A stretch of 64,000 nt of DNA from the NCBI GenBank assembly GCA_022822725.1, contig JAJEAN010000007.1:1375045-1439044 (forward strand), written 5' to 3'. Every line of letters starts with the position of its first letter. The first letter of the stretch is position 1. The notes below the pieces were generated by a model that searched no databases, was not told the origin of the DNA, and saw nothing but the letters and a program-made list of their open reading frames with translations. The position numbers and the translations under genes were made by a program. The stretch is from Candidatus Latescibacterota bacterium. Lineage in GTDB: Bacteria > JAAXHH01. Positions 1 through 64,000 of this stretch are shown here, one piece after another.

Positions 1-375
1 CACCATTGGGGACCCCACAAGGGCGGGACGATCGGAACGAACGAAGACGGTTTCACGCCGGATCCCGATCTTTCCCTCATCCCGGTTGACGAAGAGGTGG
101 GAATCGTCCCCTGCGAAGTCAGAAAAGGCGAATGCATGTTCCACCACTGCCTGACCTGGCACGGCAGTCCGCCCAACCCTTCGGAAAACGGCCGCCCGGC
201 GATCGCGGTGCACTACATGCCCGGTTGGACGAAGTATGAACCTTCCAGGGGCCACATCATGGAGCGCCGGGTCGACGTTGAGCCCGGCGAACTCCTGACC
301 GGCCATTACTTCCCCACCGTGTGGGACCACGGCCCCGTCGAACCGCCGGCACACTGGTCCGAGGAACAGGCATGA
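1..375 (+). CDS. PhyH family Fe(II)/2-oxoglutarate dioxygenase, C-terminal part (partial)
   Basis: Carboxy-terminal fragment of a phytanoyl-CoA dioxygenase family oxygenase. The frame is already open at base 1, so the start codon and first iron ligands lie outside the window. The visible 124 residues contain the second half of the double-stranded beta-helix. TWHGSPPNPSENGRP holds the distal iron-binding histidine (visible residue 54) and the arginine (visible residue 65) expected to bind the 2-oxoglutarate carboxylate. The family hydroxylates small carboxylic acids or CoA esters; the substrate cannot be told here. Its TGA overlaps the ATG of the next gene (ATGA), so translation is probably coupled with the enolase-superfamily gene. 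It is the first of three PhyH genes in this operon. Confidence 0.85.
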   Translation, partial: HHWGPHKGGTIGTNEDGFTPDPDLSLIPVDEEVGIVPCEVRKGECMFHHCLTWHGSPPNPSENGRPAIAVHYMPGWTKYEPSRGHIMERRVDVEPGELLTGHYFPTVWDHGPVEPPAHWSEEQA

Positions 376-1619
376 GCGTAGAGGCCAGTGTCAATACCGC
401 TTCCCGGCCCAGCGATCTGCGTATCACCGACATGCGCACGGTGACGATCGGCGCGTCGACCATCATCCGGCTCGACACCAATCAGGATATCCACGGCCTG
501 GGAGAAGTGCGGGACGGCGCCAGCAAGACCTATGCCCTCGCGCTCAAGTCGCGCATCCTGGGCGAGAACCCATGCGACGTGGACAGGATCTTCCGCAAGA
601 TCCGTCAGTTCGGCCATCACGCACGGCAGGCCGGCGGCGTCTGCGCCATCGAGATGGCCCTGATGGATCTCGCGGGCAAGGCCTACGGCGTGCCCGCATA
701 TCAGCTGGCCGGTGGCAAGTTCAGGGACAAGGTGCGTATCTACTGCGATACCACTACGTCCCCGGACCCCGGCGAGATGGGCCGGCGCCTGAAGGAACGC
801 ATGGACCGGGGGTTCACGTTCCTGAAGATGGACGTGGGCATCGGCCTGCTGAAGGATACGCCCGGTACGCTTGCGGCCCCTTCCGGGATGCTGGACACCG
901 TGCACATCATGCATCCCTTCACGGGCATCAGGCTGACGGACAAAGGCATCGGCCTGCTGTCGGACTACGTGGCGGGCGTACGCGACATCGTCGGTTACGA
1001 GATCCCTCTCGCCGTCGACCACTTCGGCCACATCGGCGTGGAGGACTGCATCCGCCTGGGCAAGGCACTGGACCGGTACAACCTGGCCTGGTACGAGGAC
1101 ATGGTGCCGTGGCAGTTCACCGAGCAGTACGTCCGGTTGCGCGACGCCTGCGATACGCCGATCTGCACGGGGGAGGACATCTATCTCAGGGAAGGGTTCA
1201 TGGATCTCTTCGAACACCGGGCCATATCCGTGTGCCATCCCGACCTGGCCACTTCCGGCGGCATACTGGAGACCAAGAAGATCGGCGATACCGCCCAGGA
1301 ATACGGCATCTCCATGGCACTGCACATGTCCGCCATGCCGGTCGCCCAGATGGCCAGCGTGCACTGTGCCGCGGCCACGGAGAACTTCATTGCCCTCGAA
1401 CACCATCACGTGGACGTGCCCTGGTGGGGCGACATCGTAACCGGACTGCCGGATCCGGTGATCCAGGACGGGTTCATGGCCGTGCCGGACGCGCCGGGAC
1501 TGGGCATCGAATTGAACGAAGAGGCCATACGGGCGCACATCAGCAGTAAGGACCCGGGATACTTCGAACCCACCGACGAGTGGAACGACCTGCGATCCCA
1601 CGACCGCCTGTGGAGTTGA
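372..1619 (+). CDS. Mandelate racemase/muconate lactonizing enzyme family (enolase superfamily)
   Basis: A 415-residue enolase-superfamily enzyme, which abstracts a proton alpha to a carboxylate (racemase, cycloisomerase or acid-sugar dehydratase). I chose the ATG at 372 because it overlaps the upstream stop. An N-terminal capping domain (RITDMRTVTIGAS onward) precedes the TIM barrel. Likely catalytic and metal residues are the Lys in FLKMD (about 151), the Asp in AVDHFGH (about 216), Glu in WYEDM (about 241), Glu in GEDIY (about 267) and His in ALHMSAMP (about 317). The D/E/E set is the usual Mg2+ triad and the late His suggests a dehydratase-type base. The KxD in place of KxK argues against a simple racemase. 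The last codons and stop are copied twice downstream in a 50-bp tandem repeat. Confidence 0.85.
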   Translation: MSVEASVNTASRPSDLRITDMRTVTIGASTIIRLDTNQDIHGLGEVRDGASKTYALALKSRILGENPCDVDRIFRKIRQFGHHARQAGGVCAIEMALMDLAGKAYGVPAYQLAGGKFRDKVRIYCDTTTSPDPGEMGRRLKERMDRGFTFLKMDVGIGLLKDTPGTLAAPSGMLDTVHIMHPFTGIRLTDKGIGLLSDYVAGVRDIVGYEIPLAVDHFGHIGVEDCIRLGKALDRYNLAWYEDMVPWQFTEQYVRLRDACDTPICTGEDIYLREGFMDLFEHRAISVCHPDLATSGGILETKKIGDTAQEYGISMALHMSAMPVAQMASVHCAAATENFIALEHHHVDVPWWGDIVTGLPDPVIQDGFMAVPDAPGLGIELNEEAIRAHISSKDPGYFEPTDEWNDLRSHDRLWS

Positions 1620-1719
1620 CAGACTGCCCTTGGAATGAGATCCGTGCCAATGACCGCCTGTGGAGTTGACAGTCTGCCCTTGGAATGAGATCCGCGCCAA
1701 TGACCGCCTGTGGAGTTGA
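1602..1719 (+). repeat. 50-bp tandem repeat spanning the stop codon of the enolase-superfamily gene
   Basis: About 2.4 copies with a 50-bp period; the shared segment GACCGCCTGTGGAGTTGA starts at 1602, 1652 and 1702. The first copy is the actual end of the coding region (codons DRLWS and stop); the later copies lie in the spacer. Copies differ at a few positions, so this is not a recent perfect duplication. Confidence 0.9.
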
Positions 1720-1739
1720 TCTGCTGAAGGAGCGATACC

Positions 1740-2750
1740 ATGTCTATACCCGTGGCCCAGGCTCAGCCGGAATCGTTTGAACCGCCCCCCCACCTGGCCA
1801 TTACCGAAGCGCAACGGCGACAGTTCGACGAAGACGGGTTCTTTCTGATTGAAAACGCCCTCAAGCCGAAGCACGTCGAGCGGCTGCTCGAAGTCGTCGA
1901 CAAGCTCAACGACAAATTCCGCAAGGACCACGGCACGTCTTCAGAAGCACCATACCAGGTGCGCAACGCCCTGGCGCACCACAAAGAGCTCTTCAGACTG
2001 ATCGATTACCGGAAGATCCTGCGGCTGGTCGTGGACGTCATGGGGGTAAATATCCAGATCCGCACCTCCCACGTGGACGTACGGCCGCCCATGAAAGATC
2101 ACGCGGTGGGAGAACTCGGGGCCAGCGGCAGCTTCTTTCCCTGGCACTCCGACGGACCCAACTACGGATACCCCATCACCAACGGCATCATACCCTTCTT
2201 CGAGGTGAAGGTCGGGTACTACCTGACCGACCTCACCGAGGTCAACAGCGGGGCCATCTGCGTGGTGCGCGGCAGCCATCGGCGTTCGCCCGAACTGATC
2301 CACGATCCGGACTACCGTATCGAACCGGAGGATATCGTGGAAGTAAACGTAAAGCCCGGTACCGCCATGGTCTGGCGGACGGCCCTGTGGCACTGCCTGA
2401 CACCCAACCTGTCCGACCACACCCGCAAATGCCTGTACTACGGGTACAACTACCGTTGGGCGCGCCCGGGGGACTACGACCGCCAGGACGCCAGACTGCT
2501 GGCGCGGTGCACGCCCGTACAGCGCCAGTTGCTGGGGTCCAATACGACCGAGGACGGTGTAGTCTACCAGGACGGCGACCCGGCCCATCCGGCTTCCAGG
2601 TTCTGGCGCCCTGAACCCGGGGACGTGCCCCTGGAAGCGTGGGCCGAGAAGCAGCGACATAAGAGGATGCAGAAGGAATGGCGACGATGGCAAAAAAGGA
2701 ACGCCCTGCCCCCATACGCCGTAGGTGCCGCAAAGGAGCCAAAACCATGA
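1740..2750 (+). CDS. Phytanoyl-CoA dioxygenase (PhyH) family protein
   Basis: A 336-residue Fe(II)/2-oxoglutarate oxygenase with an intact facial triad: PWHSDGPN gives the HxD motif (H136, D138) and WHCLTPN the distal His (about 218), followed by an Arg in DHTRK for 2-oxoglutarate. The N-terminal helix pair (RRQFDEDGFFLIENAL) and VVRGSHRRSPE are typical of the family. The ribosome-binding site GAAGGAG lies 7-8 bases before the ATG. The C-terminal 40 residues are rich in Arg, Lys and Trp and extend past the usual fold. The stop overlaps the ATG of the next PhyH gene. The substrate is unknown; with the enolase-superfamily and creatininase neighbours, catabolism of a small carboxylate or amide is plausible. 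Confidence 0.88.
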   Translation: MSIPVAQAQPESFEPPPHLAITEAQRRQFDEDGFFLIENALKPKHVERLLEVVDKLNDKFRKDHGTSSEAPYQVRNALAHHKELFRLIDYRKILRLVVDVMGVNIQIRTSHVDVRPPMKDHAVGELGASGSFFPWHSDGPNYGYPITNGIIPFFEVKVGYYLTDLTEVNSGAICVVRGSHRRSPELIHDPDYRIEPEDIVEVNVKPGTAMVWRTALWHCLTPNLSDHTRKCLYYGYNYRWARPGDYDRQDARLLARCTPVQRQLLGSNTTEDGVVYQDGDPAHPASRFWRPEPGDVPLEAWAEKQRHKRMQKEWRRWQKRNALPPYAVGAAKEPKP

Positions 2751-3478
2751 CAGAAGCCGAAATCTTCGAATTCGACCTCAACGGATACATCGTCTATAAA
2801 GACATGCTGACCCGGGACCAGGTCGATCACATGAACGGGATCCTGGACGAACATCTCGCCGACGATGCCCACGGCTTCCAGTTCCTCACGCTCGATCCGG
2901 TGTTCATGGAACTCATGGCCCATCCCCGCACGCTTCGGATCATCCGAACTATGATCGGGGAGTGGCTGCGGCTGGACCACGCCTACGGGCTGCAGATGGA
3001 CCGGCATACCGTGGGGCGGGGCCATGTGAAGCCGAACCTGCATGGCGGCCTGCGGCACGACCACGGCGAGCATCAGTACGAATGGTTCGACGGGAAGATG
3101 TACAACGGACTGATCGTGGTCATGTACGCCCTCAAGGACATCAATCCCGGCGACGGCGGGCTCATCTGCGTTCCCGGCAGCCACAAGTCGAACTTCCGTT
3201 TCCGTCCGCCCGTGGATTCCCACCTGGTCGCGAACCCGTCGTTCATGGCCGGAGATATGCTCATCTTCACGGAAGCGCTGGTCCACGGCACCACCACGTG
3301 GACGTCCGATCAACAGCGGCGGGCCCTGCTGTACAAGTATTCGCCCGGTTATTCCGCCTGGGCCTCCGCCGACAATCTGGACGACGCTCGGGCCCTGGCC
3401 GCCAACGACCTGCAGCGCGACCTGCTCCGTCCACCAAGCGTGGGCAGGCGGACTCCATTGGAAATCCCGGATGGGTGA
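2747..3478 (+). CDS. PhyH family protein with atypical iron-ligand motif
   Basis: A 243-residue PhyH-family protein. I chose ATG 2747 because it overlaps the previous stop (ATGA) and AAAGGAG lies 8 bases upstream. The core is recognisable: DLNGYIVYKDMLTRDQV at the N-terminus, ALKDINPGDGGLICVPGSHK in the middle and EALVHGTTTW with the distal His. Where paralogues have HxD, this one reads LHGG (H99-G100-G101), followed seven residues later by HGE (H106-E108). Either HGE is the true HxD/E motif, or the carboxylate ligand is replaced by Gly as in halide-binding PhyH-type halogenases. Spacing to the PGSH strand (48 residues from H99, 41 from H106) does not settle this. It is translationally coupled to its neighbour. 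Confidence 0.82.
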   Translation: MTEAEIFEFDLNGYIVYKDMLTRDQVDHMNGILDEHLADDAHGFQFLTLDPVFMELMAHPRTLRIIRTMIGEWLRLDHAYGLQMDRHTVGRGHVKPNLHGGLRHDHGEHQYEWFDGKMYNGLIVVMYALKDINPGDGGLICVPGSHKSNFRFRPPVDSHLVANPSFMAGDMLIFTEALVHGTTTWTSDQQRRALLYKYSPGYSAWASADNLDDARALAANDLQRDLLRPPSVGRRTPLEIPDG

Positions 3479-3520
3479 ACGTAGACCCGCAACACCATGA
3501 GCGCGGGCCGTAAGGTTGTG

Positions 3521-3636
3521 AAGTAACCCGGTGAAGCTTGAGAGGAGACCTGGACCCCGAGCAGCTTAAGAAGTGACCCGGCGTAGCATGTGAAGAGGCC
3601 CGACGTCGCATGTGTAGAGGCCCGGCGTAGCATGAG
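3521..3636 (+). repeat. 22-bp imperfect tandem repeat in the creatininase leader
   Basis: Three contiguous 22-bp units begin at 3571, 3593 and 3615 (core CCCGGCGTAGCATG), and a fourth related unit starts at 3521 after a divergent insert. The last copy runs directly into the Shine-Dalgarno of the creatininase gene. No gene is visible in this 171-bp spacer. Confidence 0.8.
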
Positions 3637-3649
3637 AGGAGAGTTGGAA

Positions 3650-4465
3650 ATGAACGTGCGGGATGAATACCGCTACAACCGGTTGACCTGGGAGGATATG
3701 AATGAAGCCATCGCCATGCAGAAGGTGGTGGTCCTGCCCACCGGTTCCACCGAGCAGCACGGCAAGCACCTGCCCCTCGATACGGACGCCTTTCTCGTCG
3801 AATCCGTCTGCCACGAACTGGGACGCCGCATCCCCGACCGGGTCCTCGTCCTGCCCACGGTCAGCTACGGCCTGAACCTGCACCACATCGATTTCCCGGG
3901 CACGATCCACATCGAGCCCGATGTATTCATCGCATTCTGCCTGAACATCACCAAGAGCGTGGCCTACCACGGCTATGAGAAGATCCTGATTGTAAACGGC
4001 CATGGTTCCAACGCACCGATGATCGATCTGGTCGCCCGGAAGACGGTGCTGGCCACGGAGTCGCTTTGCTTCGCCGCCAACTACTTCACCTTCCTGGTGG
4101 ACGCCTTCAACGAAATAAAGGAATCGGAGGTGCTGGCCCACGCCGATGAGCTGGAGACGTCCCTGTATCTTCATCTGGCCGGGGATCGCGTAAAGATGGA
4201 CAAGGCCGCGCCGGACATGGACCGGGTGGGGAAGTACTGCTCATCGGACAGCACGGGTACCGTGCGATTTAACGATTTCTGGGGCCGGTGGACGGGCCTG
4301 GGGGTCCACGGGGACCCGACGCCGGCCACGGCCGGGAAGGGCGAGTTCATCTTCAACGCGTCCGTGGACGGCCTGGTCGAACTGATCGACGATATCCGGG
4401 ACTGGCCGATCGAGGAGCGAAGCGATCAGCACACGGGGCCGGTGCAGAAGGGGATCAGGTGGTAG
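3650..4465 (+). CDS. Creatininase (creatinine amidohydrolase) family protein
   Basis: A 271-residue metal-dependent amidohydrolase of the creatininase fold, whose members open cyclic amides or act on formamide-type intermediates. The start ATG 3650 is preceded by AGAGGAGAG at a good distance; an in-frame ATG at 3632 lies upstream of that site. The metal-binding signature is clear: GSTEQHGKHLPLDTD (E about 34, H about 36, D about 43), then LPTVSYGLNLHH and the family hallmark NGHGSN (about 117-122), with a late Glu in ADELETS. It ends the operon that starts with PhyH and enolase-superfamily genes. The substrate is not predictable; a second member of the family lies at 42.8 kb. Confidence 0.85.
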   Translation: MNVRDEYRYNRLTWEDMNEAIAMQKVVVLPTGSTEQHGKHLPLDTDAFLVESVCHELGRRIPDRVLVLPTVSYGLNLHHIDFPGTIHIEPDVFIAFCLNITKSVAYHGYEKILIVNGHGSNAPMIDLVARKTVLATESLCFAANYFTFLVDAFNEIKESEVLAHADELETSLYLHLAGDRVKMDKAAPDMDRVGKYCSSDSTGTVRFNDFWGRWTGLGVHGDPTPATAGKGEFIFNASVDGLVELIDDIRDWPIEERSDQHTGPVQKGIRW

Positions 4466-4519
4466 GTACTCAAACTCAAGGCCGCCGCGTTTTGTCAGAA
4501 TCCAGCCTGCAACGGCCTG

Positions 4520-5299
4520 CTAGTAACTCAGGAATCCTCCATCCACCAGCCACGTGGCGCCGGTAACGAAACTCGCCTCGTCACTGGCCAGGAACACGGC
4601 CACGCGGCCGATTTCCTCGGGTGTACCCCGGCGGTCCAGGGGCGTGTCGCGGAAGAACTTCCCTGTGGCGCCTCGTTCCACCGCGTCTTCTCTCGGCTGA
4701 TCGCTTTGCTCCGTGTGCACGTCGCCCGGCGCGATACCGTTCACCCGGATACCGTGCGCCGCCAGTTCGATGGCCGCGGACTTTGTGAGGCCGTCCAGCC
4801 CGGCCTTGCTGGCACAATAGGCAGAGGCGCCTTCCTGCGCGGCGTACTGGGCGACGGAAGACACGTTGATGATCGAACCGCCCGCCTTCCGGGATATCAT
4901 CCGCCGGGCCGCTTCCTGTGTCCCGATGAACGCGCCGGTCAGGTTGATATCCACGACGTTGCGCCAGTGATCGTCCGTCTCATCCATGAAGGGCCGCAAC
5001 TCCAGGGATTTGCCCGTCAATGCGGCATTGTTGATCATTACGTCCACGGGACCGAGCAGGGATTCAGTCCGGTCCAGCAGGGCCGCGACATCCTTCCGGC
5101 GGCGTACGTCGCATCGATGGGCCTCGACAGTGAAGCCTTCCGCGCGCAGTCGAGCCGCCTCTCCTTCGGCGATCTCGATTCGGCGCTGGGCGATCATTAC
5201 GGCCGCCCCCGCTTCGAGACAGCACCGTGCGATGCCGAGGCCGATACCGGTACCGCCGCCGGTGACGACCACAATTCTGCCTTTCAACCGGTCATTCAC
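4520..5299 (-). CDS. SDR family NAD(P)-dependent oxidoreductase
   Basis: A 259-residue classical short-chain dehydrogenase/reductase, FabG-like. Features: the nucleotide-binding TGGGTGIG (residues 13-20), the structural NNAA motif (90-93), catalytic Ser about 147, Tyr161 and Lys165 in YCASK, and the C-terminal GATWLVDGGFLSY. I prefer the GTG at 5299 because it gives the family's usual short lead into the Rossmann fold and has AGGA about 11 bases upstream. A GTG at 5332 would add 11 residues with no visible ribosome-binding site. It is probably the last gene of the amidase - SelA-like - SDR transcript. It lies convergent with the creatininase gene, 54 bp away. Confidence 0.88.
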   Translation of the reverse strand: MNDRLKGRIVVVTGGGTGIGLGIARCCLEAGAAVMIAQRRIEIAEGEAARLRAEGFTVEAHRCDVRRRKDVAALLDRTESLLGPVDVMINNAALTGKSLELRPFMDETDDHWRNVVDINLTGAFIGTQEAARRMISRKAGGSIINVSSVAQYAAQEGASAYCASKAGLDGLTKSAAIELAAHGIRVNGIAPGDVHTEQSDQPREDAVERGATGKFFRDTPLDRRGTPEEIGRVAVFLASDEASFVTGATWLVDGGFLSY

Positions 5300-5346
5300 A
5301 GTTCTCTTGTTCCTCGTTTCGTGCCGCGGCACCGTCCATTATCTAT

Positions 5347-5448
5347 CCACGCCGCGACATCGCACATACGATGTCCGAGTTCTGTCGGTCTAGCGGTCCA
5401 CGCCGCGACATCACACATTCGATGTCCGAGTTTTGTCGGTCTAGCAGT
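5347..5448 (-). repeat. 51-bp tandem duplication covering the stop of the SelA-like gene
   Basis: Two copies with a 51-bp period start at 5347 and 5398 (shared start CCACGCCGCGACATC) and differ at a handful of positions. One copy includes the last codons and TAG of the SelA-like gene; the other is non-coding spacer before the SDR gene. Confidence 0.88.
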
Positions 5449-6694
5449 CCGCTTCCTGTCCGTCACCGCTGTCCATCATACGCGCGACCTCGGTTGCTCC
5501 AGCCACGACCGCCGTGAAATCGCGCTCCCCCAGCGTGCGCAGGTCGAGCAGAAAACGGTCACCCGACAACCGGCCGAATACGGGCGGCGACTGCCGTCGG
5601 AACGCGGCGGCGAGTTGCCTGTTCGTCCATCCCACGGGTCGAAGCGCTACGGCGTGCGACGGGATCGGCTGGACCGGCAGAGCGCCGCCGCCGATCTCCG
5701 CGGAGGATTCCTCCACGGTAACATCAACGCGGTGCCCGAGACGACCCGCGAGTTCTCCAGCGAGTCGATGCGCCCTGGATTCGAGTTCTCCGGCCGACGC
5801 GGCGATCATTCCCGTAACCGCGTGGCAGTCGGCAAGCCTGCCCGGATCGGAAAACATCTCCAGGGTGGCCTGCAGGGCGGCGTAGACCATTTTGTCCGCT
5901 CGGAAAGCCCGCATCAGCGGATCTTTCTTCATCCGGTCGAGGAGGTCCCGCCTGCCGGCGATGATCCCAGCCTGGGGACCGCCCAGCAGCTTGTCGCCGC
6001 TGAAGCAGACCACGTCGATGCCCCGCACGAGTGCTTCCCGCACCGAGTAACCGCTGTCCAGGCCGTGCTGACCGTACGCTTCCAGGTCGGTCAGCGCACC
6101 GCTGCCCTGGTCGTATACGACCGGTATGCCCCGCTCCCGACCCAGTATCGCCAGTTCGTCGAGGGATACCGAGACGTCCAGGCCGGCAAGGTCGAAATTG
6201 CTCCGATGGACGGCCATGATGAGGGCCGTTCGATCCGTGATTGCCGTGCGAAAGTCGTCCAGTTCGGTATGATTGGTCGCTCCCACGCCAACCAGCCGGG
6301 CCCCGCCCGCGGCCATGACGTCCGGCATACGAAACGACCCTCCGATTTCCACCAGTTGTCCCCGGGAGATGATGACTTCGCGGTCCAGCGCCAGGGCGTG
6401 CAGGATCAGCATCACCGCGGCAGCGTTGTTGTTCACCACGATGGCGGACTCCGCCCCGGTCAAGGCGCACAACAGGCCGGAAACCAGGTCGTGCCGCGAG
6501 CCTCGCTTGCCTGTCCCGGCATCGATCTCCAGCGTGCAGTATCCCTCGACCACGTCGGCCACGGCCCGCCGCGCCGCATCGGACAGCACGGCCCGTCCCA
6601 GCCCGGTGTGCAGGATCACGCCCGTACCGTTCACGGCGGGCGTCAACCTTCCTGCCGGTGATCTTTCAGCTGAAGAATTAACCTGGTCTGGCAT
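5441..6694 (-). CDS. SelA-like PLP-dependent protein lacking the N-terminal tRNA-binding domain
   Basis: Homologue of L-seryl-tRNA(Sec) selenium transferase (COG1921). The PLP fold is well conserved: VNGTGVILHTGLGRA (residues 21-35), VVNNNAAAVMLIL, SRGQLVEIGGSFRMPDV and FSGDKLLGGPQAGII, with the PLP lysine at about 235. The protein has only about 20 residues before NGTG, whereas bacterial SelA has roughly 80-90 residues there, including the tRNA-binding domain. No SelB or tRNA-Sec gene is in the window. The start is ambiguous because four copies of a 19-bp repeat each supply an ATG; the ATGs at 6694 and 6751 are in frame. It may be a SelA-like PLP enzyme of other function, as in archaeal homologues, or a truncated SelA. 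Confidence 0.75.
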   Translation of the reverse strand: MPDQVNSSAERSPAGRLTPAVNGTGVILHTGLGRAVLSDAARRAVADVVEGYCTLEIDAGTGKRGSRHDLVSGLLCALTGAESAIVVNNNAAAVMLILHALALDREVIISRGQLVEIGGSFRMPDVMAAGGARLVGVGATNHTELDDFRTAITDRTALIMAVHRSNFDLAGLDVSVSLDELAILGRERGIPVVYDQGSGALTDLEAYGQHGLDSGYSVREALVRGIDVVCFSGDKLLGGPQAGIIAGRRDLLDRMKKDPLMRAFRADKMVYAALQATLEMFSDPGRLADCHAVTGMIAASAGELESRAHRLAGELAGRLGHRVDVTVEESSAEIGGGALPVQPIPSHAVALRPVGWTNRQLAAAFRRQSPPVFGRLSGDRFLLDLRTLGERDFTAVVAGATEVARMMDSGDGQEADC

Positions 6695-6751
6695 GGGAAG
6701 CCTGGTCTGGCATAGGAAGCCTGTTCTGGCATGGTAAGCCTGGTCTGGCAT
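6676..6751 (-). repeat. 19-bp x 4 tandem repeat carrying start codons of the SelA-like gene
   Basis: Four 19-bp units (read on the minus strand as ATGCCAGACCAGGCTTCC plus one base) have ATGs at 6751, 6732, 6713 and 6694. Three units equal 57 bp, so the first and fourth ATG are in the same frame. No good Shine-Dalgarno is seen near any copy. Confidence 0.9.
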
Positions 6752-6776
6752 AGGAAAGGGAGGGCGGCTGTCGCGG

Positions 6777-7370
6777 CTACCACCGGCCCGCGATTATTTG
6801 CGACATACTCGTCTTGAAACGCGCCCAGGGGAACGCGGGTCCGGGATCGATCTTGCGATCCGGCGCGATATCGCTGTGGCGCACGATGTTCTCGAGGGGG
6901 ATCCGGTGGCGCTCGACGAGTAGTCTCGACAGCGATTCGACCTGTTCGACCTGTCCGGATGGATAGGGAGCCCACCAGTCTCCCCCGGCCGAAACGGGCG
7001 GCAGTCCGCTGTAGGGCGTGCCGTAGTCCTCCGGCCAGCAATAGAAACGACCGTTCTTCTTCCGCAGCCGTCCCCAGTTCACGATCTCGATTCCCAGCGA
7101 CCAGCGGTTGCAGCCTTCCCGCCCCCGCCACGTACTGACACCACAGTGCCAGGCGCAATCTTCGTCGCGCACCATCTGCAGTATGGCGCCGTCGAGTCCC
7201 ACGATGTAATGGCAGCTGACGCGCCGCTCCGGGTCCTGAAAGATCGCGACGCAGTCTTCCATCGAAGGCCCGTCCGTGAAGTGGAGCACCAGCATATCGA
7301 TCTGCGCGTCTTCACGGCTCGAAGCATACAGGGCCGGGATGAACGGGATTTCCGCAGCGGTATTCGACAT
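6777..7370 (-). CDS. N-acetylmuramoyl-L-alanine amidase (Amidase_2/AmpD-like)
   Basis: A 197-residue zinc amidase of the PGRP/AmpD fold, which cuts the MurNAc-L-Ala bond in peptidoglycan. Signature elements: MLVLHFTDGPS with the first zinc His, VSCHYIVGLDG, WHCGVSTW, SLGIEIVNWG with a conserved Glu, and RHSDIAPDRKIDPGPAFPW with the second zinc His and the zinc-binding Asp/Lys region. I placed the start at ATG 7370; a GTG at 7379 with GGAAGG four bases upstream and an ATG at 7415 are alternatives. No signal peptide is visible, so a cytoplasmic AmpD-like recycling role is likelier than autolysis. It leads the (-) operon, divergent from the indolepyruvate oxidoreductase gene. Confidence 0.85.
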   Translation of the reverse strand: MSNTAAEIPFIPALYASSREDAQIDMLVLHFTDGPSMEDCVAIFQDPERRVSCHYIVGLDGAILQMVRDEDCAWHCGVSTWRGREGCNRWSLGIEIVNWGRLRKKNGRFYCWPEDYGTPYSGLPPVSAGGDWWAPYPSGQVEQVESLSRLLVERHRIPLENIVRHSDIAPDRKIDPGPAFPWARFKTSMSQIIAGRW

Positions 7371-7495
7371 GTCTGACACGTGTCCTTCCGGGGGTCGCGT
7401 TCGCCCTTCGATCATTCATTGAAACTTATAGCAAGGACCGCCGCAAGGCAATCCGTTTCACTGCATTCCACGGGCGCGCCAACCGCCCGCTCCGG

Positions 7496-7524
7496 TTGAC
7501 ACGAAGCAGCGCGCCGCGTATACT
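7496..7524 (+). promoter_or_regulatory. Sigma-70 promoter for the indolepyruvate oxidoreductase gene
   Basis: Exact -35 TTGACA (7496-7501), a 17-bp spacer and -10 TATACT (7519-7524). Expected start of transcription is about 7531, giving a leader of about 32 bases before the ATG at 7563. Confidence 0.75.
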
Positions 7525-7562
7525 TACGCCATGATCCGGAAGCGCAGTACACCTGTTTTCAA

Positions 7563-10500
7563 ATGCCTCGCGACCAGGCAGGCCCGGCCTTGACCACCGA
7601 CTCCTTGCAAGCGCCCTCGCTGCAGGACCGATACCTCAAAAACCGCGGTCCGGTCTTTCTCACCGGCATACACGCCATCGTACGCTTCCTGCTGGACAAG
7701 CAGCGGCGCGACGCCCTTTCCGGCGGCCCGGTAAGACGCAGTTTCATAGCCGGTTATGAAGGCTCGCCCCTTGGCGGTCTCGACCTCGAACTCCGGCAAC
7801 AGACCGCTCTGCTCAGTGAAGCGGCGCCTTTCGTACACCAGGCGGCGGTCAACGAGAAGACCGCGGCGGCGGCGGTGCACGGCAGCCAGTACGAAGGGAA
7901 CGTGGACGGGTTCTGGTACGGCAAGGCCCACGGCGTGAAATGGGCCCTGGACGAATTCAGCCTGGCCAACATCGCGGGGACAGGGAAGGACAGCGGGGTC
8001 GTCCTGTTCTGCGGGGACGACCACATGGCGAAGAGTTCCGGGTACCCCGCCAGCAGCGAGCAGGCCCTGCGCGACGCGCGCATTCCCGTCTTCTACCCTT
8101 CGACGGTCTCCGAGGTCATCACCTTTGCACATCATGCGCTTGCACTCAGCAGGTACGCCGGGGTCCTCTGCGGACTGAAACTCGTCACGCCCATATGCGA
8201 CGGCGCGGAGACGGTGGACGTGGATCCCGATCTGCCCGGCGTGGTACTGCCGCCCCGCGCGTCCGACGGTCGGCCTGGCCAGCCTGAATCGCCTGGCCAG
8301 GTTGGATCGCCCTACGAAAAACGCTTCCACCAGGTGGTCATCTCCACCCAGTCCATCCCCTTCGAAGAGGAACTTACGACGGTGCGCCTGGAAATCGCCG
8401 CCGAGTACGCCCGGGTGAACGGAATCGACACGGCCCGCAACCCGGAATCGGATAGTCCCCTCGGTATCGTCGCGACGGGCAAGAGCTACACCGATATCGT
8501 CCAGGCGCTTCGGCTGCTGAACCTGGAGGACCGGGTACCGATCCTGAAGCTGGGGGTGATCTATCCGGTCAATCCGCGGACGATCCGGGAGTTCGCAGGG
8601 CACCTTAAGACCGTGGTGGTCGTCGAGGAAAAAGGTCCCTTCGTGGAAGAAGCGGTGGCTCACGCGCTACTGGGCACCGGCGTCGAACAGGTCCACGGAA
8701 AGCGTGGTCCGGATGACCGCCCGCTCATTCCCGCGTATGGAGAGTTGAATCCCGACCTGCTCACCTTGCGGCTCGGGCCGATGCTGCAGGAGATCTTCCT
8801 GTCGGCGCCCGTTTACGACCGCATGGAGGAACTTAAGGCCATCGCGGAGAGAGACCCGGGTTCCTTCGCCAGGCGCACCGCCCACTACTGCCCCGGATGT
8901 CCCCACAGCGTGTCGGCCCGGGCGCCGGAGGGCGAGGTCGCCGGCGGCGAAATCGGCTGCTCTTCGCTGGACGCCTACATCGAGGCGGACGGCCGGGGCG
9001 TGCGGTGGATACCGACCATGGGCCTGGGCGGCGCCATATACAACGGCATGTTCCCATTCAACGGGAATCGTCACCTGTTCCAGAACATCGGCGACGGCAC
9101 GGTGCTCCACAGCGGCCTGATCACGATATTCAGCTCCATTTCCCATGGCGCCAACATCACCTATAAAGTTCTGTGGAATCACGTGGTGGCCATGACCGGC
9201 GGCCAGGACATCGCCGGGCAGCCCACGCTGGACGACTTCGCGCTGATCCTGCTGGGCATGGGCGTGCAGGATGTGGCAGTCGTCAGCAAGTTCCCTCGGG
9301 AAGTATCGCTCAAGCGCGCCCGGGCCGTGGTGAAACCGGGCCAGCACCTGCTGCTCGAACCGCGGGAACGGCTTGAGTCCGCCCAGGAAAGCCTGTCGCG
9401 AAAGCCCGGTGTCAAGGTGCTGATCTACGACCAGGAATGCGCCACGGAACATCGGCGCCGCCGCAAGCGCCTGCATCTCGCCCCCGAGCGATACGTCTTC
9501 ATTCACGAGCGGGTGTGCGAAGGATGCGGCGACTGCGGACAGCAGTCCATGTGTCTCGCGCTCGAACCCACGGAAACAGAGTTCGGACCCAGGACCGCCA
9601 TACTCCAGTCGGCCTGCAACCAGGATCTGTCCTGCCTGAAGGGAGACTGCCCTTCCTTCATCTCCGTCGAACCGGTCGGTGACAGCAGGCCTTTGAAACC
9701 GGCATGTCCGTTACTGGACGCATCGGACCTGGAAGAGCCCGCCGGCAAGGCCGATACCCAGGCCGCCCTGGCTGAAGATTACGCGATTCACCTCATCGGG
9801 ATCGGCGGCACCGGTGTCGTGACCGTAGCCCACCTGCTGGCCGTCGCGGCGCTCTTCGACGGGAAGCAGGTAAGCGAGATGAACCGCACGGGTCTGGCGC
9901 AGAAGGGCGGTCCCGTAGAATCGCCCATCGTCCTGGGGGATGGCAAGGGCCCTCCTTCCAGCTATATTCCCGCCGGGCGGTGCGATCTCTACCTGGCGGC
10001 GGATATCGCCGGTGCGGTGAACCCCCTGAACCTTCAGGTCGCTGCCCCGAACCGCACCGTGGCCGTGGTGAGCCGTTCCGGCGTCCCGACGGCGCAGATG
10101 GTGTACGATCCCCAGGTGCCCGGCGCCGACGTCCCGGCCATGGAAGCGCAGATCGAGGCATACACCCGGTCGGAGGACAATGTCTTCATCGACGCACAGG
10201 ATTACGCGATGAAGCTCTTCGGGAACCACATCGTGGCCAACGTGTTTCTCCTGGGCGTCGCCTACCAGGCCGGTTACGTACCGCTGCGGTCTGAGAGTAT
10301 CGAGCGTGCCGTCCAGCTGAACGGCCAGGCCGTCGACACCAACATCCAGGCCTTCCGATGGGGACGCATGGCCGTGCACGACCGGGCCCGCCTGGACGGG
10401 GCACTGGAGGAACCCGAACCCGGTTCGGATGAGGTGGTCGGCCGCTATGCGCGGTTACTCGGCCGTAAGCGGGCGCAGGCCTTCGAGGCGCTGATCGAAA

Positions 10501-11174
10501 GGATCCCCATCCGCCAGGAGTCGTTCCGGAGAAGCTGGGTCATACGCGTGGGAGAACTGATCGCCTTTCAGGACGTGAAACTTGCCGAGCGATTTGTCGA
10601 CCGAATTATGCAGGTTTTCGAGAAGGATGAGCGATCCGGCGGAACGGATCGCGGATATTTGCTCACCACGCACGCGGCGTTCATGTTGCACAAGCTCATG
10701 GCCTACAAGGACGAGTACGAGGTGGCCCGGCTGCTGACCGATCCGTCCGAACCCGGCGTCGCGGAACGGTTCGATGGACCGGTCAGGGTATCCTACCATC
10801 TGCATCCGCCGCTACTGCGGGCGTGGGGACTCGATCGCAAGCTGCGGCTGGGACCCTGGTTCAGTCCGATCTTAAGGCTCATGGCCCGATGCAGTTTCCT
10901 TCGGGGAACGCCTTTCGACCCCTTCGGCTACACCGCGGCCCGGCGGGAGGAACGCGAGCTCGTTACCTGGTACGAATCCCTGCTGGACCAGGCCCTCGCC
11001 GTGCTCACTCCGGAAAACTACCCCGAAGTATCGGAACTGTTGCGACTGCCCGACGAGATCCGCGGGTACGAGCAAGTCAAGCACCGCTCGGTGCTCAGGG
11101 TAAGGAAGAAGGCCGATAATACGCTCGAAACCCTCCTTCAAGGCGCGGCATCGCGCCCGATCAGCACCCGTTAA
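7563..11174 (+). CDS. Fused indolepyruvate:ferredoxin oxidoreductase (alpha-beta type, single chain)
   Basis: A 1203-residue fusion of the IorA and IorB functions, oxidatively decarboxylating aryl- or branched 2-keto acids to acyl-CoA with ferredoxin as electron acceptor. Domain order: an N-terminal pyrimidine-binding PFOR domain (FIAGYEGSPLGGLD, about 60-75); a TPP-binding domain with CPGCPHS (about 444), GEIGCSS and GDGTVLHSG; an iron-sulfur segment VCEGCGDCGQQSMC (about 652) followed by further Cys in CNQDLSCLKGDC; a gamma domain beginning LIGIGGTGVVTVAH (about 743); and a C-terminal DUF6537-like region from about 965. This single-chain form occurs in aerobic bacteria, linking it to amino-acid catabolism. 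A near-consensus promoter lies directly upstream; no clear Shine-Dalgarno is seen. Confidence 0.9.
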   Translation: MPRDQAGPALTTDSLQAPSLQDRYLKNRGPVFLTGIHAIVRFLLDKQRRDALSGGPVRRSFIAGYEGSPLGGLDLELRQQTALLSEAAPFVHQAAVNEKTAAAAVHGSQYEGNVDGFWYGKAHGVKWALDEFSLANIAGTGKDSGVVLFCGDDHMAKSSGYPASSEQALRDARIPVFYPSTVSEVITFAHHALALSRYAGVLCGLKLVTPICDGAETVDVDPDLPGVVLPPRASDGRPGQPESPGQVGSPYEKRFHQVVISTQSIPFEEELTTVRLEIAAEYARVNGIDTARNPESDSPLGIVATGKSYTDIVQALRLLNLEDRVPILKLGVIYPVNPRTIREFAGHLKTVVVVEEKGPFVEEAVAHALLGTGVEQVHGKRGPDDRPLIPAYGELNPDLLTLRLGPMLQEIFLSAPVYDRMEELKAIAERDPGSFARRTAHYCPGCPHSVSARAPEGEVAGGEIGCSSLDAYIEADGRGVRWIPTMGLGGAIYNGMFPFNGNRHLFQNIGDGTVLHSGLITIFSSISHGANITYKVLWNHVVAMTGGQDIAGQPTLDDFALILLGMGVQDVAVVSKFPREVSLKRARAVVKPGQHLLLEPRERLESAQESLSRKPGVKVLIYDQECATEHRRRRKRLHLAPERYVFIHERVCEGCGDCGQQSMCLALEPTETEFGPRTAILQSACNQDLSCLKGDCPSFISVEPVGDSRPLKPACPLLDASDLEEPAGKADTQAALAEDYAIHLIGIGGTGVVTVAHLLAVAALFDGKQVSEMNRTGLAQKGGPVESPIVLGDGKGPPSSYIPAGRCDLYLAADIAGAVNPLNLQVAAPNRTVAVVSRSGVPTAQMVYDPQVPGADVPAMEAQIEAYTRSEDNVFIDAQDYAMKLFGNHIVANVFLLGVAYQAGYVPLRSESIERAVQLNGQAVDTNIQAFRWGRMAVHDRARLDGALEEPEPGSDEVVGRYARLLGRKRAQAFEALIERIPIRQESFRRSWVIRVGELIAFQDVKLAERFVDRIMQVFEKDERSGGTDRGYLLTTHAAFMLHKLMAYKDEYEVARLLTDPSEPGVAERFDGPVRVSYHLHPPLLRAWGLDRKLRLGPWFSPILRLMARCSFLRGTPFDPFGYTAARREERELVTWYESLLDQALAVLTPENYPEVSELLRLPDEIRGYEQVKHRSVLRVRKKADNTLETLLQGAASRPISTR

Positions 11175-11224
11175 GGTCCGTTAAAACCGGACAGCCAGGC
11201 GTGATGCAACCAGGGAAGTTGCCA

Positions 11225-12313
11225 ATGAATGGCCGCAGTTCGCCCGTGCCGGCCAGGTTCCACGACCTGGACGCGCTACGCGCATTCGCCATGTTGCTCG
11301 GTATCGTGCTGCATGCCTGCCTCTTCCTCCTGCCCGTAGACGCCTGGCCCATCCAGGACAGGTGGGCGGACACCCTGGATCTGGAGAACAATCCCTACGC
11401 CGTTCTCTTCGGTGTGATTCACGGTTTTCGCATGCCGGTCTTCTACCTGATCAGCGGTTTCTTTACCGCCATGCTCTGGCAATCCCGCGGCCTGGGCGGC
11501 CTGGCGCGCCACCGCCTGCACCGCATTGGACTCCCCCTGCTGGCCGGCACGTTGACGATCATCCCGGCGACAAATGCGTTCTTCTTTCCCGTGACGCCCC
11601 TGACGTGGATGTTCTCCTGGCTGTCCAGCCTCGCCCACCTCTGGTTCCTGTGGTACCTGGTCCTCATGGCGGCGGTCTTCATCGCCTGCGCCAGATCAGG
11701 CCTGCGGTTCCGCCATCCGGCCTGGTGGCTGCTCGTACCGGCCAGCATCCTTCCACAGTACCTGATGCGGGAGGGCATGATCGGTGCGGACGGATCGCAC
11801 GGCCCAATCCCGATCCCCCACGTGTTCGGCTATTACCTGTTCTTCTTTTTATTCGGCGCTTTCTTCTACCGGAAACGTATCGAAGTGCGGAGATGGTGGT
11901 CCGCGAGCCTGGTTCCGGCCATCCTGGTGTTTATGCCGGCGGGCTACCTCCTGCTGGATCCCGAATTATTGGGGATGGTGCCGTCAAATGCCGTCAGGGG
12001 GACGGCCGCGGTGACCGGAGCGGCCTACACCTGGCTGGCCTGTTTCGGATGGCTCGGTCTGTTTCGCTGGATCGCGTCGAAGCAGCGACACTGGGTCCGG
12101 TACGTCTCGGACGCGTCTTACTGGCTGTACCTGTGCCATCTGCCGCTCGTGCTCGGAGGTCAGGCACTGGCCGTGTCCTGGTCCGTCAGCGTGCATCTCA
12201 AGTTCGCGCTGATCTGCGTCGCGGTTACCGGCATCCTGCTGGCAGCCTATCATATCGGGGTACGATACACTTTCATCGGAGGCGTGCTGAACGGTCCCCG
12301 CACCCGCCATTGA
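11225..12313 (+). CDS. Acyltransferase_3 family membrane protein (OpgC/MdoC-like)
   Basis: A 362-residue integral membrane acyltransferase with about ten hydrophobic helices. The start at ATG 11225 follows GGGAAG at 7 bases; an upstream in-frame ATG at 11201 lacks this. The N-terminal FHDLDALRAFAMLLGIVLHA contains the family's Arg and His on helix 1. FRMPVFYLISGFF, WFLWYLVLM and YWLYLCHLPLVL are other family landmarks. Such proteins O-acylate extracytoplasmic glycans, for example succinylation of osmoregulated glucans or surface polysaccharides; the acceptor here is unknown. It stands about 50 bp after the oxidoreductase gene and faces the aminotransferase genes across a hairpin-containing gap. 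Confidence 0.85.
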   Translation: MNGRSSPVPARFHDLDALRAFAMLLGIVLHACLFLLPVDAWPIQDRWADTLDLENNPYAVLFGVIHGFRMPVFYLISGFFTAMLWQSRGLGGLARHRLHRIGLPLLAGTLTIIPATNAFFFPVTPLTWMFSWLSSLAHLWFLWYLVLMAAVFIACARSGLRFRHPAWWLLVPASILPQYLMREGMIGADGSHGPIPIPHVFGYYLFFFLFGAFFYRKRIEVRRWWSASLVPAILVFMPAGYLLLDPELLGMVPSNAVRGTAAVTGAAYTWLACFGWLGLFRWIASKQRHWVRYVSDASYWLYLCHLPLVLGGQALAVSWSVSVHLKFALICVAVTGILLAAYHIGVRYTFIGGVLNGPRTRH

Positions 12314-12320
12314 ACAGTGG

Positions 12321-12392
12321 GGGCGGTGATGAGCGGAAAGGGCGGTGATACGCGGAGGGGCGGTGATGAACCGGGCGGGCGGTGATGAGCGG
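12321..12392. repeat. Degenerate tandem repeat of GGGCGGTGATGAGCGG in a convergent gap
   Basis: Four imperfect units of about 19 bp, each containing GGGCGGTGAT, follow the acyltransferase stop. The gap 12314-12478 has no gene. Confidence 0.8.
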
Positions 12393-12399
12393 ATCCCGG

Positions 12400-12424
12400 A
12401 CCGGGCCTAGCGCTATCGCCCGGT
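12400..12424. terminator. Candidate bidirectional terminator hairpin
   Basis: ACCGGGC (12400-12406) pairs with GCCCGGT (12418-12424) around an 11-base loop, and CCG/CGG can extend the stem after a bulge. It lies between convergent genes. There is no T-run, so intrinsic termination is uncertain. Confidence 0.4.
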
Positions 12425-12478
12425 CTCGGAAACCGTCACTTCACAGGATGGATATGTTGCGCAGGGTGGTCGGCTTCG

Positions 12479-13693
12479 TCAGCTGCTGACCAGGACCTTC
12501 TTCAATGCGGCGATGAAGGCCTCGTTCTCTTCCTGCAGGCCGGAGGTGACGCGCAGCCAGTTGTTCATCCGCCAGCGGCGCTTGCCGTTGCCCACGAGCA
12601 CGTTGTACTCTTCGAACAGCTTTCGGGTGACCTCGTCGGCGTCCGTGCGCACGTTCACCAGCATGAAGCTGGACTGGCTGGGTACGTACTCGAGTCCCAT
12701 CTCCTCGAACTGGCCGGTGAGATAGTCATGGCCGGCCCAGGCCGACGCTCTCGCGCGGTCCTGGTAGTCCTGATCCTCTATGCAGGCCTCAGCGGCGACC
12801 ACGGACAGCGAACTGACCCGCCCGCCCTTGTTTTCTTCGAGCTTCTCGATGACGTGGGGCCGGGCCAGGCCGTATCCGACCCGCAGGCCAGCCATGCCCA
12901 TGATCTTCGAGAAGGTACGGGTTACGATAACGTTTTCGTGGTCCAGGATGAGCGGAGCGGCGCCGATGCGGTCCTGCGGGTTCCGGGCGAACTCGATATA
13001 GGCCTCGTCGACGAAGACCATTACGTTGGATGGCACGTCGCTGACGAACTTCTTAAGGTCGTCGAACGGCGCGATGATGCCCGTCGGATTACCCGGAGAC
13101 GTGATGACGACCACGCGCGTGTCTTCGGTTATGGCCGCCTTCATGGCATCGAGATCCTGGTGGAAATCCGGGGTCGTGCGAACCAGGCGCACCCGGGCCC
13201 CGAAATTCCGGGCCGTGCGGACCACGCCGCCGTATCCGGGCGCCGCCTCGATCATCTGGCCGCCGTCGCGCATGTAGGCCGAGGCGATGGCGTAGAGTAC
13301 TTCCGATGACCCGCACCCGAGGGTCACCCAGGGCTCGGCCCGGTCCTCGTTATTGTTAGAGGGCGTGACGACCGGCAGCCCGTGGCGTTCCGCGATCTGG
13401 GCGTAGAGCCCGCGGCCTCGGTAATACCGGTTGAACTTGTAGACGTACTGCATGATCGCCTCGACGGCGCGAGGTGACGGACCGATCGGATTCTCGTTGC
13501 TGCTCAGGCGGATGAGTCCCTCGGGTACCCCCCAGCCCCGTACGGGCCGGACGCGGGGTCCCGCCACCATCTGCGCGGCGGCTTCGTAGCTGCCCAGGGA
13601 AGCCACCCCGGCGCCGACTGCGAGCCCCTTGAGGAACTTGCGTCTTGTGAACCCGGGAGCCGCCAGGTTCATCGCCTTCATCATGTTCGACAT
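12479..13693 (-). CDS. Tat-exported PLP aminotransferase (HisC-like), copy 1
   Basis: A 404-residue class I/II aminotransferase resembling histidinol-phosphate aminotransferase, with a twin-arginine signal at the N-terminus: TRRKFLKGLAVGAGVASLGSYEAAAQ (split here as RRKFLK plus a hydrophobic stretch ending AAAQ at about 40). The catalytic domain shows LSSNENPIGPSP, a GCGSSEVLYA phosphate-binding region, SPGNPTG, and the PLP lysine in RTFSKIMGMAGLRVGYG. Tat export implies the folded PLP holoenzyme acts in the periplasm. It follows a close paralogue 44 bp upstream with no promoter between, so they are probably co-transcribed. The substrate is unknown; an exported role makes histidine synthesis unlikely. 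Confidence 0.88.
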   Translation of the reverse strand: MSNMMKAMNLAAPGFTRRKFLKGLAVGAGVASLGSYEAAAQMVAGPRVRPVRGWGVPEGLIRLSSNENPIGPSPRAVEAIMQYVYKFNRYYRGRGLYAQIAERHGLPVVTPSNNNEDRAEPWVTLGCGSSEVLYAIASAYMRDGGQMIEAAPGYGGVVRTARNFGARVRLVRTTPDFHQDLDAMKAAITEDTRVVVITSPGNPTGIIAPFDDLKKFVSDVPSNVMVFVDEAYIEFARNPQDRIGAAPLILDHENVIVTRTFSKIMGMAGLRVGYGLARPHVIEKLEENKGGRVSSLSVVAAEACIEDQDYQDRARASAWAGHDYLTGQFEEMGLEYVPSQSSFMLVNVRTDADEVTRKLFEEYNVLVGNGKRRWRMNNWLRVTSGLQEENEAFIAALKKVLVSS

Positions 13694-13737
13694 AACACCG
13701 TCCTTTGATCAGATGCTCGAATCGATCGTACGAACGA

Positions 13738-14952
13738 TCAGCTGCTTACCAGTACCTTCCTCAGCGCCGCGATGAAGGCCTCGTTCTCTTCCTGCAGGCC
13801 GGCGGTCACCCGCAGCCAGGTATCCATTTCCCAGCGCTGCTTGCCGTTGCCTACCATCACGTTGTATTCTTCCCTCAACTTGCGGACGACTTCATCTGCG
13901 TCCTTGTGCACGTTGATCAGCATAAAACTGGACTGGCTGGGTACGTATTCGATCCCCATCTCGTCGAAATTGCTGGCGAAGTACTCCTGTCCGTCCCAGG
14001 TCACCTGCCGCGCACGGTCCTGGTAGTCATGATCCTCGATCCCGGCCGCCGCGGCATTGGTCGAAAGCATGCTGGGCCGACCGCCCTTGTTCTGGTTCAG
14101 CTTCTCGATGACATCGGGACGCGCCAGGCCGTAGCCGACGCCGAGTCCCGCCATACCCATGATCTTGGAAAACGTTCGGGCCACGATCACGTTTTCATGG
14201 TCCAGGATCAGCGGTGCAGCGCCGATCCGGTCTTCGGGATTCTTCGAGAACTCGATGTAGGCCTCGTCGACGAAGACGATTACGTCCGACGGGACTTCCT
14301 GTACGAACTTCTTCACGGCATCCGGGGAGACGAGCACGCCAGTCGGGTTGCCCGGGTTCGTAATCACCACCACCCTGGTGTTCTCGGATATGGCGGCCTT
14401 CATCGCATCGAGGTCCTGCTGGAAGCCGCTGGCCAGGGGGACCCACTTCACCGTGCCGCCATTGGGTTGCGCGACGCGGTACACGCCGGCGTAGCCTGGC
14501 GTAGCCTCGACCATTTCAGCGCCGTCTCGCAGATAGGCGGAAGCAACGGCGTACAGCACCTCCGACGATCCGCAGCCCAGGGTGACCCAGGCGTCGGGCG
14601 GCGTGAAGGAATTCGGCGTCCACTCCACCACGGGCAGCCCGTGCCGCTCGGCAATTTTTGCGTAGATGTCCCTGTTCCGGTTGTAGCGGTTGAAGGAATA
14701 CACATTCTCCAGGACCGCTTCGACCGCGCGGGGCGACGGGCCGATCGGCATTTCGTTTCCGCTCAGACGCACGAGTCCTTCGGGCACGCCCCATCCGCGC
14801 ACAGGTCTCGCGTTGGGTCCGGAAATCATCTGCGCCACGGCCTCGTAACTGCCCAGCGACAATGCGCCCGCACCGACCATCATGCCTCTTAGAAATCCTC
14901 GCCTGGAAAAACCGGAAGGAGCTTCCTCTAGTCTATCCGCCCTGTCTACCAT
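13738..14952 (-). CDS. Tat-exported PLP aminotransferase (HisC-like), copy 2
   Basis: Tandem paralogue of the downstream gene, also 404 residues, with the same layout: Tat motif SRRGFLRGMM and a hydrophobic stretch ending in an AVAQ-type cleavage region, then GPNARPVRGWGVPEGLVRLS, GCGSSEVLYAVAS, NPGNPTGV and the PLP lysine in RTFSKIMGMAGLGVGYG. Both copies end in the same KVLVSS tail and share long identical blocks, showing a duplication with later divergence; the substrate-facing loops around residues 120-190 differ most. A promoter-like pair lies upstream at 15103-15131, and the leader contains a 23-bp duplication. It is first in the two-gene transcript. Confidence 0.88.
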   Translation of the reverse strand: MVDRADRLEEAPSGFSRRGFLRGMMVGAGALSLGSYEAVAQMISGPNARPVRGWGVPEGLVRLSGNEMPIGPSPRAVEAVLENVYSFNRYNRNRDIYAKIAERHGLPVVEWTPNSFTPPDAWVTLGCGSSEVLYAVASAYLRDGAEMVEATPGYAGVYRVAQPNGGTVKWVPLASGFQQDLDAMKAAISENTRVVVITNPGNPTGVLVSPDAVKKFVQEVPSDVIVFVDEAYIEFSKNPEDRIGAAPLILDHENVIVARTFSKIMGMAGLGVGYGLARPDVIEKLNQNKGGRPSMLSTNAAAAGIEDHDYQDRARQVTWDGQEYFASNFDEMGIEYVPSQSSFMLINVHKDADEVVRKLREEYNVMVGNGKQRWEMDTWLRVTAGLQEENEAFIAALRKVLVSS

Positions 14953-14995
14953 GATGAACTCCTTGTAAGGTTATGGTGCAGGCCTTTGGGATCCG

Positions 14996-15043
14996 CCTGC
15001 TGAAATGCGTGCGTGACGCCTGCTGAAATGCGTGCGTGACGCC
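14996..15043. repeat. 23-bp tandem duplication in the aminotransferase leader
   Basis: TGAAATGCGTGCGTGACGCC starts at 15001 and again at 15024, with flanking CCTGC also repeated. It lies between the proposed promoter and the start codon at 14952. The rest of the 298-bp gap holds the promoter and one hairpin, and no gene. Confidence 0.88.
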
Positions 15044-15102
15044 TGGTTGAAGGCGCGGCCGCGTCAGTTGCGATTCCTGAAATCTGATTCCACTGAACGG
15101 TC

Positions 15103-15131
15103 AATGTAATGCGCAACGCAGAAAATGACAA
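15103..15131 (-). promoter_or_regulatory. Promoter for the Tat aminotransferase pair
   Basis: On the minus strand: -35 TTGTCA (15131-15126), 17-bp spacer, -10 TACATT (15108-15103). Leader of about 145 bases to the start at 14952. Confidence 0.5.
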
Positions 15132-15201
15132 AGGTATTGTGGAAGTCTTACAAGAAGATATACAACTTCGGGGCGCCAGGTATTCAGAATCGTGTGTTTT
15201 T

Positions 15202-15225
15202 CCGGGCCTGCCCGGGCTGGCCCGG
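15202..15225 (-). terminator. Candidate terminator hairpin after the glycosyltransferase gene
   Basis: CCGGGCC (15202-15208) and GGCCCGG (15219-15225) form a perfect 7-bp stem with a 10-base loop, 26 bp past the glycosyltransferase stop on the minus strand. No U-tract follows in that direction. Confidence 0.35.
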
Positions 15226-15250
15226 TCGATCGCGCCCACCCGGTCCACTT

Positions 15251-16273
15251 TCAGGCCGCGCACAGATAGTCCTTCACTTCGGTAAGGCCCGTGTCGGCGA
15301 GTGCCTGGCGTATCAGCTTCCGTGCGCCCCGCGAGGATACGGCGACGACGAGCATCGGATGGCGGAAGCGGTTCCAGGTCGAGGGCAGTTCATCGGGACC
15401 GATCACCGGGGCTTCGCGCATGCGGCTGCCGATCTTCCGGGGAGAAATGTCCACGAAGGCATCGATCGGACGTCCCATGCGAACGATATGCCTGGTCAGC
15501 CGGCGGCCGGTCTGTCCGGCGCCCCAGACGATCAACCCTTCCCGGTCCTGCAACGGGCCGTTGACCAGGAAGTGCGCCTTGACGCGCAGGAAGTTCTCCA
15601 CCGAGTACCGGGAGTCCGTGCGCGTAAGCCGTCCCGCGTGCTCCCGCCAGTACAGCAGGACTTCCGGTACCTTGGCGAACCGCCGTCCCGCGTCGTGAAA
15701 TCGAAGCCACAGGTCGTAATCTTCCGGCCATCCGGCATCGCGGTATCCACCGAGTTCCACGAGTTCGTCCCGTCGCACCATGGCCGACGGATGGGCGATC
15801 GGACTTTCGATGAAGATCTCCCGGGCGATATCCGCGGGCTCGACGAGGCTGTTCAACCAGGCTTCGTATACTTTCATGCCTTCGCCCACCGTGCCGTCGG
15901 CGAAGATCTCCACGAGCGACCCGGCCACGCTGATATCCGGCCGGGCGTCCAGCAGCGCCGCCTGCCGAGTGAGCCTGTCCGGGGACATCCGGTCGTCGGC
16001 GTCCATGCGGGCGACCCACTCGCCCCGGCACCGCGACAGTCCGAGGTTCAGCGCCTCGACCAGGCCGACGCGGCCGGGCCGGACAGGCTGGAACCTCCGG
16101 TCTCCGCGGCCCCATGCCTCCAGGATCGTTCCGCTGTCGTCGTCCGAACCGTCATCGACGGCGATGACCTCGAAGTCACCAAGCGTCTGCGCGGCGATGC
16201 TCTGCAGGGTCTCGGGCAGCGTGCCGGCGGCGTTGTGGACCGGCATCAGGACGGAAACGCGCGGTGAAGACAT
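15251..16273 (-). CDS. Glycosyltransferase family 2 protein
   Basis: A 340-residue GT-A fold glycosyltransferase. The N-terminal Rossmann-like half has VSVLMPVHNAAGTL (about 6-19), the VDDGSDD nucleotide-sugar motif (about 40) and the DADDR DxD metal motif (about 93), followed by a conserved ED in WPEDYDLWLRF that provides the catalytic base. The C-terminal 90 residues (from about 250, LIVWGAGQTGRRL) look like a second nucleotide-binding module, as in GT2 proteins fused to a small Rossmann domain. It is cytoplasmic and probably adds a sugar to a surface glycan or lipid. It lies 12 bp downstream of leuS and is probably co-transcribed. Confidence 0.85.
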   Translation of the reverse strand: MSSPRVSVLMPVHNAAGTLPETLQSIAAQTLGDFEVIAVDDGSDDDSGTILEAWGRGDRRFQPVRPGRVGLVEALNLGLSRCRGEWVARMDADDRMSPDRLTRQAALLDARPDISVAGSLVEIFADGTVGEGMKVYEAWLNSLVEPADIAREIFIESPIAHPSAMVRRDELVELGGYRDAGWPEDYDLWLRFHDAGRRFAKVPEVLLYWREHAGRLTRTDSRYSVENFLRVKAHFLVNGPLQDREGLIVWGAGQTGRRLTRHIVRMGRPIDAFVDISPRKIGSRMREAPVIGPDELPSTWNRFRHPMLVVAVSSRGARKLIRQALADTGLTEVKDYLCAA

Positions 16274-16285
16274 GGGCGTAGCGGC

Positions 16286-18727
16286 CTAGCCCTTTACCAC
16301 GATATTGAGCAGCTTGTCAGGCACGAAGATGTTACGGACCGATTCCTTGCCATCGGTCCACTGCCGTACGCGTTCGCTGGCGAAGGCGGCCTCCTCGATG
16401 GCTTCGCGAGGCGTACCGGGCGGCAGGACGAGCCTGTCGCGAACCCGGCCATTGATCTGGATGACGTACTCGATCGTTGCAGAGACGATCAGCGCAGGAT
16501 CGTACTCCGGCCAGGGCGCGTCGCACACCATGCCGTCGTGCCCCAGGCGGGTCCACAGTTCCTGGGAAATGAAAGGCGCGAAAGGCGCGGTCATTTGAAG
16601 CAACCTGCAGATGGCCTCGCGATGATGCGAAGACGCGTTCTGCAGGCCGTTGAGCAGCTCCATAAGGCGCGCGATGGCCGTGTTGTACTGAAACGACCCC
16701 ATGTCCCCGGTAACGTCCCGGGTCTTGCCGTGCAGCAGGGCGAGTATTTCGGGGTCTTCCACCGGCGTCTCACTGAAATCGGTCCCGGTGGCATAGCGCC
16801 AGAGCCGTTCGTAGAAACGCCGCACGCCGTTGATGCCCGCGTCCTGGAAATCACCGCCCACCTGATAAGGGCCCAGGAACATGAGATAGGTGCGGAAAGC
16901 GTCCGCTCCGAAGCGGTCCAGGTATTCGTCGGGATTGACCACGTTCCCCCTGGACTTGCTCATCTTCGCGCCGGAACGGATGATGGTGCCGTGGGCCCGG
17001 AACTTCTTGAATGGTTCGGAAAAGGATACGAGGCCGAGGTCATGCAGCGCCATCGTGATGAACCGGGTATACATGAGGTGCAGTACCGCGTGCTCGTTCC
17101 CCCCCACATACATGTCTACGGGCAGCCACCGCTCCGTCAACTCCGGGTCGAAGACCGCGTCATCACGGTCCGAACTGGGATACCGGAAGAAGTACCACGC
17201 CGAATCCAGGAAGTTGTCGTTGACGTCGGTCTCCCGGGTGGCGGGACCGCCGCACGCGGGACAGGTGGTGTTCAGGAAGGACGGGTCGCGCGCCAGCGGG
17301 CTCCGTCCCGTGCCGTCCGGTTTGAAATCTTCCACGTGGGGCAGGATCACGGGCAACTGGTCCTCGGGAACGGGCACCACGCCGCAGGCGCCGCAGTGGA
17401 TCATCGGAATAGGCGGCCCCCAGTACCGCTGCCGGCTGATGCACCAGTCCCGAAGCCGGAAGTTGACTTGCCGTTTCCCGACGCCGCGTTCTTCCAGCCA
17501 GTCCGTGACCGCGCCTACGCCGACGGTGCTGTGCGTGCCGTCGAAGGGCCCGCTGTTGATCATGGTCCCCTCGCCCGTATAGGCTTCCTCGAGGACGGCC
17601 GCACCGTCGTAACCGTTCGTCGTGTCCTGCGATTCGCTGATTACCTGCACGATGGGCAGATCGAAGGCCCTTGCGAACTCGAAGTCCCGCCCGTCATGGG
17701 CCGGCACCGCCATGATTGCGCCCGTGCCGTAGGTCATCAGCACGTAATCGGATATCCAGATCGGTATCCGGGCGTCGTTGACCGGATTGACGGCATAGCC
17801 GCCCGTGAACACGCCGGTCTTTTCCCGGGTAACGTCCTCTCGCTCAATGGCTGTCTTCCGGCCGCTTTCCTTCACGTATTCACCGACGGCCACGCGCTGT
17901 GCCGCAGTGGTCACGACGTCGACAAAGGGGTGTTCCGGCGCCAGGACCATGTAGGTGGCGCCCCAGAGCGTATCCGGCCGTGTCGTGAAGACGCTGAGCT
18001 TATCGTCGTGATCCGCCAGCGGGAAGTCCACTTCAGCCCCTTCGCTGCGGCCGATCCACCTGCGCTGCGCGGTCTTGGTCGTCTCGGACCAGTCGATGGT
18101 CTCCAGGTTCTCCAGCAGCTGCCTGGCGTAGGCCGTGATCCGGAAAAACCACTGGCGCATGTTCCGTTGCTCTACCAGCGAGTCGCAGCGCTCGCACACC
18201 CCGCCCTCGGCCTGTTCTGCCGCGAGCACGGTATTGCAGGAGGGGCACCAGGTGACGGGCGCTTCCTTCTGATAGGCCAGCCCCGCCTTGAAGAGCTGGA
18301 TGAAGATCCACTGCGTCCACCGGTAGTAGTCCGGATCGGTGGACTGTACCTCGTGACGCCAGTCGAACATGGCACCCAGGCGCTTGAACTGACGGGTGAA
18401 ATTCTCGATGTTATCGGGGATCAGCCGTCCGGGGTGGGTGTTGATCTTGAGGGCGAAGTTCTCGGAATGGATCCCGAAGGCGTCGAAGCCCATGGGCTCG
18501 AACACGTCGAAGCCCTTCGCGCGCATGTACCTTCCGTGGATATCCGCGCCCGTGTAGGCGAAGACGTTGCCCACGTGCATGCCCTCGGCGGAGGGATAGG
18601 GGAACATCATCAGGTTGTAGTAGGGATTCCGCGCCGCCTTCAGGTCGACCTCGTAGGTTCCTTCCGAATCCCAGCGCTCGATCCAGCGCGCCTCCACCGT
18701 TCCATGATCGAATTTGTCGCCGTTCAT
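16286..18727 (-). CDS. leuS: Leucyl-tRNA synthetase
   Basis: Class Ia aminoacyl-tRNA synthetase charging tRNA-Leu. The HIGH box is the usual bacterial LeuRS variant in YPSAEGMHVGN (about 50-60), the KMSKS box is intact in GAKMSKSRGNVV (about 585), and an editing CP1 domain lies between (FTTRPDTLWGATY). Zinc-type Cys pairs occur in CPSCNT/CERC and CGACG/CPACGG. The C-terminal anticodon-binding domain ends in VPDKLLNIVVKG. I chose ATG 18727 (813 residues) because it matches where the family begins (FDHGTVEARWIERW). An ATG at 18805 would add 26 residues of low-complexity, spacer-like sequence. A weak divergent promoter lies at 18818-18845. Confidence 0.95.
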   Translation of the reverse strand: MNGDKFDHGTVEARWIERWDSEGTYEVDLKAARNPYYNLMMFPYPSAEGMHVGNVFAYTGADIHGRYMRAKGFDVFEPMGFDAFGIHSENFALKINTHPGRLIPDNIENFTRQFKRLGAMFDWRHEVQSTDPDYYRWTQWIFIQLFKAGLAYQKEAPVTWCPSCNTVLAAEQAEGGVCERCDSLVEQRNMRQWFFRITAYARQLLENLETIDWSETTKTAQRRWIGRSEGAEVDFPLADHDDKLSVFTTRPDTLWGATYMVLAPEHPFVDVVTTAAQRVAVGEYVKESGRKTAIEREDVTREKTGVFTGGYAVNPVNDARIPIWISDYVLMTYGTGAIMAVPAHDGRDFEFARAFDLPIVQVISESQDTTNGYDGAAVLEEAYTGEGTMINSGPFDGTHSTVGVGAVTDWLEERGVGKRQVNFRLRDWCISRQRYWGPPIPMIHCGACGVVPVPEDQLPVILPHVEDFKPDGTGRSPLARDPSFLNTTCPACGGPATRETDVNDNFLDSAWYFFRYPSSDRDDAVFDPELTERWLPVDMYVGGNEHAVLHLMYTRFITMALHDLGLVSFSEPFKKFRAHGTIIRSGAKMSKSRGNVVNPDEYLDRFGADAFRTYLMFLGPYQVGGDFQDAGINGVRRFYERLWRYATGTDFSETPVEDPEILALLHGKTRDVTGDMGSFQYNTAIARLMELLNGLQNASSHHREAICRLLQMTAPFAPFISQELWTRLGHDGMVCDAPWPEYDPALIVSATIEYVIQINGRVRDRLVLPPGTPREAIEEAAFASERVRQWTDGKESVRNIFVPDKLLNIVVKG

Positions 18728-18817
18728 TTCTTCCCCGAATCCTGGTTTCCGAATCCTGTCATCAGATACCCCGCCCCCAAGCGTTCCGGGATTCTGACCG
18801 GTCATTCCACGTCCCGT

Positions 18818-18845
18818 AATCTAGCTATCTGATTGTAAAAATCAA
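18818..18845 (-). promoter_or_regulatory. Weak promoter for leuS, overlapping a divergent promoter
   Basis: Minus strand: -35 TTGATT (18845-18840), 16-bp spacer, -10 TAGATT (18823-18818). It overlaps the plus-strand promoter-like pair at 18833-18860. Confidence 0.35.
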
Positions 18846-18860
18846 GGTACTACTTATATT
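18833..18860 (+). promoter_or_regulatory. Promoter for the PhyH-HEAT gene
   Basis: -35 TTGTAA (18833-18838), 16-bp spacer, -10 TATATT (18855-18860); about 60 bases of leader to the ATG at 18930. Confidence 0.4.
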
Positions 18861-18929
18861 GTATTGTTCCCGCCACCGGGTATTGAAGGGGATGACCTCA
18901 AATCCAGAAGGCACACCGAAAGGTCCACC

Positions 18930-20399
18930 ATGACCAGCCGAAACGCCCATCTGCTTCGGGATGATGACATGCGCAAGTTCATTACGGACGGATATGTCCA
19001 GGTCAACGCCGGCCTGCCCGAGGAATTTCACCAGGATATATATCGCAAGATCGAGACTGTGCTCGAAGAGGAGGGCAATCCCGGAAACAACATCCTGCCC
19101 AGGATACCGGAGTTACAGTACGTCTTCGACCAGCCCGCCGTGCGGGGTGCGCTGACCAGTCTGCTCGGGCCCGGCTATCTCATGCATCCCCACAGGTACT
19201 GCCACCTGAACAGGCCGGGCAGTCCCGGCCAGCGATGGCACAAGGACGACTATATCTTCGACCACAACGTGAGGCACGCCCGCTGCCGCTGGGTAATGGC
19301 CTTCTACTATCCCCAGGACGTGAGTGCGGACATGGGCGCCACGGGCATCCTGCCCGGTCGGCAGCACTATAACCGCATCTCCGACTGCGATGCGTCCCGG
19401 TCCACGGAATCCGCACTGGACCTGCGCGGTCCCGCCGGTACGGTTTCCATCGTAAACTTCGATACATGGCACCGGGCCACGGCAAATACCAGTGTGCATA
19501 ACAGGTACATGCTCAAGTTCCAGTTTACCCGGTCAAGCGAACCGAACGCGCCGGACTGGGAGAACAGGATCGGCGGCTGGAAACCGCAGCCAGGCAACGC
19601 GTTGCCCGCCATATCGGAGGTGGTGTGGAACTGGATGTCCGGCACGGACAGCGGACAGGCCGAAGCCCACGGCGTGTCCATCGATCGATGCCTGAATGAC
19701 CTGGACGACTCGGAAGAAGAGGTTCGGCTTCAGGCGGCCTATACATTCAGGAGGAAGGGCCTGGCAGCGGTGGAGCCCCTTGCGGAACGACTGCGGGCGA
19801 CGAGCGAAGAGGAGGCGTTGGCAAGCGTGCCCAAAAACCCGGCGAATCCGGCGGGAGGCAATCCTTCGGAACTGCCCGCCGCCTACGCGTTGTCGGCGAT
19901 GGGGTTGCCCGCGGTCGGGCGCCTTGAACAACTGCTGGAGGACGATGCCTGGTGGGTACGGGCCGCCGCCGCGGACGTGCTGGGCGACATCGGCCTGCCC
20001 GCGGCGGATACCATGCCGGCGTTGTTCCGTTCCCTCGGCGACGAGGATGCCTGGGTACGCCGTAACGCGTCCGAAGCGGTTAGCGTAATTGGCGGATTCA
20101 GTAACGAAGACGCTCCCGTTCTACGCGGCGCGCTCGCGGATGACGACGAACGGGTAAGGCGCAACATCGCCTTCGCCCTGGCCAGGCACCCGATTCAGGA
20201 TGCCGGCCTGGCCGATGACCTGGCCGCGCGCTCGGGGGATGACGAGGGACGCTACGTGCGCTATTACGCCCTGGCGGCCGCGGCGAGGATGGCGGGGGAA
20301 GCGGCGAAGATGGCGGGGGAAGCGGGCCAGGAGTCTCCGTGGGAGTCCATGCTCGCTAAGCGCTGGTGTCCGTTGACGACCCCGAAAAGCGCGTATTGA
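18930..20399 (+). CDS. PhyH family dioxygenase fused to C-terminal HEAT repeats
   Basis: A 489-residue two-part protein. Residues 1 to about 245 form a PhyH Fe(II)/2-oxoglutarate oxygenase with HxD at H104/D106 (QRWHKDDY), the MGATGILPGRQHY strand and the distal His in TWHRAT (about 180). From about 265 to 465 come HEAT/PBS-lyase-type helical repeats, recognisable as VRAAAADVLGDIGLPA, VRRNASEAVSVIG, VRRNIAFALARHP and VRYYALAAAARM. ATG 18930 is preceded by GAAAGG. HEAT repeats normally bind a protein or ligand, so the oxygenase may act on a protein or be held in a complex (inference). A 21-base duplication near the end encodes the repeated MAGEAAKMAGEAG. Confidence 0.88.
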   Translation: MTSRNAHLLRDDDMRKFITDGYVQVNAGLPEEFHQDIYRKIETVLEEEGNPGNNILPRIPELQYVFDQPAVRGALTSLLGPGYLMHPHRYCHLNRPGSPGQRWHKDDYIFDHNVRHARCRWVMAFYYPQDVSADMGATGILPGRQHYNRISDCDASRSTESALDLRGPAGTVSIVNFDTWHRATANTSVHNRYMLKFQFTRSSEPNAPDWENRIGGWKPQPGNALPAISEVVWNWMSGTDSGQAEAHGVSIDRCLNDLDDSEEEVRLQAAYTFRRKGLAAVEPLAERLRATSEEEALASVPKNPANPAGGNPSELPAAYALSAMGLPAVGRLEQLLEDDAWWVRAAAADVLGDIGLPAADTMPALFRSLGDEDAWVRRNASEAVSVIGGFSNEDAPVLRGALADDDERVRRNIAFALARHPIQDAGLADDLAARSGDDEGRYVRYYALAAAARMAGEAAKMAGEAGQESPWESMLAKRWCPLTTPKSAY

Positions 20400-20409
20400 A
20401 TGAAAAACC

Positions 20410-20442
20410 TTGAAAATTGAAAGCCTGTCTTTTAATTTTCAA
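20410..20442. promoter_or_regulatory. Long AT-rich hairpin abutting the ATPase start codon
   Basis: TTGAAAATTGAAAG (20410-20423) pairs with CTTTTAATTTTCAA (20429-20442) around the 5-base loop CCTGT, giving a 14-bp stem with one G-T pair. The ATG of the next gene is at 20445, two bases after the stem. It could terminate the upstream message or hide the start region of the ATPase gene. Confidence 0.6.
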
Positions 20443-20444
20443 TA

Positions 20445-21635
20445 ATGCTAATACCTCGTCAGATAACGCTCACTGTCGAATCGGCCCTCGATCAATTCCC
20501 CGTCGTGGCCCTGATCGGCAGTCGCCAATGCGGCAAAACCACGCTGGCGAAGGATATCGCGACGCGTCGCGACGCAGGCGCAGTCTACCTGGATTTGGAA
20601 CTCCCCTCGGACCTTGCCGCTCTTTCCGAACCGGAACTGTACCTGGAAAGGCACGTCGACCGGCTGGTCGTACTGGATGAGATTCAGCGGCATCCCGATC
20701 TGTTTTCCACGTTGAGGGGATTGATCGACCGTGACCGCCGGCCGGGACGCTTCCTGGTGCTCGGTTCCGCGTCTCCCGAATTGCTCCGGCAAAGCTCGGA
20801 GAGTCTGGCCGGACGCATTACTTTCGTAGAACTGGCGCCGTTTCTCCTGCCCGAGGTGACGGGAGCACATGGTGACTCCCGCGAAACGATGCGCAGACTC
20901 TGGTCTCGCGGCGGCTATCCGGAAAGCTACCTGTCCGGCGACGACACCGGGAGCACGGCGTGGCGTCACGCATTCATCACGGCCCTTCTCGAACGAGATT
21001 TGCCGCAGTGGGGTTTCCGCGTATCGTCCGCACACATGCGAAGGTTCTGGGAAATGCTGGCCCATGTGCACGGCCAGGTGTGGAATGCAAGCCGTTTCGC
21101 CAATAGCCTCGACACCTCCGCCCCCACGGTTCGACGCCATCTGGACCTGCTTGCCGACCTGCTGATCGTACGCCAGTTGCTGCCACTGCACGCCAATCTC
21201 AAGAAGCGGCTTGTCAAGTCTCCAAAGGTGTACATCCGTGACTCGGGGCTTCTGCACACGCTGCTGCGCCTGGTCGATCCGGAATCGATCTACGGCCACC
21301 CTTGCATCGGCGCCTCATTCGAGGGATTCGCCATCGAAAACATAATCAGCTTGTTGCCATCGCTTGCCGACGCGACGTTTTACCGTTCTCATACAGGCGA
21401 TGAAATCGATCTGGTCGTCACGCTGCCCGATGGACGTCGTGTCGCGGTGGATATCAAATACACCGCAACACCCAGCGTCAGCCGGGCATTCAGACGGGCC
21501 ATGGCCGACCTGGATATACCGCGGGGATACATCGTTACGGCGGGAGAAACCGCCTACCCGCTCGAGGAACACATCGAAGCGGTCCCCCTGCGTTTTATTA
21601 TGGATCACATTGGATCATGGCAGGCAGACCTCTGA
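20445..21635 (+). CDS. AAA ATPase with DUF4143 domain
   Basis: A 396-residue member of the large prokaryotic ATP-binding family with an N-terminal AAA_14 module and C-terminal DUF4143. Walker A is GSRQCGKTT (about 24-32), Walker B is LVVLDEIQ (about 80), and LVLGSASPELL is the sensor-like strand. DUF4143 follows with ALLERDLPQW, LLPLHANLKKRLVKSPKVYIRDSGLLH and a nuclease-like strand pair GDEIDLVVTLPDGRRVAVDIKYT (written here only as its key elements GDEID and VDIKY). The exact role of these proteins is unknown; they often sit in accessory regions and some are thought to be toxin- or defence-related. No Shine-Dalgarno is visible; a 14-bp hairpin ends two bases before the ATG. Confidence 0.87.
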   Translation: MLIPRQITLTVESALDQFPVVALIGSRQCGKTTLAKDIATRRDAGAVYLDLELPSDLAALSEPELYLERHVDRLVVLDEIQRHPDLFSTLRGLIDRDRRPGRFLVLGSASPELLRQSSESLAGRITFVELAPFLLPEVTGAHGDSRETMRRLWSRGGYPESYLSGDDTGSTAWRHAFITALLERDLPQWGFRVSSAHMRRFWEMLAHVHGQVWNASRFANSLDTSAPTVRRHLDLLADLLIVRQLLPLHANLKKRLVKSPKVYIRDSGLLHTLLRLVDPESIYGHPCIGASFEGFAIENIISLLPSLADATFYRSHTGDEIDLVVTLPDGRRVAVDIKYTATPSVSRAFRRAMADLDIPRGYIVTAGETAYPLEEHIEAVPLRFIMDHIGSWQADL

Positions 21636-21795
21636 TCCGGTTCGAGGCCACGTGTAATGGAACGAGCGCTATATTTCCACTCCTGCGGCCTGATCATGCA
21701 TCGCGAACCCGGTCAGGCCGGTGAACCCGCAGAGCCGATCCGGGAATCACCGGCACCCCGCAAGCATGTTACGCCAGAATGTACATGACTAGGGA

Positions 21796-21824
21796 TTGCC
21801 AGCTACTCGAACGAGAGGTATATT
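21796..21824 (+). promoter_or_regulatory. Promoter for the AICAR formyltransferase gene
   Basis: -35 TTGCCA (21796-21801), 17-bp spacer, -10 TATATT (21819-21824). This predicts a leader of about 155 bases. The surrounding 350-bp gap 21636-21985 otherwise shows no convincing gene. Confidence 0.55.
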
Positions 21825-21985
21825 GTCCGCCCATTGACATCGACCCGCCCAGGAACTTCGACCTGCCCAAAGACATCACCCGATGTATGCGTGAACAGTC
21901 TGGCGAGCGTGTACAGGACAGCCAGGTTGTTGCGATCATCCGGGAGCGGGACGTTGAACGGGATACCGGAACCGGGGAGTTTTAG

Positions 21986-23152
21986 ATGGATCTGCCGCTG
22001 AAATACGGACTCAATCCCCATCAACACCCCGCCAGAGTAATCCTGCCGACCGCGTCACCGCTGCGCGTGCTCAACGGAACGCCGGGCTACGTAAACATCA
22101 TAGATGCCATGAGCGCGTGGCAGTTGGCCCGGGAACTGAAGCGCGCCACCGGGTTGGCCGGCGCAGCGTCATTCAAGCACGCCAGTCCCGCGGGTGCGGC
22201 GATCGCCGCGGATCTTGACGAGACCTACCTGGCCTCCCAGTTCCTCAGCAGGAAGGCGTTTTCACCGGTCGCGGCGGCCTACGTAAGGGCCCGCGGCGGC
22301 GACCGCATGTGTTCCTTTGGAGACGCGGCGGCCGTGAGCGAGGTGGTGGACCGGTCCCTGGCCAACGTGCTGAGACGGGAAGTGTCGGACCTGATCATCG
22401 CGCCGGGATACGACGTGGACGCGCTGGAAATCCTCCGAGCGAAGAAGGGCGGCAATTACCTCGTGCTGGAGATCGATCCGGACTTCGAACCGCCGGATGT
22501 GGAACAGAGAACGCTGTTCGGTCTGAAGCTGGTACAGCCCCGCAACGATGCGGCCGTCACGCGAGACACCTTTTCCAACATCGTTACGGACAACCGGGAC
22601 CTGCCTGACGCCGTCCTCGACACGCTCGTCGTGGCGACCATCGCGCTCAAGTACACCCAGTCCAATTCCGTCTGCGTGGCCTGCGATGGCCAGGTGATCG
22701 GCATGGGGGCGGGCCAGCAGTCCCGCATCCACTGCACCCGGCTGGCCTGCGACAAGGCCGACAAGTGGTTCCTTCAGCAGCATCCCCGGACGCTGGACCT
22801 GCCCTTCCGCGACGGCCTCAAACGTACCGAGAAGACGAACCTGGTCGACCAGTACCTCCTGTGGGACCAGCTTTCCAGCACGGAGGAGGCCCGAATGCTG
22901 TGCGACCTGGAAGGACGGCCCGATCCGATCCCGCCAGACGAGCGGCAACGCCATCTCTCCCGATTCGACGGAGTCTGCCTGTCCTCGGACGCCTATATCC
23001 CATTTCGCGACAACATCGACCGCGCAAGCCGGAGCAGCGTACGGTACGTGGCGCAGACGGGCGGATCTGCAGCAGACAGGGGCGTGACGGAAGCGGCCGA
23101 CGAATACGGCATGGCCATGGCCCACACCGGGTTGCGGCTGTTTCTGCACTAG
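21986..23152 (+). CDS. Stand-alone phosphoribosylaminoimidazolecarboxamide (AICAR) formyltransferase
   Basis: A 388-residue enzyme with only the AICAR transformylase half of PurH, transferring a formyl group from 10-formyl-THF to AICAR in purine synthesis. Signatures: LKYGLNPHQ (5-13), VLNGTPGYVNIIDA, the catalytic lysine-histidine in ASFKHASPAGAA, SNSVC, and GMGAGQQSRIHCTRLA. The MGS-like IMP cyclohydrolase domain that normally precedes this in bifunctional PurH is absent, and no such gene is nearby. Stand-alone forms of this type are known. GGGGAG lies about 7 bases before the ATG, and a promoter is visible at 21796-21824. Confidence 0.9.
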   Translation: MDLPLKYGLNPHQHPARVILPTASPLRVLNGTPGYVNIIDAMSAWQLARELKRATGLAGAASFKHASPAGAAIAADLDETYLASQFLSRKAFSPVAAAYVRARGGDRMCSFGDAAAVSEVVDRSLANVLRREVSDLIIAPGYDVDALEILRAKKGGNYLVLEIDPDFEPPDVEQRTLFGLKLVQPRNDAAVTRDTFSNIVTDNRDLPDAVLDTLVVATIALKYTQSNSVCVACDGQVIGMGAGQQSRIHCTRLACDKADKWFLQQHPRTLDLPFRDGLKRTEKTNLVDQYLLWDQLSSTEEARMLCDLEGRPDPIPPDERQRHLSRFDGVCLSSDAYIPFRDNIDRASRSSVRYVAQTGGSAADRGVTEAADEYGMAMAHTGLRLFLH

Positions 23153-23242
23153 ATCAGGGATGGATCGTCGATCGTTCCCGTCATCCGGATTTTCGGTACC
23201 GTCAACCGGATTCCCGTTCCAGGTACCATCGAAGGAGATTTC

Positions 23243-24649
23243 GTGACACGCAAGCCCAATATCGTCTACCTGCTGGCGGATGACTGGGGATACGGCGATG
23301 TGAGTTGTCTGAATCCCGGTTCGAAGATTCAGACGCCCCATACCGACCGTCTCGCGTCCGAGGGGATGGTTTTTACGGATGCCCACAGCAACTCCGCGGT
23401 CTGCACGCCTACGCGGTACGGCGTGATGACGGGGCGGTATTGCTGGCGTTCCCGGTTGAAGCAAGGGGTGCTGAACGGGTATTCGGAGCCATTGATCGAA
23501 GACGGACGAATGACCGTACCCATGCTGCTGCGCGACCAGGGCTATGCCACGGCCTGCGTAGGCAAGTGGCACCTGGGCCTGGGTTGGCAAACGGGGGAGG
23601 GGGATAGGGAAGAGGCAGCGAACGGGGGGACGGTCGATTTCTCTGCGCCTCTGTCCCACGGACCCCATGCAGTGGGGTTCGATCATTCCTTCATCATCCC
23701 GGCATCTCTCGATATGGCACCCTATTGCTACATCGAAAATGATGAGGTGGTGGAGCAGCCCGTCGAGGAGATCGCCGATTCGCCGCGGCCGGCCTTCTGG
23801 CGTGGAGGCCCCTGTGCGCCGGGGTTCTCCCATGAGACCTGCCTGCTGGAACTGACGACGCGGGCCGAAGGGTTTATTCATCAGCACGCGCAGGAGCATG
23901 GTGGCAATAAGCCGTTCTTTCTGTACTTTCCCGCGCCTTCGCCCCATACGCCGCATATCGCCAGGAAGCCTTTTGCCGGACGAAGCCAGGCGGGCGTGTA
24001 CGGCGATTACGTGACTGAGCACGACTGGAGTATCGGGCGGGTCCTGGCAGCGGTCAAGCGCAATGGATTCGCGGACAATACGCTCGTTATCGTGACGAGT
24101 GACAACGGCTGCCATGACGAGCCGATAGGATTGCGGGAGAAGTACAATCACCTGGGAAATTACATTTACCGGGGTCAGAAGTCCGACGCCTGGGACGGCG
24201 GCCACCGGATTCCGTTTATCGCGTCGTGGCCGGGCGTGATCGAACCGGGATCGTGCTGTGACAAGACGATTTGCCTGACGGATCTGTTGGCGACGGTGGC
24301 CGGGATTTGCGACGTCGACCTGCCGGAGGATGCCGGGGAGGACAGTTACGACATCCTGCCGTATTTGCGGGGCGACCAGGAAAAGACGATCCGGGAAGCC
24401 ACCGTGCATCATTCGATCAGCGGGGAATTCGCCATCCGCAAAGACCGTTGGAAGCTGGTGGCATGCCGGGGATCGGGCGGCTGGAGCCTGAAAGAAGCCG
24501 ACGTGCCGGATGATGCGCCGCCGATGCAGCTTTACGACATGGTATCCGATCCGGGAGAGCAGCGGAATCTCTACAACGAGCAACCGGGGGTGGCGACGGA
24601 ATTGCTTGAGATACTGAACCGGTACCGGGACGGAAACCGGAGTACGTAA
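23243..24649 (+). CDS. Sulfatase (arylsulfatase family S1), type I formylglycine
   Basis: A 468-residue sulfatase hydrolysing sulfate esters. It starts at GTG 23243 with GAAGGAG at 7 bases. Signatures: metal-binding ADDWGYGD near the N-terminus, the formylglycine motif CTPTR (Cys about 54) within NSAVCTPTRYGVMTGR, GKWHLGLGW, TSDNGCHD (metal-binding Asp-Asn) and a C-terminal NIYNEQPG-type tail. Cys must be converted by a formylglycine-generating enzyme or anSME, neither seen in this window. There is no obvious signal peptide. It is followed by a second, different sulfatase, suggesting use of sulfated polysaccharide or other sulfated organics. Confidence 0.92.
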   Translation: MTRKPNIVYLLADDWGYGDVSCLNPGSKIQTPHTDRLASEGMVFTDAHSNSAVCTPTRYGVMTGRYCWRSRLKQGVLNGYSEPLIEDGRMTVPMLLRDQGYATACVGKWHLGLGWQTGEGDREEAANGGTVDFSAPLSHGPHAVGFDHSFIIPASLDMAPYCYIENDEVVEQPVEEIADSPRPAFWRGGPCAPGFSHETCLLELTTRAEGFIHQHAQEHGGNKPFFLYFPAPSPHTPHIARKPFAGRSQAGVYGDYVTEHDWSIGRVLAAVKRNGFADNTLVIVTSDNGCHDEPIGLREKYNHLGNYIYRGQKSDAWDGGHRIPFIASWPGVIEPGSCCDKTICLTDLLATVAGICDVDLPEDAGEDSYDILPYLRGDQEKTIREATVHHSISGEFAIRKDRWKLVACRGSGGWSLKEADVPDDAPPMQLYDMVSDPGEQRNLYNEQPGVATELLEILNRYRDGNRST

Positions 24650-24699
24650 GATGAAGTACGTAATAAAACGAGGTACGCGATCACAGGAGAACCGATTTG

Positions 24700-26493
24700 A
24701 TGAACGGCAAAAGACCCAATGTCGTCCTGGTTATCACAGACGACCAGGGATACGGCGACCTGGGATGCACGGGGCATCCATGGCTGCAGACGCCCGAGAT
24801 CGACGCCTTTCACGACGATGCGGTCCGCCTCGCCGATTTCCACGTGTCGCCTCTGTGCACGCCGACGCGCGGGGCGCTGATGACCGGCCGGCGGCCCGTA
24901 CGCAACGGCGCCTGGGCGACTTGCTGGGGGCGGTCCATCCTGCGGAAGTCGGAGACTACCATGGCCGATGTCTTCGCCGCCTCGGGATACCGCACCGCCA
25001 TGTTCGGCAAGTGGCACCTGGGCGACAACTACCCCTACCGGCCCCAGGACCGGGGATTCCAGCACGTGGTCGCCCACAAGGGCGGCGGCGTGGGGCAGAC
25101 GCCCGATTTCTGGGGCAACAACTACTTCGACGACACCTATTTCCACAACGGAGAGCCCGTGGAACACGCCGGGTACTGCACCGACGTGTGGTTCGACGAG
25201 GCGATCCGTTTTATCGAGGGGTGCGCGGCCGGTCAGTCTACGGCCGGCCAGTCCGCAGGATCGTCAGCCGGCTCTACGGAGGATGGGAAAGCGCCATTTT
25301 TTGTATATCTTTCCACCAACGCGCCGCACACCCCCTACCTCGTAGCCGAAGATTACGCCCGGCCCTACCGGGGCAACCCGGACGTGCCGGAACCGGCGTT
25401 CTGCGGAATGATCGCGAACATCGATGAGAATTTCGGGCGCCTGCGCAAAAAACTCGCCGAGTTGGGCCTGGAGGAGAACACCATCCTGGTCTTCATGACC
25501 GACAACGGCAGTTCAGGCGGCAGCGAACTCGATGCATCGCAGCATGTTGCCCGTGGGTACAATGCCGGGATGCGGGGCAAAAAAGGCTCCTACTACGACG
25601 GTGGACACCGCGTGCCCTTCCTGATTCGCTGGCCCGGCAGCAGGCTTGAGGGCGGTCGAAACGTCGACGAAATGGCCCTCCATGTCGACATCCTGCCGAC
25701 CTTTATCGAGATGTGCGGATTGAACGTGCCGGATGTGGACTTCGACGGCGAAAGCCTGGCGCCGCTGCTGCAAGGCGAACGGGCCGGCCTGCCGGGCGAC
25801 CGGGTCCATTTCCTGCAGTATCGCCAGGATACCGTGCCTCCGGAGAAATGGACCAGCGCGGTCATGACGCGCCGGTGGCGGCTGGTGCGTGGAGAGGAAC
25901 TGTACGACATCAAGGCCGATCCGGGACAGCGTCGTGACGTGGCCGCCGACCATCCCGCCGAGGTCGAGCGCCTGCGCCGCGCCCACGACGCCTGGTGGGA
26001 CGAGATCTCGCCCGGACTCGAAGCGTACTGTCCCATTGAGTTGGGCAACCCCGCCGAGAATCCCACGCGCCTTTGCGCCATGGACGTGCTCGGAGACGTG
26101 GCCTGGCACCAGACCCACATCGCCCAGGCAAAAAGGAGTACCGGAACCTGGGCCGTCGAGATCGATCGGCCGGGACGTTACCGCTTCTCACTGCGCCGCT
26201 GGCCCACCGAGCGCGAGCTGGCCATCAGCGGCGTGATCCCGCCGGATGAAGCGCGGCGCCTCATCTACGCCCCCGAGGATGGCCGGTCCGAGCCGATTCG
26301 GCCGGTCGAAGCGCGCCTTTCGCTATTCGACGACGAACGGAGCGTATCCCTGCAATCCGGCGACAAAACCGCCGATTTCACCGTTGACGTCAAAAGGACG
26401 GGAACCACGTTCCTGGATGCTTCCTTCATCGACGAGGAAGGCGATATCCAGGGCGCGTACTACGTGGACGTGGAACGGGTAGGTGAGGCATAA
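24700..26493 (+). CDS. Sulfatase (type I formylglycine) with C-terminal extension
   Basis: A 597-residue sulfatase, about 100 residues longer than its neighbour. The ATG at 24700 follows AGGAG. Signatures: VITDDQGYGDLGC with the metal-binding Asp pair, formylglycine motif CTPTR (Cys about 51), GKWHLGDN and MTDNGSSGG. After the sulfatase core (ending around LYDIKADPGQRRDV) comes a 130-residue beta-rich tail from about 455 (WAVEIDRPGRYRFSLRRWP), which resembles an accessory or carbohydrate-recognition module. Codons around 25230-25270 encode a Gly/Ser/Ala-rich duplication (AGQSTAGQSAGSSAGS) inside the core. It is probably co-transcribed with the upstream sulfatase; it converges on the aldolase gene with only 18 bp between stops. 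Confidence 0.92.
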   Translation: MNGKRPNVVLVITDDQGYGDLGCTGHPWLQTPEIDAFHDDAVRLADFHVSPLCTPTRGALMTGRRPVRNGAWATCWGRSILRKSETTMADVFAASGYRTAMFGKWHLGDNYPYRPQDRGFQHVVAHKGGGVGQTPDFWGNNYFDDTYFHNGEPVEHAGYCTDVWFDEAIRFIEGCAAGQSTAGQSAGSSAGSTEDGKAPFFVYLSTNAPHTPYLVAEDYARPYRGNPDVPEPAFCGMIANIDENFGRLRKKLAELGLEENTILVFMTDNGSSGGSELDASQHVARGYNAGMRGKKGSYYDGGHRVPFLIRWPGSRLEGGRNVDEMALHVDILPTFIEMCGLNVPDVDFDGESLAPLLQGERAGLPGDRVHFLQYRQDTVPPEKWTSAVMTRRWRLVRGEELYDIKADPGQRRDVAADHPAEVERLRRAHDAWWDEISPGLEAYCPIELGNPAENPTRLCAMDVLGDVAWHQTHIAQAKRSTGTWAVEIDRPGRYRFSLRRWPTERELAISGVIPPDEARRLIYAPEDGRSEPIRPVEARLSLFDDERSVSLQSGDKTADFTVDVKRTGTTFLDASFIDEEGDIQGAYYVDVERVGEA

Positions 26494-26511
26494 GAGACGC
26501 GAGCGACCGTG

Positions 26512-27462
26512 CTAAGCCGTCCGCCAAGCCGTCCGCGCCCGGTTCAGGCAAAGGGCGTCGGTGAACCGTTCGACCGATGTCTGCAATCCATCGATCAATC
26601 CCTCGTCGAAGGCGGTCAGGCTGGCATCCGTTGAACGGCAGCGCGTCGTGATGGGCAGCCCGATACGTTGCAGGTATCGTTTGCAGGTTACGAGGTACTT
26701 GTTGTTCACGACCGGCGCCAGCGACGTCATCATCCGTTGTACTTCCTCAGCCGTTTCCGGCTGACCGTCATACTCGGCGCACAGCCAGGAAAACAACTCG
26801 GGAAACACGTTGGCGGCGACCGGGGATATGCCGGCTGCGCCGTACCGCAGTCCGTCGAGGCCCGTCTCGAAGTGGGCGTTGTAGACGCCAAGCCGTGTCT
26901 GGCGCGCGGCGTCGATCTTCAGACGGAGCAGGTCGATGTCGCATACGGTATCCTTGTGGTACAGGAACCGGCCGGTGCCGCCGAGATGTCCGAACAGGGC
27001 AGGCGACAGTTTCCGGTGGTATGGGGTCGGGCATTCGTAGAGACCAAGCGGAACCGGGTCTGTCAATTCGAGCAGCCGTTCCATGTTCCGCTTCAGTACC
27101 TCTTCGTCTTCGTTCCGCTCCGCGAGCAGGCAGACGATAATGACCACCGCGTCCACGCCTGTATCGGCCATGCGCCTGACGTAAGCGGCCTGGTCCTCGA
27201 CGGGCCCGCCGAAAGTGCCCGTGGCAACGACGGGCACGCTGCCGCCGGACCGGCTAACGACGCGTCGCGCCACGTCCAGGCGTTCGACGTCGTCCAGGTG
27301 AAACATCTCGCTGGAGCCGCAGACGGCGAAGAGTCCCGCCGATCCCTTTTCGATGTACCAGTCGGTCAGGGCGTCCACGCCCGGCCAGTCGATGGACCCT
27401 TCCTCGTGAAAGGCATTGAGCATCACCGGCCAGAGTCCGCGGGGCAGCGTTTGGTTTGACAT
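26512..27462 (-). CDS. Dihydrodipicolinate synthase/N-acetylneuraminate lyase family protein
   Basis: A 316-residue class I aldolase of the DHDPS family, TIM-barrel fold. LYECPTPYHRKL carries the conserved Tyr (about 136) and FLYHKDT the Schiff-base Lys (about 166). The N-terminal LPRGLWPVMLNAFHEEGSIDW and the CGSSEMFHL segment (in place of the classic GTTGE) point to a 2-keto-3-deoxy sugar acid aldolase or dehydratase-type member, not lysine biosynthesis. The start at ATG 27462 has AGGA 10 bases upstream; upstream in-frame sequence is repeat-derived. It has its own promoter, divergent from the threonine-synthase-like gene. Confidence 0.85.
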   Translation of the reverse strand: MSNQTLPRGLWPVMLNAFHEEGSIDWPGVDALTDWYIEKGSAGLFAVCGSSEMFHLDDVERLDVARRVVSRSGGSVPVVATGTFGGPVEDQAAYVRRMADTGVDAVVIIVCLLAERNEDEEVLKRNMERLLELTDPVPLGLYECPTPYHRKLSPALFGHLGGTGRFLYHKDTVCDIDLLRLKIDAARQTRLGVYNAHFETGLDGLRYGAAGISPVAANVFPELFSWLCAEYDGQPETAEEVQRMMTSLAPVVNNKYLVTCKRYLQRIGLPITTRCRSTDASLTAFDEGLIDGLQTSVERFTDALCLNRARTAWRTA

Positions 27463-27524
27463 GGCGTGGAATCCTGTGGAGATTGGTCGTGGCTGGTCAG
27501 GTCGATACGTGCGAGCGGTCCTGG

Positions 27525-27590
27525 GATCATCGCCTTGCATCGCCGGATCATCGCCTTGCATCGCCGGATCATAGCCTTGCGTCGTCCGCT
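27525..27590 (-). repeat. 21-bp x 3 repeat that duplicates the -10 region
   Basis: Three 21-bp units containing GATCCGGCGATGCAAGGC on the minus strand. The first contains the proposed -10 TATGAT; in the other two the same position reads GATGAT. The repeat therefore forms most of the leader of the aldolase gene. Confidence 0.85.
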
Positions 27591-27597
27591 GTGTCAA
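27568..27597 (-). promoter_or_regulatory. Promoter for the DHDPS-family aldolase
   Basis: Minus strand: -35 TTGACA (27597-27592), 18-bp spacer, -10 TATGAT (27573-27568). The leader to 27462 is about 100 bases. Confidence 0.65.
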
Positions 27598-27667
27598 GGA
27601 TTACCGGGGTGAATAAGCCAGCGGCGTGAGTGTCGAAGATGCATGGGCATGGCGCAAGGTGTAGTCC

Positions 27668-27696
27668 TTTACACCCTCAGGCGCCGAAGGTATATT
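27668..27696 (+). promoter_or_regulatory. Promoter for the threonine-synthase-like/DUF1537-PdxA/SBP transcript
   Basis: -35 TTTACA (27668-27673), 17-bp spacer, -10 TATATT (27691-27696); leader of about 84 bases to ATG 27787. Confidence 0.6.
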
Positions 27697-27786
27697 TGCC
27701 GGTAGTGAACCAGGTGTTGCTTGGGCTTTTCCATCCTTCTGGCGGAATCAGATCCGCGATATTCCCGCAAAAACCGAAAGCGCACC

Positions 27787-29046
27787 ATGTCCGTTCTCGG
27801 CCTCACCTGTACCCGTTGCGGTGCCCAGTATTCCCTGGAACCGATGTTCTTCGGCTGTCCCGCCTGTGCGGCCAAGTCAGAGAGTGGCGCGGCGGCGCTG
27901 ACCGTGGCATACGACTACCAGGCGATCGCGTCCGACCTGAACGTGGAGGACTGGGGCCGGGCCGGTCACGGTATCTGGCGATTCGATGCCCTGCTGCCGT
28001 TGCGGGATAAGGCAGCTCAGATCTCCCTGGGCGAGGGGAACACGGCGTTGATGCGGCCCCGGGCGGTGTGTGAGGCCACCGGTTTATCGAACCTGTACAT
28101 CAAGAACGAGACGACCAATCCCACCTGGGCCTTCAAGGACCGGTTCCACGCGTCATCGGTCTCCATGGCCAGGTCCCTGGGCTACAGCCGGGTCACGGCC
28201 AGTACCACAGGCAATCACGGCGCTTCGGCCGCGGCCTATTGCGCCGCCGCGGAGATGGACTCCTGCATCATCCTCTGCCATCCGGAATCCTCCATGCTGC
28301 AGCGGGACATGATCGCCCTGTACGGCGGCCACGCCTTCGTGCTGGAAGACCGCTTTCAGTACCTGGACACATTGATCCGGGAACATGGTTACTATCCTTC
28401 CACAACGATGACACCCATGCCCACGGGCACGCCCTTCGGCATCGAGGGCTACAAGACCATCGCCTTCGAGATCTTCGTGCAGCTCGGTGGCCGGGTCCCT
28501 GACCGGATGTTCTGCCCCATCGCCGCGGGCGACGCGCTGTACGGTCCGTGGAAGGGATTCAGCGAGTTGCGCGCGCTTAACCTGGTCGATCGGCATCCGG
28601 TCATGCACGGCGTGCAACCGGAGGGATGCAACCCCTACGTGCAATCGTTCCGGCAGGGACGCGGCGACGTAATCGTCCACCCCGATCCGAGTTCCATCGC
28701 CCTTTCCATCCGGGACGACACCGGCGGCCCCCTGGCACTGGGGGCCATCTACGACTCCGGCGGCGACGCCACCGACGTGACCGAGGACGAGATTATCGAG
28801 GCGGTACGTCTGCTCGCGCGAAGCGGTTACCTGGTCGAACCGTCATCGGCGGCGTCCGTTGCCGGGGCGATCAAGGCCGCCCGGGCGGGTCGGCTCACCT
28901 CGAATGATACGGTCGTGTGCCTGGTCACCGGATCGGGCGCCAAGTGGCCGGAAGTCATGGCTGAACTGGCAGACCGCGATGCGCCCGTCGAACCCTCCTG
29001 GGACGAGATCAAGGCGCGGACCGGTCTCGTCGGCGATACGTCCTGA
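27787..29046 (+). CDS. Threonine synthase-like PLP-dependent lyase with zinc ribbon
   Basis: A 419-residue fold-type II PLP enzyme. An N-terminal zinc ribbon (CTRCG at about 8-12 and CPACA at about 28-32) precedes the catalytic domain. SLGEGNTAL, KNETTNPTWAFKDRFHA with the PLP lysine, and TTGNHGASAAAYCA are typical of threonine synthase and related beta-lyases. The threonine-synthase SFKDR is here AFKDR, so the substrate may differ. ATG 27787 sits where homology begins. It is followed 10 bp later by the DUF1537-PdxA fusion. Because that fusion probably handles D-threonate-type four-carbon acids, a role in breakdown of hydroxy-amino acids is possible (inference). Confidence 0.85.
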   Translation: MSVLGLTCTRCGAQYSLEPMFFGCPACAAKSESGAAALTVAYDYQAIASDLNVEDWGRAGHGIWRFDALLPLRDKAAQISLGEGNTALMRPRAVCEATGLSNLYIKNETTNPTWAFKDRFHASSVSMARSLGYSRVTASTTGNHGASAAAYCAAAEMDSCIILCHPESSMLQRDMIALYGGHAFVLEDRFQYLDTLIREHGYYPSTTMTPMPTGTPFGIEGYKTIAFEIFVQLGGRVPDRMFCPIAAGDALYGPWKGFSELRALNLVDRHPVMHGVQPEGCNPYVQSFRQGRGDVIVHPDPSSIALSIRDDTGGPLALGAIYDSGGDATDVTEDEIIEAVRLLARSGYLVEPSSAASVAGAIKAARAGRLTSNDTVVCLVTGSGAKWPEVMAELADRDAPVEPSWDEIKARTGLVGDTS

Positions 29047-29056
29047 AAGTAACACC

Positions 29057-31840
29057 ATGACCACGCCCATGTACATGCTCGCCGACGACCTCGCCGGCGC
29101 TCACGACGTGGCGGTTCCCTTCGTGAAACGGGATTTCGCCGTGGCCGTGCTGTCCGACCCCGATCGGCTGGATCGGTTCGATGAAGCGGACCTGGTCGTG
29201 CTGAACACAGGCACCCGGTCCTGCACCGAGTCGGAAGCCGCGGCGCGTGTCGGCGCGGCCTGCGAAGCGATACGGGCCCGGTCGGGAACGTTGATTTACA
29301 AGAAGATCGACTCGACGCTCAGGGGAAACGTAGGCTTCGAAATCGACCTCGTCGGCGACATGATGGACTTCGGCCTGGTGATATGCGCACCGGCTTATCC
29401 TGAAATGGAACGGACGACGGTGGGCGGCTATCAACTGCTTCACGGCATGCCGGTACGCGGCCAGGACCTGGCGGAACCCGACATCCCGCCGCAACACGCC
29501 TTCATCCCGGATCTCCTGGGCACTGGTATTGGTAAATTGAGGGCCCGCATCGATCTGAAAACCGTCCACGGCGGTTCGGTGGCAATTAGAAGGGCGATTG
29601 ACGACATCGAGACTGCACCTGGGACCACCTTGGTGGTGGATATGGTGGATCCAATGAGATGGGATGGGTTGCTGGACGCGGTATTAGAGGACCCTGCGGC
29701 GTTTGTGGACAGGCGATCTTCAGCGTTTGTGGACAGGCGGTCTTCAGCGCCTGCGGCGGCTTCTACGCTGCTTTGCGGTTCCAGCGGACTGGCCGGCGCA
29801 CTCGCGGAAAGGTTGTCGGTCTCCTGGAAGCCGCGGGCCTCCCTGTCCCGGTCACCGCGGACATCATCCGGCAAGCCGCAAGCCGTCTCATCCTCACCGC
29901 CACTGAAGGACGGCCCCGTGCTCGTTGTCGCATGCAGTCTGCATGACACGACGGCCCGCCAGGTCGAGGAAATCAATAACCGGAACTCTTCGACCGCCTG
30001 TCACTTCGATCCCCTGTCGATCGTAGACGAACAGTGCCGGGACGACGAGGTGGATCGACTGGAAGCTTTCGTTGCGAAAGCCCTGGCTAACGGGCAGAAC
30101 GCGGTCGTAACCCCCCTGCGCCCGGACCTTACGGACCGTACGGAGCGGCAGGCGTGGATCGGCAAACTGGTGAAGAATGCCGATGGCCGCGATCCGGCGT
30201 CGGTGGTCATTGAGAACCTGGGCGAAGTCACCCGCAGGCTGTTCGCGGAGGCGAGCCCTGGGGGTCTCGTGCTAACGGGTGGAGAGACCGCCGGCCGCAT
30301 CTTTCACGAATTGCATGCTGATGGCGCCTGGATATGCGAGGAAATCGACGCAGGTATCGGCCGGGCCGCAGTCGCGGGAGGGCCCCATGACGGCATGGGT
30401 CTGGTCATCAAGCCCGGATCCTTCGGCAATGACCAAACGCTGGTAAAGGCCATGGAACGTCTCTCCGCGCGCGCGGTCGACAACGCGTACGGCGACACTG
30501 AGGCCGGCGATTCCGAGGCCGGCAATACCACGAAAGGCGACACCCCGGATGGCACCACCGGGTCCGATGGTAAGCGGACATTCGGCAACCGTAAAGGTAC
30601 CGATATAGATGAACGCCCGGTCATCGGGATCACCCTGGGCGATCCGAACGGCGTGGGACCGGAGGTGATCGTAAAGTTCCTGTCGCAGGAATGGGTCTAC
30701 GAACTTTGTCGCCCGTTGGTCATCGGACATGATGAAGTCATCCGCCGTGCGCTGCCGCTGATCCGTTCCGCCGATTCCGGCGATGGCGACGACGGCGCTG
30801 ACGATGGCCAAGGAGGCGACAACGGCCGGAAGGGCGACGGCCGGAAAGGCGACGGTCGGAAAGGCGACGGCCGGGGCGGCGGCCGGAAAGGCGACGGCCG
30901 GGGCGGCGGCGAAGGCCAGGGCAGCGACAACGGCCAGGGCAGCCCGATTCCAGGTCCATGCCTGGTGATCCACCGGGTCGACCGGCCCGATGCCGGCCGG
31001 TACCGCTTCGGCACGGTGGACGTCATGAACGCGGCGGACGTCGAAACCACCAGGTTAAGGCTGGGGCAGGTGCAGTCCGAAGCCGGGCACCTCGCAGTGG
31101 AATCCGTGAAGCGGGCCGCTCGCATGGCCATGGACGGCGACATCGCCGCCATCGTCACCGCGCCGATCAACAAGGAAGCCATGGGCCATGCCGGGTACGC
31201 CTACGTCGGCCACACCGAGTTGCTGGCCGAGATTACCGGAACGAAGCGATTCCGGCTCGCGCTGGCTTTCGACGGGATCCTGGTCTCCCACGCGACGACC
31301 CACGTTTCCCTGCGTGACGCCATCGACCGCCTGTCCGAAGAAGAGATCCTCATCACCGTGGACCTGGTCGGCAACGCACTGGCCGGCATGGGCGTGGCGG
31401 CGCCACGGATCGCCGTCTGCGGACTGAATCCCCATGCGGGCGAGGGCGGTCTCTTTGGAGACGAGGAGATCCGTATCATCGCGCCCGCTGTTGAAAAAGC
31501 GCGTGAGAAATCCGGCGCCCGGGGTTGGCGGATCACGGGTCCCCTGCCGCCGGACACCGTGTTCATGCGGGCCCGGAAGGGCGACTTCGACGGGATCATC
31601 GGCATGTATCACGACCAGGGACACATCCCGGTCAAGGCCATCGCTTTCGACCGCACCGTGAACGTGACCCTCGGACTGCCGATCATCCGAACCTCCGTGG
31701 ATCACGGCACCGCTTTCGACATCGCGGGCAGGGGCATTGCCGACGCGGGCAACCTCGGCGAGGCGCTTCGGATGGCCGTTTCACTTGTCGGGGAGCAGTG
31801 GTCCATCGGCGGCGCACAAGGAGCACAGACCGTATCATGA
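29057..31840 (+). CDS. Fused four-carbon acid sugar kinase (DUF1537/OtnK-DtnK type) and PdxA-type dehydrogenase
   Basis: A 927-residue fusion. Residues 1 to about 440 match the DUF1537 kinases, which phosphorylate D-threonate or erythronate: MYMLADDLAGAHDVA at the N-terminus, KKIDSTLRGN (about 85), CGSSGLAGALA and GGETAGRIF (about 410) for nucleotide binding. After a Thr/Gly/Asp linker (about 475-515), residues 520-927 are a PdxA dehydrogenase: GITLGDPNGVGPE, TAPINKEA, YVGHTELLAE, LNPHAGEGG and MYHDQGHIPVKAIAFD. In D-threonate catabolism such kinase and PdxA2 proteins act in sequence, giving dihydroxyacetone phosphate and CO2. A low-complexity insert splits the PdxA domain at about 574-632. 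A 24-bp duplication at about 29700 repeats AFVDRRSS. Confidence 0.87.
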   Translation: MTTPMYMLADDLAGAHDVAVPFVKRDFAVAVLSDPDRLDRFDEADLVVLNTGTRSCTESEAAARVGAACEAIRARSGTLIYKKIDSTLRGNVGFEIDLVGDMMDFGLVICAPAYPEMERTTVGGYQLLHGMPVRGQDLAEPDIPPQHAFIPDLLGTGIGKLRARIDLKTVHGGSVAIRRAIDDIETAPGTTLVVDMVDPMRWDGLLDAVLEDPAAFVDRRSSAFVDRRSSAPAAASTLLCGSSGLAGALAERLSVSWKPRASLSRSPRTSSGKPQAVSSSPPLKDGPVLVVACSLHDTTARQVEEINNRNSSTACHFDPLSIVDEQCRDDEVDRLEAFVAKALANGQNAVVTPLRPDLTDRTERQAWIGKLVKNADGRDPASVVIENLGEVTRRLFAEASPGGLVLTGGETAGRIFHELHADGAWICEEIDAGIGRAAVAGGPHDGMGLVIKPGSFGNDQTLVKAMERLSARAVDNAYGDTEAGDSEAGNTTKGDTPDGTTGSDGKRTFGNRKGTDIDERPVIGITLGDPNGVGPEVIVKFLSQEWVYELCRPLVIGHDEVIRRALPLIRSADSGDGDDGADDGQGGDNGRKGDGRKGDGRKGDGRGGGRKGDGRGGGEGQGSDNGQGSPIPGPCLVIHRVDRPDAGRYRFGTVDVMNAADVETTRLRLGQVQSEAGHLAVESVKRAARMAMDGDIAAIVTAPINKEAMGHAGYAYVGHTELLAEITGTKRFRLALAFDGILVSHATTHVSLRDAIDRLSEEEILITVDLVGNALAGMGVAAPRIAVCGLNPHAGEGGLFGDEEIRIIAPAVEKAREKSGARGWRITGPLPPDTVFMRARKGDFDGIIGMYHDQGHIPVKAIAFDRTVNVTLGLPIIRTSVDHGTAFDIAGRGIADAGNLGEALRMAVSLVGEQWSIGGAQGAQTVS
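30786..30945 (+). repeat. Low-complexity 15-bp repeat tract inside the PdxA domain
   Basis: Units of about 15 bp (GGCCGGAAAGGCGAC and variants) encode a Gly/Asp/Arg/Lys chain of the GRKGD type, with more than ten repeats or partial repeats. It is in frame and interrupts a surface loop of PdxA between the strand ending at LIRSADSG and PIPGPCLVI. Confidence 0.85.
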
Positions 31841-33549
31841 AGTCTAAACTGCGACTTGCAGGAAGATCGGCGGGCCGGTGTTACCGGTCCTTCCTGGCAG
31901 CCATCCTGCTGGGATGCGCGGGCATGCTGCTGGCCGAAGCCCTCCAGCCGACTTCACAGGAAACCGATCCCGTCTACAACTCCATCGGCAAGCTTCTGCC
32001 GCCCGATGCGGCGCCGCTGGAGTTCCAGACCTACCGGTTCATGCGGGACGAACCCCGCAGCCTGGACGTCAGCGTCAACCTCTACGTGGGGCAGTGGAAC
32101 GAGTTCCTCTTCGAGACCCTGGTCGCCAAGGACGAAAACGGCGACCTCATCCCGGCGGCGGCCGATCGCTGGGAGATCTCCCCCGACGGCAAGACCTGGA
32201 CCTTCTATCTGCGCGAGACGGGGAGGTGGAGCGACGGCCGGCCCGTCACCGCCCACGACTTCGTCTATACGTTCCGCAGGTCCCTCTCCTACGAGACGGC
32301 CAACCCGTACGCCGCGTTCTACAGCGACATCGTGGGCGCGAAGTCCTACAGCCAGACCCCGAACGCCGACCCGGAAATGCTGGGCGTCAGGGCCGTTGAC
32401 GACTATACGCTGACCTTCGAAACCACCCACCCGGCGCCTTACCTGGGACTCATTCTCTCCGTCCCCACCTCCATGCCGGTGCCCCGGTGGCAGGTGGAGA
32501 AGCACGGACCCCGGTGGACCGAGGAAGGGAACTGCGTGACCAATTCGAGCTACAGGCTGACGGAATGGAAGCACGGCAGCCATATGAACTTCGAGCTCAA
32601 TCCCTATTACGACGGCCCCATCAAAGGATACGTGGAGAAGATCCACCGCGTCTTCCGCCACCCGTCAACGGCCAACCTGCTCCCTTACGAGAACGACGAG
32701 GTGGGATTCGCCGAGGTACAGGCCAACGAGTTGATACGCGTGCAGCGCGATGCGGAGCTGAGCTCGGAACTCGTCTCCAACCCGACCGACGGCACGTGGT
32801 ACGTCTTCTTCAATACGCGGAATCCGCCCTTTGACGATGCCCGGGTCCGGCGCGCCGTCGCCCGGGCCATCGACCGGGAAACGATCTGCCGCGTAGTCCT
32901 GCACGGCGCCGCCGTTCCCGCCTTCTCCATGCTGCCGGTCACCTTCGACGCCCACGGTGATTACCGCGAATCCCAGGCATTCGACCCGGCCCGGGCGCGT
33001 CAACTCCTGGCCGAGGCAGGATATCCCGGCGGACGCGGATTCCCGGTGGTGGAGATGTGGCTGAGGCAACCGAGACCGGATATCCGGATGGTCGCCGAGG
33101 TGATCCAGGGCATGCTGCGGGAGCACCTGGGCATCGGCATCACGTTCCGCAGCGCCGATTACCCGGTATTCACCAACTACATGTTCAACTGGAACATCAA
33201 CCTGGGGATGGTACCCTTCTTCGGAGACTACCGGGATCCCAAGAACATGCTGGACATGATCTGGCGCCCCGGAACCCGCGGTCGCAGCCGCCACGATTTC
33301 GAACACGCGGAATTCGAGGCGTTGCTGGATGCGGCGGACCAGGAACTGGATCCTGGAAGACGGACGGAGATCATCCGCCGGGCCGAGCGTATCCTGGTCG
33401 AGGAAGCGGGGGCCGCCTTCGTCTTCCATCCCATGGCGAACCATCTCTTCAAGCCATGGCTCAGGGGACTCAAGACCAACCGATTCGGCGGCAAGACCGT
33501 GATCTTCACGGATCTCTATATCGGCGCGGATTTTCCCGGTGCGAGGTAG
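31837..33549 (+). CDS. ABC-type peptide/oligopeptide solute-binding lipoprotein (SBP_bac_5)
   Basis: A 570-residue family 5 extracellular solute-binding protein, OppA-like. The ATG overlaps the upstream TGA (ATGA), with AAGGAG 13 bases upstream. The signal segment SFLAAILLGCAGMLLAEA has a plausible lipobox (LLGC, Cys about 28), so it is likely anchored in a membrane. Family landmarks: LVAKDENGDLIPAAADRWEISPDGKTW-type opening (start LVAKDENG), GRWSDGRPVTAHDFVYTFRR, AVARAIDRETIC and ARQLLAEAGYPGG. No permease or ATPase genes follow, so the transporter is elsewhere or this is an orphan binding protein. Coupling to the kinase-dehydrogenase suggests uptake of a related substrate. Confidence 0.88.
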   Translation: MKSKLRLAGRSAGRCYRSFLAAILLGCAGMLLAEALQPTSQETDPVYNSIGKLLPPDAAPLEFQTYRFMRDEPRSLDVSVNLYVGQWNEFLFETLVAKDENGDLIPAAADRWEISPDGKTWTFYLRETGRWSDGRPVTAHDFVYTFRRSLSYETANPYAAFYSDIVGAKSYSQTPNADPEMLGVRAVDDYTLTFETTHPAPYLGLILSVPTSMPVPRWQVEKHGPRWTEEGNCVTNSSYRLTEWKHGSHMNFELNPYYDGPIKGYVEKIHRVFRHPSTANLLPYENDEVGFAEVQANELIRVQRDAELSSELVSNPTDGTWYVFFNTRNPPFDDARVRRAVARAIDRETICRVVLHGAAVPAFSMLPVTFDAHGDYRESQAFDPARARQLLAEAGYPGGRGFPVVEMWLRQPRPDIRMVAEVIQGMLREHLGIGITFRSADYPVFTNYMFNWNINLGMVPFFGDYRDPKNMLDMIWRPGTRGRSRHDFEHAEFEALLDAADQELDPGRRTEIIRRAERILVEEAGAAFVFHPMANHLFKPWLRGLKTNRFGGKTVIFTDLYIGADFPGAR

Positions 33550-33580
33550 GAATTCGGGGCGGGACGGCACAAGACCGGCG

Positions 33581-33602
33581 GAGCGTCCCGCGGGGGACGC
33601 TC
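33581..33602. terminator. Candidate terminator hairpin between convergent genes
   Basis: GAGCGTCCC (33581-33589) and GGGACGCTC (33594-33602) form a perfect 9-bp stem with tetraloop GCGG, between the solute-binding protein stop and the COX24-like gene on the other strand. No T-run follows on either strand. Confidence 0.5.
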
Positions 33603-33643
33603 GACGCCTTCAGAGGCCCTTAAGGCCCCCGGTTTGCCTACGG

Positions 33644-33733
33644 TTACTTCTTCTTATGCCTGTCGGCCCGCAAGCGTTTCTTGCGCTTATGGGTAGCGAT
33701 CTTGGACCGCTTACGCTTCTTACCACTTGGCAC
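33644..33733 (-). CDS. AURKAIP1/COX24 (mS38-like) domain small basic protein, 29 residues
   Basis: A very short gene that starts at GTG 33733 with AAGGGAG 7 bases upstream and ends at TAA 33644. The product begins MPSGKKRKRSKIATHKRKK and ends RLRADRHKKK: 29 residues, about 60% Lys/Arg/His. This is the bacterial AURKAIP1/COX24 family (DUF1713), related to mitochondrial small-subunit protein mS38 and found in some bacterial phyla as a likely ribosome-associated peptide. It lies 16 bp after the HU gene on the same strand and is probably on the sppA-HU transcript. Easily missed because of its length; sequence identity to the family pattern is strong. Confidence 0.85.
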   Translation of the reverse strand: MPSGKKRKRSKIATHKRKKRLRADRHKKK

Positions 33734-33749
33734 GTCTGTCTCCCTTGGG

Positions 33750-34031
33750 TTAGTTTTCCTTCTGTACTCGGTTTTTGAGATGATCTGACGGTTTGAAGAC
33801 CGGCACCACGCACGGTGGAATCCGGATGCCCGTCCCGGTTTTCGGATTGCGGGCGACGCGCGCCTTCCTTTCCTTCACCTTGAAGATGCCGAATCCACGC
33901 AGTTCGATCTTCTCGCCCCTGCCCAGTGCGGACGAGATCGAATCCAGCAACGCGTTCAGCACTTCTGCCGTATCCACCTTGGTCATCCCGGTGGATTGTG
34001 CGATGCGAGCCACGATATCGGCCTTAGTCAT
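33750..34031 (-). CDS. HU family DNA-binding protein
   Basis: A 93-residue histone-like protein. The ATG at 34031 has AAGGAG at 6 bases. MTKADIVARIAQSTGMTK is the dimer helix, GRGEKIELRGFGIFKVKERKARVARNP (landmark GFGIFKV) is the core, and GTGIRIPPCVVPVF is the DNA-wrapping arm with its intercalating proline (the family RNPxTG element appears as RNPKTG). It packages and bends DNA. It lies between sppA (31 bp upstream) and the COX24-like gene. Confidence 0.93.
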   Translation of the reverse strand: MTKADIVARIAQSTGMTKVDTAEVLNALLDSISSALGRGEKIELRGFGIFKVKERKARVARNPKTGTGIRIPPCVVPVFKPSDHLKNRVQKEN

Positions 34032-34062
34032 ATTCATCTCCTTAATCGATGATGTTGCCGCA

Positions 34063-34941
34063 TTATCGGTACCGGTATTCGACGACGCCCGGTGCATACA
34101 GACCGGTAATCATCTCCATGTTATCCATCAGCAGATCGAAAAACGTCTTGGGCCGTTGTCGGACCACGTTGGGCTTTTCCGGAAGACCGGCCATTCTGCC
34201 GGCCAGGGCGATCGCGTCCTGGTAGGTCCCCAGGCGGTCCACGAGTCCCAGGGGCAGCGCCTGGTTTCCGGTGTATATCCGTCCGTCCGCCCGTTCGACC
34301 ACCTCTTCGCGGGATAACGGCCTGTAACTGGCCACCGCGCCGACAAACTGGTCATATACGTCGTCGACCACGGACTGCACTATCCCGATCTCCTCGTCGG
34401 TCATGCTGCGGCTCAGCGAACCTATGTCCTTGTGCCGGCCGCTTTTGACGACCTGCCAGTCGATGCCGATCTTCTCGAGCAGATCTCCCGCGCTGGGTGC
34501 GACGGTGACCACGCCGATGCTCCCGGTAATGGTGCCGGGGTTAGCCACAATGGAATCGGCCGCGCAGGCGATATAGTATCCGCCCGAAGCCGCCACGTTC
34601 CCCATGGATGCCACGATGATCTTGCCCGCTTCCCGGGTCTTGCGCAGTTCGTCGAAGATCTCCTGCGTGGGGGCTACTGCGCCGCCGGGGCTGTCGATGC
34701 GGAGCACGATGGCCCGTACGGAATCGTCCTCGCGGTACCTGGCGATCTGCCCGACCGTGTCATCGGACCGGGTGATCGGACCCCGGACTTCGACCAGCCC
34801 GACCCGGCCGCCGCCCATGCCGGAAAGGGAACTGTCGCTACTCAGCATGGGACCGGCGATAAGCAGCACCATGACGATGACGACAACCAGTACCCCGCCA
34901 CCGAGCAGGCCACCAATAATCCAGTCTGATTTTCGCGCCAT
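34063..34941 (-). CDS. sppA: Signal peptide peptidase SppA (short form)
   Basis: A 292-residue membrane-bound serine protease that clears cleaved signal peptides; the half-length form compared with E. coli SppA. The N-terminal helix GGLLGGGVLVVVIVMVLLIA (about 10-30) anchors it. The catalytic Ser is in NVAASGGYYIA (about 116) and the general-base Lys in SGRHKDIGS (about 168). RIDSPGG (about 82) and PGTITGSIGVV are conserved. ATG 34941 follows GGAG at 7 bases. A strong promoter lies 80 bp upstream, independent of the lytic transglycosylase gene. Confidence 0.92.
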   Translation of the reverse strand: MARKSDWIIGGLLGGGVLVVVIVMVLLIAGPMLSSDSSLSGMGGGRVGLVEVRGPITRSDDTVGQIARYREDDSVRAIVLRIDSPGGAVAPTQEIFDELRKTREAGKIIVASMGNVAASGGYYIACAADSIVANPGTITGSIGVVTVAPSAGDLLEKIGIDWQVVKSGRHKDIGSLSRSMTDEEIGIVQSVVDDVYDQFVGAVASYRPLSREEVVERADGRIYTGNQALPLGLVDRLGTYQDAIALAGRMAGLPEKPNVVRQRPKTFFDLLMDNMEMITGLYAPGVVEYRYR

Positions 34942-35020
34942 TTCAACGCTCCGCGATCCCGCGTCACATTCGGATTCGGGTTCAATCCCGGACCATCCCG
35001 GGACCGGAATAGCCGAGACC

Positions 35021-35049
35021 AAAATATCACGTTAGTATAAGAATGTCAA
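35021..35049 (-). promoter_or_regulatory. Strong promoter for sppA-HU-COX24
   Basis: Minus strand: exact -35 TTGACA (35049-35044), 17-bp spacer, -10 TATTTT (35026-35021). It begins 7 bp after the stop of the LysM transglycosylase gene. Confidence 0.75.
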
Positions 35050-35055
35050 TGACTT

Positions 35056-36843
35056 TTAGGAGTCGGAAGGGTCGATGCGAAGCCGGTCTCCGGGATGAAT
35101 GGCGGTGCGCCTGTCCAACCCGTTCATCCTGCGCAGCGAGCTCACGGTCACATTGTGAGTCCGTGCAATTTCCCAGAGAGTGTCGCCCGGTTTGACGGTG
35201 TAGATGATGGCACCGGATGCAGACGCTCCGCCCGCGGCGCCGCTCGGGCGTGGAACATAGATGGTCAGGCTGCGGCCCGCGATGATGTCTCCCGGGTTGT
35301 TCAGCTTGTTCCAGTCCTGCAGGTTGGCCATCGATACGCCGTATCTCCTGCTGATTCGCGCCAGCGTATCGCCGCGCCTGATCCGGTAGGAGATGGCCTG
35401 ATGGGTCGCAGGATCGGGGGGCGGCACGTCTCGGGGCCTGCGATTGGCAATGGATTGATTTGACGAACGGATCGATGAGCCGTAAAGGGGTATGGCGAGT
35501 ACCTGCCCGATCCGCAGGCGGTTCGGGCGGCGTATGTTGTTCTCGGAAATGATATCCCCCGTACGCACGCCGAACCGGCGGGAAATGCGGCCCAGGGTGT
35601 CTCCACGCCGGACCCGGTAAAACGTCATTGCGGAAGGATCGGGGCCGGGCGGTTCGATGCCGGCCCACGCGGCGTAGTTGCGTTTTGTACCCAGCGGGAC
35701 GTTGAGATCGAAACCCGGCACGGCCCTCCAGCGCCTCAGTTCCGGATTCAGTTCACGGAGCTTCTCGACCTGGATCTTCATGCCCTCGGCCACTTCTTCC
35801 AGTAACATGGCGCGCTGCACTGGAACGGACTCGTGTATTACCGGAAGCCCTCCCAGGGGTTCGAATCCGTAAACTTCGGGCGATTTGGAGATAATAGCCG
35901 ATGCCATGACGAAGGCCACGAAAGGGATCGATCGGCCGGGGAGCCTCATTCTCCAGAGACTCAGATCCCCGGCATGCCGCACGGGTTCGGGCCCGGCATG
36001 ATGGGCCGCCAGAACGAGATCCCAACTGCCCAGTTCCAGATAGAGATCCTTGAACCTCGACGCCGCCGCGCGTGTGGACTTCTCCGGATCGTATCGCTCG
36101 TCGACGTCGTCGTTAAGGGTCAGACCGTAGCGTTCCGCGTCCGCCGGAGTGAGTTGCCACAGGCCTGCCCCGCCTTCCCGGGAGCGCGCCCGGGGATCGA
36201 AGCCGCTTTCTACCATGGCGACATAAACCAGGTCACCCGGCAGGCCGGACCTGGAAAGTATCGACAGGATCATGGCCCGGTAGCGGTTCGTCCGGCCCAG
36301 CCATCCGGCGAAAATGCCGGAAGCGTCGTTCCGCAGGACGTGGATCGCCCCTTTCACCCGGTCGTTGTAACTGATGGGAACGTCGAACCGGCCGAAATCG
36401 GGCCACGGCGGTTCGGGGGCCTCGACGCGGTCGAATTCTTCCAGGAAGGGCGCGAGCTGGGATATACCGGCGGGACCGGTTTGTTCTTCGAGGTATGTGT
36501 CTGGCGCAGCATCCGCGTCCCGGACGGCGGGTTCGGTTGCGAAATCCTGACCCTCCACCGTTTCAGCGGCGAACCCCATATTGCCTTCAGTGGCCGAGGC
36601 AGGATTGGGGGCCGGGGCCGCGGCATGGGCCGCGCTCGTGTCCGGGGAATTGAACGGGGTGTTAAGAAAAACCGACGCTGAAATTGAAGAAGCGTCGGTC
36701 GGTGTATCTTTGGCGTCAAGGGGGGTTGCCTGGAGCAATGCGGGAGGCGCAATCAGCAAAAACAGGCAGATCGTCAGCCGGCTCGGGGTGCGTAAACGGC
36801 TGGTCGGTATACTGCGATTAACTGTGCAGATGGTACTGAGCAT
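35056..36843 (-). CDS. LysM-containing lytic transglycosylase (MltD-like)
   Basis: A 595-residue periplasmic peptidoglycan-cleaving enzyme. A signal peptide (LTICLFLLIAPPALLQA) is followed by an Ala/Pro-rich region, then an SLT domain with catalytic Glu in YVAMVESGFDPRARS (about 245) and GGAGLWQLTPADAERYG. The usual AYNSGxG of MltD is replaced by AAHHAGPEPV, a variant substrate-binding loop. Three LysM domains close the protein: YRVRRGDTLGRIS, YRIRRGDTLARIS and YTVKPGDTLWEIA. I placed the start at ATG 36843 just ahead of the signal peptide; upstream in-frame sequence up to 36966 contains a CTGGCCGTG-type repeat and looks non-coding. No Shine-Dalgarno is evident. Confidence 0.88.
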   Translation of the reverse strand: MLSTICTVNRSIPTSRLRTPSRLTICLFLLIAPPALLQATPLDAKDTPTDASSISASVFLNTPFNSPDTSAAHAAAPAPNPASATEGNMGFAAETVEGQDFATEPAVRDADAAPDTYLEEQTGPAGISQLAPFLEEFDRVEAPEPPWPDFGRFDVPISYNDRVKGAIHVLRNDASGIFAGWLGRTNRYRAMILSILSRSGLPGDLVYVAMVESGFDPRARSREGGAGLWQLTPADAERYGLTLNDDVDERYDPEKSTRAAASRFKDLYLELGSWDLVLAAHHAGPEPVRHAGDLSLWRMRLPGRSIPFVAFVMASAIISKSPEVYGFEPLGGLPVIHESVPVQRAMLLEEVAEGMKIQVEKLRELNPELRRWRAVPGFDLNVPLGTKRNYAAWAGIEPPGPDPSAMTFYRVRRGDTLGRISRRFGVRTGDIISENNIRRPNRLRIGQVLAIPLYGSSIRSSNQSIANRRPRDVPPPDPATHQAISYRIRRGDTLARISRRYGVSMANLQDWNKLNNPGDIIAGRSLTIYVPRPSGAAGGASASGAIIYTVKPGDTLWEIARTHNVTVSSLRRMNGLDRRTAIHPGDRLRIDPSDS

Positions 36844-36994
36844 AGTGCGCGCTGTATACGAGAAACCGACTGTGTATGCAGGAATACTACAAAACCATGT
36901 GCTGGCCGTGCTGGCCGTGCTGGCCATGCTGGCCGAAACCTCGGTCAATCCACCAGGGACCGCCATTCATCCTGAGGTCGCCACCAGCAGGTAG

Positions 36995-37067
36995 TGGAGC
37001 TGAGCGGGATCGAACCGCTGACCTCATGAATGCCATTCATGCGCTCTCCCAGCTGAGCTACAGCCCC
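36995..37067 (-). tRNA. tRNA-Ala (anticodon GGC)
   Basis: A 73-nt cloverleaf on the minus strand: acceptor GGGGCTG pairing with CAGCTCC, discriminator A, D-arm TAGCTCAGCTGGGAGAG, anticodon stem ATGAA/TTCAT closing a loop with GGC, and T-arm GGTTCGATCCC. CCA is not encoded. A promoter with exact TTGACA lies just upstream. Confidence 0.95.
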
Positions 37068-37078
37068 TGACGCCGCAC

Positions 37079-37107
37079 AAAATAGGAACGGTGAATGCGG
37101 CTGTCAA
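37079..37107 (-). promoter_or_regulatory. Promoter of tRNA-Ala
   Basis: Minus strand: -35 TTGACA (37107-37102), 17-bp spacer, -10 TATTTT (37084-37079), ending 11 bp before the tRNA 5' end. The same -35/-10 pair occurs before sppA. The rest of the gap up to 37367 shows no gene. Confidence 0.75.
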
Positions 37108-37367
37108 GGGAAACGTTGCGTTGGTGCCGCCGGGACGCGAGGACCGCGTTTGGAGCGTGTACGCCGACGGGGCACGGGTGCGCCCTGTGGCCGTAGACAC
37201 CGCCGGGACGCGGGTGTCACAGACGCACTAAGCCGCTGGTTTGGATGAGTACGTTTTCATTCGAAATCGACCACGCGGATTTCGCTTGCCGTCTACCGCA
37301 CCCCGGGATATCGTCTGGACGACGGGTAAACGGTCGCCTTCACGATGATTGGAAAGGAAAGCGGTTC

Positions 37368-38846
37368 ATGGCCAATGAAATAAAAACAAGCGAGACCCAC
37401 CCGGTCCGTGTCGACCCGGTGCGTCCGAAGGACGGCTACGGCCGCATCGGCATCACCTTGTGCCCCGGCAAGAAGTACCCCTGGGGCATCGCGGGGCACT
37501 GGGAACGCGACCTGGACCTGGACCTCGACCGGATCAGAAGGTGGGGCGCTACAGCGATCGTCAGCCTGATCACCAGGGAAGAAATGCGGGACCTGCAGGT
37601 GAAGGAACTCTCCCGGGCGGTCGCGGACCGGCACATGGAGTGGTGGCACCTGCCGATACCGGACGGGCAGCCGCCCGGACCGGAATTCGAAAGGGCCTGG
37701 GTGCATGCGGGTGTGGCCATCCGGGACCGGCTGCGGCTAGGTTTTGACGTGCTCGTTCATTGCAAAGGCGGACTGGGCCGCGCGGGGACCGTGGCCGCCA
37801 GGTTGCTCGTGGAGTTCGGCGAACGACCGGACGTAGCGATTCGGAGAGTTCGAGAGGCCCGTTCCAAGAACGCCCTGGAAACGCGCGACCAGGAGCGCTA
37901 CGTTCACCAGTGCGTAACAGCGGCCACGGTACTGCCCGCGACGACCGAGGAGCGTATCCGGGACCGCGCGATCGGCGCCTTCCTGGGTCTCGCGGTGGGC
38001 GACGCGGTCGGTACGACGCTCGAGTTCCGGTCCCGCGACGCACAGCCGCGTGTCGTCGACATGGTGGGCGGCGGTCCCTTCGGCCTGCCTGCCGGGTCGT
38101 GGACCGACGACACGACGATGGCGCTGGCGCTGGCAGAAAGCCTCGCCGATTGCGGAGCACTCGACTGCCGGGACTTGATGGACCGGTACGTCCGCTGGTG
38201 GAAGGATGGGGAGTATTCCTGCACCGGCAGTTGCTTCGACATCGGGAACACGACGAGTGCCGCCCTCGCCAGGTATGAGCGTACCCGCGATCCGCTCGCC
38301 GGTTCCACAGACCCGCACTCCGCGGGGAACGGCTCGCTGATGCGGCTCTCTCCCGTCGCGCTGCGCTACTGGGACGACCACGCACTGCTCGATGCCGTGG
38401 CGGCCGAACAGTCCAGGACGACGCACGGGGCCGAAACAGCTGTGGATGCCTGCCGGGGCTTCGCTGCACTGCTGGCAGATGCCATATCCGGAAAGGCGAA
38501 AGCTGACCTTCTCGCGCCGAGACCGTTCGACGGGGCGCCGGAGATCTCCCGGATCCTTGCCGGAAGCTGGCGGGGAAAACCCCGGGAAGAAATCAGCTCG
38601 AGTGGTTACGTCGCCAGCACGATGGAAGCCGCCCTCTGGTCGGTGGCACGCACCTCCGATTTCCGCGGCGCCGTGCTGCTCGCGGCCAACCTTGCCGACG
38701 ACGCCGACACGGTCGCCGCGGTGACGGGACAACTCGCCGGAGCGCTGTACGGTCTTGGAGGCATTCCTGACGACTGGCTCAGCCGGGTGGCCTGGAAGGA
38801 TCGCCTGCTGGACGTGGCGGACCGGTTGACGAGCAGGGACGGTTGA
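37368..38846 (+). CDS. Dual-specificity-type protein phosphatase fused to ADP-ribosylglycohydrolase
   Basis: A 492-residue two-enzyme protein. The first about 190 residues resemble CDKN3-type cysteine phosphatases, with the P-loop VHCKGGLGRAGT (CX5R; Cys about 127, Arg about 133) and an upstream HLPIPDG general-acid loop. From about 200 comes a DraG/ARH-type ADP-ribosylglycohydrolase: RIRDRAIGAFLGLAVGDAVG, GSWTDDTTMALALAESL (metal-binding TDD) and NLADDADTVAAVTGQLAGA (second metal set). ARH enzymes remove ADP-ribose from proteins, nucleic acids or small molecules. ATG 37368 follows AAGGA at about 10 bases; an ATG at 37245 is less likely. The fusion suggests phosphate and ADP-ribose removal on one substrate or pathway. 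Confidence 0.87.
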   Translation: MANEIKTSETHPVRVDPVRPKDGYGRIGITLCPGKKYPWGIAGHWERDLDLDLDRIRRWGATAIVSLITREEMRDLQVKELSRAVADRHMEWWHLPIPDGQPPGPEFERAWVHAGVAIRDRLRLGFDVLVHCKGGLGRAGTVAARLLVEFGERPDVAIRRVREARSKNALETRDQERYVHQCVTAATVLPATTEERIRDRAIGAFLGLAVGDAVGTTLEFRSRDAQPRVVDMVGGGPFGLPAGSWTDDTTMALALAESLADCGALDCRDLMDRYVRWWKDGEYSCTGSCFDIGNTTSAALARYERTRDPLAGSTDPHSAGNGSLMRLSPVALRYWDDHALLDAVAAEQSRTTHGAETAVDACRGFAALLADAISGKAKADLLAPRPFDGAPEISRILAGSWRGKPREEISSSGYVASTMEAALWSVARTSDFRGAVLLAANLADDADTVAAVTGQLAGALYGLGGIPDDWLSRVAWKDRLLDVADRLTSRDG

Positions 38847-38905
38847 CGAGGTGGGGCGGCTGGACGGGCAGGGACGGTTGACGAGCAGGGACGGTTGACG
38901 CGTAG
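38823..38905 (+). repeat. Tandem copies of the end of the phosphatase-ARH gene
   Basis: The coding end GAGCAGGGACGGTTGA (including the stop at 38844-38846) recurs in the spacer around 38868 and 38883. One unit between has diverged more. Confidence 0.88.
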
Positions 38906-38978
38906 AACCGGTTGGCCTGCCGCACGATTTGACCATCACCTCCCCTCGAAGCCAGCCTCGCACGACGGCAAATTGTAC

Positions 38979-39007
38979 TTGAACCGGGCGGCGGGCCGTG
39001 TTATAGT
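38979..39007 (+). promoter_or_regulatory. Promoter of the DegT-family aminotransferase gene
   Basis: -35 TTGAAC (38979-38984), 17-bp spacer, -10 TATAGT (39002-39007); leader of about 60 bases. Confidence 0.6.
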
Positions 39008-39072
39008 CCTGCATCTCATTCCCACCATACCGAATACTGCGGTTCAAGCTCGATCGTTGAATCAGGACGACC

Positions 39073-40338
39073 ATGGCGGAATCCCTGGCAATCGACGGCG
39101 GAACCCCGGTCCGCACGGAAAACTGGCCTCCGCTGGTACCCGGTGGAGCGGTTTACGGGGAAGAGGAAAAACAGGCCGCCATCGAAGTCATCGAAGCCCG
39201 TTCGCCCTTCCGGTACTACGGCATCGAACCCCTGGGCAAGGTCGACCGGTTCGAAGCGGCATACGCCCGTTACGTCGGGACGCGCTTCGCTCTCGCTACC
39301 CACAGTGGGAGCACGGCGCTTTCCGTGGCCCTGGCCGCCCTCGACGTGGGTCCGGGTACGGAAGTCATCATGCCGGCCTTCATGTGGATCGCCGACGTCA
39401 ATGCCGTTGTGCATTTGCGGGCCGTACCGGTCCTGGCCGACATTGACGAAACGCTGAATCTCGACCCCGGTGACATCGAACGTCACATCACGCCCCGCAC
39501 GCGGGTCATCATCGCCGCACACATGGCTGGAACGGCCGCCGACCTGCCCGCCATCCTGGAAGTGGCCGGCAGGCATGGAATCCCCGTGCTCGAAGACTGC
39601 TCCCAGGCCGCGGGTGCGCGCATCGGAGGGCGGCCCGTTGGGTCCATGGGCACGGCTGGCGCGACCAGCCTGCAGTACAATAAGAACTTCACCACCGGCG
39701 AAGGCGGAATGATCACGACGGACGACGACGAAGTCTATCGACGGGCGGTATGCTTCCACGACACCGGTTTCCAGCGCGACCTGGAAGGCGTGTCGACCGG
39801 GGAGGACTCGGCGTTCGAGACCTTCGGCATGGGCGTCCGCATGGACGAACTCCGCGGTGCGGTGGGCCTGGTACAGTTGGAGAAACTGCCCTCCATCCTG
39901 CAGGGCATGCAACGCCACCAGGTAAGGCTGCGGGAGACCCTCGGCAAGACACCGGGCATCCAGCTGCGCCGTATCGTGGATCCCGAGGGCGACAGCGGCG
40001 CCTATTTCTCCTGGATCCACGACTCGGCGGAAGCGGCGGCCCGGTTCACCGCGGCAATGCGGGCGGAAGGCATCCCGGCCGGTGAGCCCCACGGAGGCAT
40101 ACACCAGTACCGGTACATGTCCAACCTGTTGAACAAGGTGCCCGTGACGACCGCCGGTTGCCCCTGGACGTGCCCGTTCAATGCCGAAAGCCCGATGGAA
40201 TACCGTGCGGGCATGCTGCCGCGCAGCGACGATCTGCTCGACCGGGCGCGTATCCTGCCGCTGCCCGCCCAGTTGACCGATGAAGATGTGGACGACGTGA
40301 TCCGGGCGTTCCGCAAGGTTGCCCGGGCCGTCCTGTAA
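39073..40338 (+). CDS. DegT/DnrJ/EryC1/StrS family aminotransferase
   Basis: A 421-residue PLP enzyme of the sugar aminotransferase/AHBA synthase family. Key elements: LAIDGGTPVR at the start, HSGSTALSVALAALDVGPG for the PLP phosphate, AHMAGTAADL, LEDCSQAAGA with the pyridine-binding Asp, and QYNKNFTTGEGGMITT carrying the PLP lysine (about 202). Members aminate nucleotide-linked keto sugars or cyclic ketones. No nucleotide-sugar genes are near; instead two other PLP enzymes follow, so a role in a small-molecule pathway is equally possible. Its last codons plus stop are copied exactly (18 bp) 43 bp downstream. A promoter is visible upstream. Confidence 0.9.
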   Translation: MAESLAIDGGTPVRTENWPPLVPGGAVYGEEEKQAAIEVIEARSPFRYYGIEPLGKVDRFEAAYARYVGTRFALATHSGSTALSVALAALDVGPGTEVIMPAFMWIADVNAVVHLRAVPVLADIDETLNLDPGDIERHITPRTRVIIAAHMAGTAADLPAILEVAGRHGIPVLEDCSQAAGARIGGRPVGSMGTAGATSLQYNKNFTTGEGGMITTDDDEVYRRAVCFHDTGFQRDLEGVSTGEDSAFETFGMGVRMDELRGAVGLVQLEKLPSILQGMQRHQVRLRETLGKTPGIQLRRIVDPEGDSGAYFSWIHDSAEAAARFTAAMRAEGIPAGEPHGGIHQYRYMSNLLNKVPVTTAGCPWTCPFNAESPMEYRAGMLPRSDDLLDRARILPLPAQLTDEDVDDVIRAFRKVARAVL

Positions 40339-40385
40339 GTTGATGCGGCCGGGCCGATTTGACGCACGGGCCGTCCTGTAAGTTG
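40325..40385 (+). repeat. Exact 18-bp copy of the DegT gene end in the spacer
   Basis: GGGCCGTCCTGTAAGTTG occurs at 40325-40342 (containing the TAA stop) and again at 40368-40385; a decayed third copy lies between. Confidence 0.92.
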
Positions 40386-40420
40386 TCCTTGCACCGGTAA
40401 GCTGCCACGGGAGAACCTTC

Positions 40421-41608
40421 ATGAACGAAGTGACAAGTCCAGTCCCGGCCGATACGCTTCCCCCACCGGACGATGCCTTCTGGAAGGCGATCCGCCGCGA
40501 CCAGTTCTACCTCGAACCGGATATCGCCTTTCTCCAGGGCGGCTCGGTCGGTCCGTCGCCCAAGCCGGTGGTGGACCGGGTGACCGAGGCCATCCGGGCC
40601 TTCGACAGCGATCCACTGAAGCACCAGCAGCAATACCGGCCGATCGTCGAAGAATCGAGAGAAAAGCTGGCGAATTTCGTGGGCACGCGGCCGGAGCGCA
40701 TCGCCCTGGTGCAGAACACCACCATGGCCTTAAGCGTCTTCGCCCAGGGCGTGACCTGGAAGGTGGGCGGCGAGATCCTGATGACGGACCAGGAGTACGG
40801 CGCGGTGAACGCCTGCTTCGACTACATCGCCGAGCGCTACGGACTGACCGTGCGGCGCGTGCACCTGCCCATGGAGATCACCGACCAGCAGCAGATCATC
40901 GATGTTTTCAGGAACGGGATGAACGAAAAAACGGCGGCCATGATATTCGGCCACGTGTACTGGTCCACCGGCCTGGTGACGCCGGTGAAGGAGCTGACCG
41001 AGATCGGCCGGGACCGTGGCTTCTGGGTGGTCGTGGACGGCGCCCATGCCGTGAGCATGGTGCCGCTGCGCCTGGACGAATGGAATCCCCATTTCTATGC
41101 GTCCAGCCTCCACAAGTGGACGCTGTCTCCCAAGGGCACGGGCATGCTCTTCGTTTCGGACGACGCTCATGACCGGGTGGAGCCGCTCATTCTCGGTTCC
41201 AGCGCGCGACCAAACCCGGATGCCAGCCGGTTCGACATGATGGGCACCCGGGACCAGACGCCCTTCATCGGCCTGGGCACGGCGCTGGATTTCCAGCAGG
41301 AGATCGGCTGGGACCATATCCGCACCTACTGCCGCGGCCTGGTGAATTACATGCGGGAGCGATTGGGCCGCATCCGCGGTGTGCGCTTCCTGACGCCGCG
41401 GGATCCCGAGATGTCCGGGTTCATCACGACCTTCACCATCGAGGGCGCAGACATCCAGAAGATCCGGCAGGAACTGTGGGACGACGAGAAGATCGAGACC
41501 GTGGCCTTTCATCTCAACGACGTGCCCGTGTTCCGGATTTCCACCCATTTCTACAACAGCCGGGAGGAAATCGACCGCTTGGTCCGGGCCATCGAGCGGC
41601 GGCTGTAG
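40421..41608 (+). CDS. Aminotransferase class V (isopenicillin N epimerase-like)
   Basis: A 395-residue fold-type I PLP enzyme in the group of NifS-like and isopenicillin-N-epimerase-like proteins. YLEPDIAFLQGGSVGPSPKPV opens the domain, VQNTTMALSVFAQG binds the PLP phosphate, VVVDGAHAVSMV contains the pyridine-binding Asp, and SSLHKWTLSPKGTGML carries the PLP lysine (about 227). GGGAGAA lies before the ATG. No cysteine-desulfurase Cys loop is seen, so epimerase, lyase or transaminase activity is likelier than sulfur transfer. It is second of three unrelated PLP enzymes in a row. Confidence 0.88.
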   Translation: MNEVTSPVPADTLPPPDDAFWKAIRRDQFYLEPDIAFLQGGSVGPSPKPVVDRVTEAIRAFDSDPLKHQQQYRPIVEESREKLANFVGTRPERIALVQNTTMALSVFAQGVTWKVGGEILMTDQEYGAVNACFDYIAERYGLTVRRVHLPMEITDQQQIIDVFRNGMNEKTAAMIFGHVYWSTGLVTPVKELTEIGRDRGFWVVVDGAHAVSMVPLRLDEWNPHFYASSLHKWTLSPKGTGMLFVSDDAHDRVEPLILGSSARPNPDASRFDMMGTRDQTPFIGLGTALDFQQEIGWDHIRTYCRGLVNYMRERLGRIRGVRFLTPRDPEMSGFITTFTIEGADIQKIRQELWDDEKIETVAFHLNDVPVFRISTHFYNSREEIDRLVRAIERRL

Positions 41609-41683
41609 GAGGTACGGCGCGCGGCCACGACTGGCGGCCGCAGGCGACAGGACCCTGATACATCGAACGGCGGCTGTAAGAGG
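41590..41683 (+). repeat. 71-bp-spaced copy of the class V gene end and following ribosome-binding site
   Basis: CATCGAGCGGCGGCTGTAGG at 41590 contains the stop; CATCGAACGGCGGCTGTAAG at 41661 repeats it. With the adjoining AGG there are two mismatches in 23 bases. Confidence 0.9.
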
Positions 41684-41695
41684 CATGGCACACGG

Positions 41696-42769
41696 ATGGA
41701 CAAGGACAAAGCTATGGACGAAGAACACGGGTTCGTCACTCGCTCCATCCATGCGGGCGAGGCGGAAAACACGTCGGCGACTCCGATCTACCAGTCCACG
41801 ACCGTGGACGGCGCCTACCTCCGGGGCGGCAATCCCACGTTCACGGCGTTCGAGGAGAAGATGTGTGCCCTCGAAGGCGGGGGCCGCAGCATCGCCACCG
41901 CCTGCGGCATGGCGTCGGTCACCCAGGCCGTGATGACCCTCATCAAGGCCGGATCCAGAATCGTCTGCCACCAGACGACCTATGTGTGGACCCGGCACTT
42001 CATGTCCGAAGAACTGCCTCGCCTGGGATTCCATGTCGACATCATCGACATGCGGGATCCGAATCAACTCGACGCGGCCCTGAATCAACCCGCCGACGTC
42101 GTCTACTTCGAACCGCTCGCCAATCCCACCCTGGACATCATCGATACGCGCACGGTGATCCGCAAGGCCCACGAAGCCGGCGCGAAGGTAGTGATCGACA
42201 ATACGTTCCTGTCCCCCTATCTCTTTCGCCCGATCGATCACGGCGCGGACGTAGTGCTGCACAGCGCCACCAAGTTCCTCTGCGGCCACGGCGACGCCCT
42301 GGCCGGGATCATCACGACCCGCGACCCGGAACTGGGCGAACAGGTCCTGCGCACGCGGAACACCTACGGCGGCATCCTCAGTCCGTTGAATGCCTTCCTC
42401 CTGCTCCGCGGGATCAAGACCCTGTCCATGCGCATGGATCGCCACGTCGAAAATGCCGGGGCCGTGGCGGACTTCCTGGAGTCGCATCCCCGGGTGAGGC
42501 GGACCTACTATCCTGGCCTGCCCTCCACGCCTGGTCACGAAATCGCCCGGTCGCAGTGGACCGGGTACGGCGGGATGATCAGTTTCGAAATCGGGGAGGG
42601 CACCGTCGATCGATTCCTCGACCGCGTGCGCCTGTGCCGGCCCTGGGTGAGCCTGGGGGATGTGGGCTCCCTCGTCACCGGCGACCGCGAGGGACAGCGC
42701 GTCCGGATGTCCGTGGGCCTCGAAGATACGGACGACATCATCCGGGATCTCGAGCAGGCGCTGGAGTAA
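41696..42769 (+). CDS. Trans-sulfuration family PLP enzyme (cystathionine gamma-synthase/lyase type)
   Basis: A 357-residue Cys/Met metabolism PLP enzyme. ATPIYQSTTV near the N-terminus, ACGMASVTQAVMTL for phosphate binding, YFEPLANPTLDI, VVIDNTFLSPYL with the pyridine-binding Asp, and the lysine in LHSATKFLCGHGDALAG (about 197). RTRNTYGGILSPLNAFLLLRGIKTL (landmark YGGILSP) and SVGLEDTDDIIRDL close the fold. The specific reaction (gamma-synthase, beta/gamma-lyase or methionine gamma-lyase) cannot be separated by eye. ATG 41714, with AAGGA 8 bases upstream, is an alternative start. It is followed 30 bp later by the creatininase gene. Confidence 0.9.
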   Translation: MDKDKAMDEEHGFVTRSIHAGEAENTSATPIYQSTTVDGAYLRGGNPTFTAFEEKMCALEGGGRSIATACGMASVTQAVMTLIKAGSRIVCHQTTYVWTRHFMSEELPRLGFHVDIIDMRDPNQLDAALNQPADVVYFEPLANPTLDIIDTRTVIRKAHEAGAKVVIDNTFLSPYLFRPIDHGADVVLHSATKFLCGHGDALAGIITTRDPELGEQVLRTRNTYGGILSPLNAFLLLRGIKTLSMRMDRHVENAGAVADFLESHPRVRRTYYPGLPSTPGHEIARSQWTGYGGMISFEIGEGTVDRFLDRVRLCRPWVSLGDVGSLVTGDREGQRVRMSVGLEDTDDIIRDLEQALE

Positions 42770-42799
42770 ATTACGAACGTACCCAACAGGAGACGCTTT

Positions 42800-43567
42800 A
42801 TGTCGAGAAAGCGTGTTTTTATAGGAGACCTGACCCGCAAGGAGTTCAGGGAAGGGATCGAAGGCGGCATCATCCAGGCGGCCGTCGTGCCCACGGCCGC
42901 GACGGAGCAGCACCTGGAACACCTTGAGATGATCCACGACACGGCCAGCGTCGCCTACATGGCGGAGAACGCGGCGCTGAAGCTCTATCCGCACGTCGTG
43001 GTCGCGTCGCCCATCGCCATCGGGGTTTCGGAGCACTGGATGGCGCACAAAGGCACATTGACTGTGCGCGCGGAGATCTTCACCGAGTACGTTTACGATG
43101 TGTGCGATGCCCTCAAGCGGGCCGGCGTGACCAATATCCTCATCCTGAATGGACACGGCGGCAACGTCGTCCCCATGATGAACCGGATCGATGAATTCCA
43201 GCGGCGGCTCGGTGTCAACCTGCGTTTCAATTCCTACTGGGACACCTACCCGGCCGACGTCGTCTACCGGTACATGGACGAGAACCGGCTGCCCGGGCAC
43301 GCCGACGAATACGAGACCTCGATGGCCATGGTCCTGTTTCCTCACCGGGTTCACGAAGCCGACATGGAAATGGAGAGTTCCGCGAAATTCGGGACGAAGG
43401 AGAAAGGCGAAGCGCTCGCTCCCGTGGCGGTGGACGGCGTGGCCGAACTGCTCCGGAAGATGATTGCGGGAGAGGAGATCGACCTGGAGCCCCGCACGTT
43501 CCGGCCGGACGGCGCCATGTCGATGCTGCGAGATCACGTGATCGAGGAGAGGACGGAAGAGCAGTAG
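42800..43567 (+). CDS. Creatininase family protein, second copy
   Basis: A 255-residue metal-dependent amidohydrolase. CAGGAGA lies about 8 bases before the ATG. Metal ligands appear in PTAATEQHLEHLEMIHDT (E36, H38, D47), and the family motif ILNGHGGN is present at about 115. A late Glu in HADEYETSMAM completes the set. It differs from the creatininase at 3.65 kb in length and in the first motif (ATEQHLEHL against STEQHGKHL), so the two probably act on different amides. The neighbours on both sides, a PLP enzyme and a PhyH, repeat the pairing seen at the start of the window. Confidence 0.87.
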   Translation: MSRKRVFIGDLTRKEFREGIEGGIIQAAVVPTAATEQHLEHLEMIHDTASVAYMAENAALKLYPHVVVASPIAIGVSEHWMAHKGTLTVRAEIFTEYVYDVCDALKRAGVTNILILNGHGGNVVPMMNRIDEFQRRLGVNLRFNSYWDTYPADVVYRYMDENRLPGHADEYETSMAMVLFPHRVHEADMEMESSAKFGTKEKGEALAPVAVDGVAELLRKMIAGEEIDLEPRTFRPDGAMSMLRDHVIEERTEEQ

Positions 43568-43611
43568 TCGAAATCGGTCGGTCAAGCAGCATCAGTCACA
43601 CAGAGAACGGA

Positions 43612-44718
43612 ATGAACAAAATGCAACCAACGGCAACCGCCCCCGGTGTTAAGCAAGTCCCGCTCCTGACAACGAGCGAGATCGCCCGGTTCAAACGCGA
43701 CGGCTTCCTCGTGCTCCCCGCCGTGCTCGATCCCGAACTATGCCACCAGGCCAGGGAAGCCATGTGGGACGCGGTGGCAACGCACCTGCCCCACCTGAAG
43801 CGCGATGATCCCACCACCTGGAAGCCGGCCTCGGACAAGAAAAGCGCCAGGCTGAACGCGCAACGGCCCGATATCGGCGGCGACCCCTATGTGTTCACCG
43901 AAGGCCACCGATTCTACGTACGCAACGGCGCAGAGCAGTTCATGCTCGATCTGGCCCCCCGGGCTTTGTGGCAAGTCGCCGAGCAATTGCTAGGCGAGGG
44001 CACGGTGGTGTGGCCCGCAGGAGCGGATGATTCCGGCTACACCACGGGGCCGTGCTTCATGTCGGACGACGTGGTGGCCGGCCTGGCCACCCACGGGGTC
44101 GAAGACACCGGGCAGTGGCCGGTGGAGGGTTCCTTCACCACGGAAGCAGCGTTGCGCCTGCCCGGGACCGGCCCGGTGTGGTCGACCGGGCAGGGGGCGC
44201 GCGGCCTGTACTGCACCCTGCCCGGCAGTCCGTCTCCCGGTCCGGACTACCGCGGCGCCCATTCGGACGGCGCCTGCTACGGACGCGTCCGGTTCCAGGT
44301 AACGGCCTATATCGACGACCTCCCTCCCGGCTCCGGCGGCTTCACGGTATGGCCCGGCAGCCACATCCGGGTCTGGCGCGATCAGTGGCAGGCCTTTCTC
44401 GAAGGCGAAAAGCACACGGACGACCATCTGCCCGAGCGCAAGGCCGGCGGCTACACCGACCCCGTCATCCTGCGTACCAAGGCCGATACCCGGCCCGTCG
44501 ATTGCCACGGCCCCGCCGGCACGGTAGTCCTGTGGCACACCAAGATCCTGCACATCGCAGGGCAGAATACGTCGACCGACGTCATCCGACAGGCGACCAT
44601 CTACGGATTCCAGAAAACGCCGGAGTCTCTCCCCGATCCCCTCGTAACCGACGAGACCAACGTCGACATCTGGCGGGACTGGTCGGAGGAAGTGCGGGCT
44701 GTCAATGAGCTTCAATAG
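43612..44718 (+). CDS. Phytanoyl-CoA dioxygenase (PhyH) family protein
   Basis: A 368-residue Fe(II)/2-oxoglutarate oxygenase. The N-terminal EIARFKRDGFLVLPAVLDPEL is typical. YRGAHSDGACYG gives HxD (about H223/D225), GGFTVWPGSH the central strand and VLWHTKILHIAGQNTS the distal His. A long insertion between about 80 and 200 (including YVFTEGHRFYV and MSDDVVAGLATHG) makes it larger than the other PhyH proteins here. It closes the PLP-PLP-PLP-creatininase-PhyH cluster. The spacer after it holds two copies of GACCGTAGAGAT and then the vapBC promoter. Confidence 0.85.
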   Translation: MNKMQPTATAPGVKQVPLLTTSEIARFKRDGFLVLPAVLDPELCHQAREAMWDAVATHLPHLKRDDPTTWKPASDKKSARLNAQRPDIGGDPYVFTEGHRFYVRNGAEQFMLDLAPRALWQVAEQLLGEGTVVWPAGADDSGYTTGPCFMSDDVVAGLATHGVEDTGQWPVEGSFTTEAALRLPGTGPVWSTGQGARGLYCTLPGSPSPGPDYRGAHSDGACYGRVRFQVTAYIDDLPPGSGGFTVWPGSHIRVWRDQWQAFLEGEKHTDDHLPERKAGGYTDPVILRTKADTRPVDCHGPAGTVVLWHTKILHIAGQNTSTDVIRQATIYGFQKTPESLPDPLVTDETNVDIWRDWSEEVRAVNELQ

Positions 44719-44771
44719 ATCATCTTGAAAGACCGTAGAGATCGAACGACCGTAGAGATTAAGGAATGAGG

Positions 44772-44800
44772 TTGACCGTTTTTCCGGGTTCTGTTGTAAT
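44772..44800 (+). promoter_or_regulatory. Promoter of the vapBC operon
   Basis: -35 TTGACC (44772-44777), 17-bp spacer, -10 TGTAAT (44795-44800). VapB antitoxins normally repress their own promoter; no clear palindromic operator is visible. Confidence 0.55.
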
Positions 44801-44841
44801 TGCATTTGTGATGTGTGAAAAAATGTGTAGAGGATGACACA

Positions 44842-45042
44842 ATGGCAACGAACCTTTCGATTGATCCCGCACTGCTTGACAAAGCGCTTCAGGTCGGCGG
44901 TGAGAAAACCAGGGAAGCAACCGTTAACAGAGCTCTGAAGGAGTTTATCGCGCGTCGGGAACAGGAGCGACTGCTCGATCTGTTCGGCAAGATCGACTGG
45001 GATGAGGAGTACGACTACAAGCGTGAACGGATGAGGCGTTGA
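44842..45042 (+). CDS. vapB: Type II antitoxin, VapB family
   Basis: A 66-residue antitoxin. ATG 44842 follows GAGG at a short distance. The N-terminal MATNLSIDPALLDKALQVGG is the ribbon-helix-helix-like DNA-binding part, KTREATVNRALKEFIARREQ the helix pair, and the charged tail (FGKIDWDEEYDYKRERMRR, key residues WDEEYD) would bind the toxin. Its TGA overlaps the TTG start of the toxin by three bases. It neutralises VapC and probably represses the promoter at 44772-44800. Confidence 0.88.
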   Translation: MATNLSIDPALLDKALQVGGEKTREATVNRALKEFIARREQERLLDLFGKIDWDEEYDYKRERMRR

Positions 45043-45533
45043 CTCTGTTCGTGGATACAAGTGTCTGGTCGCTGGCGTTGAGGCGTGACCGGAAAACTGA
45101 AGGGCCCGAAGTTAACCGCCTGCGGGATGCCCTTGGCGGTAGAGAAGCGATCAATACGACCGGGATCGTCTTGCAAGAATTGCTGGAAGGCGTTCGCAGC
45201 CCCTCGTACAAAAAAAGGATCGTGGAACACATCACATCTCTTCCCATGCTCGTGCCCACGCGAAACGACCATATTAAAGCGGGCGACCTGTACAACGAAT
45301 GCCGTCGCCGAGGTATACAGCCTGGTACCATCGACGCGCTTCTCGCCCGGCTTTGCATAAGTCGCGATCTGGTCATGTTGTCGACCGACAGGGACTTTGG
45401 ACTTATCGCCGAGTGTTCTTCGCTGCGACTGTGGGCCTCCCCTTCCGTGAACGACAAGTCCAACCATTTTTTCCTGAAACAACCGGGTTCATCTCACAGA
45501 CTTAATCGTTGGCCGTCTCGTTTGCCTTGGTAG
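45039..45533 (+). CDS. vapC: Type II toxin, VapC-like PIN-domain ribonuclease
   Basis: A 164-residue PIN-domain RNase that cuts specific RNAs when free of VapB. It starts at TTG 45039, overlapping the antitoxin stop. Acidic active-site residues are visible in LFVDTSVW (Asp6), VLQELLEG (Glu about 47), GTIDALLARL (Asp about 98) and STDRDFGLIA (Asp about 116 and 118). The last 35 residues after SLRLWASP are unlike the family and rich in Ser, Asn, Arg and Trp, suggesting read-through of an old end or a small frameshift. It seems intact in its catalytic core. Confidence 0.87.
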   Translation: MTLFVDTSVWSLALRRDRKTEGPEVNRLRDALGGREAINTTGIVLQELLEGVRSPSYKKRIVEHITSLPMLVPTRNDHIKAGDLYNECRRRGIQPGTIDALLARLCISRDLVMLSTDRDFGLIAECSSLRLWASPSVNDKSNHFFLKQPGSSHRLNRWPSRLPW

Positions 45534-45881
45534 GCGCCCAAGTGCCCTGGCGTAAGCGTTGTCAACATTTTCGTTGTCAACGGTTTTGCTGACTGGAATT
45601 ACGGTGTACGATTCCTCAAGTTTCCCCAGTAGATGCGCTAGCAGACGCATGCCATCGGGTTTCCATCGTCTAACAACACGTCGTCCGTGGATTTGATCTT
45701 GACAAGTAAGCGCAAAGCGGGCCAGGATTGATCGAAATCTCACAACCAAATCGACCATACCGAAGATGATTTTGGATTTTATTTTATACGGCTGACAATC
45801 CTTAATTGTACCTCACGTCAGACATACTCCTTGCGACTCGCTCAGACGTTATTACAGTTAGTAGTAGCAAGAGGGCGCTTC

Positions 45882-46109
45882 ATGGTTGAACTCAAAGTTC
45901 GCAAATTCGGCAACTCACTCGGGGTCGTCCTGCCCAATGATGTCATAAAACGGCTACGGGCGAAGGATGGAGAGCCTCTGTACCAGAACGAAAACCCGGA
46001 CGGCAGTTACGAGTTGATGCCCTACGATCCGGCTTCTGTAAAGAAAACGGAAACAGCCGAAGAGATCATCGACCGTTATCGAAACACGCTCAACGTCCTC
46101 GCCAGCTGA
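45882..46109 (+). CDS. MazE/AbrB (SpoVT-type) antitoxin without a toxin partner
   Basis: A 75-residue swapped-hairpin AbrB-type DNA-binding protein. ATG 45882 has GAGGG 7 bases upstream. VELKVRKFGNSLGVVLPNDVIKRL is the DNA-binding barrel (landmark KFGNSLGVVLP), and the tail AEEIIDRYRNTLNVLAS is the toxin-binding part seen in antitoxins usually paired with a Doc/Fic-like toxin. Here no toxin gene follows. The bases just after the stop can be read as KDPAWLVRG in another frame, which resembles the first residues of a Doc toxin, so the toxin may have been deleted (inference). The 348-bp gap upstream (45534-45881) shows no convincing gene. Confidence 0.8.
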   Translation: MVELKVRKFGNSLGVVLPNDVIKRLRAKDGEPLYQNENPDGSYELMPYDPASVKKTETAEEIIDRYRNTLNVLAS

Positions 46110-46218
46110 AGGACCCAGCCTGGCTGGTGCGTGGGTTAAAGGTATCGCATCATCAAAGTCCATCCACCACAACGCAAGCCTTGTGCCAGACCCTTAATCC
46201 GGAAGATTGGAGAGTGAA

Positions 46219-47190
46219 ATGTCGATTGTAACCGAACCGGCTGACGAAACCGGCCAACCCCCGGCAAGCGAACCGGCCGCCGCATCCGCCGCCGTGTCCG
46301 CCGCCGCATCCGCCGCCGCGTCCGAGCCCGAGATTACAGCCACCCCCACCCAACCCGTTCCCATGACCGAAGAGCAGAAGTTCTTCTTCGACCTGAAGGG
46401 CTGGATCCTCGTGCCGTCCGTGCTGACGGAGACGGAGATCGAGGAAATGAAGGCCGAGGTATACGCCGCGGTGGCACCGGATTACAAGGGCAAAAACAGC
46501 GACATCAAGCGGGGTTACCAGGGAAAGCTGGCCAACCTGCTCGATCACCCGGCCGTGGTGGGCATTCTCAACGAGATACTGACCGAGCCCCCATTCGTGG
46601 GCGACGACCACTACGGTTTCCGTTGCGAGAGCTCCTTCCTCATGGTGCGTGAACCCGGCTGGAAGTCGACCGTGCAGGGAACGGGACTGCCCCACGTCGT
46701 CCGTCCGCCGCAACAGGCGAACGCCATGCGCTACCAGGTCCAGGGCGGCAAGATTTTCGCGGGGCTCACCCGTGTCGTCTGGGAGCTGGAGGAGGTCCGG
46801 GCGGGATACGGCGGCACCTCTTTCCTGAGCGGTTCTCACAAGGCCCATTTCAATTACGGCGGTCCGGACCGGTACCGCCCGAACATCAGCGAATCTCCCT
46901 GGGAGGAAAGCCTTTACGCGTCACTCGAGGACTACAGTTGCCCGCCGGGGTCCATGCTGGTCTTCACCGAAAGCCTTATCCACGCGGCCAACGACTGGAC
47001 CGATCCCAACAACCCGCGCTGCGCGGTATTCAACTGCTACAATTCGATCTGGGCGCAGTGGCACCGGCTGAACCTGGATCACGAGGTCATCGAGAAAATG
47101 CCGCCGAAACGGCAGTCCCTCTTCCGGGGCACGTGGCAGCTGGGCGGTGATGGGAATCGCGCGTATTCGCTGGACAACCGTTCGGTGTAG
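46219..47190 (+). CDS. PhyH-like protein without the HxD carboxylate
   Basis: A 323-residue PhyH-family protein. ATG 46219 follows GGAGAG at 5 bases. A 40-residue Ala/Ser/Pro-rich leader (PAAASAAVSAAASAAAS) precedes EEQKFFFDLKGWILVPSVLTETE. The central strand GGTSFLSGSHKAHF and the distal His in ESLIHAANDW are present. At the place where paralogues have HxD, the protein reads PHVVRPP (H159-V160-V161): the spacing to GSH matches that of genuine HxD motifs, but the carboxylate is replaced by Val. It may be inactive, bind metal differently, or use another ligand. It is 18 bp upstream of an enolase-superfamily gene. Confidence 0.82.
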   Translation: MSIVTEPADETGQPPASEPAAASAAVSAAASAAASEPEITATPTQPVPMTEEQKFFFDLKGWILVPSVLTETEIEEMKAEVYAAVAPDYKGKNSDIKRGYQGKLANLLDHPAVVGILNEILTEPPFVGDDHYGFRCESSFLMVREPGWKSTVQGTGLPHVVRPPQQANAMRYQVQGGKIFAGLTRVVWELEEVRAGYGGTSFLSGSHKAHFNYGGPDRYRPNISESPWEESLYASLEDYSCPPGSMLVFTESLIHAANDWTDPNNPRCAVFNCYNSIWAQWHRLNLDHEVIEKMPPKRQSLFRGTWQLGGDGNRAYSLDNRSV

Positions 47191-47208
47191 AACGGCGAGG
47201 ACATTCCG

Positions 47209-48492
47209 ATGACCGAAATCCCCGGCGGCCTGGACAGCGTCCCGCCACACCCCGCGCCCGTCCCGGCAAGTTCCGATCTCAAGATCACAGCCGTGGAAAC
47301 GCTGATCCCCGACGACATCATGCCCGGGTTGATTCTGCTACGGATCCACACCGACGCGGGTACTATCGGCCACGGGGAGAGCTACTACGTCCCCCAGGCG
47401 GTGGCCGCCGTGATCCATGACTGGCTTGCCCGCCGGCTGCTGGACAGCGATCCCCTGTCCATCGAGCACCATTGGCGGTTCTTCTACGAAAGGTTCAGCG
47501 CCTTCGGATCGCGGGGCGCGGAAATGCGGGCCCTCAGCGCCGTCGACCTGGCCCTGTGGGACATCCTGGGCCAGGCCTGCGGCCTTCCCGTCTGGCAACT
47601 CCTCGGCGGAAAGGCCCGTGAAGCCGTGCGGGTCTACAACAGCTGCGGCGGTCCGACCTACGGACGGCGACCACCGGGCGCACCGTCCGAGCAGGGCTGG
47701 CCCGGCCACGGCGACATCGGAAAACCCGGTCCGCTGGAAGACAACTGGGCGGCCCATCACGCCGCGGGCGACCTGGCGGAGGAACTGGTGGCGGAAGGGT
47801 ACACGGGGATGAAGTTCTGGACCTTCGACCGGGCCTACCGCGCCCACGGCGGCAGCTACCTCCCCATGTCCACGGTCAGGGCATGCGTGAAGCCCATGGA
47901 AGAAGTGCGCAAGCGGGTGGGCGACCGCATCGAGATCCTCCTGGACGGCCACGGGTTCTTCCAGCTTCCCGCCGCCCTGCGCATCGCCGAGGCCGTGCGC
48001 GACCTGAACCCGATGTGGCTGGAAGACGTCATGCGCCTGGACAACGTGGACACGCTCAGGGACTTCCGCGATAAGGCGGGCGTGCCCCTTGCGGTCAGCG
48101 AGATGTATATCAGCCGGGAAGACTACCGGCACGTGCTGGAACGTGGAGCCGCCGACTACCTCATGATCGATCCCACCTGGGTGGGCGGCGTCAGCGAGAC
48201 CCGGCGCCTGGCCGAGATGGCCCAGGGCTACAACGTACCCGCGGCCATGCACGACTGCACGGGGCCGCTTACCCTCTTCGCGGGCATACACGTGGCCGCT
48301 GCCGTGCCCAACGTCGTCATTCAGGAGTCCGTCCGGGCCCATATCCGGACCTTCTACGACCTGCTCATCGAGCCCAACATCGTCGTCGATCACGGTTTCG
48401 CACGGTCACCGGAGGGACCGGGCCTGGGTACCCGCCTGCGGCCGGAACTTTTCGATCCCGGTCACCCGGGCTACCGGATCACCAGGGCGTAG
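47209..48492 (+). CDS. Mandelate racemase/muconate lactonizing enzyme family protein, second copy
   Basis: A 427-residue enolase-superfamily enzyme. The N-terminal capping domain (KITAVETLIPDD, TIGHGESYYVPQA) precedes the barrel. GMKFWTFD has KxW in place of KxK. Metal ligands are Asp in LLDGHGFF (about 247), Glu in WLEDVM (about 274) and Glu in VSEMYISRE (about 299). PAAMHDCTGPL has the catalytic His and DPTWVGGVSETRRL a partner Asp. Loss of the second Lys with retention of the His-Asp pair suits an acid-sugar dehydratase. It lies between two PhyH genes, echoing the 5' end of the window. Confidence 0.87.
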   Translation: MTEIPGGLDSVPPHPAPVPASSDLKITAVETLIPDDIMPGLILLRIHTDAGTIGHGESYYVPQAVAAVIHDWLARRLLDSDPLSIEHHWRFFYERFSAFGSRGAEMRALSAVDLALWDILGQACGLPVWQLLGGKAREAVRVYNSCGGPTYGRRPPGAPSEQGWPGHGDIGKPGPLEDNWAAHHAAGDLAEELVAEGYTGMKFWTFDRAYRAHGGSYLPMSTVRACVKPMEEVRKRVGDRIEILLDGHGFFQLPAALRIAEAVRDLNPMWLEDVMRLDNVDTLRDFRDKAGVPLAVSEMYISREDYRHVLERGAADYLMIDPTWVGGVSETRRLAEMAQGYNVPAAMHDCTGPLTLFAGIHVAAAVPNVVIQESVRAHIRTFYDLLIEPNIVVDHGFARSPEGPGLGTRLRPELFDPGHPGYRITRA

Positions 48493-48514
48493 GCGGACGG
48501 GTACGGTACCCGCC
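48491..48514 (+). terminator. Candidate hairpin after the second enolase-superfamily gene
   Basis: GGGTAC and GTACCC around one base (near-palindrome), extended by AGGC/GCCT with a bulge. A CCCTTTTG tract follows 13 bases later. It may attenuate or simply be a palindrome. Confidence 0.3.
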
Positions 48515-48548
48515 TGAACCACTTCACCCTTTTGAATATGGCGGAATC

Positions 48549-49325
48549 ATGTTAAAAGTCGACATACTTGAAGCGAACGAGATCGAACGCGCCGCCACGG
48601 TTTTCCACCGGGACGGCTTCGTCTGCGTGGCGAATCCCCTGGACGAGGAGCGGTTCGCCCTCATCCGTTCCGGTGCCGAACGCGTGATGGCGGAGCAGGA
48701 AGCCGAGTTCGGGCGCGACAAAATGAACCGGGGCTTCGCGCGCCACTCCTTCGGCAGTCAGTTGCACAACTGGGAATGGTGCGTCCTGATCGACCTGCCC
48801 ACCATTCTGCCGATCATAGACGCGATCTGGGGGAGCGACGACTATACCTGCACGGGCGCGGGCGGCGACTACTCCCTGCCCGGTGCGAAGATCCAGCACC
48901 TGCACTCCGACCGGAACGCCGACCTCTTCAACGATCCCCTGGGCCGGGTAACCCACCACGATGTCCCGGCGCCTTTCATCGTCATCAACTTCACCATGGT
49001 GGATTTCACCGTGGAGAACGGCGCCATCCGGTTCATTCCCGGCACCCACCGGTCCCGCGCGCCGATCCCCTCGCTGGAGGAGGAACCGGAGTGGATGCGC
49101 ACGAACCATCTCTGCGCGCCGGCGAATACGGCCATCATCCGCGACGTGCGATGCTGGCACGGGGGCACGGCGAATCACTCCGACATGAAGCGGCCCATGA
49201 CGAGCGTGGGCTACCATGCGCCGTGGCACCGGGCCGTCGAGGAGAAGTCTCTTCCGCGGGAACACTACGACCGGCTGTCCACCCGGGGCCAGCGGCTGTG
49301 CAGGCATATCGTGGCGGCGGGGTAG
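48549..49325 (+). CDS. Phytanoyl-CoA dioxygenase (PhyH) family protein
   Basis: A 258-residue Fe(II)/2-oxoglutarate oxygenase with a full facial triad: IQHLHSDRNADLF gives HxD (about H118/D120) and CWHGGTANHSDMKRP the distal His and the 2-oxoglutarate Arg. AATVFHRDGFVCVANPLDEE is the N-terminal helix region and NGAIRFIPGTH the central strand. No good Shine-Dalgarno is visible before ATG 48549. The large Big2/LRR lipoprotein starts four bases after its stop. Confidence 0.87.
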   Translation: MLKVDILEANEIERAATVFHRDGFVCVANPLDEERFALIRSGAERVMAEQEAEFGRDKMNRGFARHSFGSQLHNWEWCVLIDLPTILPIIDAIWGSDDYTCTGAGGDYSLPGAKIQHLHSDRNADLFNDPLGRVTHHDVPAPFIVINFTMVDFTVENGAIRFIPGTHRSRAPIPSLEEEPEWMRTNHLCAPANTAIIRDVRCWHGGTANHSDMKRPMTSVGYHAPWHRAVEEKSLPREHYDRLSTRGQRLCRHIVAAG

Positions 49326-49329
49326 ATCC

Positions 49330-52300
49330 TTGACTAAATCTGAAAGGGAACGCCGGAAACTAATCAATACACAACACGTGCTACGTCCCTCGACACCTGC
49401 GAACCGCCCGATAAAATACCCGCGCTTCTTTCCGGTCGTCCCCCGCCCGCTCCGCTTGCCCCTGCTCCTCTTGCCCTTGTTCCTCTTGCCCCTGCTCATT
49501 TCGGCAGGTTGCGGCGAGGAATCCAAACCGACCAGACCCGCCGATCCCGTACCCGTCCGGATGGTGATTTCACCGCCGTCCGGGCTACTCACCGGCACCG
49601 GCCAGATCCTGAGGTTGAACGCCACACTGTATGATGCGAACGGCAATACGCTGACCGGTATTGGTATCGCCTGGAGCAGCAGCAACTCCGCGGTGGCGTC
49701 CGTGAGCGATGACGGCGTGGTCGTTGCCCGCTCCGCAGGCACCGCACAGATCTCTGGAGTCTCGGGTAGCATAAGGACCAGCATCACGGTAACGGTGGCA
49801 CGCACACCGAGCCGGATCGTCGTGACGCCGGTATCGGCCCGGTTAACGGCGATGGGGGAAACGCTGAGGCTCGTGGCGGTTGTCCTGGACGCCGATGGCG
49901 CCGAGATTACGGACGCGCCGCGGAGTTGGCGCAGCGAACATCCGATGGTGGCTTCGGTAGACGATCAGGGTGTGGTGACGGCGCACATGAGTGGCGAAAC
50001 ACGTATCACGATTGCCTCGGGAGCACTGTCGGCCAGCGTTTCGGTGACCGTAGCACTGTCGGCAGACCGCATTCTGGTCACACCGGACGTCGTACACCTG
50101 ACTTCGATCGGAGAAACGGTCGAGCTCGCGGTGTCGGTACGCGATGCCAACGACGTGGAAATCACAGGCGCCGAACCGACCTGGACGAGTGAACATCCGG
50201 CCGTGGCCTCGGTGGACAACCGGGGCGTGGTGACGGCCCATATGCCCGGGACAACGCGTATTACCGCTACATTCGGTATGGCCACGTCGAGTGTATCCGT
50301 CACGGTCAGCGTAACCATTGCCGACCGTGAACCGCTCATCGACTTCTACCACGCTACGGACGGTCCGAACTGGCTGGACAATACCAACTGGCTCACCGAC
50401 GCCCCCCTGGAACAATGGTACGGCGTAGAAGTCGATTTGGCAGGAAACGTGGTGTCGATCTGGCTCAATGGCAACGGGTTGAAGGGCCATATCCCGGCCG
50501 TCCTTGGCAACCTGCCGCATCTCGAAGTACTGGGCCTGGTGGACAATGAACTGAGTGGCGAGATACCATCGGAACTGGGCAATCTCCGAGAGATGCGCCG
50601 CCTGCTGCTGCAGGTAAACCAGCTATCGGGCGCCATTCCTTCTTCGCTGGGTGACCTGACTAAACTAGACACTATGGATCTACATTTCAATCGACTGACC
50701 GGCGAGATTCCAACTACGTTCGGCCGGCTCGCGAACCTCGTTTACCTTCATCTTGGCAACAACTTCCTAAGCGGTACCATTCCGTCGTCCATCGGTCAAC
50801 TCGACAAGCTGGAAAGGATCTATCTTGGCCAGAACGGACTGGTGGGTGAAATCCCCGCGGAGGTAGGAGGACTGTCCAGTTTGATTGAAATCTGGTTAGA
50901 CGGGAACTCGCTAACCGGGGAAGTGCCCGAAGAACTGGGCAGCCTGGAACACCTGATCTCCCTGGATCTCAAGGACAACGCCGATATCCGAGGACCCTTG
51001 CCCCGGACGTTTCTCGAACGGGACATGGAATACCTGCAACTCTTCGGTACGCAGGTTTGTTTGCCCAGGGATCTGGCGTTTCGGGAGTGGCGCTTTTCGT
51101 TTCACAGAATATTCGTACTGGACTGCGAGGCAGGACCCGACCTGATCGCCCTGGAAAGCCTGTATTATGGCGTGGGTGGCCAAAACTGGACGAACAACGA
51201 TAACTGGTTGAGTGAGAAACCGATGGATCAATGGTTCGGCGTCTCGGCCGACACTACCGGAGGGGTCGTCGCCATCGAACTGCCCGGAAACGGACTGAGT
51301 GGCATGATTCCCATGGCCCTGGGGGGACTGTCCCGGCTGGAAAGACTCGATCTGGGCGAGAACAGCCTGACGGGCGGCATACCCGGCGAACTGGGTATGC
51401 TTGACCATCTGGATGAGTTGCGCCTGCACGACAATCCCGGTCTGGCCGGTACGCTGCCCGTCAGCCTTGTAGATCTCGATCTGTCCGTACTATGGCTGCA
51501 AGGCACGATGGTCTGCGCGCCGGCCGATCCGGCCGTTCGGACGTGGTTGCAGCGCATCGCCGACCGGCGGGTGTCCGATTGTGAGCCACCTCCTGACGAA
51601 CCGGACGACACTGAAGATCCGGGCGGCCCAGGCGATCCGGACGATCCGGGCGGTCCGGGCGGTCCGGGCGACTCAGGCGACTCAGGCGACCGGTCGGTGT
51701 TGGTTGCGCTGTATAACGCGACAGACGGCCCGAACTGGCGGCGCCAGGACAACTGGCTGAGCGACCTTCCCCTTTCTGACTGGGAGGGTGTCACCACCAA
51801 TTCGTCCGGGCGGGTCACCAGACTGGACCTCTACATTAACGATCTGGACGGGCACATCCCGGCTTCACTCGGCAGACTTGCCAGCCTGGAGAGACTGGAG
51901 CTGGAAAACAACTACCTCAGCGGCAGCATTCCATCTGCACTCGGCGATCTGTCCCGGCTCCAGCTGCTGAGTCTCGGCGACAACGACCTTACCGGTTCGA
52001 TACCCGTTTCGCTGGGCAACCTGACGAATCTTAAGTGGATGTACCTTTACGGCAATGACCTGGTCGGCGGTATTCCGTCATCGATCGGCCGGCTATCGAA
52101 CCTTCAGAGACTGGGCTTGAGCAATAACGATCTCGACGGCAGGATACCGTCCGATTTGGGCGACTTGACCAGGCTGTCGTGGCTGAATGTCCAGGACAAC
52201 GATCTCACGGGCGGGATCCCTCCGTCCATAGGAGGCATGTCCAGTCTCCAGGAACTGAACCTGAGCAGAAACGATCTGACGGGGGGCGTTCCGACGTCGC

Positions 52301-53256
52301 TGGGAAACCTGTCCGCCTTGAAAACACTGAATCTTGCAAACAACGACCTGGACGGCGGTCTGCCCTCGACTTTGGGCAACCTCTCGAACCTGGAAACGTT
52401 GCTTTTACGAAACAACTCCGGCCTTAGCGGTCCGCTGCCGCGTTCATTAACCAATACCAGTCTCCAGGTACTGAATGCAGACGGCACAGACCTCTGTGCG
52501 CCACAGGACGCACAGTTTCAGTCCTGGCTGGACGGCCTGAACAGCCGTTCAGTGGGTCTCTGTCCGCTGTCGGGGAATGACCGTGAAACCCTGGTGGCCT
52601 TATACAACGCCACGGACGGGCCCAACTGGAGATTTCAATCAAACTGGCTGAGCAACCGGCCGATAAACGAATGGGCCGGGGTCTCCGTAGACGGTGAGGG
52701 CCGCGTCAACGGTCTTCACCTACGCACCCAGGGCATGCGTGGCGATATACCTTCTTTGCTGGCAGACCTGTCGAATCTCCAGAACCTGTATCTTGCCGGT
52801 AACAACCTTACGGGTAGTATTCCGGCGGTGCTCGGGAATCTGGCCGGCCTGCGCGATCTGTATCTCGACCGAAACCAACTCAGCGGCAGCATCCCTTCGT
52901 CGCTGGGCCGACTCGAAAACCTGGCAGGTTTGAGTCTTAACGACAACATGATGACCGGGAGTATCCCCACGTCGCTCGGCGATCTCGACAACCTCGAGTG
53001 GTTGTGGCTCGAAAACAACCAGCTGAGCGGCGGCGTACCCGCTTCACTGGGCAGCCTGACAGCGCTGAAGGGACTATACCTTCAGAACAACGAGGCGATG
53101 TCCGGACCTCTCCCCGGCGCACTCACCGGCCTGACCAGTCTGAACTACCTGAGGCTGGATGGAACCGGACTGTGCGTGCCGAGGACCGACGCGTTCCAGT
53201 CCTGGCTCGATGGCATCGAAACCAAGCAGTTCGATTACTGTGTGGCGGGGAACTGA
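49330..53256 (+). CDS. Lipoprotein with three Big2 domains and four leucine-rich repeat blocks
   Basis: A 1308-residue surface lipoprotein. The most upstream plausible start is TTG 49330, four bases after the PhyH stop; GTG 49378 is an alternative. A hydrophobic segment ends in a lipobox LLISAGC (Cys61). Three Big2 Ig-like domains span about 75-332 (each with a VASV...GVVTA core). Four blocks of 24-residue plant/SDS22-type LRRs follow, each opened by a cap of the form ATDGPNW..NW...W.GV: at about 333, 603, 788 and 1083. Blocks 2 and 3 are joined by a Gly/Pro/Asp linker (about 752-787). LRR consensus is L..L.L..N.L.G.IP..LG.L. Likely function is adhesion or protein binding at the cell surface. 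Confidence 0.88.
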   Translation: MTKSERERRKLINTQHVLRPSTPANRPIKYPRFFPVVPRPLRLPLLLLPLFLLPLLISAGCGEESKPTRPADPVPVRMVISPPSGLLTGTGQILRLNATLYDANGNTLTGIGIAWSSSNSAVASVSDDGVVVARSAGTAQISGVSGSIRTSITVTVARTPSRIVVTPVSARLTAMGETLRLVAVVLDADGAEITDAPRSWRSEHPMVASVDDQGVVTAHMSGETRITIASGALSASVSVTVALSADRILVTPDVVHLTSIGETVELAVSVRDANDVEITGAEPTWTSEHPAVASVDNRGVVTAHMPGTTRITATFGMATSSVSVTVSVTIADREPLIDFYHATDGPNWLDNTNWLTDAPLEQWYGVEVDLAGNVVSIWLNGNGLKGHIPAVLGNLPHLEVLGLVDNELSGEIPSELGNLREMRRLLLQVNQLSGAIPSSLGDLTKLDTMDLHFNRLTGEIPTTFGRLANLVYLHLGNNFLSGTIPSSIGQLDKLERIYLGQNGLVGEIPAEVGGLSSLIEIWLDGNSLTGEVPEELGSLEHLISLDLKDNADIRGPLPRTFLERDMEYLQLFGTQVCLPRDLAFREWRFSFHRIFVLDCEAGPDLIALESLYYGVGGQNWTNNDNWLSEKPMDQWFGVSADTTGGVVAIELPGNGLSGMIPMALGGLSRLERLDLGENSLTGGIPGELGMLDHLDELRLHDNPGLAGTLPVSLVDLDLSVLWLQGTMVCAPADPAVRTWLQRIADRRVSDCEPPPDEPDDTEDPGGPGDPDDPGGPGGPGDSGDSGDRSVLVALYNATDGPNWRRQDNWLSDLPLSDWEGVTTNSSGRVTRLDLYINDLDGHIPASLGRLASLERLELENNYLSGSIPSALGDLSRLQLLSLGDNDLTGSIPVSLGNLTNLKWMYLYGNDLVGGIPSSIGRLSNLQRLGLSNNDLDGRIPSDLGDLTRLSWLNVQDNDLTGGIPPSIGGMSSLQELNLSRNDLTGGVPTSLGNLSALKTLNLANNDLDGGLPSTLGNLSNLETLLLRNNSGLSGPLPRSLTNTSLQVLNADGTDLCAPQDAQFQSWLDGLNSRSVGLCPLSGNDRETLVALYNATDGPNWRFQSNWLSNRPINEWAGVSVDGEGRVNGLHLRTQGMRGDIPSLLADLSNLQNLYLAGNNLTGSIPAVLGNLAGLRDLYLDRNQLSGSIPSSLGRLENLAGLSLNDNMMTGSIPTSLGDLDNLEWLWLENNQLSGGVPASLGSLTALKGLYLQNNEAMSGPLPGALTGLTSLNYLRLDGTGLCVPRTDAFQSWLDGIETKQFDYCVAGN

Positions 53257-53329
53257 GGATACGAACACGTCCCAGGCGGATACCTGCCCGGCCGTTCAAA
53301 TTCGGCGGTGGATTCTCTGCATATCTACG

Positions 53330-53357
53330 TTGCGATGCGGCCTGCGTATGTTATATT
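53330..53357 (+). promoter_or_regulatory. Promoter of the metallophosphatase-like gene
   Basis: -35 TTGCGA (53330-53335), 16-bp spacer, -10 TATATT (53352-53357). The following leader is made of a 17-bp repeat. Confidence 0.45.
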
Positions 53358-53360
53358 ACG

Positions 53361-53422
53361 CCGTCGACAAGATTGTGCCGTCGACATGAATGCGCCATCG
53401 ACATGATTGTGCCGTCGATTTT
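53361..53422 (+). repeat. 17-bp tandem repeat in the leader of the metallophosphatase-like gene
   Basis: Units GTGCCGTCGACATGAAT, GCGCCATCGACATGATT and GTGCCGTCGATTTTA follow each other, with a partial unit before (CGCCGTCGACAAGATT). Confidence 0.85.
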
Positions 53423-53459
53423 ATAGTGACCGCGTGGAAAAGTGCTTCAGGAATAACCT

Positions 53460-55952
53460 GTGTTTGTAAAATCCGTAATGTTGGCCGCTGAGGCAGCGTG
53501 GTGGGCCATGGTCGCATGTGTCGTTCTTGCTTCGACCACAGCCGATGCACAGGTTGCCGAACTTGCCGACGCCCGTGCCGTCCACCAAGCGGGCCCCCAG
53601 GCCAACACCCAGACCAACGTCCGGAACTCCGCCCGGGTTTCCGCCCGGGTTACCGAGCATCGGCTTTCCATTCTCCACACCAACGATTTGAGGGGCATTA
53701 TCTATTCCGAGGACGGGTTCGACGATGCGGATCCGGCCGGGAACCAGGGACCGGTTGGCCTGGCCAACCGAGGAGGCCTGGCCGACCGAGGAGGTCTGGC
53801 TAACCGAGGAGGCCTGGCCGTGCTCGCGTCGATGATCCGTGCCCATGAAAGCGCCGGCGGCGATTCGATCCTGGTCCTTGACGGCGGGAACGCCATGGGC
53901 GCAACGCCCGCATGCGACGTGGATGGCTGCCGCACGTTGTTTCAACTCATGGACATGGCGGGATACGATGCGATGGCGGTGGGCGAGCACGAGTTCACCT
54001 ACGGGCTCGACACGCTCGCAACCCGCGCAAGCCAGGCGTATTTCACCGTGTTGGGCGCCAACCTGGAATCTGGCGACAGGGCCGCTGGGAACGGCGGCAC
54101 GGTGGATGTGACTGGCGACACGGTCGATGTGACTGGCGACACGGTCGATGACATCATCGCACCGTTCCTGCTGACCGAAAGAAGCGGATTGCAGATCGCT
54201 GTCCTGGGGCTGGTCTCGTCCCGGATGGCGGGCAACCTTTCATCCATGGACCCCGCGGCCCTGGATATCAAAGATCCGCGCGAGACGCTCGAATCGCTCC
54301 TGGCCGGTCCCGCGGGCCGCGCCGACGTACGCATCGCACTGGTCAACATGAGCATGGACGAGGCAAGGGACCTCGCGCTGGCCTTTCCCCAGGTACATTT
54401 GTTCATCGCGGGAGGCACGGCTGCCGGTACCGAACCGCGCCCGGTGGAACATGTGGTCCGGTTCGCCGATGGCAGATACCTGGTTACCACGCCGGGACGG
54501 AGTACCCATCTGGGAAGGCTCGAAATCACCTTTCGCCGGGAAGGGGACGTGACGGCCATTTCCAGTCTGAGTCCGGTCCTGGTACCCGCCGGTTCGGCCT
54601 TTCTGCCCGACCTCGCGACCGCGCCCGATCCGTCCGATTCAACTCGTCCCGCGGTAACGGTTGCCGCCACGTCGCCCACGCAGCTCGATCCCGCGGTATC
54701 GGTAGTCGTCGCCACGCATATGGAAACCGTGCGCGAGGTCTATGACGTCCAAATCGGCCTGACCAGGGAACCCATCGAGGATACCGGGTCCTGGATCGCC
54801 GACCTGGCGCGCACGAAACTGGTGGCCGATGTTGCCGCGATCGACCGGCACGCCCTGCGGCCGATGCCTTTGGACGGGGAGGTCCGCTTGCGTTCGGTAA
54901 CGCGGTTGGTGCGCGACGACGACGTTCTCGTCCGTATAGCCGTATCGGGACGGCAATTGCGGGCATGGGCCGGCAGGCTGCCCGGAGAACACGACGTGGT
55001 CTTCGCGGGGTACGATGCGGCATCCGGTACGGTCGACGGTCAGCCGCTGAATCAGGCCAGGACATACGTGGTGGCCGTCCCGATGATCCTGGCGGACCAG
55101 AACCTGATCCGGGGAAACGGGGTTTTTCTCCATACGGACGATCCAGGCGCACGCATCGGGCTCAGGGAAATGGTGACGGCCCACGTACGGGCGCACGTCA
55201 GCGTAGACCGGTGGGAGGGCATCCGGCGCGGGCCGCGAAGCGTGATGGAGGGCGGCACGCGGCTCAACGGCTCCCTGTCGCAGACGACACTGGAAGGACC
55301 TGCCGACCAGTACAGCCGCGATCCGTTCCTGAGCGGCGAGGAATCGCTGGCCTGGCTCGTTCGCGTCGAACACCTTTCAACCCGGTACACCCCGGTAGGA
55401 TCGTTTTCGGCCCAGTTGAGGACAGGATACGGCAGATTGAACAACAACGGAAACACGCGGGAGGCGGTGGACCGGATCGACGGCGAGCTGCTTTTTTCGC
55501 TTCCAAACGCGCAACTGTCCCAGTTCGTCGGCATGGACGTCAACACGGTATGGACGGGTGGCGGAGGACAGAAGCACCCCGTCGTGCTTCGGTTCAAGGG
55601 AGGTCTCCAGACTGAACTGGGTTCCCGGGCGAACATGCGTATCGGCCTGGCCCTGGAAAGAGACCGGATCACCGCGGTAAACGTCGTGGGCGTCGAGGTG
55701 GCGCCCGAGTACCGGACTACCCTGCGGGAAGGCAATACACTGGAATCGCAGGCCCGGGTTTTCTGGGGCACCGGACAGCGCCAGACGATGTCCGTACAAC
55801 ATTACAACCACCTGCGTTTCCGCCTGCTGGACGATCTATCCGCCACGCTCGACGCGAATATGTTCCTCCACCGGGACAGCGACGTCGACCGGGCCGCCGT
55901 CAAGTTCGAGCTGCAGGTCGGCCTGGGGTACGACTGGCGTTATTACCGGTAA
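53460..55952 (+). CDS. UshA/5'-nucleotidase-like protein with lost metal ligands and a C-terminal beta-rich region
   Basis: An 830-residue exported protein. GTG 53460 follows AGGA at 8 bases; a signal peptide ends near TTADAQ (about 31). Residues 65 to about 350 keep the metallophosphatase outline, but the expected ligands are replaced: LHTNDLRG (DxH to DxR, about 75), VLDGGNAMG (GD to GN), GEHEFTYG (GNHE to GEHE, about 174), ALVNMSM (SHxG lost) and IAGGTAAG (GHTH lost). Residues about 410-600 match the C-terminal 5'-nucleotidase domain. The final 210 residues alternate hydrophobic and polar positions in repeated strands and end in YDWRYYR, resembling an outer-membrane barrel. It is probably a binding protein, not an enzyme (inference). 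Confidence 0.8.
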   Translation: MFVKSVMLAAEAAWWAMVACVVLASTTADAQVAELADARAVHQAGPQANTQTNVRNSARVSARVTEHRLSILHTNDLRGIIYSEDGFDDADPAGNQGPVGLANRGGLADRGGLANRGGLAVLASMIRAHESAGGDSILVLDGGNAMGATPACDVDGCRTLFQLMDMAGYDAMAVGEHEFTYGLDTLATRASQAYFTVLGANLESGDRAAGNGGTVDVTGDTVDVTGDTVDDIIAPFLLTERSGLQIAVLGLVSSRMAGNLSSMDPAALDIKDPRETLESLLAGPAGRADVRIALVNMSMDEARDLALAFPQVHLFIAGGTAAGTEPRPVEHVVRFADGRYLVTTPGRSTHLGRLEITFRREGDVTAISSLSPVLVPAGSAFLPDLATAPDPSDSTRPAVTVAATSPTQLDPAVSVVVATHMETVREVYDVQIGLTREPIEDTGSWIADLARTKLVADVAAIDRHALRPMPLDGEVRLRSVTRLVRDDDVLVRIAVSGRQLRAWAGRLPGEHDVVFAGYDAASGTVDGQPLNQARTYVVAVPMILADQNLIRGNGVFLHTDDPGARIGLREMVTAHVRAHVSVDRWEGIRRGPRSVMEGGTRLNGSLSQTTLEGPADQYSRDPFLSGEESLAWLVRVEHLSTRYTPVGSFSAQLRTGYGRLNNNGNTREAVDRIDGELLFSLPNAQLSQFVGMDVNTVWTGGGGQKHPVVLRFKGGLQTELGSRANMRIGLALERDRITAVNVVGVEVAPEYRTTLREGNTLESQARVFWGTGQRQTMSVQHYNHLRFRLLDDLSATLDANMFLHRDSDVDRAAVKFELQVGLGYDWRYYR
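53760..53823 (+). repeat. 24-bp in-frame tandem repeat (NRGGLADRGGLANRGGLA)
   Basis: Three 24-bp units add an Asn/Arg/Gly-rich loop to the metallophosphatase-like protein. A second in-frame 24-bp duplication at 54104-54151 repeats VDVTGDT. Confidence 0.88.
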
Positions 55953-55957
55953 GCGGA

Positions 55958-56149
55958 AGCGCCGCCCGTCCGCATACAGTCATCCGGCCCGCCGAAGCGC
56001 CAACTTGTCTTCATTCAGCCACCTGGCCGCCGAAACGCCAACTTACCGTATACAGTCAACCGGCCCGCCGAAACGCCAACTTGTCCGTTTACAGTCATCT
56101 GGCCTCGGAAGATTCGGCTGGTCCCCGGTCAGCCACCTGACCCCCTGCA
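55958..56149. repeat. Imperfect ~39-bp tandem repeat after the metallophosphatase-like gene
   Basis: Four to five degenerate units containing CGCCGAAACGCCAACTT and CAGTCA.CCGGCC. This is the first part of the 937-bp gap 55953-56889. Confidence 0.82.
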
Positions 56150-56313
56150 CCAATTACTATTTTAGCACATATTAGTAATAGATTAGTAGTGGCGGTTGTT
56201 AGACGACAGTGACCGTTTCCATTGACTACAACTACTAAATTGGAAAAACGGAGCAGGAAGTGGGTCTTCACTGCTCCATAGGATCTGAAGGCGAGGCTTG
56301 TGGAGGAAGATGG

Positions 56314-56562
56314 TTAGGGTTGCTTCAAGTTCCAACTTATGCATCCATAATCTGAATCTTGTATATCTTGATTTTGAAGTCCGACGTAAGTTCCTCCACT
56401 TGTGCATATACGACTAACATTCGAATGCTCAACCAGCCTGATATCATGTTTAGGTAATACCGACTCGAAATCACTATAGTGGGGGCTTTGACGGCCTAAC
56501 AAGGTTTCAAGGATGTTTCGTGTCTTAGTCAACCATTTAGGTATAATCCATCCGTATCGCGA
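56314..56562 (-). pseudogene. Possible gene remnant in an AT-richer island
   Basis: An open stretch of about 82 codons on the minus strand between two stops, reading WLTKTRNILETLLGRQSP and then SDFESVLPKH. That helix pattern recalls a small N-terminal domain found in some nucleotide-binding or abortive-infection-type proteins. The stretch has no good start or ribosome-binding site and ends after about 40 more residues without a recognisable domain. The surrounding 56150-56600 has visibly lower GC than the rest of the window. It may be a foreign fragment or chance. From 56570 to 56889 I see nothing. Confidence 0.25.
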
Positions 56563-56889
56563 TCATCAGGGAATTTGGGTTGTACCGTGACAAGAGCATC
56601 CGACATGATGGGGGTTCGCCGAGCGACATTGCCGAATCTTTTTGAATAGCTCTGCGTCACGTTCTCCAGCGATGGCGCTATGCTTCGAGATGGCCTTCGG
56701 CGTTCGCATGGACCAGTTGCTCAGGAAGCAATCATGGTACAGTTCTGAACGGATGCGTGTCCGGCCGGATGAGACAAAAAGGCACCGTGCGTTACGAATC
56801 AGGCCGAAGATCCGCTAGCTTTTCTTAATTGATCATTAGACGATGCGCGCGTCGTGTTCGGACTTTTTCCCGGCCGCTCCGCCCTCTTC

Positions 56890-57735
56890 CTACCGCTCCC
56901 ACGTCCTCTTCTTGTCATCCGCGCACGTGATCGTTAGCGCGGGTCCCAGCTTGTCGACACTCAGGCGCAGACTGTCGCCGTCCTGGACCGGACTGAGGGC
57001 ATAGTGGTGCGTGCCGGTGGAGACGACGTCGCCGGGCTCGAGAGTGACCACGGCGGTCACTTCGGCCAGGAGTTCGGGGATGTGCCGGGCCATTTCGCCG
57101 GTGGAGAAGTCGTGCTTGAGGTTTCCGTTGATCCACATCTTCGCGGGCAGGTCGTTGGCGTCGCCCACCTCGTCGGCCGTGACCAGCGCGGGACCCATCG
57201 GGCCGAAAGTGTGCCAGCTCTTGCCGAGGAAGAAGCCGCCGGGCAGACCGCGGGCCGAAACGTCGATGAACTGGGTGTAGCCGAAGATGTGGTCCAGGGC
57301 ATCGTCCGCACTGAGTTTGCTGGCACGCCTGCCGATCACGATGGCGAGTTCGGGCTCGAAGTGGAAGACCGAGGCGTCCGTGTCGGGCAGTTCCACGACC
57401 GCGTCCTGGCCCATGACGGACGTGTTGGACTTCAGGAAGGCGTTAAAGGTCTCCTTGGTGGGATGATCAGGCTCGATGTAATTCCCCGCCAGGCAAAGCA
57501 ATTGCCCCGGGCGTGGCAATGGGGCACGCAGGCTGACCGCGGAAAGCGGCGTTCCGGCCTGTCCCCGTGCGGCCTCGGCGATACGGGCGCCGTAGGTGTC
57601 CCAGCCCGTGATTACCGCTTCAATCTGAGCCTGGGGGCTGGTCGCCCCGGTATCCGACACAGCAGAAGAAACGTCGATGATCGCGTCGTTCTCGATGACG
57701 CCCAGGGTGTAATCGTTGTAGAATGCCAGTTTCAC
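56890..57735 (-). CDS. Fumarylacetoacetate hydrolase (FAH) family protein
   Basis: A 281-residue FAH-fold enzyme. GTG 57735 is preceded by AGGAGG at 6 bases; upstream in-frame sequence derives from a repeat. PLPRPGQLLCLAGNY opens the fold, FHFEPELAIVIGRRA supplies metal-binding Glu (about 119-121), FGYTQFIDVSARG and GKSWHTFGPMGP are family landmarks, and GDVVSTGTHH is the late active-site loop. The family hydrolyses C-C bonds of acylpyruvates or dehydrates 2-keto-3-deoxy acids and ureidoglycolate-like substrates. With mannonate dehydratase and the aldolase in this window, a sugar-acid pathway is plausible. Its own promoter is visible. Confidence 0.88.
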   Translation of the reverse strand: MKLAFYNDYTLGVIENDAIIDVSSAVSDTGATSPQAQIEAVITGWDTYGARIAEAARGQAGTPLSAVSLRAPLPRPGQLLCLAGNYIEPDHPTKETFNAFLKSNTSVMGQDAVVELPDTDASVFHFEPELAIVIGRRASKLSADDALDHIFGYTQFIDVSARGLPGGFFLGKSWHTFGPMGPALVTADEVGDANDLPAKMWINGNLKHDFSTGEMARHIPELLAEVTAVVTLEPGDVVSTGTHHYALSPVQDGDSLRLSVDKLGPALTITCADDKKRTWER

Positions 57736-57774
57736 GTAAGCCTCCTGTTTAAGGTTGTTGCCACAACCTGAATG

Positions 57775-57848
57775 AACAAGCGTTTGGTCTTGAAATAGTT
57801 GGTCTTGAAATGGTTGGTCTCGAAATGGACGGTCCTGAATTGGACGGT
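57775..57848 (-). repeat. ~17-bp tandem repeat forming the leader of the FAH gene
   Basis: On the minus strand, imperfect units of the type CCATTTCAAGACCAA repeat about four times between the promoter and the ribosome-binding site. Confidence 0.82.
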
Positions 57849-57850
57849 TT

Positions 57851-57878
57851 AATATAACGGGCCGCGGTAGCCCGTCAA
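57851..57878 (-). promoter_or_regulatory. Promoter of the FAH gene, with an overlapping palindrome
   Basis: Minus strand: -35 TTGACG (57878-57873), 16-bp spacer, -10 TATATT (57856-57851). The spacer holds ACGGGC/GCCCGT (57857-57875), which could be an operator or the terminator of the TonB receptor gene that ends at 57884. Confidence 0.5.
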
Positions 57879-57883
57879 CTTCA

Positions 57884-60800
57884 TTAAAACGTATACCGCA
57901 CGCCCATCTGCACCTGCCAACGGGACGAGAGGTTGGTGGTCTGGAACACGTCCTCGCGGTCGACTCTTCCGTCTTCGTTGGCGTCCCGGACCCGGAGGTC
58001 CAGATCCGGCCTGCCCTGTTCGTCATACCCGTCGAAATTGAACAGGCCGGCGGCGTCGAACCGCACAAAGCGGCGCTGACCCCAGTCGCTGTTGATCAGG
58101 TTGGCCAGGTTCAGCACGTCCAGCGTCAATTCGAAGTGCTGGTTCCGTACGGAGGGCAACTGCTGGATCAGGCGCAGGTCCAGCCGGTTCCGCCACGGCG
58201 ACCGGGTCGCGTTGCGCCGGACGATGCCGCCCCGGGCCGCGCCCAGTGTGGGGTCGGAATCAATGAAGGCGTCGATCGCCCGCCACTCGTCGTCGGTGAC
58301 CTCCGCGCTCACGTCGCTCCGGTTTGCCGGGACGTAGGCCAGGTCGTTGCCCCGGATGCCGTCTCCATTCACGTCGTCGGCATACATGTAGCTGTACGGA
58401 TCTCCCGCGCTGCCTTCGTAGAAGACGGAGACCGTCGTTGCGAGACCCTGCCCGACCTCGAACTTCCAGGACCCACTGGCCAGGACCCGGTGCCGGACCT
58501 CGAAATCGGACGTGGCGACCGTCTCGCCGTTCGGGTCGTCGGTCTCGTTGTACTGCCAGTTGGAGATGGCGCGGCTCGACCGCCCGCTGTTGATGTCCTC
58601 GGCGTCCTGGAACACGTAGGCGACGCTGCCGAAAAGTCCGGGCAGAAACGTCGTGTTTTGTCCCTTGCGCAGCCGCAGCGTCAGGTTGAACTGGCGCCCC
58701 CTGTCCGTGTTCTCCAGGAGGATGACGTTGGTGAAATCCCCGCTGACCTTCCTGCCGCCGTAGTCGGGCCGTCCGTCCGGGGTCGTGCTGGTCGGCCTGC
58801 CGGCGTCCCCGATGTTGAGGTTGCGGAACCGGACGTCGTCCAGGTTCCGGGCCAGCAGGACTTCCACGGTGCCGACCAGGTCGAGGGGCAGCCTGCGGTC
58901 GAGGGCGAGGTTGGTGCGGAAGACCCGGGGCAGCCGAAACGCAGGATCGATGACGTTGACCTCCGTGGTCTGCGGCGCAGACAGACTCGCGTCCAGCGGC
59001 AGCGGTTGCGCGAAGGGGTCGGCCACGAACGCGGGGACGTCCTGGTCCCGGAAGGTCGCTAGATCGATGCGGGTGAAGTCTACTCCGGTGTTGCTGTAGG
59101 CGTTGGAAAGCCAGACGGCCGGCGGCAGTCCCGCGAAGACGCCGGCACCGCCGCGGATCTGCGTCCCGCGGTCCCCTCCGGCGTCGAAATTGAACCCGAA
59201 GCGGGGAGACCAGAGCACCTGCCCGCCCGGAGTCCGGTCCGTCCGGTGGCCGGTGAACTGGCGTGCGAAGCGGTCGTTGGCCAGAGGCTCATCCGGCAGG
59301 ACCGGCACGTCGGCCCGCAGTCCGAAGTTCAGGCTGAGCCTCGGGCTGACTTTCCAGTGGTCCTGGGCGTAGAATCCCAGCTGCACGTAGTCCCATGCGG
59401 CACGCGGCTGTTCGTCGCCAGGCACGCGGGACCGGCTCAGGAGGTAGCGGGTGGGGGTGCCCTGTTCGAAAGCCTCGATACCGTCGAACTCGTAGGCCCC
59501 GTAGTAGTCCTGGATGAACAGGTTGTCGAAGGAGACGAACTCGTTGTGCGTGCCGATCGTTATGGTGTGGTCCGCCCTGAACAGGTGCAGGTCGTTGGTG
59601 AACTCGAAGGTGTCCTGGTCCAGCGTATTGGCCTGGGAGAACCGTTCCACACCGAGCCGGACCTCGCCAAGGAACGCGCCGCCCGGCTCCTCGAGGTCAA
59701 TACTGACCTGGGGGAAGGAAGCGGAAAGCGGCGACCGCTTGTCCCGCACGCGGCTGTAGGATATCCGCGCTTCATTGGCCAGGCTGCCGGAGAAGGTGCT
59801 GTTGAGCTGCACGACCGACGATTGAGTGACGTTGTCGCGCCTGAACTGGTTGCTGGTAAGCGTGAAAAGAGTGCGTCCCCGGCTCAGTCCGTCGTCCAGG
59901 TCGCCGTTTACCAGGTTGTGGCGCAGGGTGAGACGGTGCCCGGGCGACAGGTTGACGTCCATCCGCGCGAAGATCTTTTCGTTCCGCGTATCCGTTGAGA
60001 AAGGGTCGTATCCGCCGGCGTCGTACCCGTACCGGTTTCGGGCGATGTCCACGATCCGCTGCAGATCGGCCGAGGCCGCCCCGAAGCGGATGGGCTGGTC
60101 CGAATCCGACGGTCCCGCGCTCGACGGGCTCGAGCGGCGCCGCAGTTCGCCGTTGACGAAGAAGAACGCCCGGTTCCTGGCCACGGGGCCGCCGAGCCGG
60201 AAACCAAGCTGGTAGTCGGTGAAATCCCCGAATTCGTCGCCGTCCAGGTCGCCCACCAGGGATTCGTTCCGGCCGAACCAGTACAGCGAACCCTGCCAGC
60301 GGTTCGTCCCGCTGCGTGTTACCGCGTTGATGAGTCCACCCGCGAAACCGCCGGAGCGCACGTCGAAGGGTGCCACCTGTACCTGGAATTCCTCGATGGC
60401 GTCCAGGCTGATCGGCTGGGCGCCTACCTGGCCCGTGGGCAGCCCCTCGCCCGTCAACCCGAAGGCGTCGTTCAGCACCGCGCCGTCCACCTGGAAGTTG
60501 TTCAGGCGGTTGTTCTTGCCCGCGATGCTCTGTCCGCCCGCCTTCGACGCCGCCTCGGGCGCCAGCCGCGTATAGTCCTGTATGCTCCGTGCGATCGAGG
60601 GCAGCCGGGCGATCTCGATCGCCGAAACGTGGGTCTCGGTACCGGTGTTCGACGCGTTCAGCACCTCGTCCCGGTGGGCCGTAACGGTGATTTCCCCAGC
60701 CTCGATAACGTCACGATTCAGTCGGAAATCCGCGCGCAGACTCTGGCCCATGGTCAGCAGAATATCCTGCCGGACGGCGGTGCGATACCCGATGTAGCTG

Positions 60801-61132
60801 ATCCGGATCTCGTACGGACCGCCGGTCCTGAGTCCGGTGATGTTGTACCGCCCGTCAGCACGGGAAAAGACGCCCGAGGCGACTCCCGTGGGTTCGTGCA
60901 GGACGACCACGGTGGCATCGGGAAGCGGCGCACCGGCATCGTCCAGAATCCTGCCGTAGAGCGTCGCGGTCGTAATACCCTGCCCGTAAGCAGGGACCGG
61001 CTGGACCATGACGAGCACCAGGGCGAGGATCGGAACGAGGGTCGGGACCGTCCGGCCCTGGGTGAGGGTCAGGGCGTGGAGTGGGGCAAGGATCGGGGCG
61101 TGGGTCGGGGCCGTCCGGCTCAGGATGCGCAT
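57884..61132 (-). CDS. TonB-dependent receptor with carboxypeptidase-regulatory-like N-domain (Oar-like)
   Basis: A 1082-residue outer-membrane transporter. I prefer ATG 61132, 10 bases after AAGGAG; ATG 61141 is too close to it. The signal peptide ends near VPAYGQ and is encoded by GGGTCGGGACCGTCC-type DNA repeats. A CarboxypepD_reg-like domain (LYGRILDDAGAPLPDATVVV to YRTAVRQDILL) spans about 55-130. A plug follows with the VDGAVLNDAFG and IEEFQVQVAPFDVRSGGFAGGLINAVTRSG region (landmark FDVRSGG). The rest is the 22-strand-type barrel, closing with MGVRYTF and a C-terminal Phe. No SusD-like partner is present, so it resembles Oar/OmpA-related receptors. Ligand unknown. Confidence 0.9.
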   Translation of the reverse strand: MRILSRTAPTHAPILAPLHALTLTQGRTVPTLVPILALVLVMVQPVPAYGQGITTATLYGRILDDAGAPLPDATVVVLHEPTGVASGVFSRADGRYNITGLRTGGPYEIRISYIGYRTAVRQDILLTMGQSLRADFRLNRDVIEAGEITVTAHRDEVLNASNTGTETHVSAIEIARLPSIARSIQDYTRLAPEAASKAGGQSIAGKNNRLNNFQVDGAVLNDAFGLTGEGLPTGQVGAQPISLDAIEEFQVQVAPFDVRSGGFAGGLINAVTRSGTNRWQGSLYWFGRNESLVGDLDGDEFGDFTDYQLGFRLGGPVARNRAFFFVNGELRRRSSPSSAGPSDSDQPIRFGAASADLQRIVDIARNRYGYDAGGYDPFSTDTRNEKIFARMDVNLSPGHRLTLRHNLVNGDLDDGLSRGRTLFTLTSNQFRRDNVTQSSVVQLNSTFSGSLANEARISYSRVRDKRSPLSASFPQVSIDLEEPGGAFLGEVRLGVERFSQANTLDQDTFEFTNDLHLFRADHTITIGTHNEFVSFDNLFIQDYYGAYEFDGIEAFEQGTPTRYLLSRSRVPGDEQPRAAWDYVQLGFYAQDHWKVSPRLSLNFGLRADVPVLPDEPLANDRFARQFTGHRTDRTPGGQVLWSPRFGFNFDAGGDRGTQIRGGAGVFAGLPPAVWLSNAYSNTGVDFTRIDLATFRDQDVPAFVADPFAQPLPLDASLSAPQTTEVNVIDPAFRLPRVFRTNLALDRRLPLDLVGTVEVLLARNLDDVRFRNLNIGDAGRPTSTTPDGRPDYGGRKVSGDFTNVILLENTDRGRQFNLTLRLRKGQNTTFLPGLFGSVAYVFQDAEDINSGRSSRAISNWQYNETDDPNGETVATSDFEVRHRVLASGSWKFEVGQGLATTVSVFYEGSAGDPYSYMYADDVNGDGIRGNDLAYVPANRSDVSAEVTDDEWRAIDAFIDSDPTLGAARGGIVRRNATRSPWRNRLDLRLIQQLPSVRNQHFELTLDVLNLANLINSDWGQRRFVRFDAAGLFNFDGYDEQGRPDLDLRVRDANEDGRVDREDVFQTTNLSSRWQVQMGVRYTF

Positions 61133-61161
61133 GGACCGCATTCTCCTTCTCTATATTTCGT

Positions 61162-61190
61162 TTCACAATTCCGGGAACGTCGAATATAAT
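61162..61190 (+). promoter_or_regulatory. Promoter of the mannonate dehydratase gene
   Basis: -35 TTCACA (61162-61167), 17-bp spacer, exact -10 TATAAT (61185-61190); leader of about 63 bases. Confidence 0.65.
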
Positions 61191-61259
61191 ACCTCACAAG
61201 CCTGAAATCGACACAGAAACTTCTTTACGCTGATAATTACCAAGCAGAAGGAGTACGTC

Positions 61260-62270
61260 ATGGCGCTCATGGAAATAGAACCCGGTCTCAAGATCGCAGG
61301 GCAGATGTCTCCCGAACCCACGCGGGAGGACCTGCAGTTCGCCCGGCAACTGGGCATTGAATACGTCTGTCTCTGGACGGACGGTGAACACGCCAACTAC
61401 GACTATTTCATGAGCCGGCGTGAGATCTACGAGGAAGCCGGCATCAAGATCTACGGTTTCGGGAACAGCGACGTGCACAACCAGGACGCCATCGTGCTCA
61501 ACCTGCCGAACCGGGACGCGAAGGTAGAACAGTACAAGCGATACATCCGCGACCTGGGCAGGGCGGGCATTCCCTATACGACGTACGCCCACATGGGGAA
61601 CGGGATCTGGAGCACGGAGCGGGAGACGACCCGAGGCGGCGCGCCGGCCCGGGGATTCGACATGGCGAAAGCCGAGGAAGGCCATTGGGGAGGTCGGCTT
61701 TACAAGATGCCGCTGACTCATGGACGGGAGTACAGCAAGGACGAGATCTGGGACAACTTCGCCCATTTCATCGGGGAAGTCGCACCGGTCGCGGAGGAAA
61801 CGGGCGTCCGGATCGGCATTCATCCGGACGATCCTCCCCAGCCGGAACTCGGCGGGATCCCGCGTTGCATTTTCAGCAGTTTCGACGGTTACTACCGCGC
61901 CATGGAAATCGCCGACAGCCCGAACGTGGGGCTTTGCTTCTGCATCGGCTGCTGGCTCGAAGGCGGGTCCCTGATGGGCCGAGGCGTGGAGGACGCACTG
62001 CGCCATTTCGGCGAACAGGGCAAGGTCTTCAAGGTCCACTACCGGAACGTGGACCAGCCCCTGCCCCATTTCGTGGAGACCTTCATCGACAACGGGTACT
62101 TCGATATGTACAAGGCCGCGCGGGTCCTGGAGGAAACCGGTTTCTACGGGGTCATGATCCCCGACCACATCCCCGAGATGGCGGGAGACGGCCGGATCGG
62201 TTACGCCTACTCGATCGCATACATGAAAGCGCATGCCGACCGGGCACGGGCGGAGTGCGCGGCCGCGTAA
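61260..62270 (+). CDS. uxuA: Mannonate dehydratase (UxuA family)
   Basis: A 336-residue TIM-barrel metalloenzyme that converts D-mannonate to 2-keto-3-deoxygluconate in hexuronate catabolism. AGAAGGAG lies 6-8 bases before the ATG. GIHPDDPPQPELGG (about 182-195) is the family signature with the catalytic His-Asp; FCIGCW, VHYRNVD and MIPDHIPEM contribute metal ligands. It is shorter than the E. coli enzyme (about 394 residues) but matches the shorter branch of the family, which also includes other sugar epimerase-like members. Hence the substrate is probable, not certain. It is followed 45 bp later by xerD. Confidence 0.85.
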   Translation: MALMEIEPGLKIAGQMSPEPTREDLQFARQLGIEYVCLWTDGEHANYDYFMSRREIYEEAGIKIYGFGNSDVHNQDAIVLNLPNRDAKVEQYKRYIRDLGRAGIPYTTYAHMGNGIWSTERETTRGGAPARGFDMAKAEEGHWGGRLYKMPLTHGREYSKDEIWDNFAHFIGEVAPVAEETGVRIGIHPDDPPQPELGGIPRCIFSSFDGYYRAMEIADSPNVGLCFCIGCWLEGGSLMGRGVEDALRHFGEQGKVFKVHYRNVDQPLPHFVETFIDNGYFDMYKAARVLEETGFYGVMIPDHIPEMAGDGRIGYAYSIAYMKAHADRARAECAAA

Positions 62271-62315
62271 GTGCGGCGGACAGGACCGGCGACCGGGGAA
62301 GGACCGGCCTGCGTC

Positions 62316-63200
62316 ATGAATGAACTGAACGATTTCCTCACCCACCTGCTCATCGAACGGGGGCTGTCGCCGAACAGCCACGAGGCGTACCGCCGTGACC
62401 TTACCTCCTACAAAAACCACCTTGCCCGGCGCGGGATCGCTTCCTTCCCGGACGCCACGCGCCAGGACGTCCAGGGGTTCATCGCCTACCTGCGTCGCCG
62501 CGGGCTTGCGCCTTCGAGCATTGCGCGGCACGTATCGGCTGTACGGATCTTCCACCGTTTCCTCATCGGCGAGGGACTGGCCATGTCAGACCCCACCGAA
62601 CACGTCAAGGTACCCAAGCAACCGCGCCGCCTCCCGGTCGTCCTGAACAGGGAGGAGATCAGGACGTTGCTCGAGCAGCCCGACCATACGACGTCGCTTG
62701 GACTGCGCGACCGGGCGATCCTGGAGTTCATGTACGCCACCGGCCTGCGGGCGTCAGAGCTACTGGATTTCAGGCGGCCCGATCTCCTCTTCGAAACCGG
62801 GCTGGCGCGCATCTTCGGGAAGGGCGGCAAAGAACGCCTGGTTCCCGTAGGCCGCCAGGCGATCAACGTGATCCGGAACTACCTGCACAAGGTGCGTCCC
62901 GCCCTGGCATCGCCGAAAAGCGGCGAGGTGCTCTTCCTGAACGCCCGCGGCGGACGGCTGTCCCGCATGGGCCTGTGGAAGATCATGGATACCTACGTGG
63001 AACTGGCCGGCCTCGAAAAGAAAGTCAGTCCCCATACCATGCGTCATTCCTTCGCCACCCATCTCCTGGAAGGCGGCGCCGATCTGCGCGCCGTCCAGGA
63101 AATGCTGGGCCACGTGGACATCGCCACGACCCAGATCTACACGCACGTCGACCGCGAGTACCTCAAGGACGTGTACACCCGGTATCATCCCCGGGGGTAA
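62316..63200 (+). CDS. xerD: Site-specific tyrosine recombinase XerD
   Basis: A 294-residue tyrosine recombinase that resolves chromosome dimers at dif. The SAM-like N-domain ([20 protein letters not shown]) binds the core site. All catalytic residues are present: R145 in TGLRASEL, K172 in [11 protein letters not shown]240 and R243 in [13 protein letters not shown]266 in [15 protein letters not shown] and Y275. Length and motifs fit XerC/XerD, not a phage integrase; XerD is preferred from the [11 protein letters not shown] context. ATG 62316 is where homology begins, with GGGGAAGGA 13 bases upstream. It overlaps no neighbour and faces the Lnt gene. Confidence 0.92.
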
Positions 63201-63231
63201 TGCCCGGTTCATAAAGAAGCTATTTAGCGGG

Positions 63232-64000
63232 TTAGCTGGAATTGCTTCCGCGGAAGCGTGGGGTCCGTCTGCCCGCCAGGGCCGCCGCGACAACGGCCAT
63301 CACACAGCAGAACAGGGCGAACACGTCGCCGTAACGGGTGTAGAACGTGAGGCCGCCCCGGTTGGGATGGACATTCGCGACGGTGGTCGTGGCGACCATC
63401 ATCGGCGTTGTGCCGTAGACGGTTCCCGTGGAGGAGATGAACCCCGAAATACCTGTATTCGCCGCGCGGATGATCGGGGTACCGTTTTCCACGGCGCGCA
63501 ACACCGCCATGGAGAAGTGCTGGGCGGGCGCCGACGTGGTCCCGAACCAGGCGTCGTTGGTCATGACCACGAGCACGTCGGCACCGTTCAGCGGAAATCT
63601 CCGGACCAGGTCCGGGAAAATGGATTCGTAGCAGATGACCGTGCCGATACGCATGTCCCGTCCGGTGAGCGGCATCACGGTCAGTTCGTCCCCGGGTGTC
63701 AGATCGCCAATCGCGCCGGTCAACCCGGATAGGAAGGAGAAAAGGCTCGGTATCGGCAGGTATTCACCGAAGGGCACCAGGTGCATTTTGCTGTAGGAGC
63801 TTACGATCCCCCGGTCGGGCAGCAACAGGAAGGCGCTGTTGTATATGTCGTCTTCACCGGACCGGTAACCCAGCGCGCCGGTTAGCAGCGGAACCCCCGC
63901 CTCCTCGGTCAACGCGCGCACCTGTTCGTTGTACGCTTCATAGGCCGGGCTTTCCAGCCAGAAGGTCATCGCCGTCTCGGGGAACACGATGAACTCGGGG
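63232..64000 (-). CDS. lnt: Apolipoprotein N-acyltransferase, C-terminal part (partial)
   Basis: C-terminal half of Lnt, which adds the third acyl chain to outer-membrane lipoproteins; the gene runs off the right edge. The nitrilase-type catalytic triad is visible: Glu in VFPETAM, Lys in [16 protein letters not shown] and Cys in [31 protein letters not shown] and [18 protein letters not shown] are typical. A final transmembrane helix ([18 protein letters not shown]) precedes the charged end. The several lipobox proteins in this window are likely substrates. Confidence 0.92.

Follow-up and report, generated by a model that had tools for sequence, protein, structure and literature searches.

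What becomes of a 5'-nucleotidase that has lost nearly all of its metal ligands and runs on into a long all-β region is the question raised by one gene in the window, the 64,000-nucleotide stretch of DNA analyzed here as a whole. Its product, referred to below as the window protein, is probably a pseudo-5'-nucleotidase anchored in the outer membrane, in which a two-domain nucleotidase of the UshA type would be fused to a 12-strand barrel of the DUF481/DUF3078 type.

A UshA-like fold and its metal site

The features of the gene are collected in Table 1. The order of domains is that of COG0737, namely a signal peptide (by eye), a metallophosphatase domain, and then 5_nucleotid_C. Residues 67–298 match UshA (NCBIfam, E 1.7e-17), E. 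coli UshA is the PDB sequence match (E about 1.5e-9), and residues 442–503 match 5_nucleotid_C (Pfam PF02872, E 7.9e-5, 29.2 bits, above the cut-off), with neighboring matches in frame. The outline of UshA and its C-terminal nucleotidase domain, recognized in the sequence-only reading, are thus retained.

Table 1. Features of the fusion gene and their positions in the window
Feature	Position	Strand	Basis
Complete CDS, 830 aa, GTG start, TAA stop	53460..55952	+	Start agrees with aligned orthologues
Sec-type signal peptide, about residues 1–30, cleavage near ADA/Q	53460..53549	+	Read by eye; hydrophobic N terminus common to orthologues
UshA-like metallophosphatase core, residues 65–375, metal site erased	53652..54584	+	NCBIfam UshA, PDB UshA, dN/dS 0.31
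D76-L77-R78: D41 ligand retained, Arg in place of the H43 ligand	53685..53693	+	Alignments
18-bp in-frame tandem repeat (GLANRG), loop, 3.5 copies	53757-53819	+	
N144 at bridging ligand D84	53889..53891	+	Asn in 9/9 genus orthologues
E176-H177: Glu in place of ligand N116 (mostly Gly among the orthologues); catalytic His retained	53985..53990	+	Alignment
21-bp in-frame tandem repeat (TVDVTGD), loop, 3.9 copies	54070-54150	+	
N296 at ligand H217	54345..54347	+	Asn in 9/9 genus orthologues
G319-T320-A321 at ligands H252 and H/Q254	54414..54422	+	Alignments
5'-Nucleotidase C-terminal (base-binding) domain, residues 411–585	54690..55214	+	Pfam PF02872 E 7.9e-5, alignment, dN/dS 0.30
Predicted 12-strand outer-membrane β-barrel, residues 600–826, DUF481/DUF3078 type	55257..55937	+	hhalign, AF2, Foldseek, strand alternation, dN/dS 0.16

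The metal ligands of UshA, which we take to be D41, H43, D84, N116, H217, H252, and Q254 (His or Gln at position 254), were located in two MAFFT alignments that included true UshA-type enzymes. In both alignments the window protein keeps only one of the seven, D76, the other positions being occupied by R78, N144, E176, N296, G319, and A321. The replacements read from the sequence alone (DxH to DxR, GD to GN, GNHE to GEHE, and the loss of SH and GHTH) hold in both alignments. The same six ligands are lost in all nine orthologues from the genus, all of which have Gly in the H252 column, and homologues with intact ligands at shifted positions were looked for and not found, so that the designation as a pseudo-enzyme stands. 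In UshA the substrate base is sandwiched between aromatic residues of the C-terminal domain (PMC10454023). The base-stacking aromatics and the GGDGY motif are lost in the genus, LPF being aligned with VRD, and FxAxGGDGY with MILADQNLI.

Residual catalysis, by the remaining Asp and His or by other chemistry, would agree with the invariance of D76 among the genus orthologues and with the catalytic His (H177) being kept in eight of the nine. Against it stand the loss of six ligands throughout the nine, the replacement of H177 as well (by Leu) in G001, and the lost base pocket, and we regard it as very improbable. The partner Asp of the catalytic His is Thr in the window protein.

Median dN/dS values (Nei–Gojobori) among the nine genus orthologues are 0.31 for the metallophosphatase core, 0.30 for the C-terminal nucleotidase domain, and 0.16 for the barrel, and the reading frame is intact in all nine. 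Purifying selection acts on every folded domain in the genus. A decaying gene, with an enzyme domain that no longer has a function, could account for the accelerated evolution along the stem of the genus clade (branch length 1.05) and for the repeat insertions in the loops of the window protein. It is hardly credible in view of the low dN/dS of both enzyme domains, the nine intact frames, and the fixed substitutions at the former ligand sites.

The inserted repeats had been described as 24-bp units; they are in frame and lie in loops, as stated, but the units are of 18 and 21 bp. In the orthologues, the alignment shows the same loops either without repeats or with other insertions in their place. 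Two further tandem repeats are found in the low-GC intergenic spacers, one with a 38-bp unit on one side of the gene (55974-56097) and one with a 17-bp unit on the other (53360-53418).

The predicted outer-membrane barrel and its orientation

The C-terminal all-β region extends over about 230 residues, close to the ~210 residues of alternating strands noticed in the sequence. A profile built from the last 240 residues, which included stand-alone homologues from G003 and G009, matched a DUF3078-type barrel alignment (hhalign probability 98.7, E 2.5e-16), most members of which score as DUF3078 above the cut-off. The match of the window protein to DUF481 is weak (Pfam, residues 728–826, E 0.025), with scores of 15.1 and 18.1 bits that lie below the Pfam gathering value of 21.1 bits. 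DUF481 (TCDB 1.B.75) is listed as a putative β-barrel family whose members have 277 ± 41 aa and 12 strands (PMC4827864).

Structure prediction, which had been proposed as a check, gave a full-length AF2 model from seven sequences with a pLDDT of 34, which was set aside, and a model of the barrel alone with 12 strands and low confidence (pLDDT 51, pTM 0.42). The best PDB match of the latter in Foldseek is OmpG (E 3.3e-3), and the remaining matches are almost entirely other outer-membrane barrels; since the model is of low confidence, these matches are taken as supportive. Hydrophobic alternation, computed with strand limits set by hand, is 30.5, compared with 14.4 ± 3.0 in within-strand shuffles, none of 2000 of which was as high. 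No solved relative was found when the barrel profile was searched against PDB sequences. From the hhalign, AF2, Foldseek, and alternation results, the C-terminal domain is strongly predicted to form an outer-membrane barrel with 12 strands, of the DUF481/DUF3078 type, in keeping with the barrel suggested in the sequence-only reading. Two members of the genus that lack the fusion encode a stand-alone barrel homologue of 290 aa (L016, 1384-2256; L017, 1381-2253), so the module is separable.

The turns between strands 2–3, 8–9, and 10–11 comprise 2–5 residues and are nearly fixed, the loops 1–2, 3–4, and 11–12 are longer and variable, and the turns 4–5 and 6–7 are short in the window protein and variable in some members. 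Because the barrel would be even-stranded, with the short, near-invariant turns on the N-terminal side and the longer, variable loops opposite, the topology would favor a periplasmic location, and the dead domain, attached to the barrel as a pseudoenzyme, is most likely to be found there. It may serve as a non-catalytic ligand-binding module or as a gating or scaffold module.

Neighbors of the fusion and possible partners

In the window, an LRR/Big2 gene with a lipobox lies immediately upstream of the fusion on the same strand, as had been noticed, and an LRR/Big2 lipoprotein gene is found upstream in five of the seven syntenic genus loci. G002 and G010 keep the fusion with two small genes in the position of the LRR gene, and an LRR fragment is kept in G011, where the fusion is absent. 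The LRR gene is thus separable, the lipoprotein was rejected as an obligate partner, and the proposal that both proteins form a surface recognition unit is not borne out.

In type Va autotransporters, a globular domain at the N terminus precedes a C-terminal barrel of 12 strands. An autotransporter-like or otherwise surface-displayed binder, with the nucleotidase-like domain passing through or around the barrel to reach host or environmental ligands, would fit this order of domains, the adjoining lipoprotein gene, and the hypervariable, repeat-bearing loops. We consider it rather unlikely, since no autotransporter barrel domain was matched in the Pfam scan, the barrel is related to the stand-alone DUF481/DUF3078 barrels, strand 1 is common to the stand-alone homologues with a linker of only about 20 residues preceding it, and the LRR gene can be absent. 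Surface exposure is on balance unsupported, and the surface-binding protein envisaged earlier would give way to the periplasmic placement that an even-stranded barrel with short N-terminal-side turns appears to favor.

In G003, G009, and G011 (L145, L146, and L147, a variable locus syntenic to window positions 48500-57900), the flanking PhyH/MR_MLE and FAA-hydrolase/OMP genes are kept and the fusion is absent, its place being taken in one or another of them by restriction-modification-like, protein kinase, IrrE-type (Peptidase_M78), and HTH genes. In G004 the fusion is present in a different genomic context. The fusion gene is therefore accessory, and its site is variable. A defense role was considered on account of the variable locus, and PADLOC gave no match for the fusion protein itself.

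In G013, and in several genomes that belong to one genus of a second phylum (that of G159), the fusion is directly followed by a TLC-type (ATP/ADP translocase) gene. TLC-like genes in this position include L105 5002-8322 (G013) and L112 5799-7094 (G415), and the one in G013 additionally encodes HEAT repeats and a cNMP-binding domain. Outer-membrane capture of nucleotides, in which the dead domain would bind them uncleaved and pass them on, either to the barrel or to a TLC-type translocase of the inner membrane, is suggested by these neighbors and by the fusions of the TLC-bearing second-phylum genus, which keep an aromatic at the F429 position and the FLAxGGDGY motif. It is nonetheless doubtful: no TLC gene was found in the window's whole genus, whose members also lack both base-stacking aromatics and GGDGY, and other fusions have different neighbors. 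The single adjacency in G013 could be due to chance, because TLC-like genes are numerous there. The TLC adjacency is accordingly treated as a lead rather than a result.

Relatives, graded erosion, and comparison with known families

The gene is present in 9 of the 12 genomes of the genus, and each of the five genera examined from the phylum has a full-length fusion, as do many genomes of the second phylum, where loci L081–L099 were read. The records of the orthologues are labeled as 'Candidatus Latescibacterota' and 'Gemmatimonadetes' MAGs. Wherever these positions can be read, the fusions have lost H43 and the ligand at 254, and H252 is lost in all readable fusions except L013. D84, N116, and H217 are kept in most fusions of the second phylum and partly lost elsewhere. 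Some second-phylum fusions retain four of the seven ligands and might bind metal, so that inactivity is firm only for the window's genus and similar cases. The metal site would thus have been dismantled stepwise, H43, H252, and the 254 ligand presumably being lost first, and D84, N116, H217, and the base-stacking aromatics later, in the window's genus.

Among 31 fusions, the H252 column is Gly in 94% (His in five of five true UshA homologues), N431 is replaced by Asp in 94%, and D155 is found in 100%, which suggests a shared new constraint. The graded erosion, taken together with these conserved fusion-specific changes, argues against random decay.

In the tree of fusions, the window's genus groups with second-phylum sequences (100/100) on the long stem mentioned above, and not with relatives from its own order; the clade of L011, L012, and L014 likewise mixes both phyla. 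This nesting and the variable locus suggest that the copy in the genus was acquired by horizontal transfer, an old duplication with losses being a possible alternative history. A search of viral contigs found no relatives. A much more eroded nucleotidase–barrel fusion is present in G159 (L075); the gene just upstream of it is a Wzi-like one for capsule assembly (L120). The metal site is also erased in the UshA-like proteins of L024 (G037) and L025 (G042), in which a barrel was not seen; L024 has Asn at nearly all ligand positions, followed by a LysM-like stretch.

With UshA (COG0737, PF00149 + PF02872; NF007109) the window protein shares a signal peptide, the order of the two domains, sequence similarity at the level of the fold, the first of the Asp ligands, and the catalytic His, whereas it has lost six of the seven ligands and the base-stacking pair and has the additional barrel; it scores 63.4 bits against the NF007109 UshA equivalog, for which the cut-off is 600 bits. 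An altered metal site is also found in the UshA-like families NF041198 and NF049981, listed among selenoproteins (PMC13188914, PMC2398784), but these have a CxU-type motif, a C-terminal CxxCH in the copies read, and no barrel, while the window protein has neither Sec nor CxU. Its score against NF041198 is 61.6 bits (cut-off 275 bits), and the CGU/C motif of that family is absent from the alignment. A separate UshA-like family (L054–L057, in G012–G015) appears to correspond to NF041198; its C-x-U motif contains an in-frame TGA, and heme-type CxxCH motifs are found at the C terminus.

The barrel shares its size, 12 predicted strands, and profile–profile similarity with the DUF481 (TCDB 1.B.75) and DUF3078 barrels, although the members read are stand-alone barrels and the window barrel alone falls below the Pfam cut-offs. 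The LPXTG ecto-5'-nucleotidases (AdsA, Nt5e; PMC10454023) have the same UshA-type pair of domains and a C-terminal extension that tethers them to the envelope. They are, however, enzymes of Gram-positives with a cell-wall anchor, whereas the anchor of the window protein is a β-barrel and its metal site is gone. The parts are therefore known; their combination and the stepwise erosion were not found described in the literature searched.

For the window's genus, automatic annotation of this gene as a 5'-nucleotidase would mislead, and no other 5_nucleotid_C protein was found in the window's own genome (G000, 3.8 Mb). We can speculate, with little confidence, that periplasmic 5'-nucleotidases of two phyla have become the capture or gating domain of an outer-membrane channel, coupled in some cases to TLC, and would thus represent a new uptake receptor. 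Fusion to the predicted barrel would fix the place of a UshA-type domain in the envelope. Since relatives of one architecture keep differing numbers of metal ligands, the successive steps that lead from an enzyme to a non-enzyme can be read, and may be tested, one by one.
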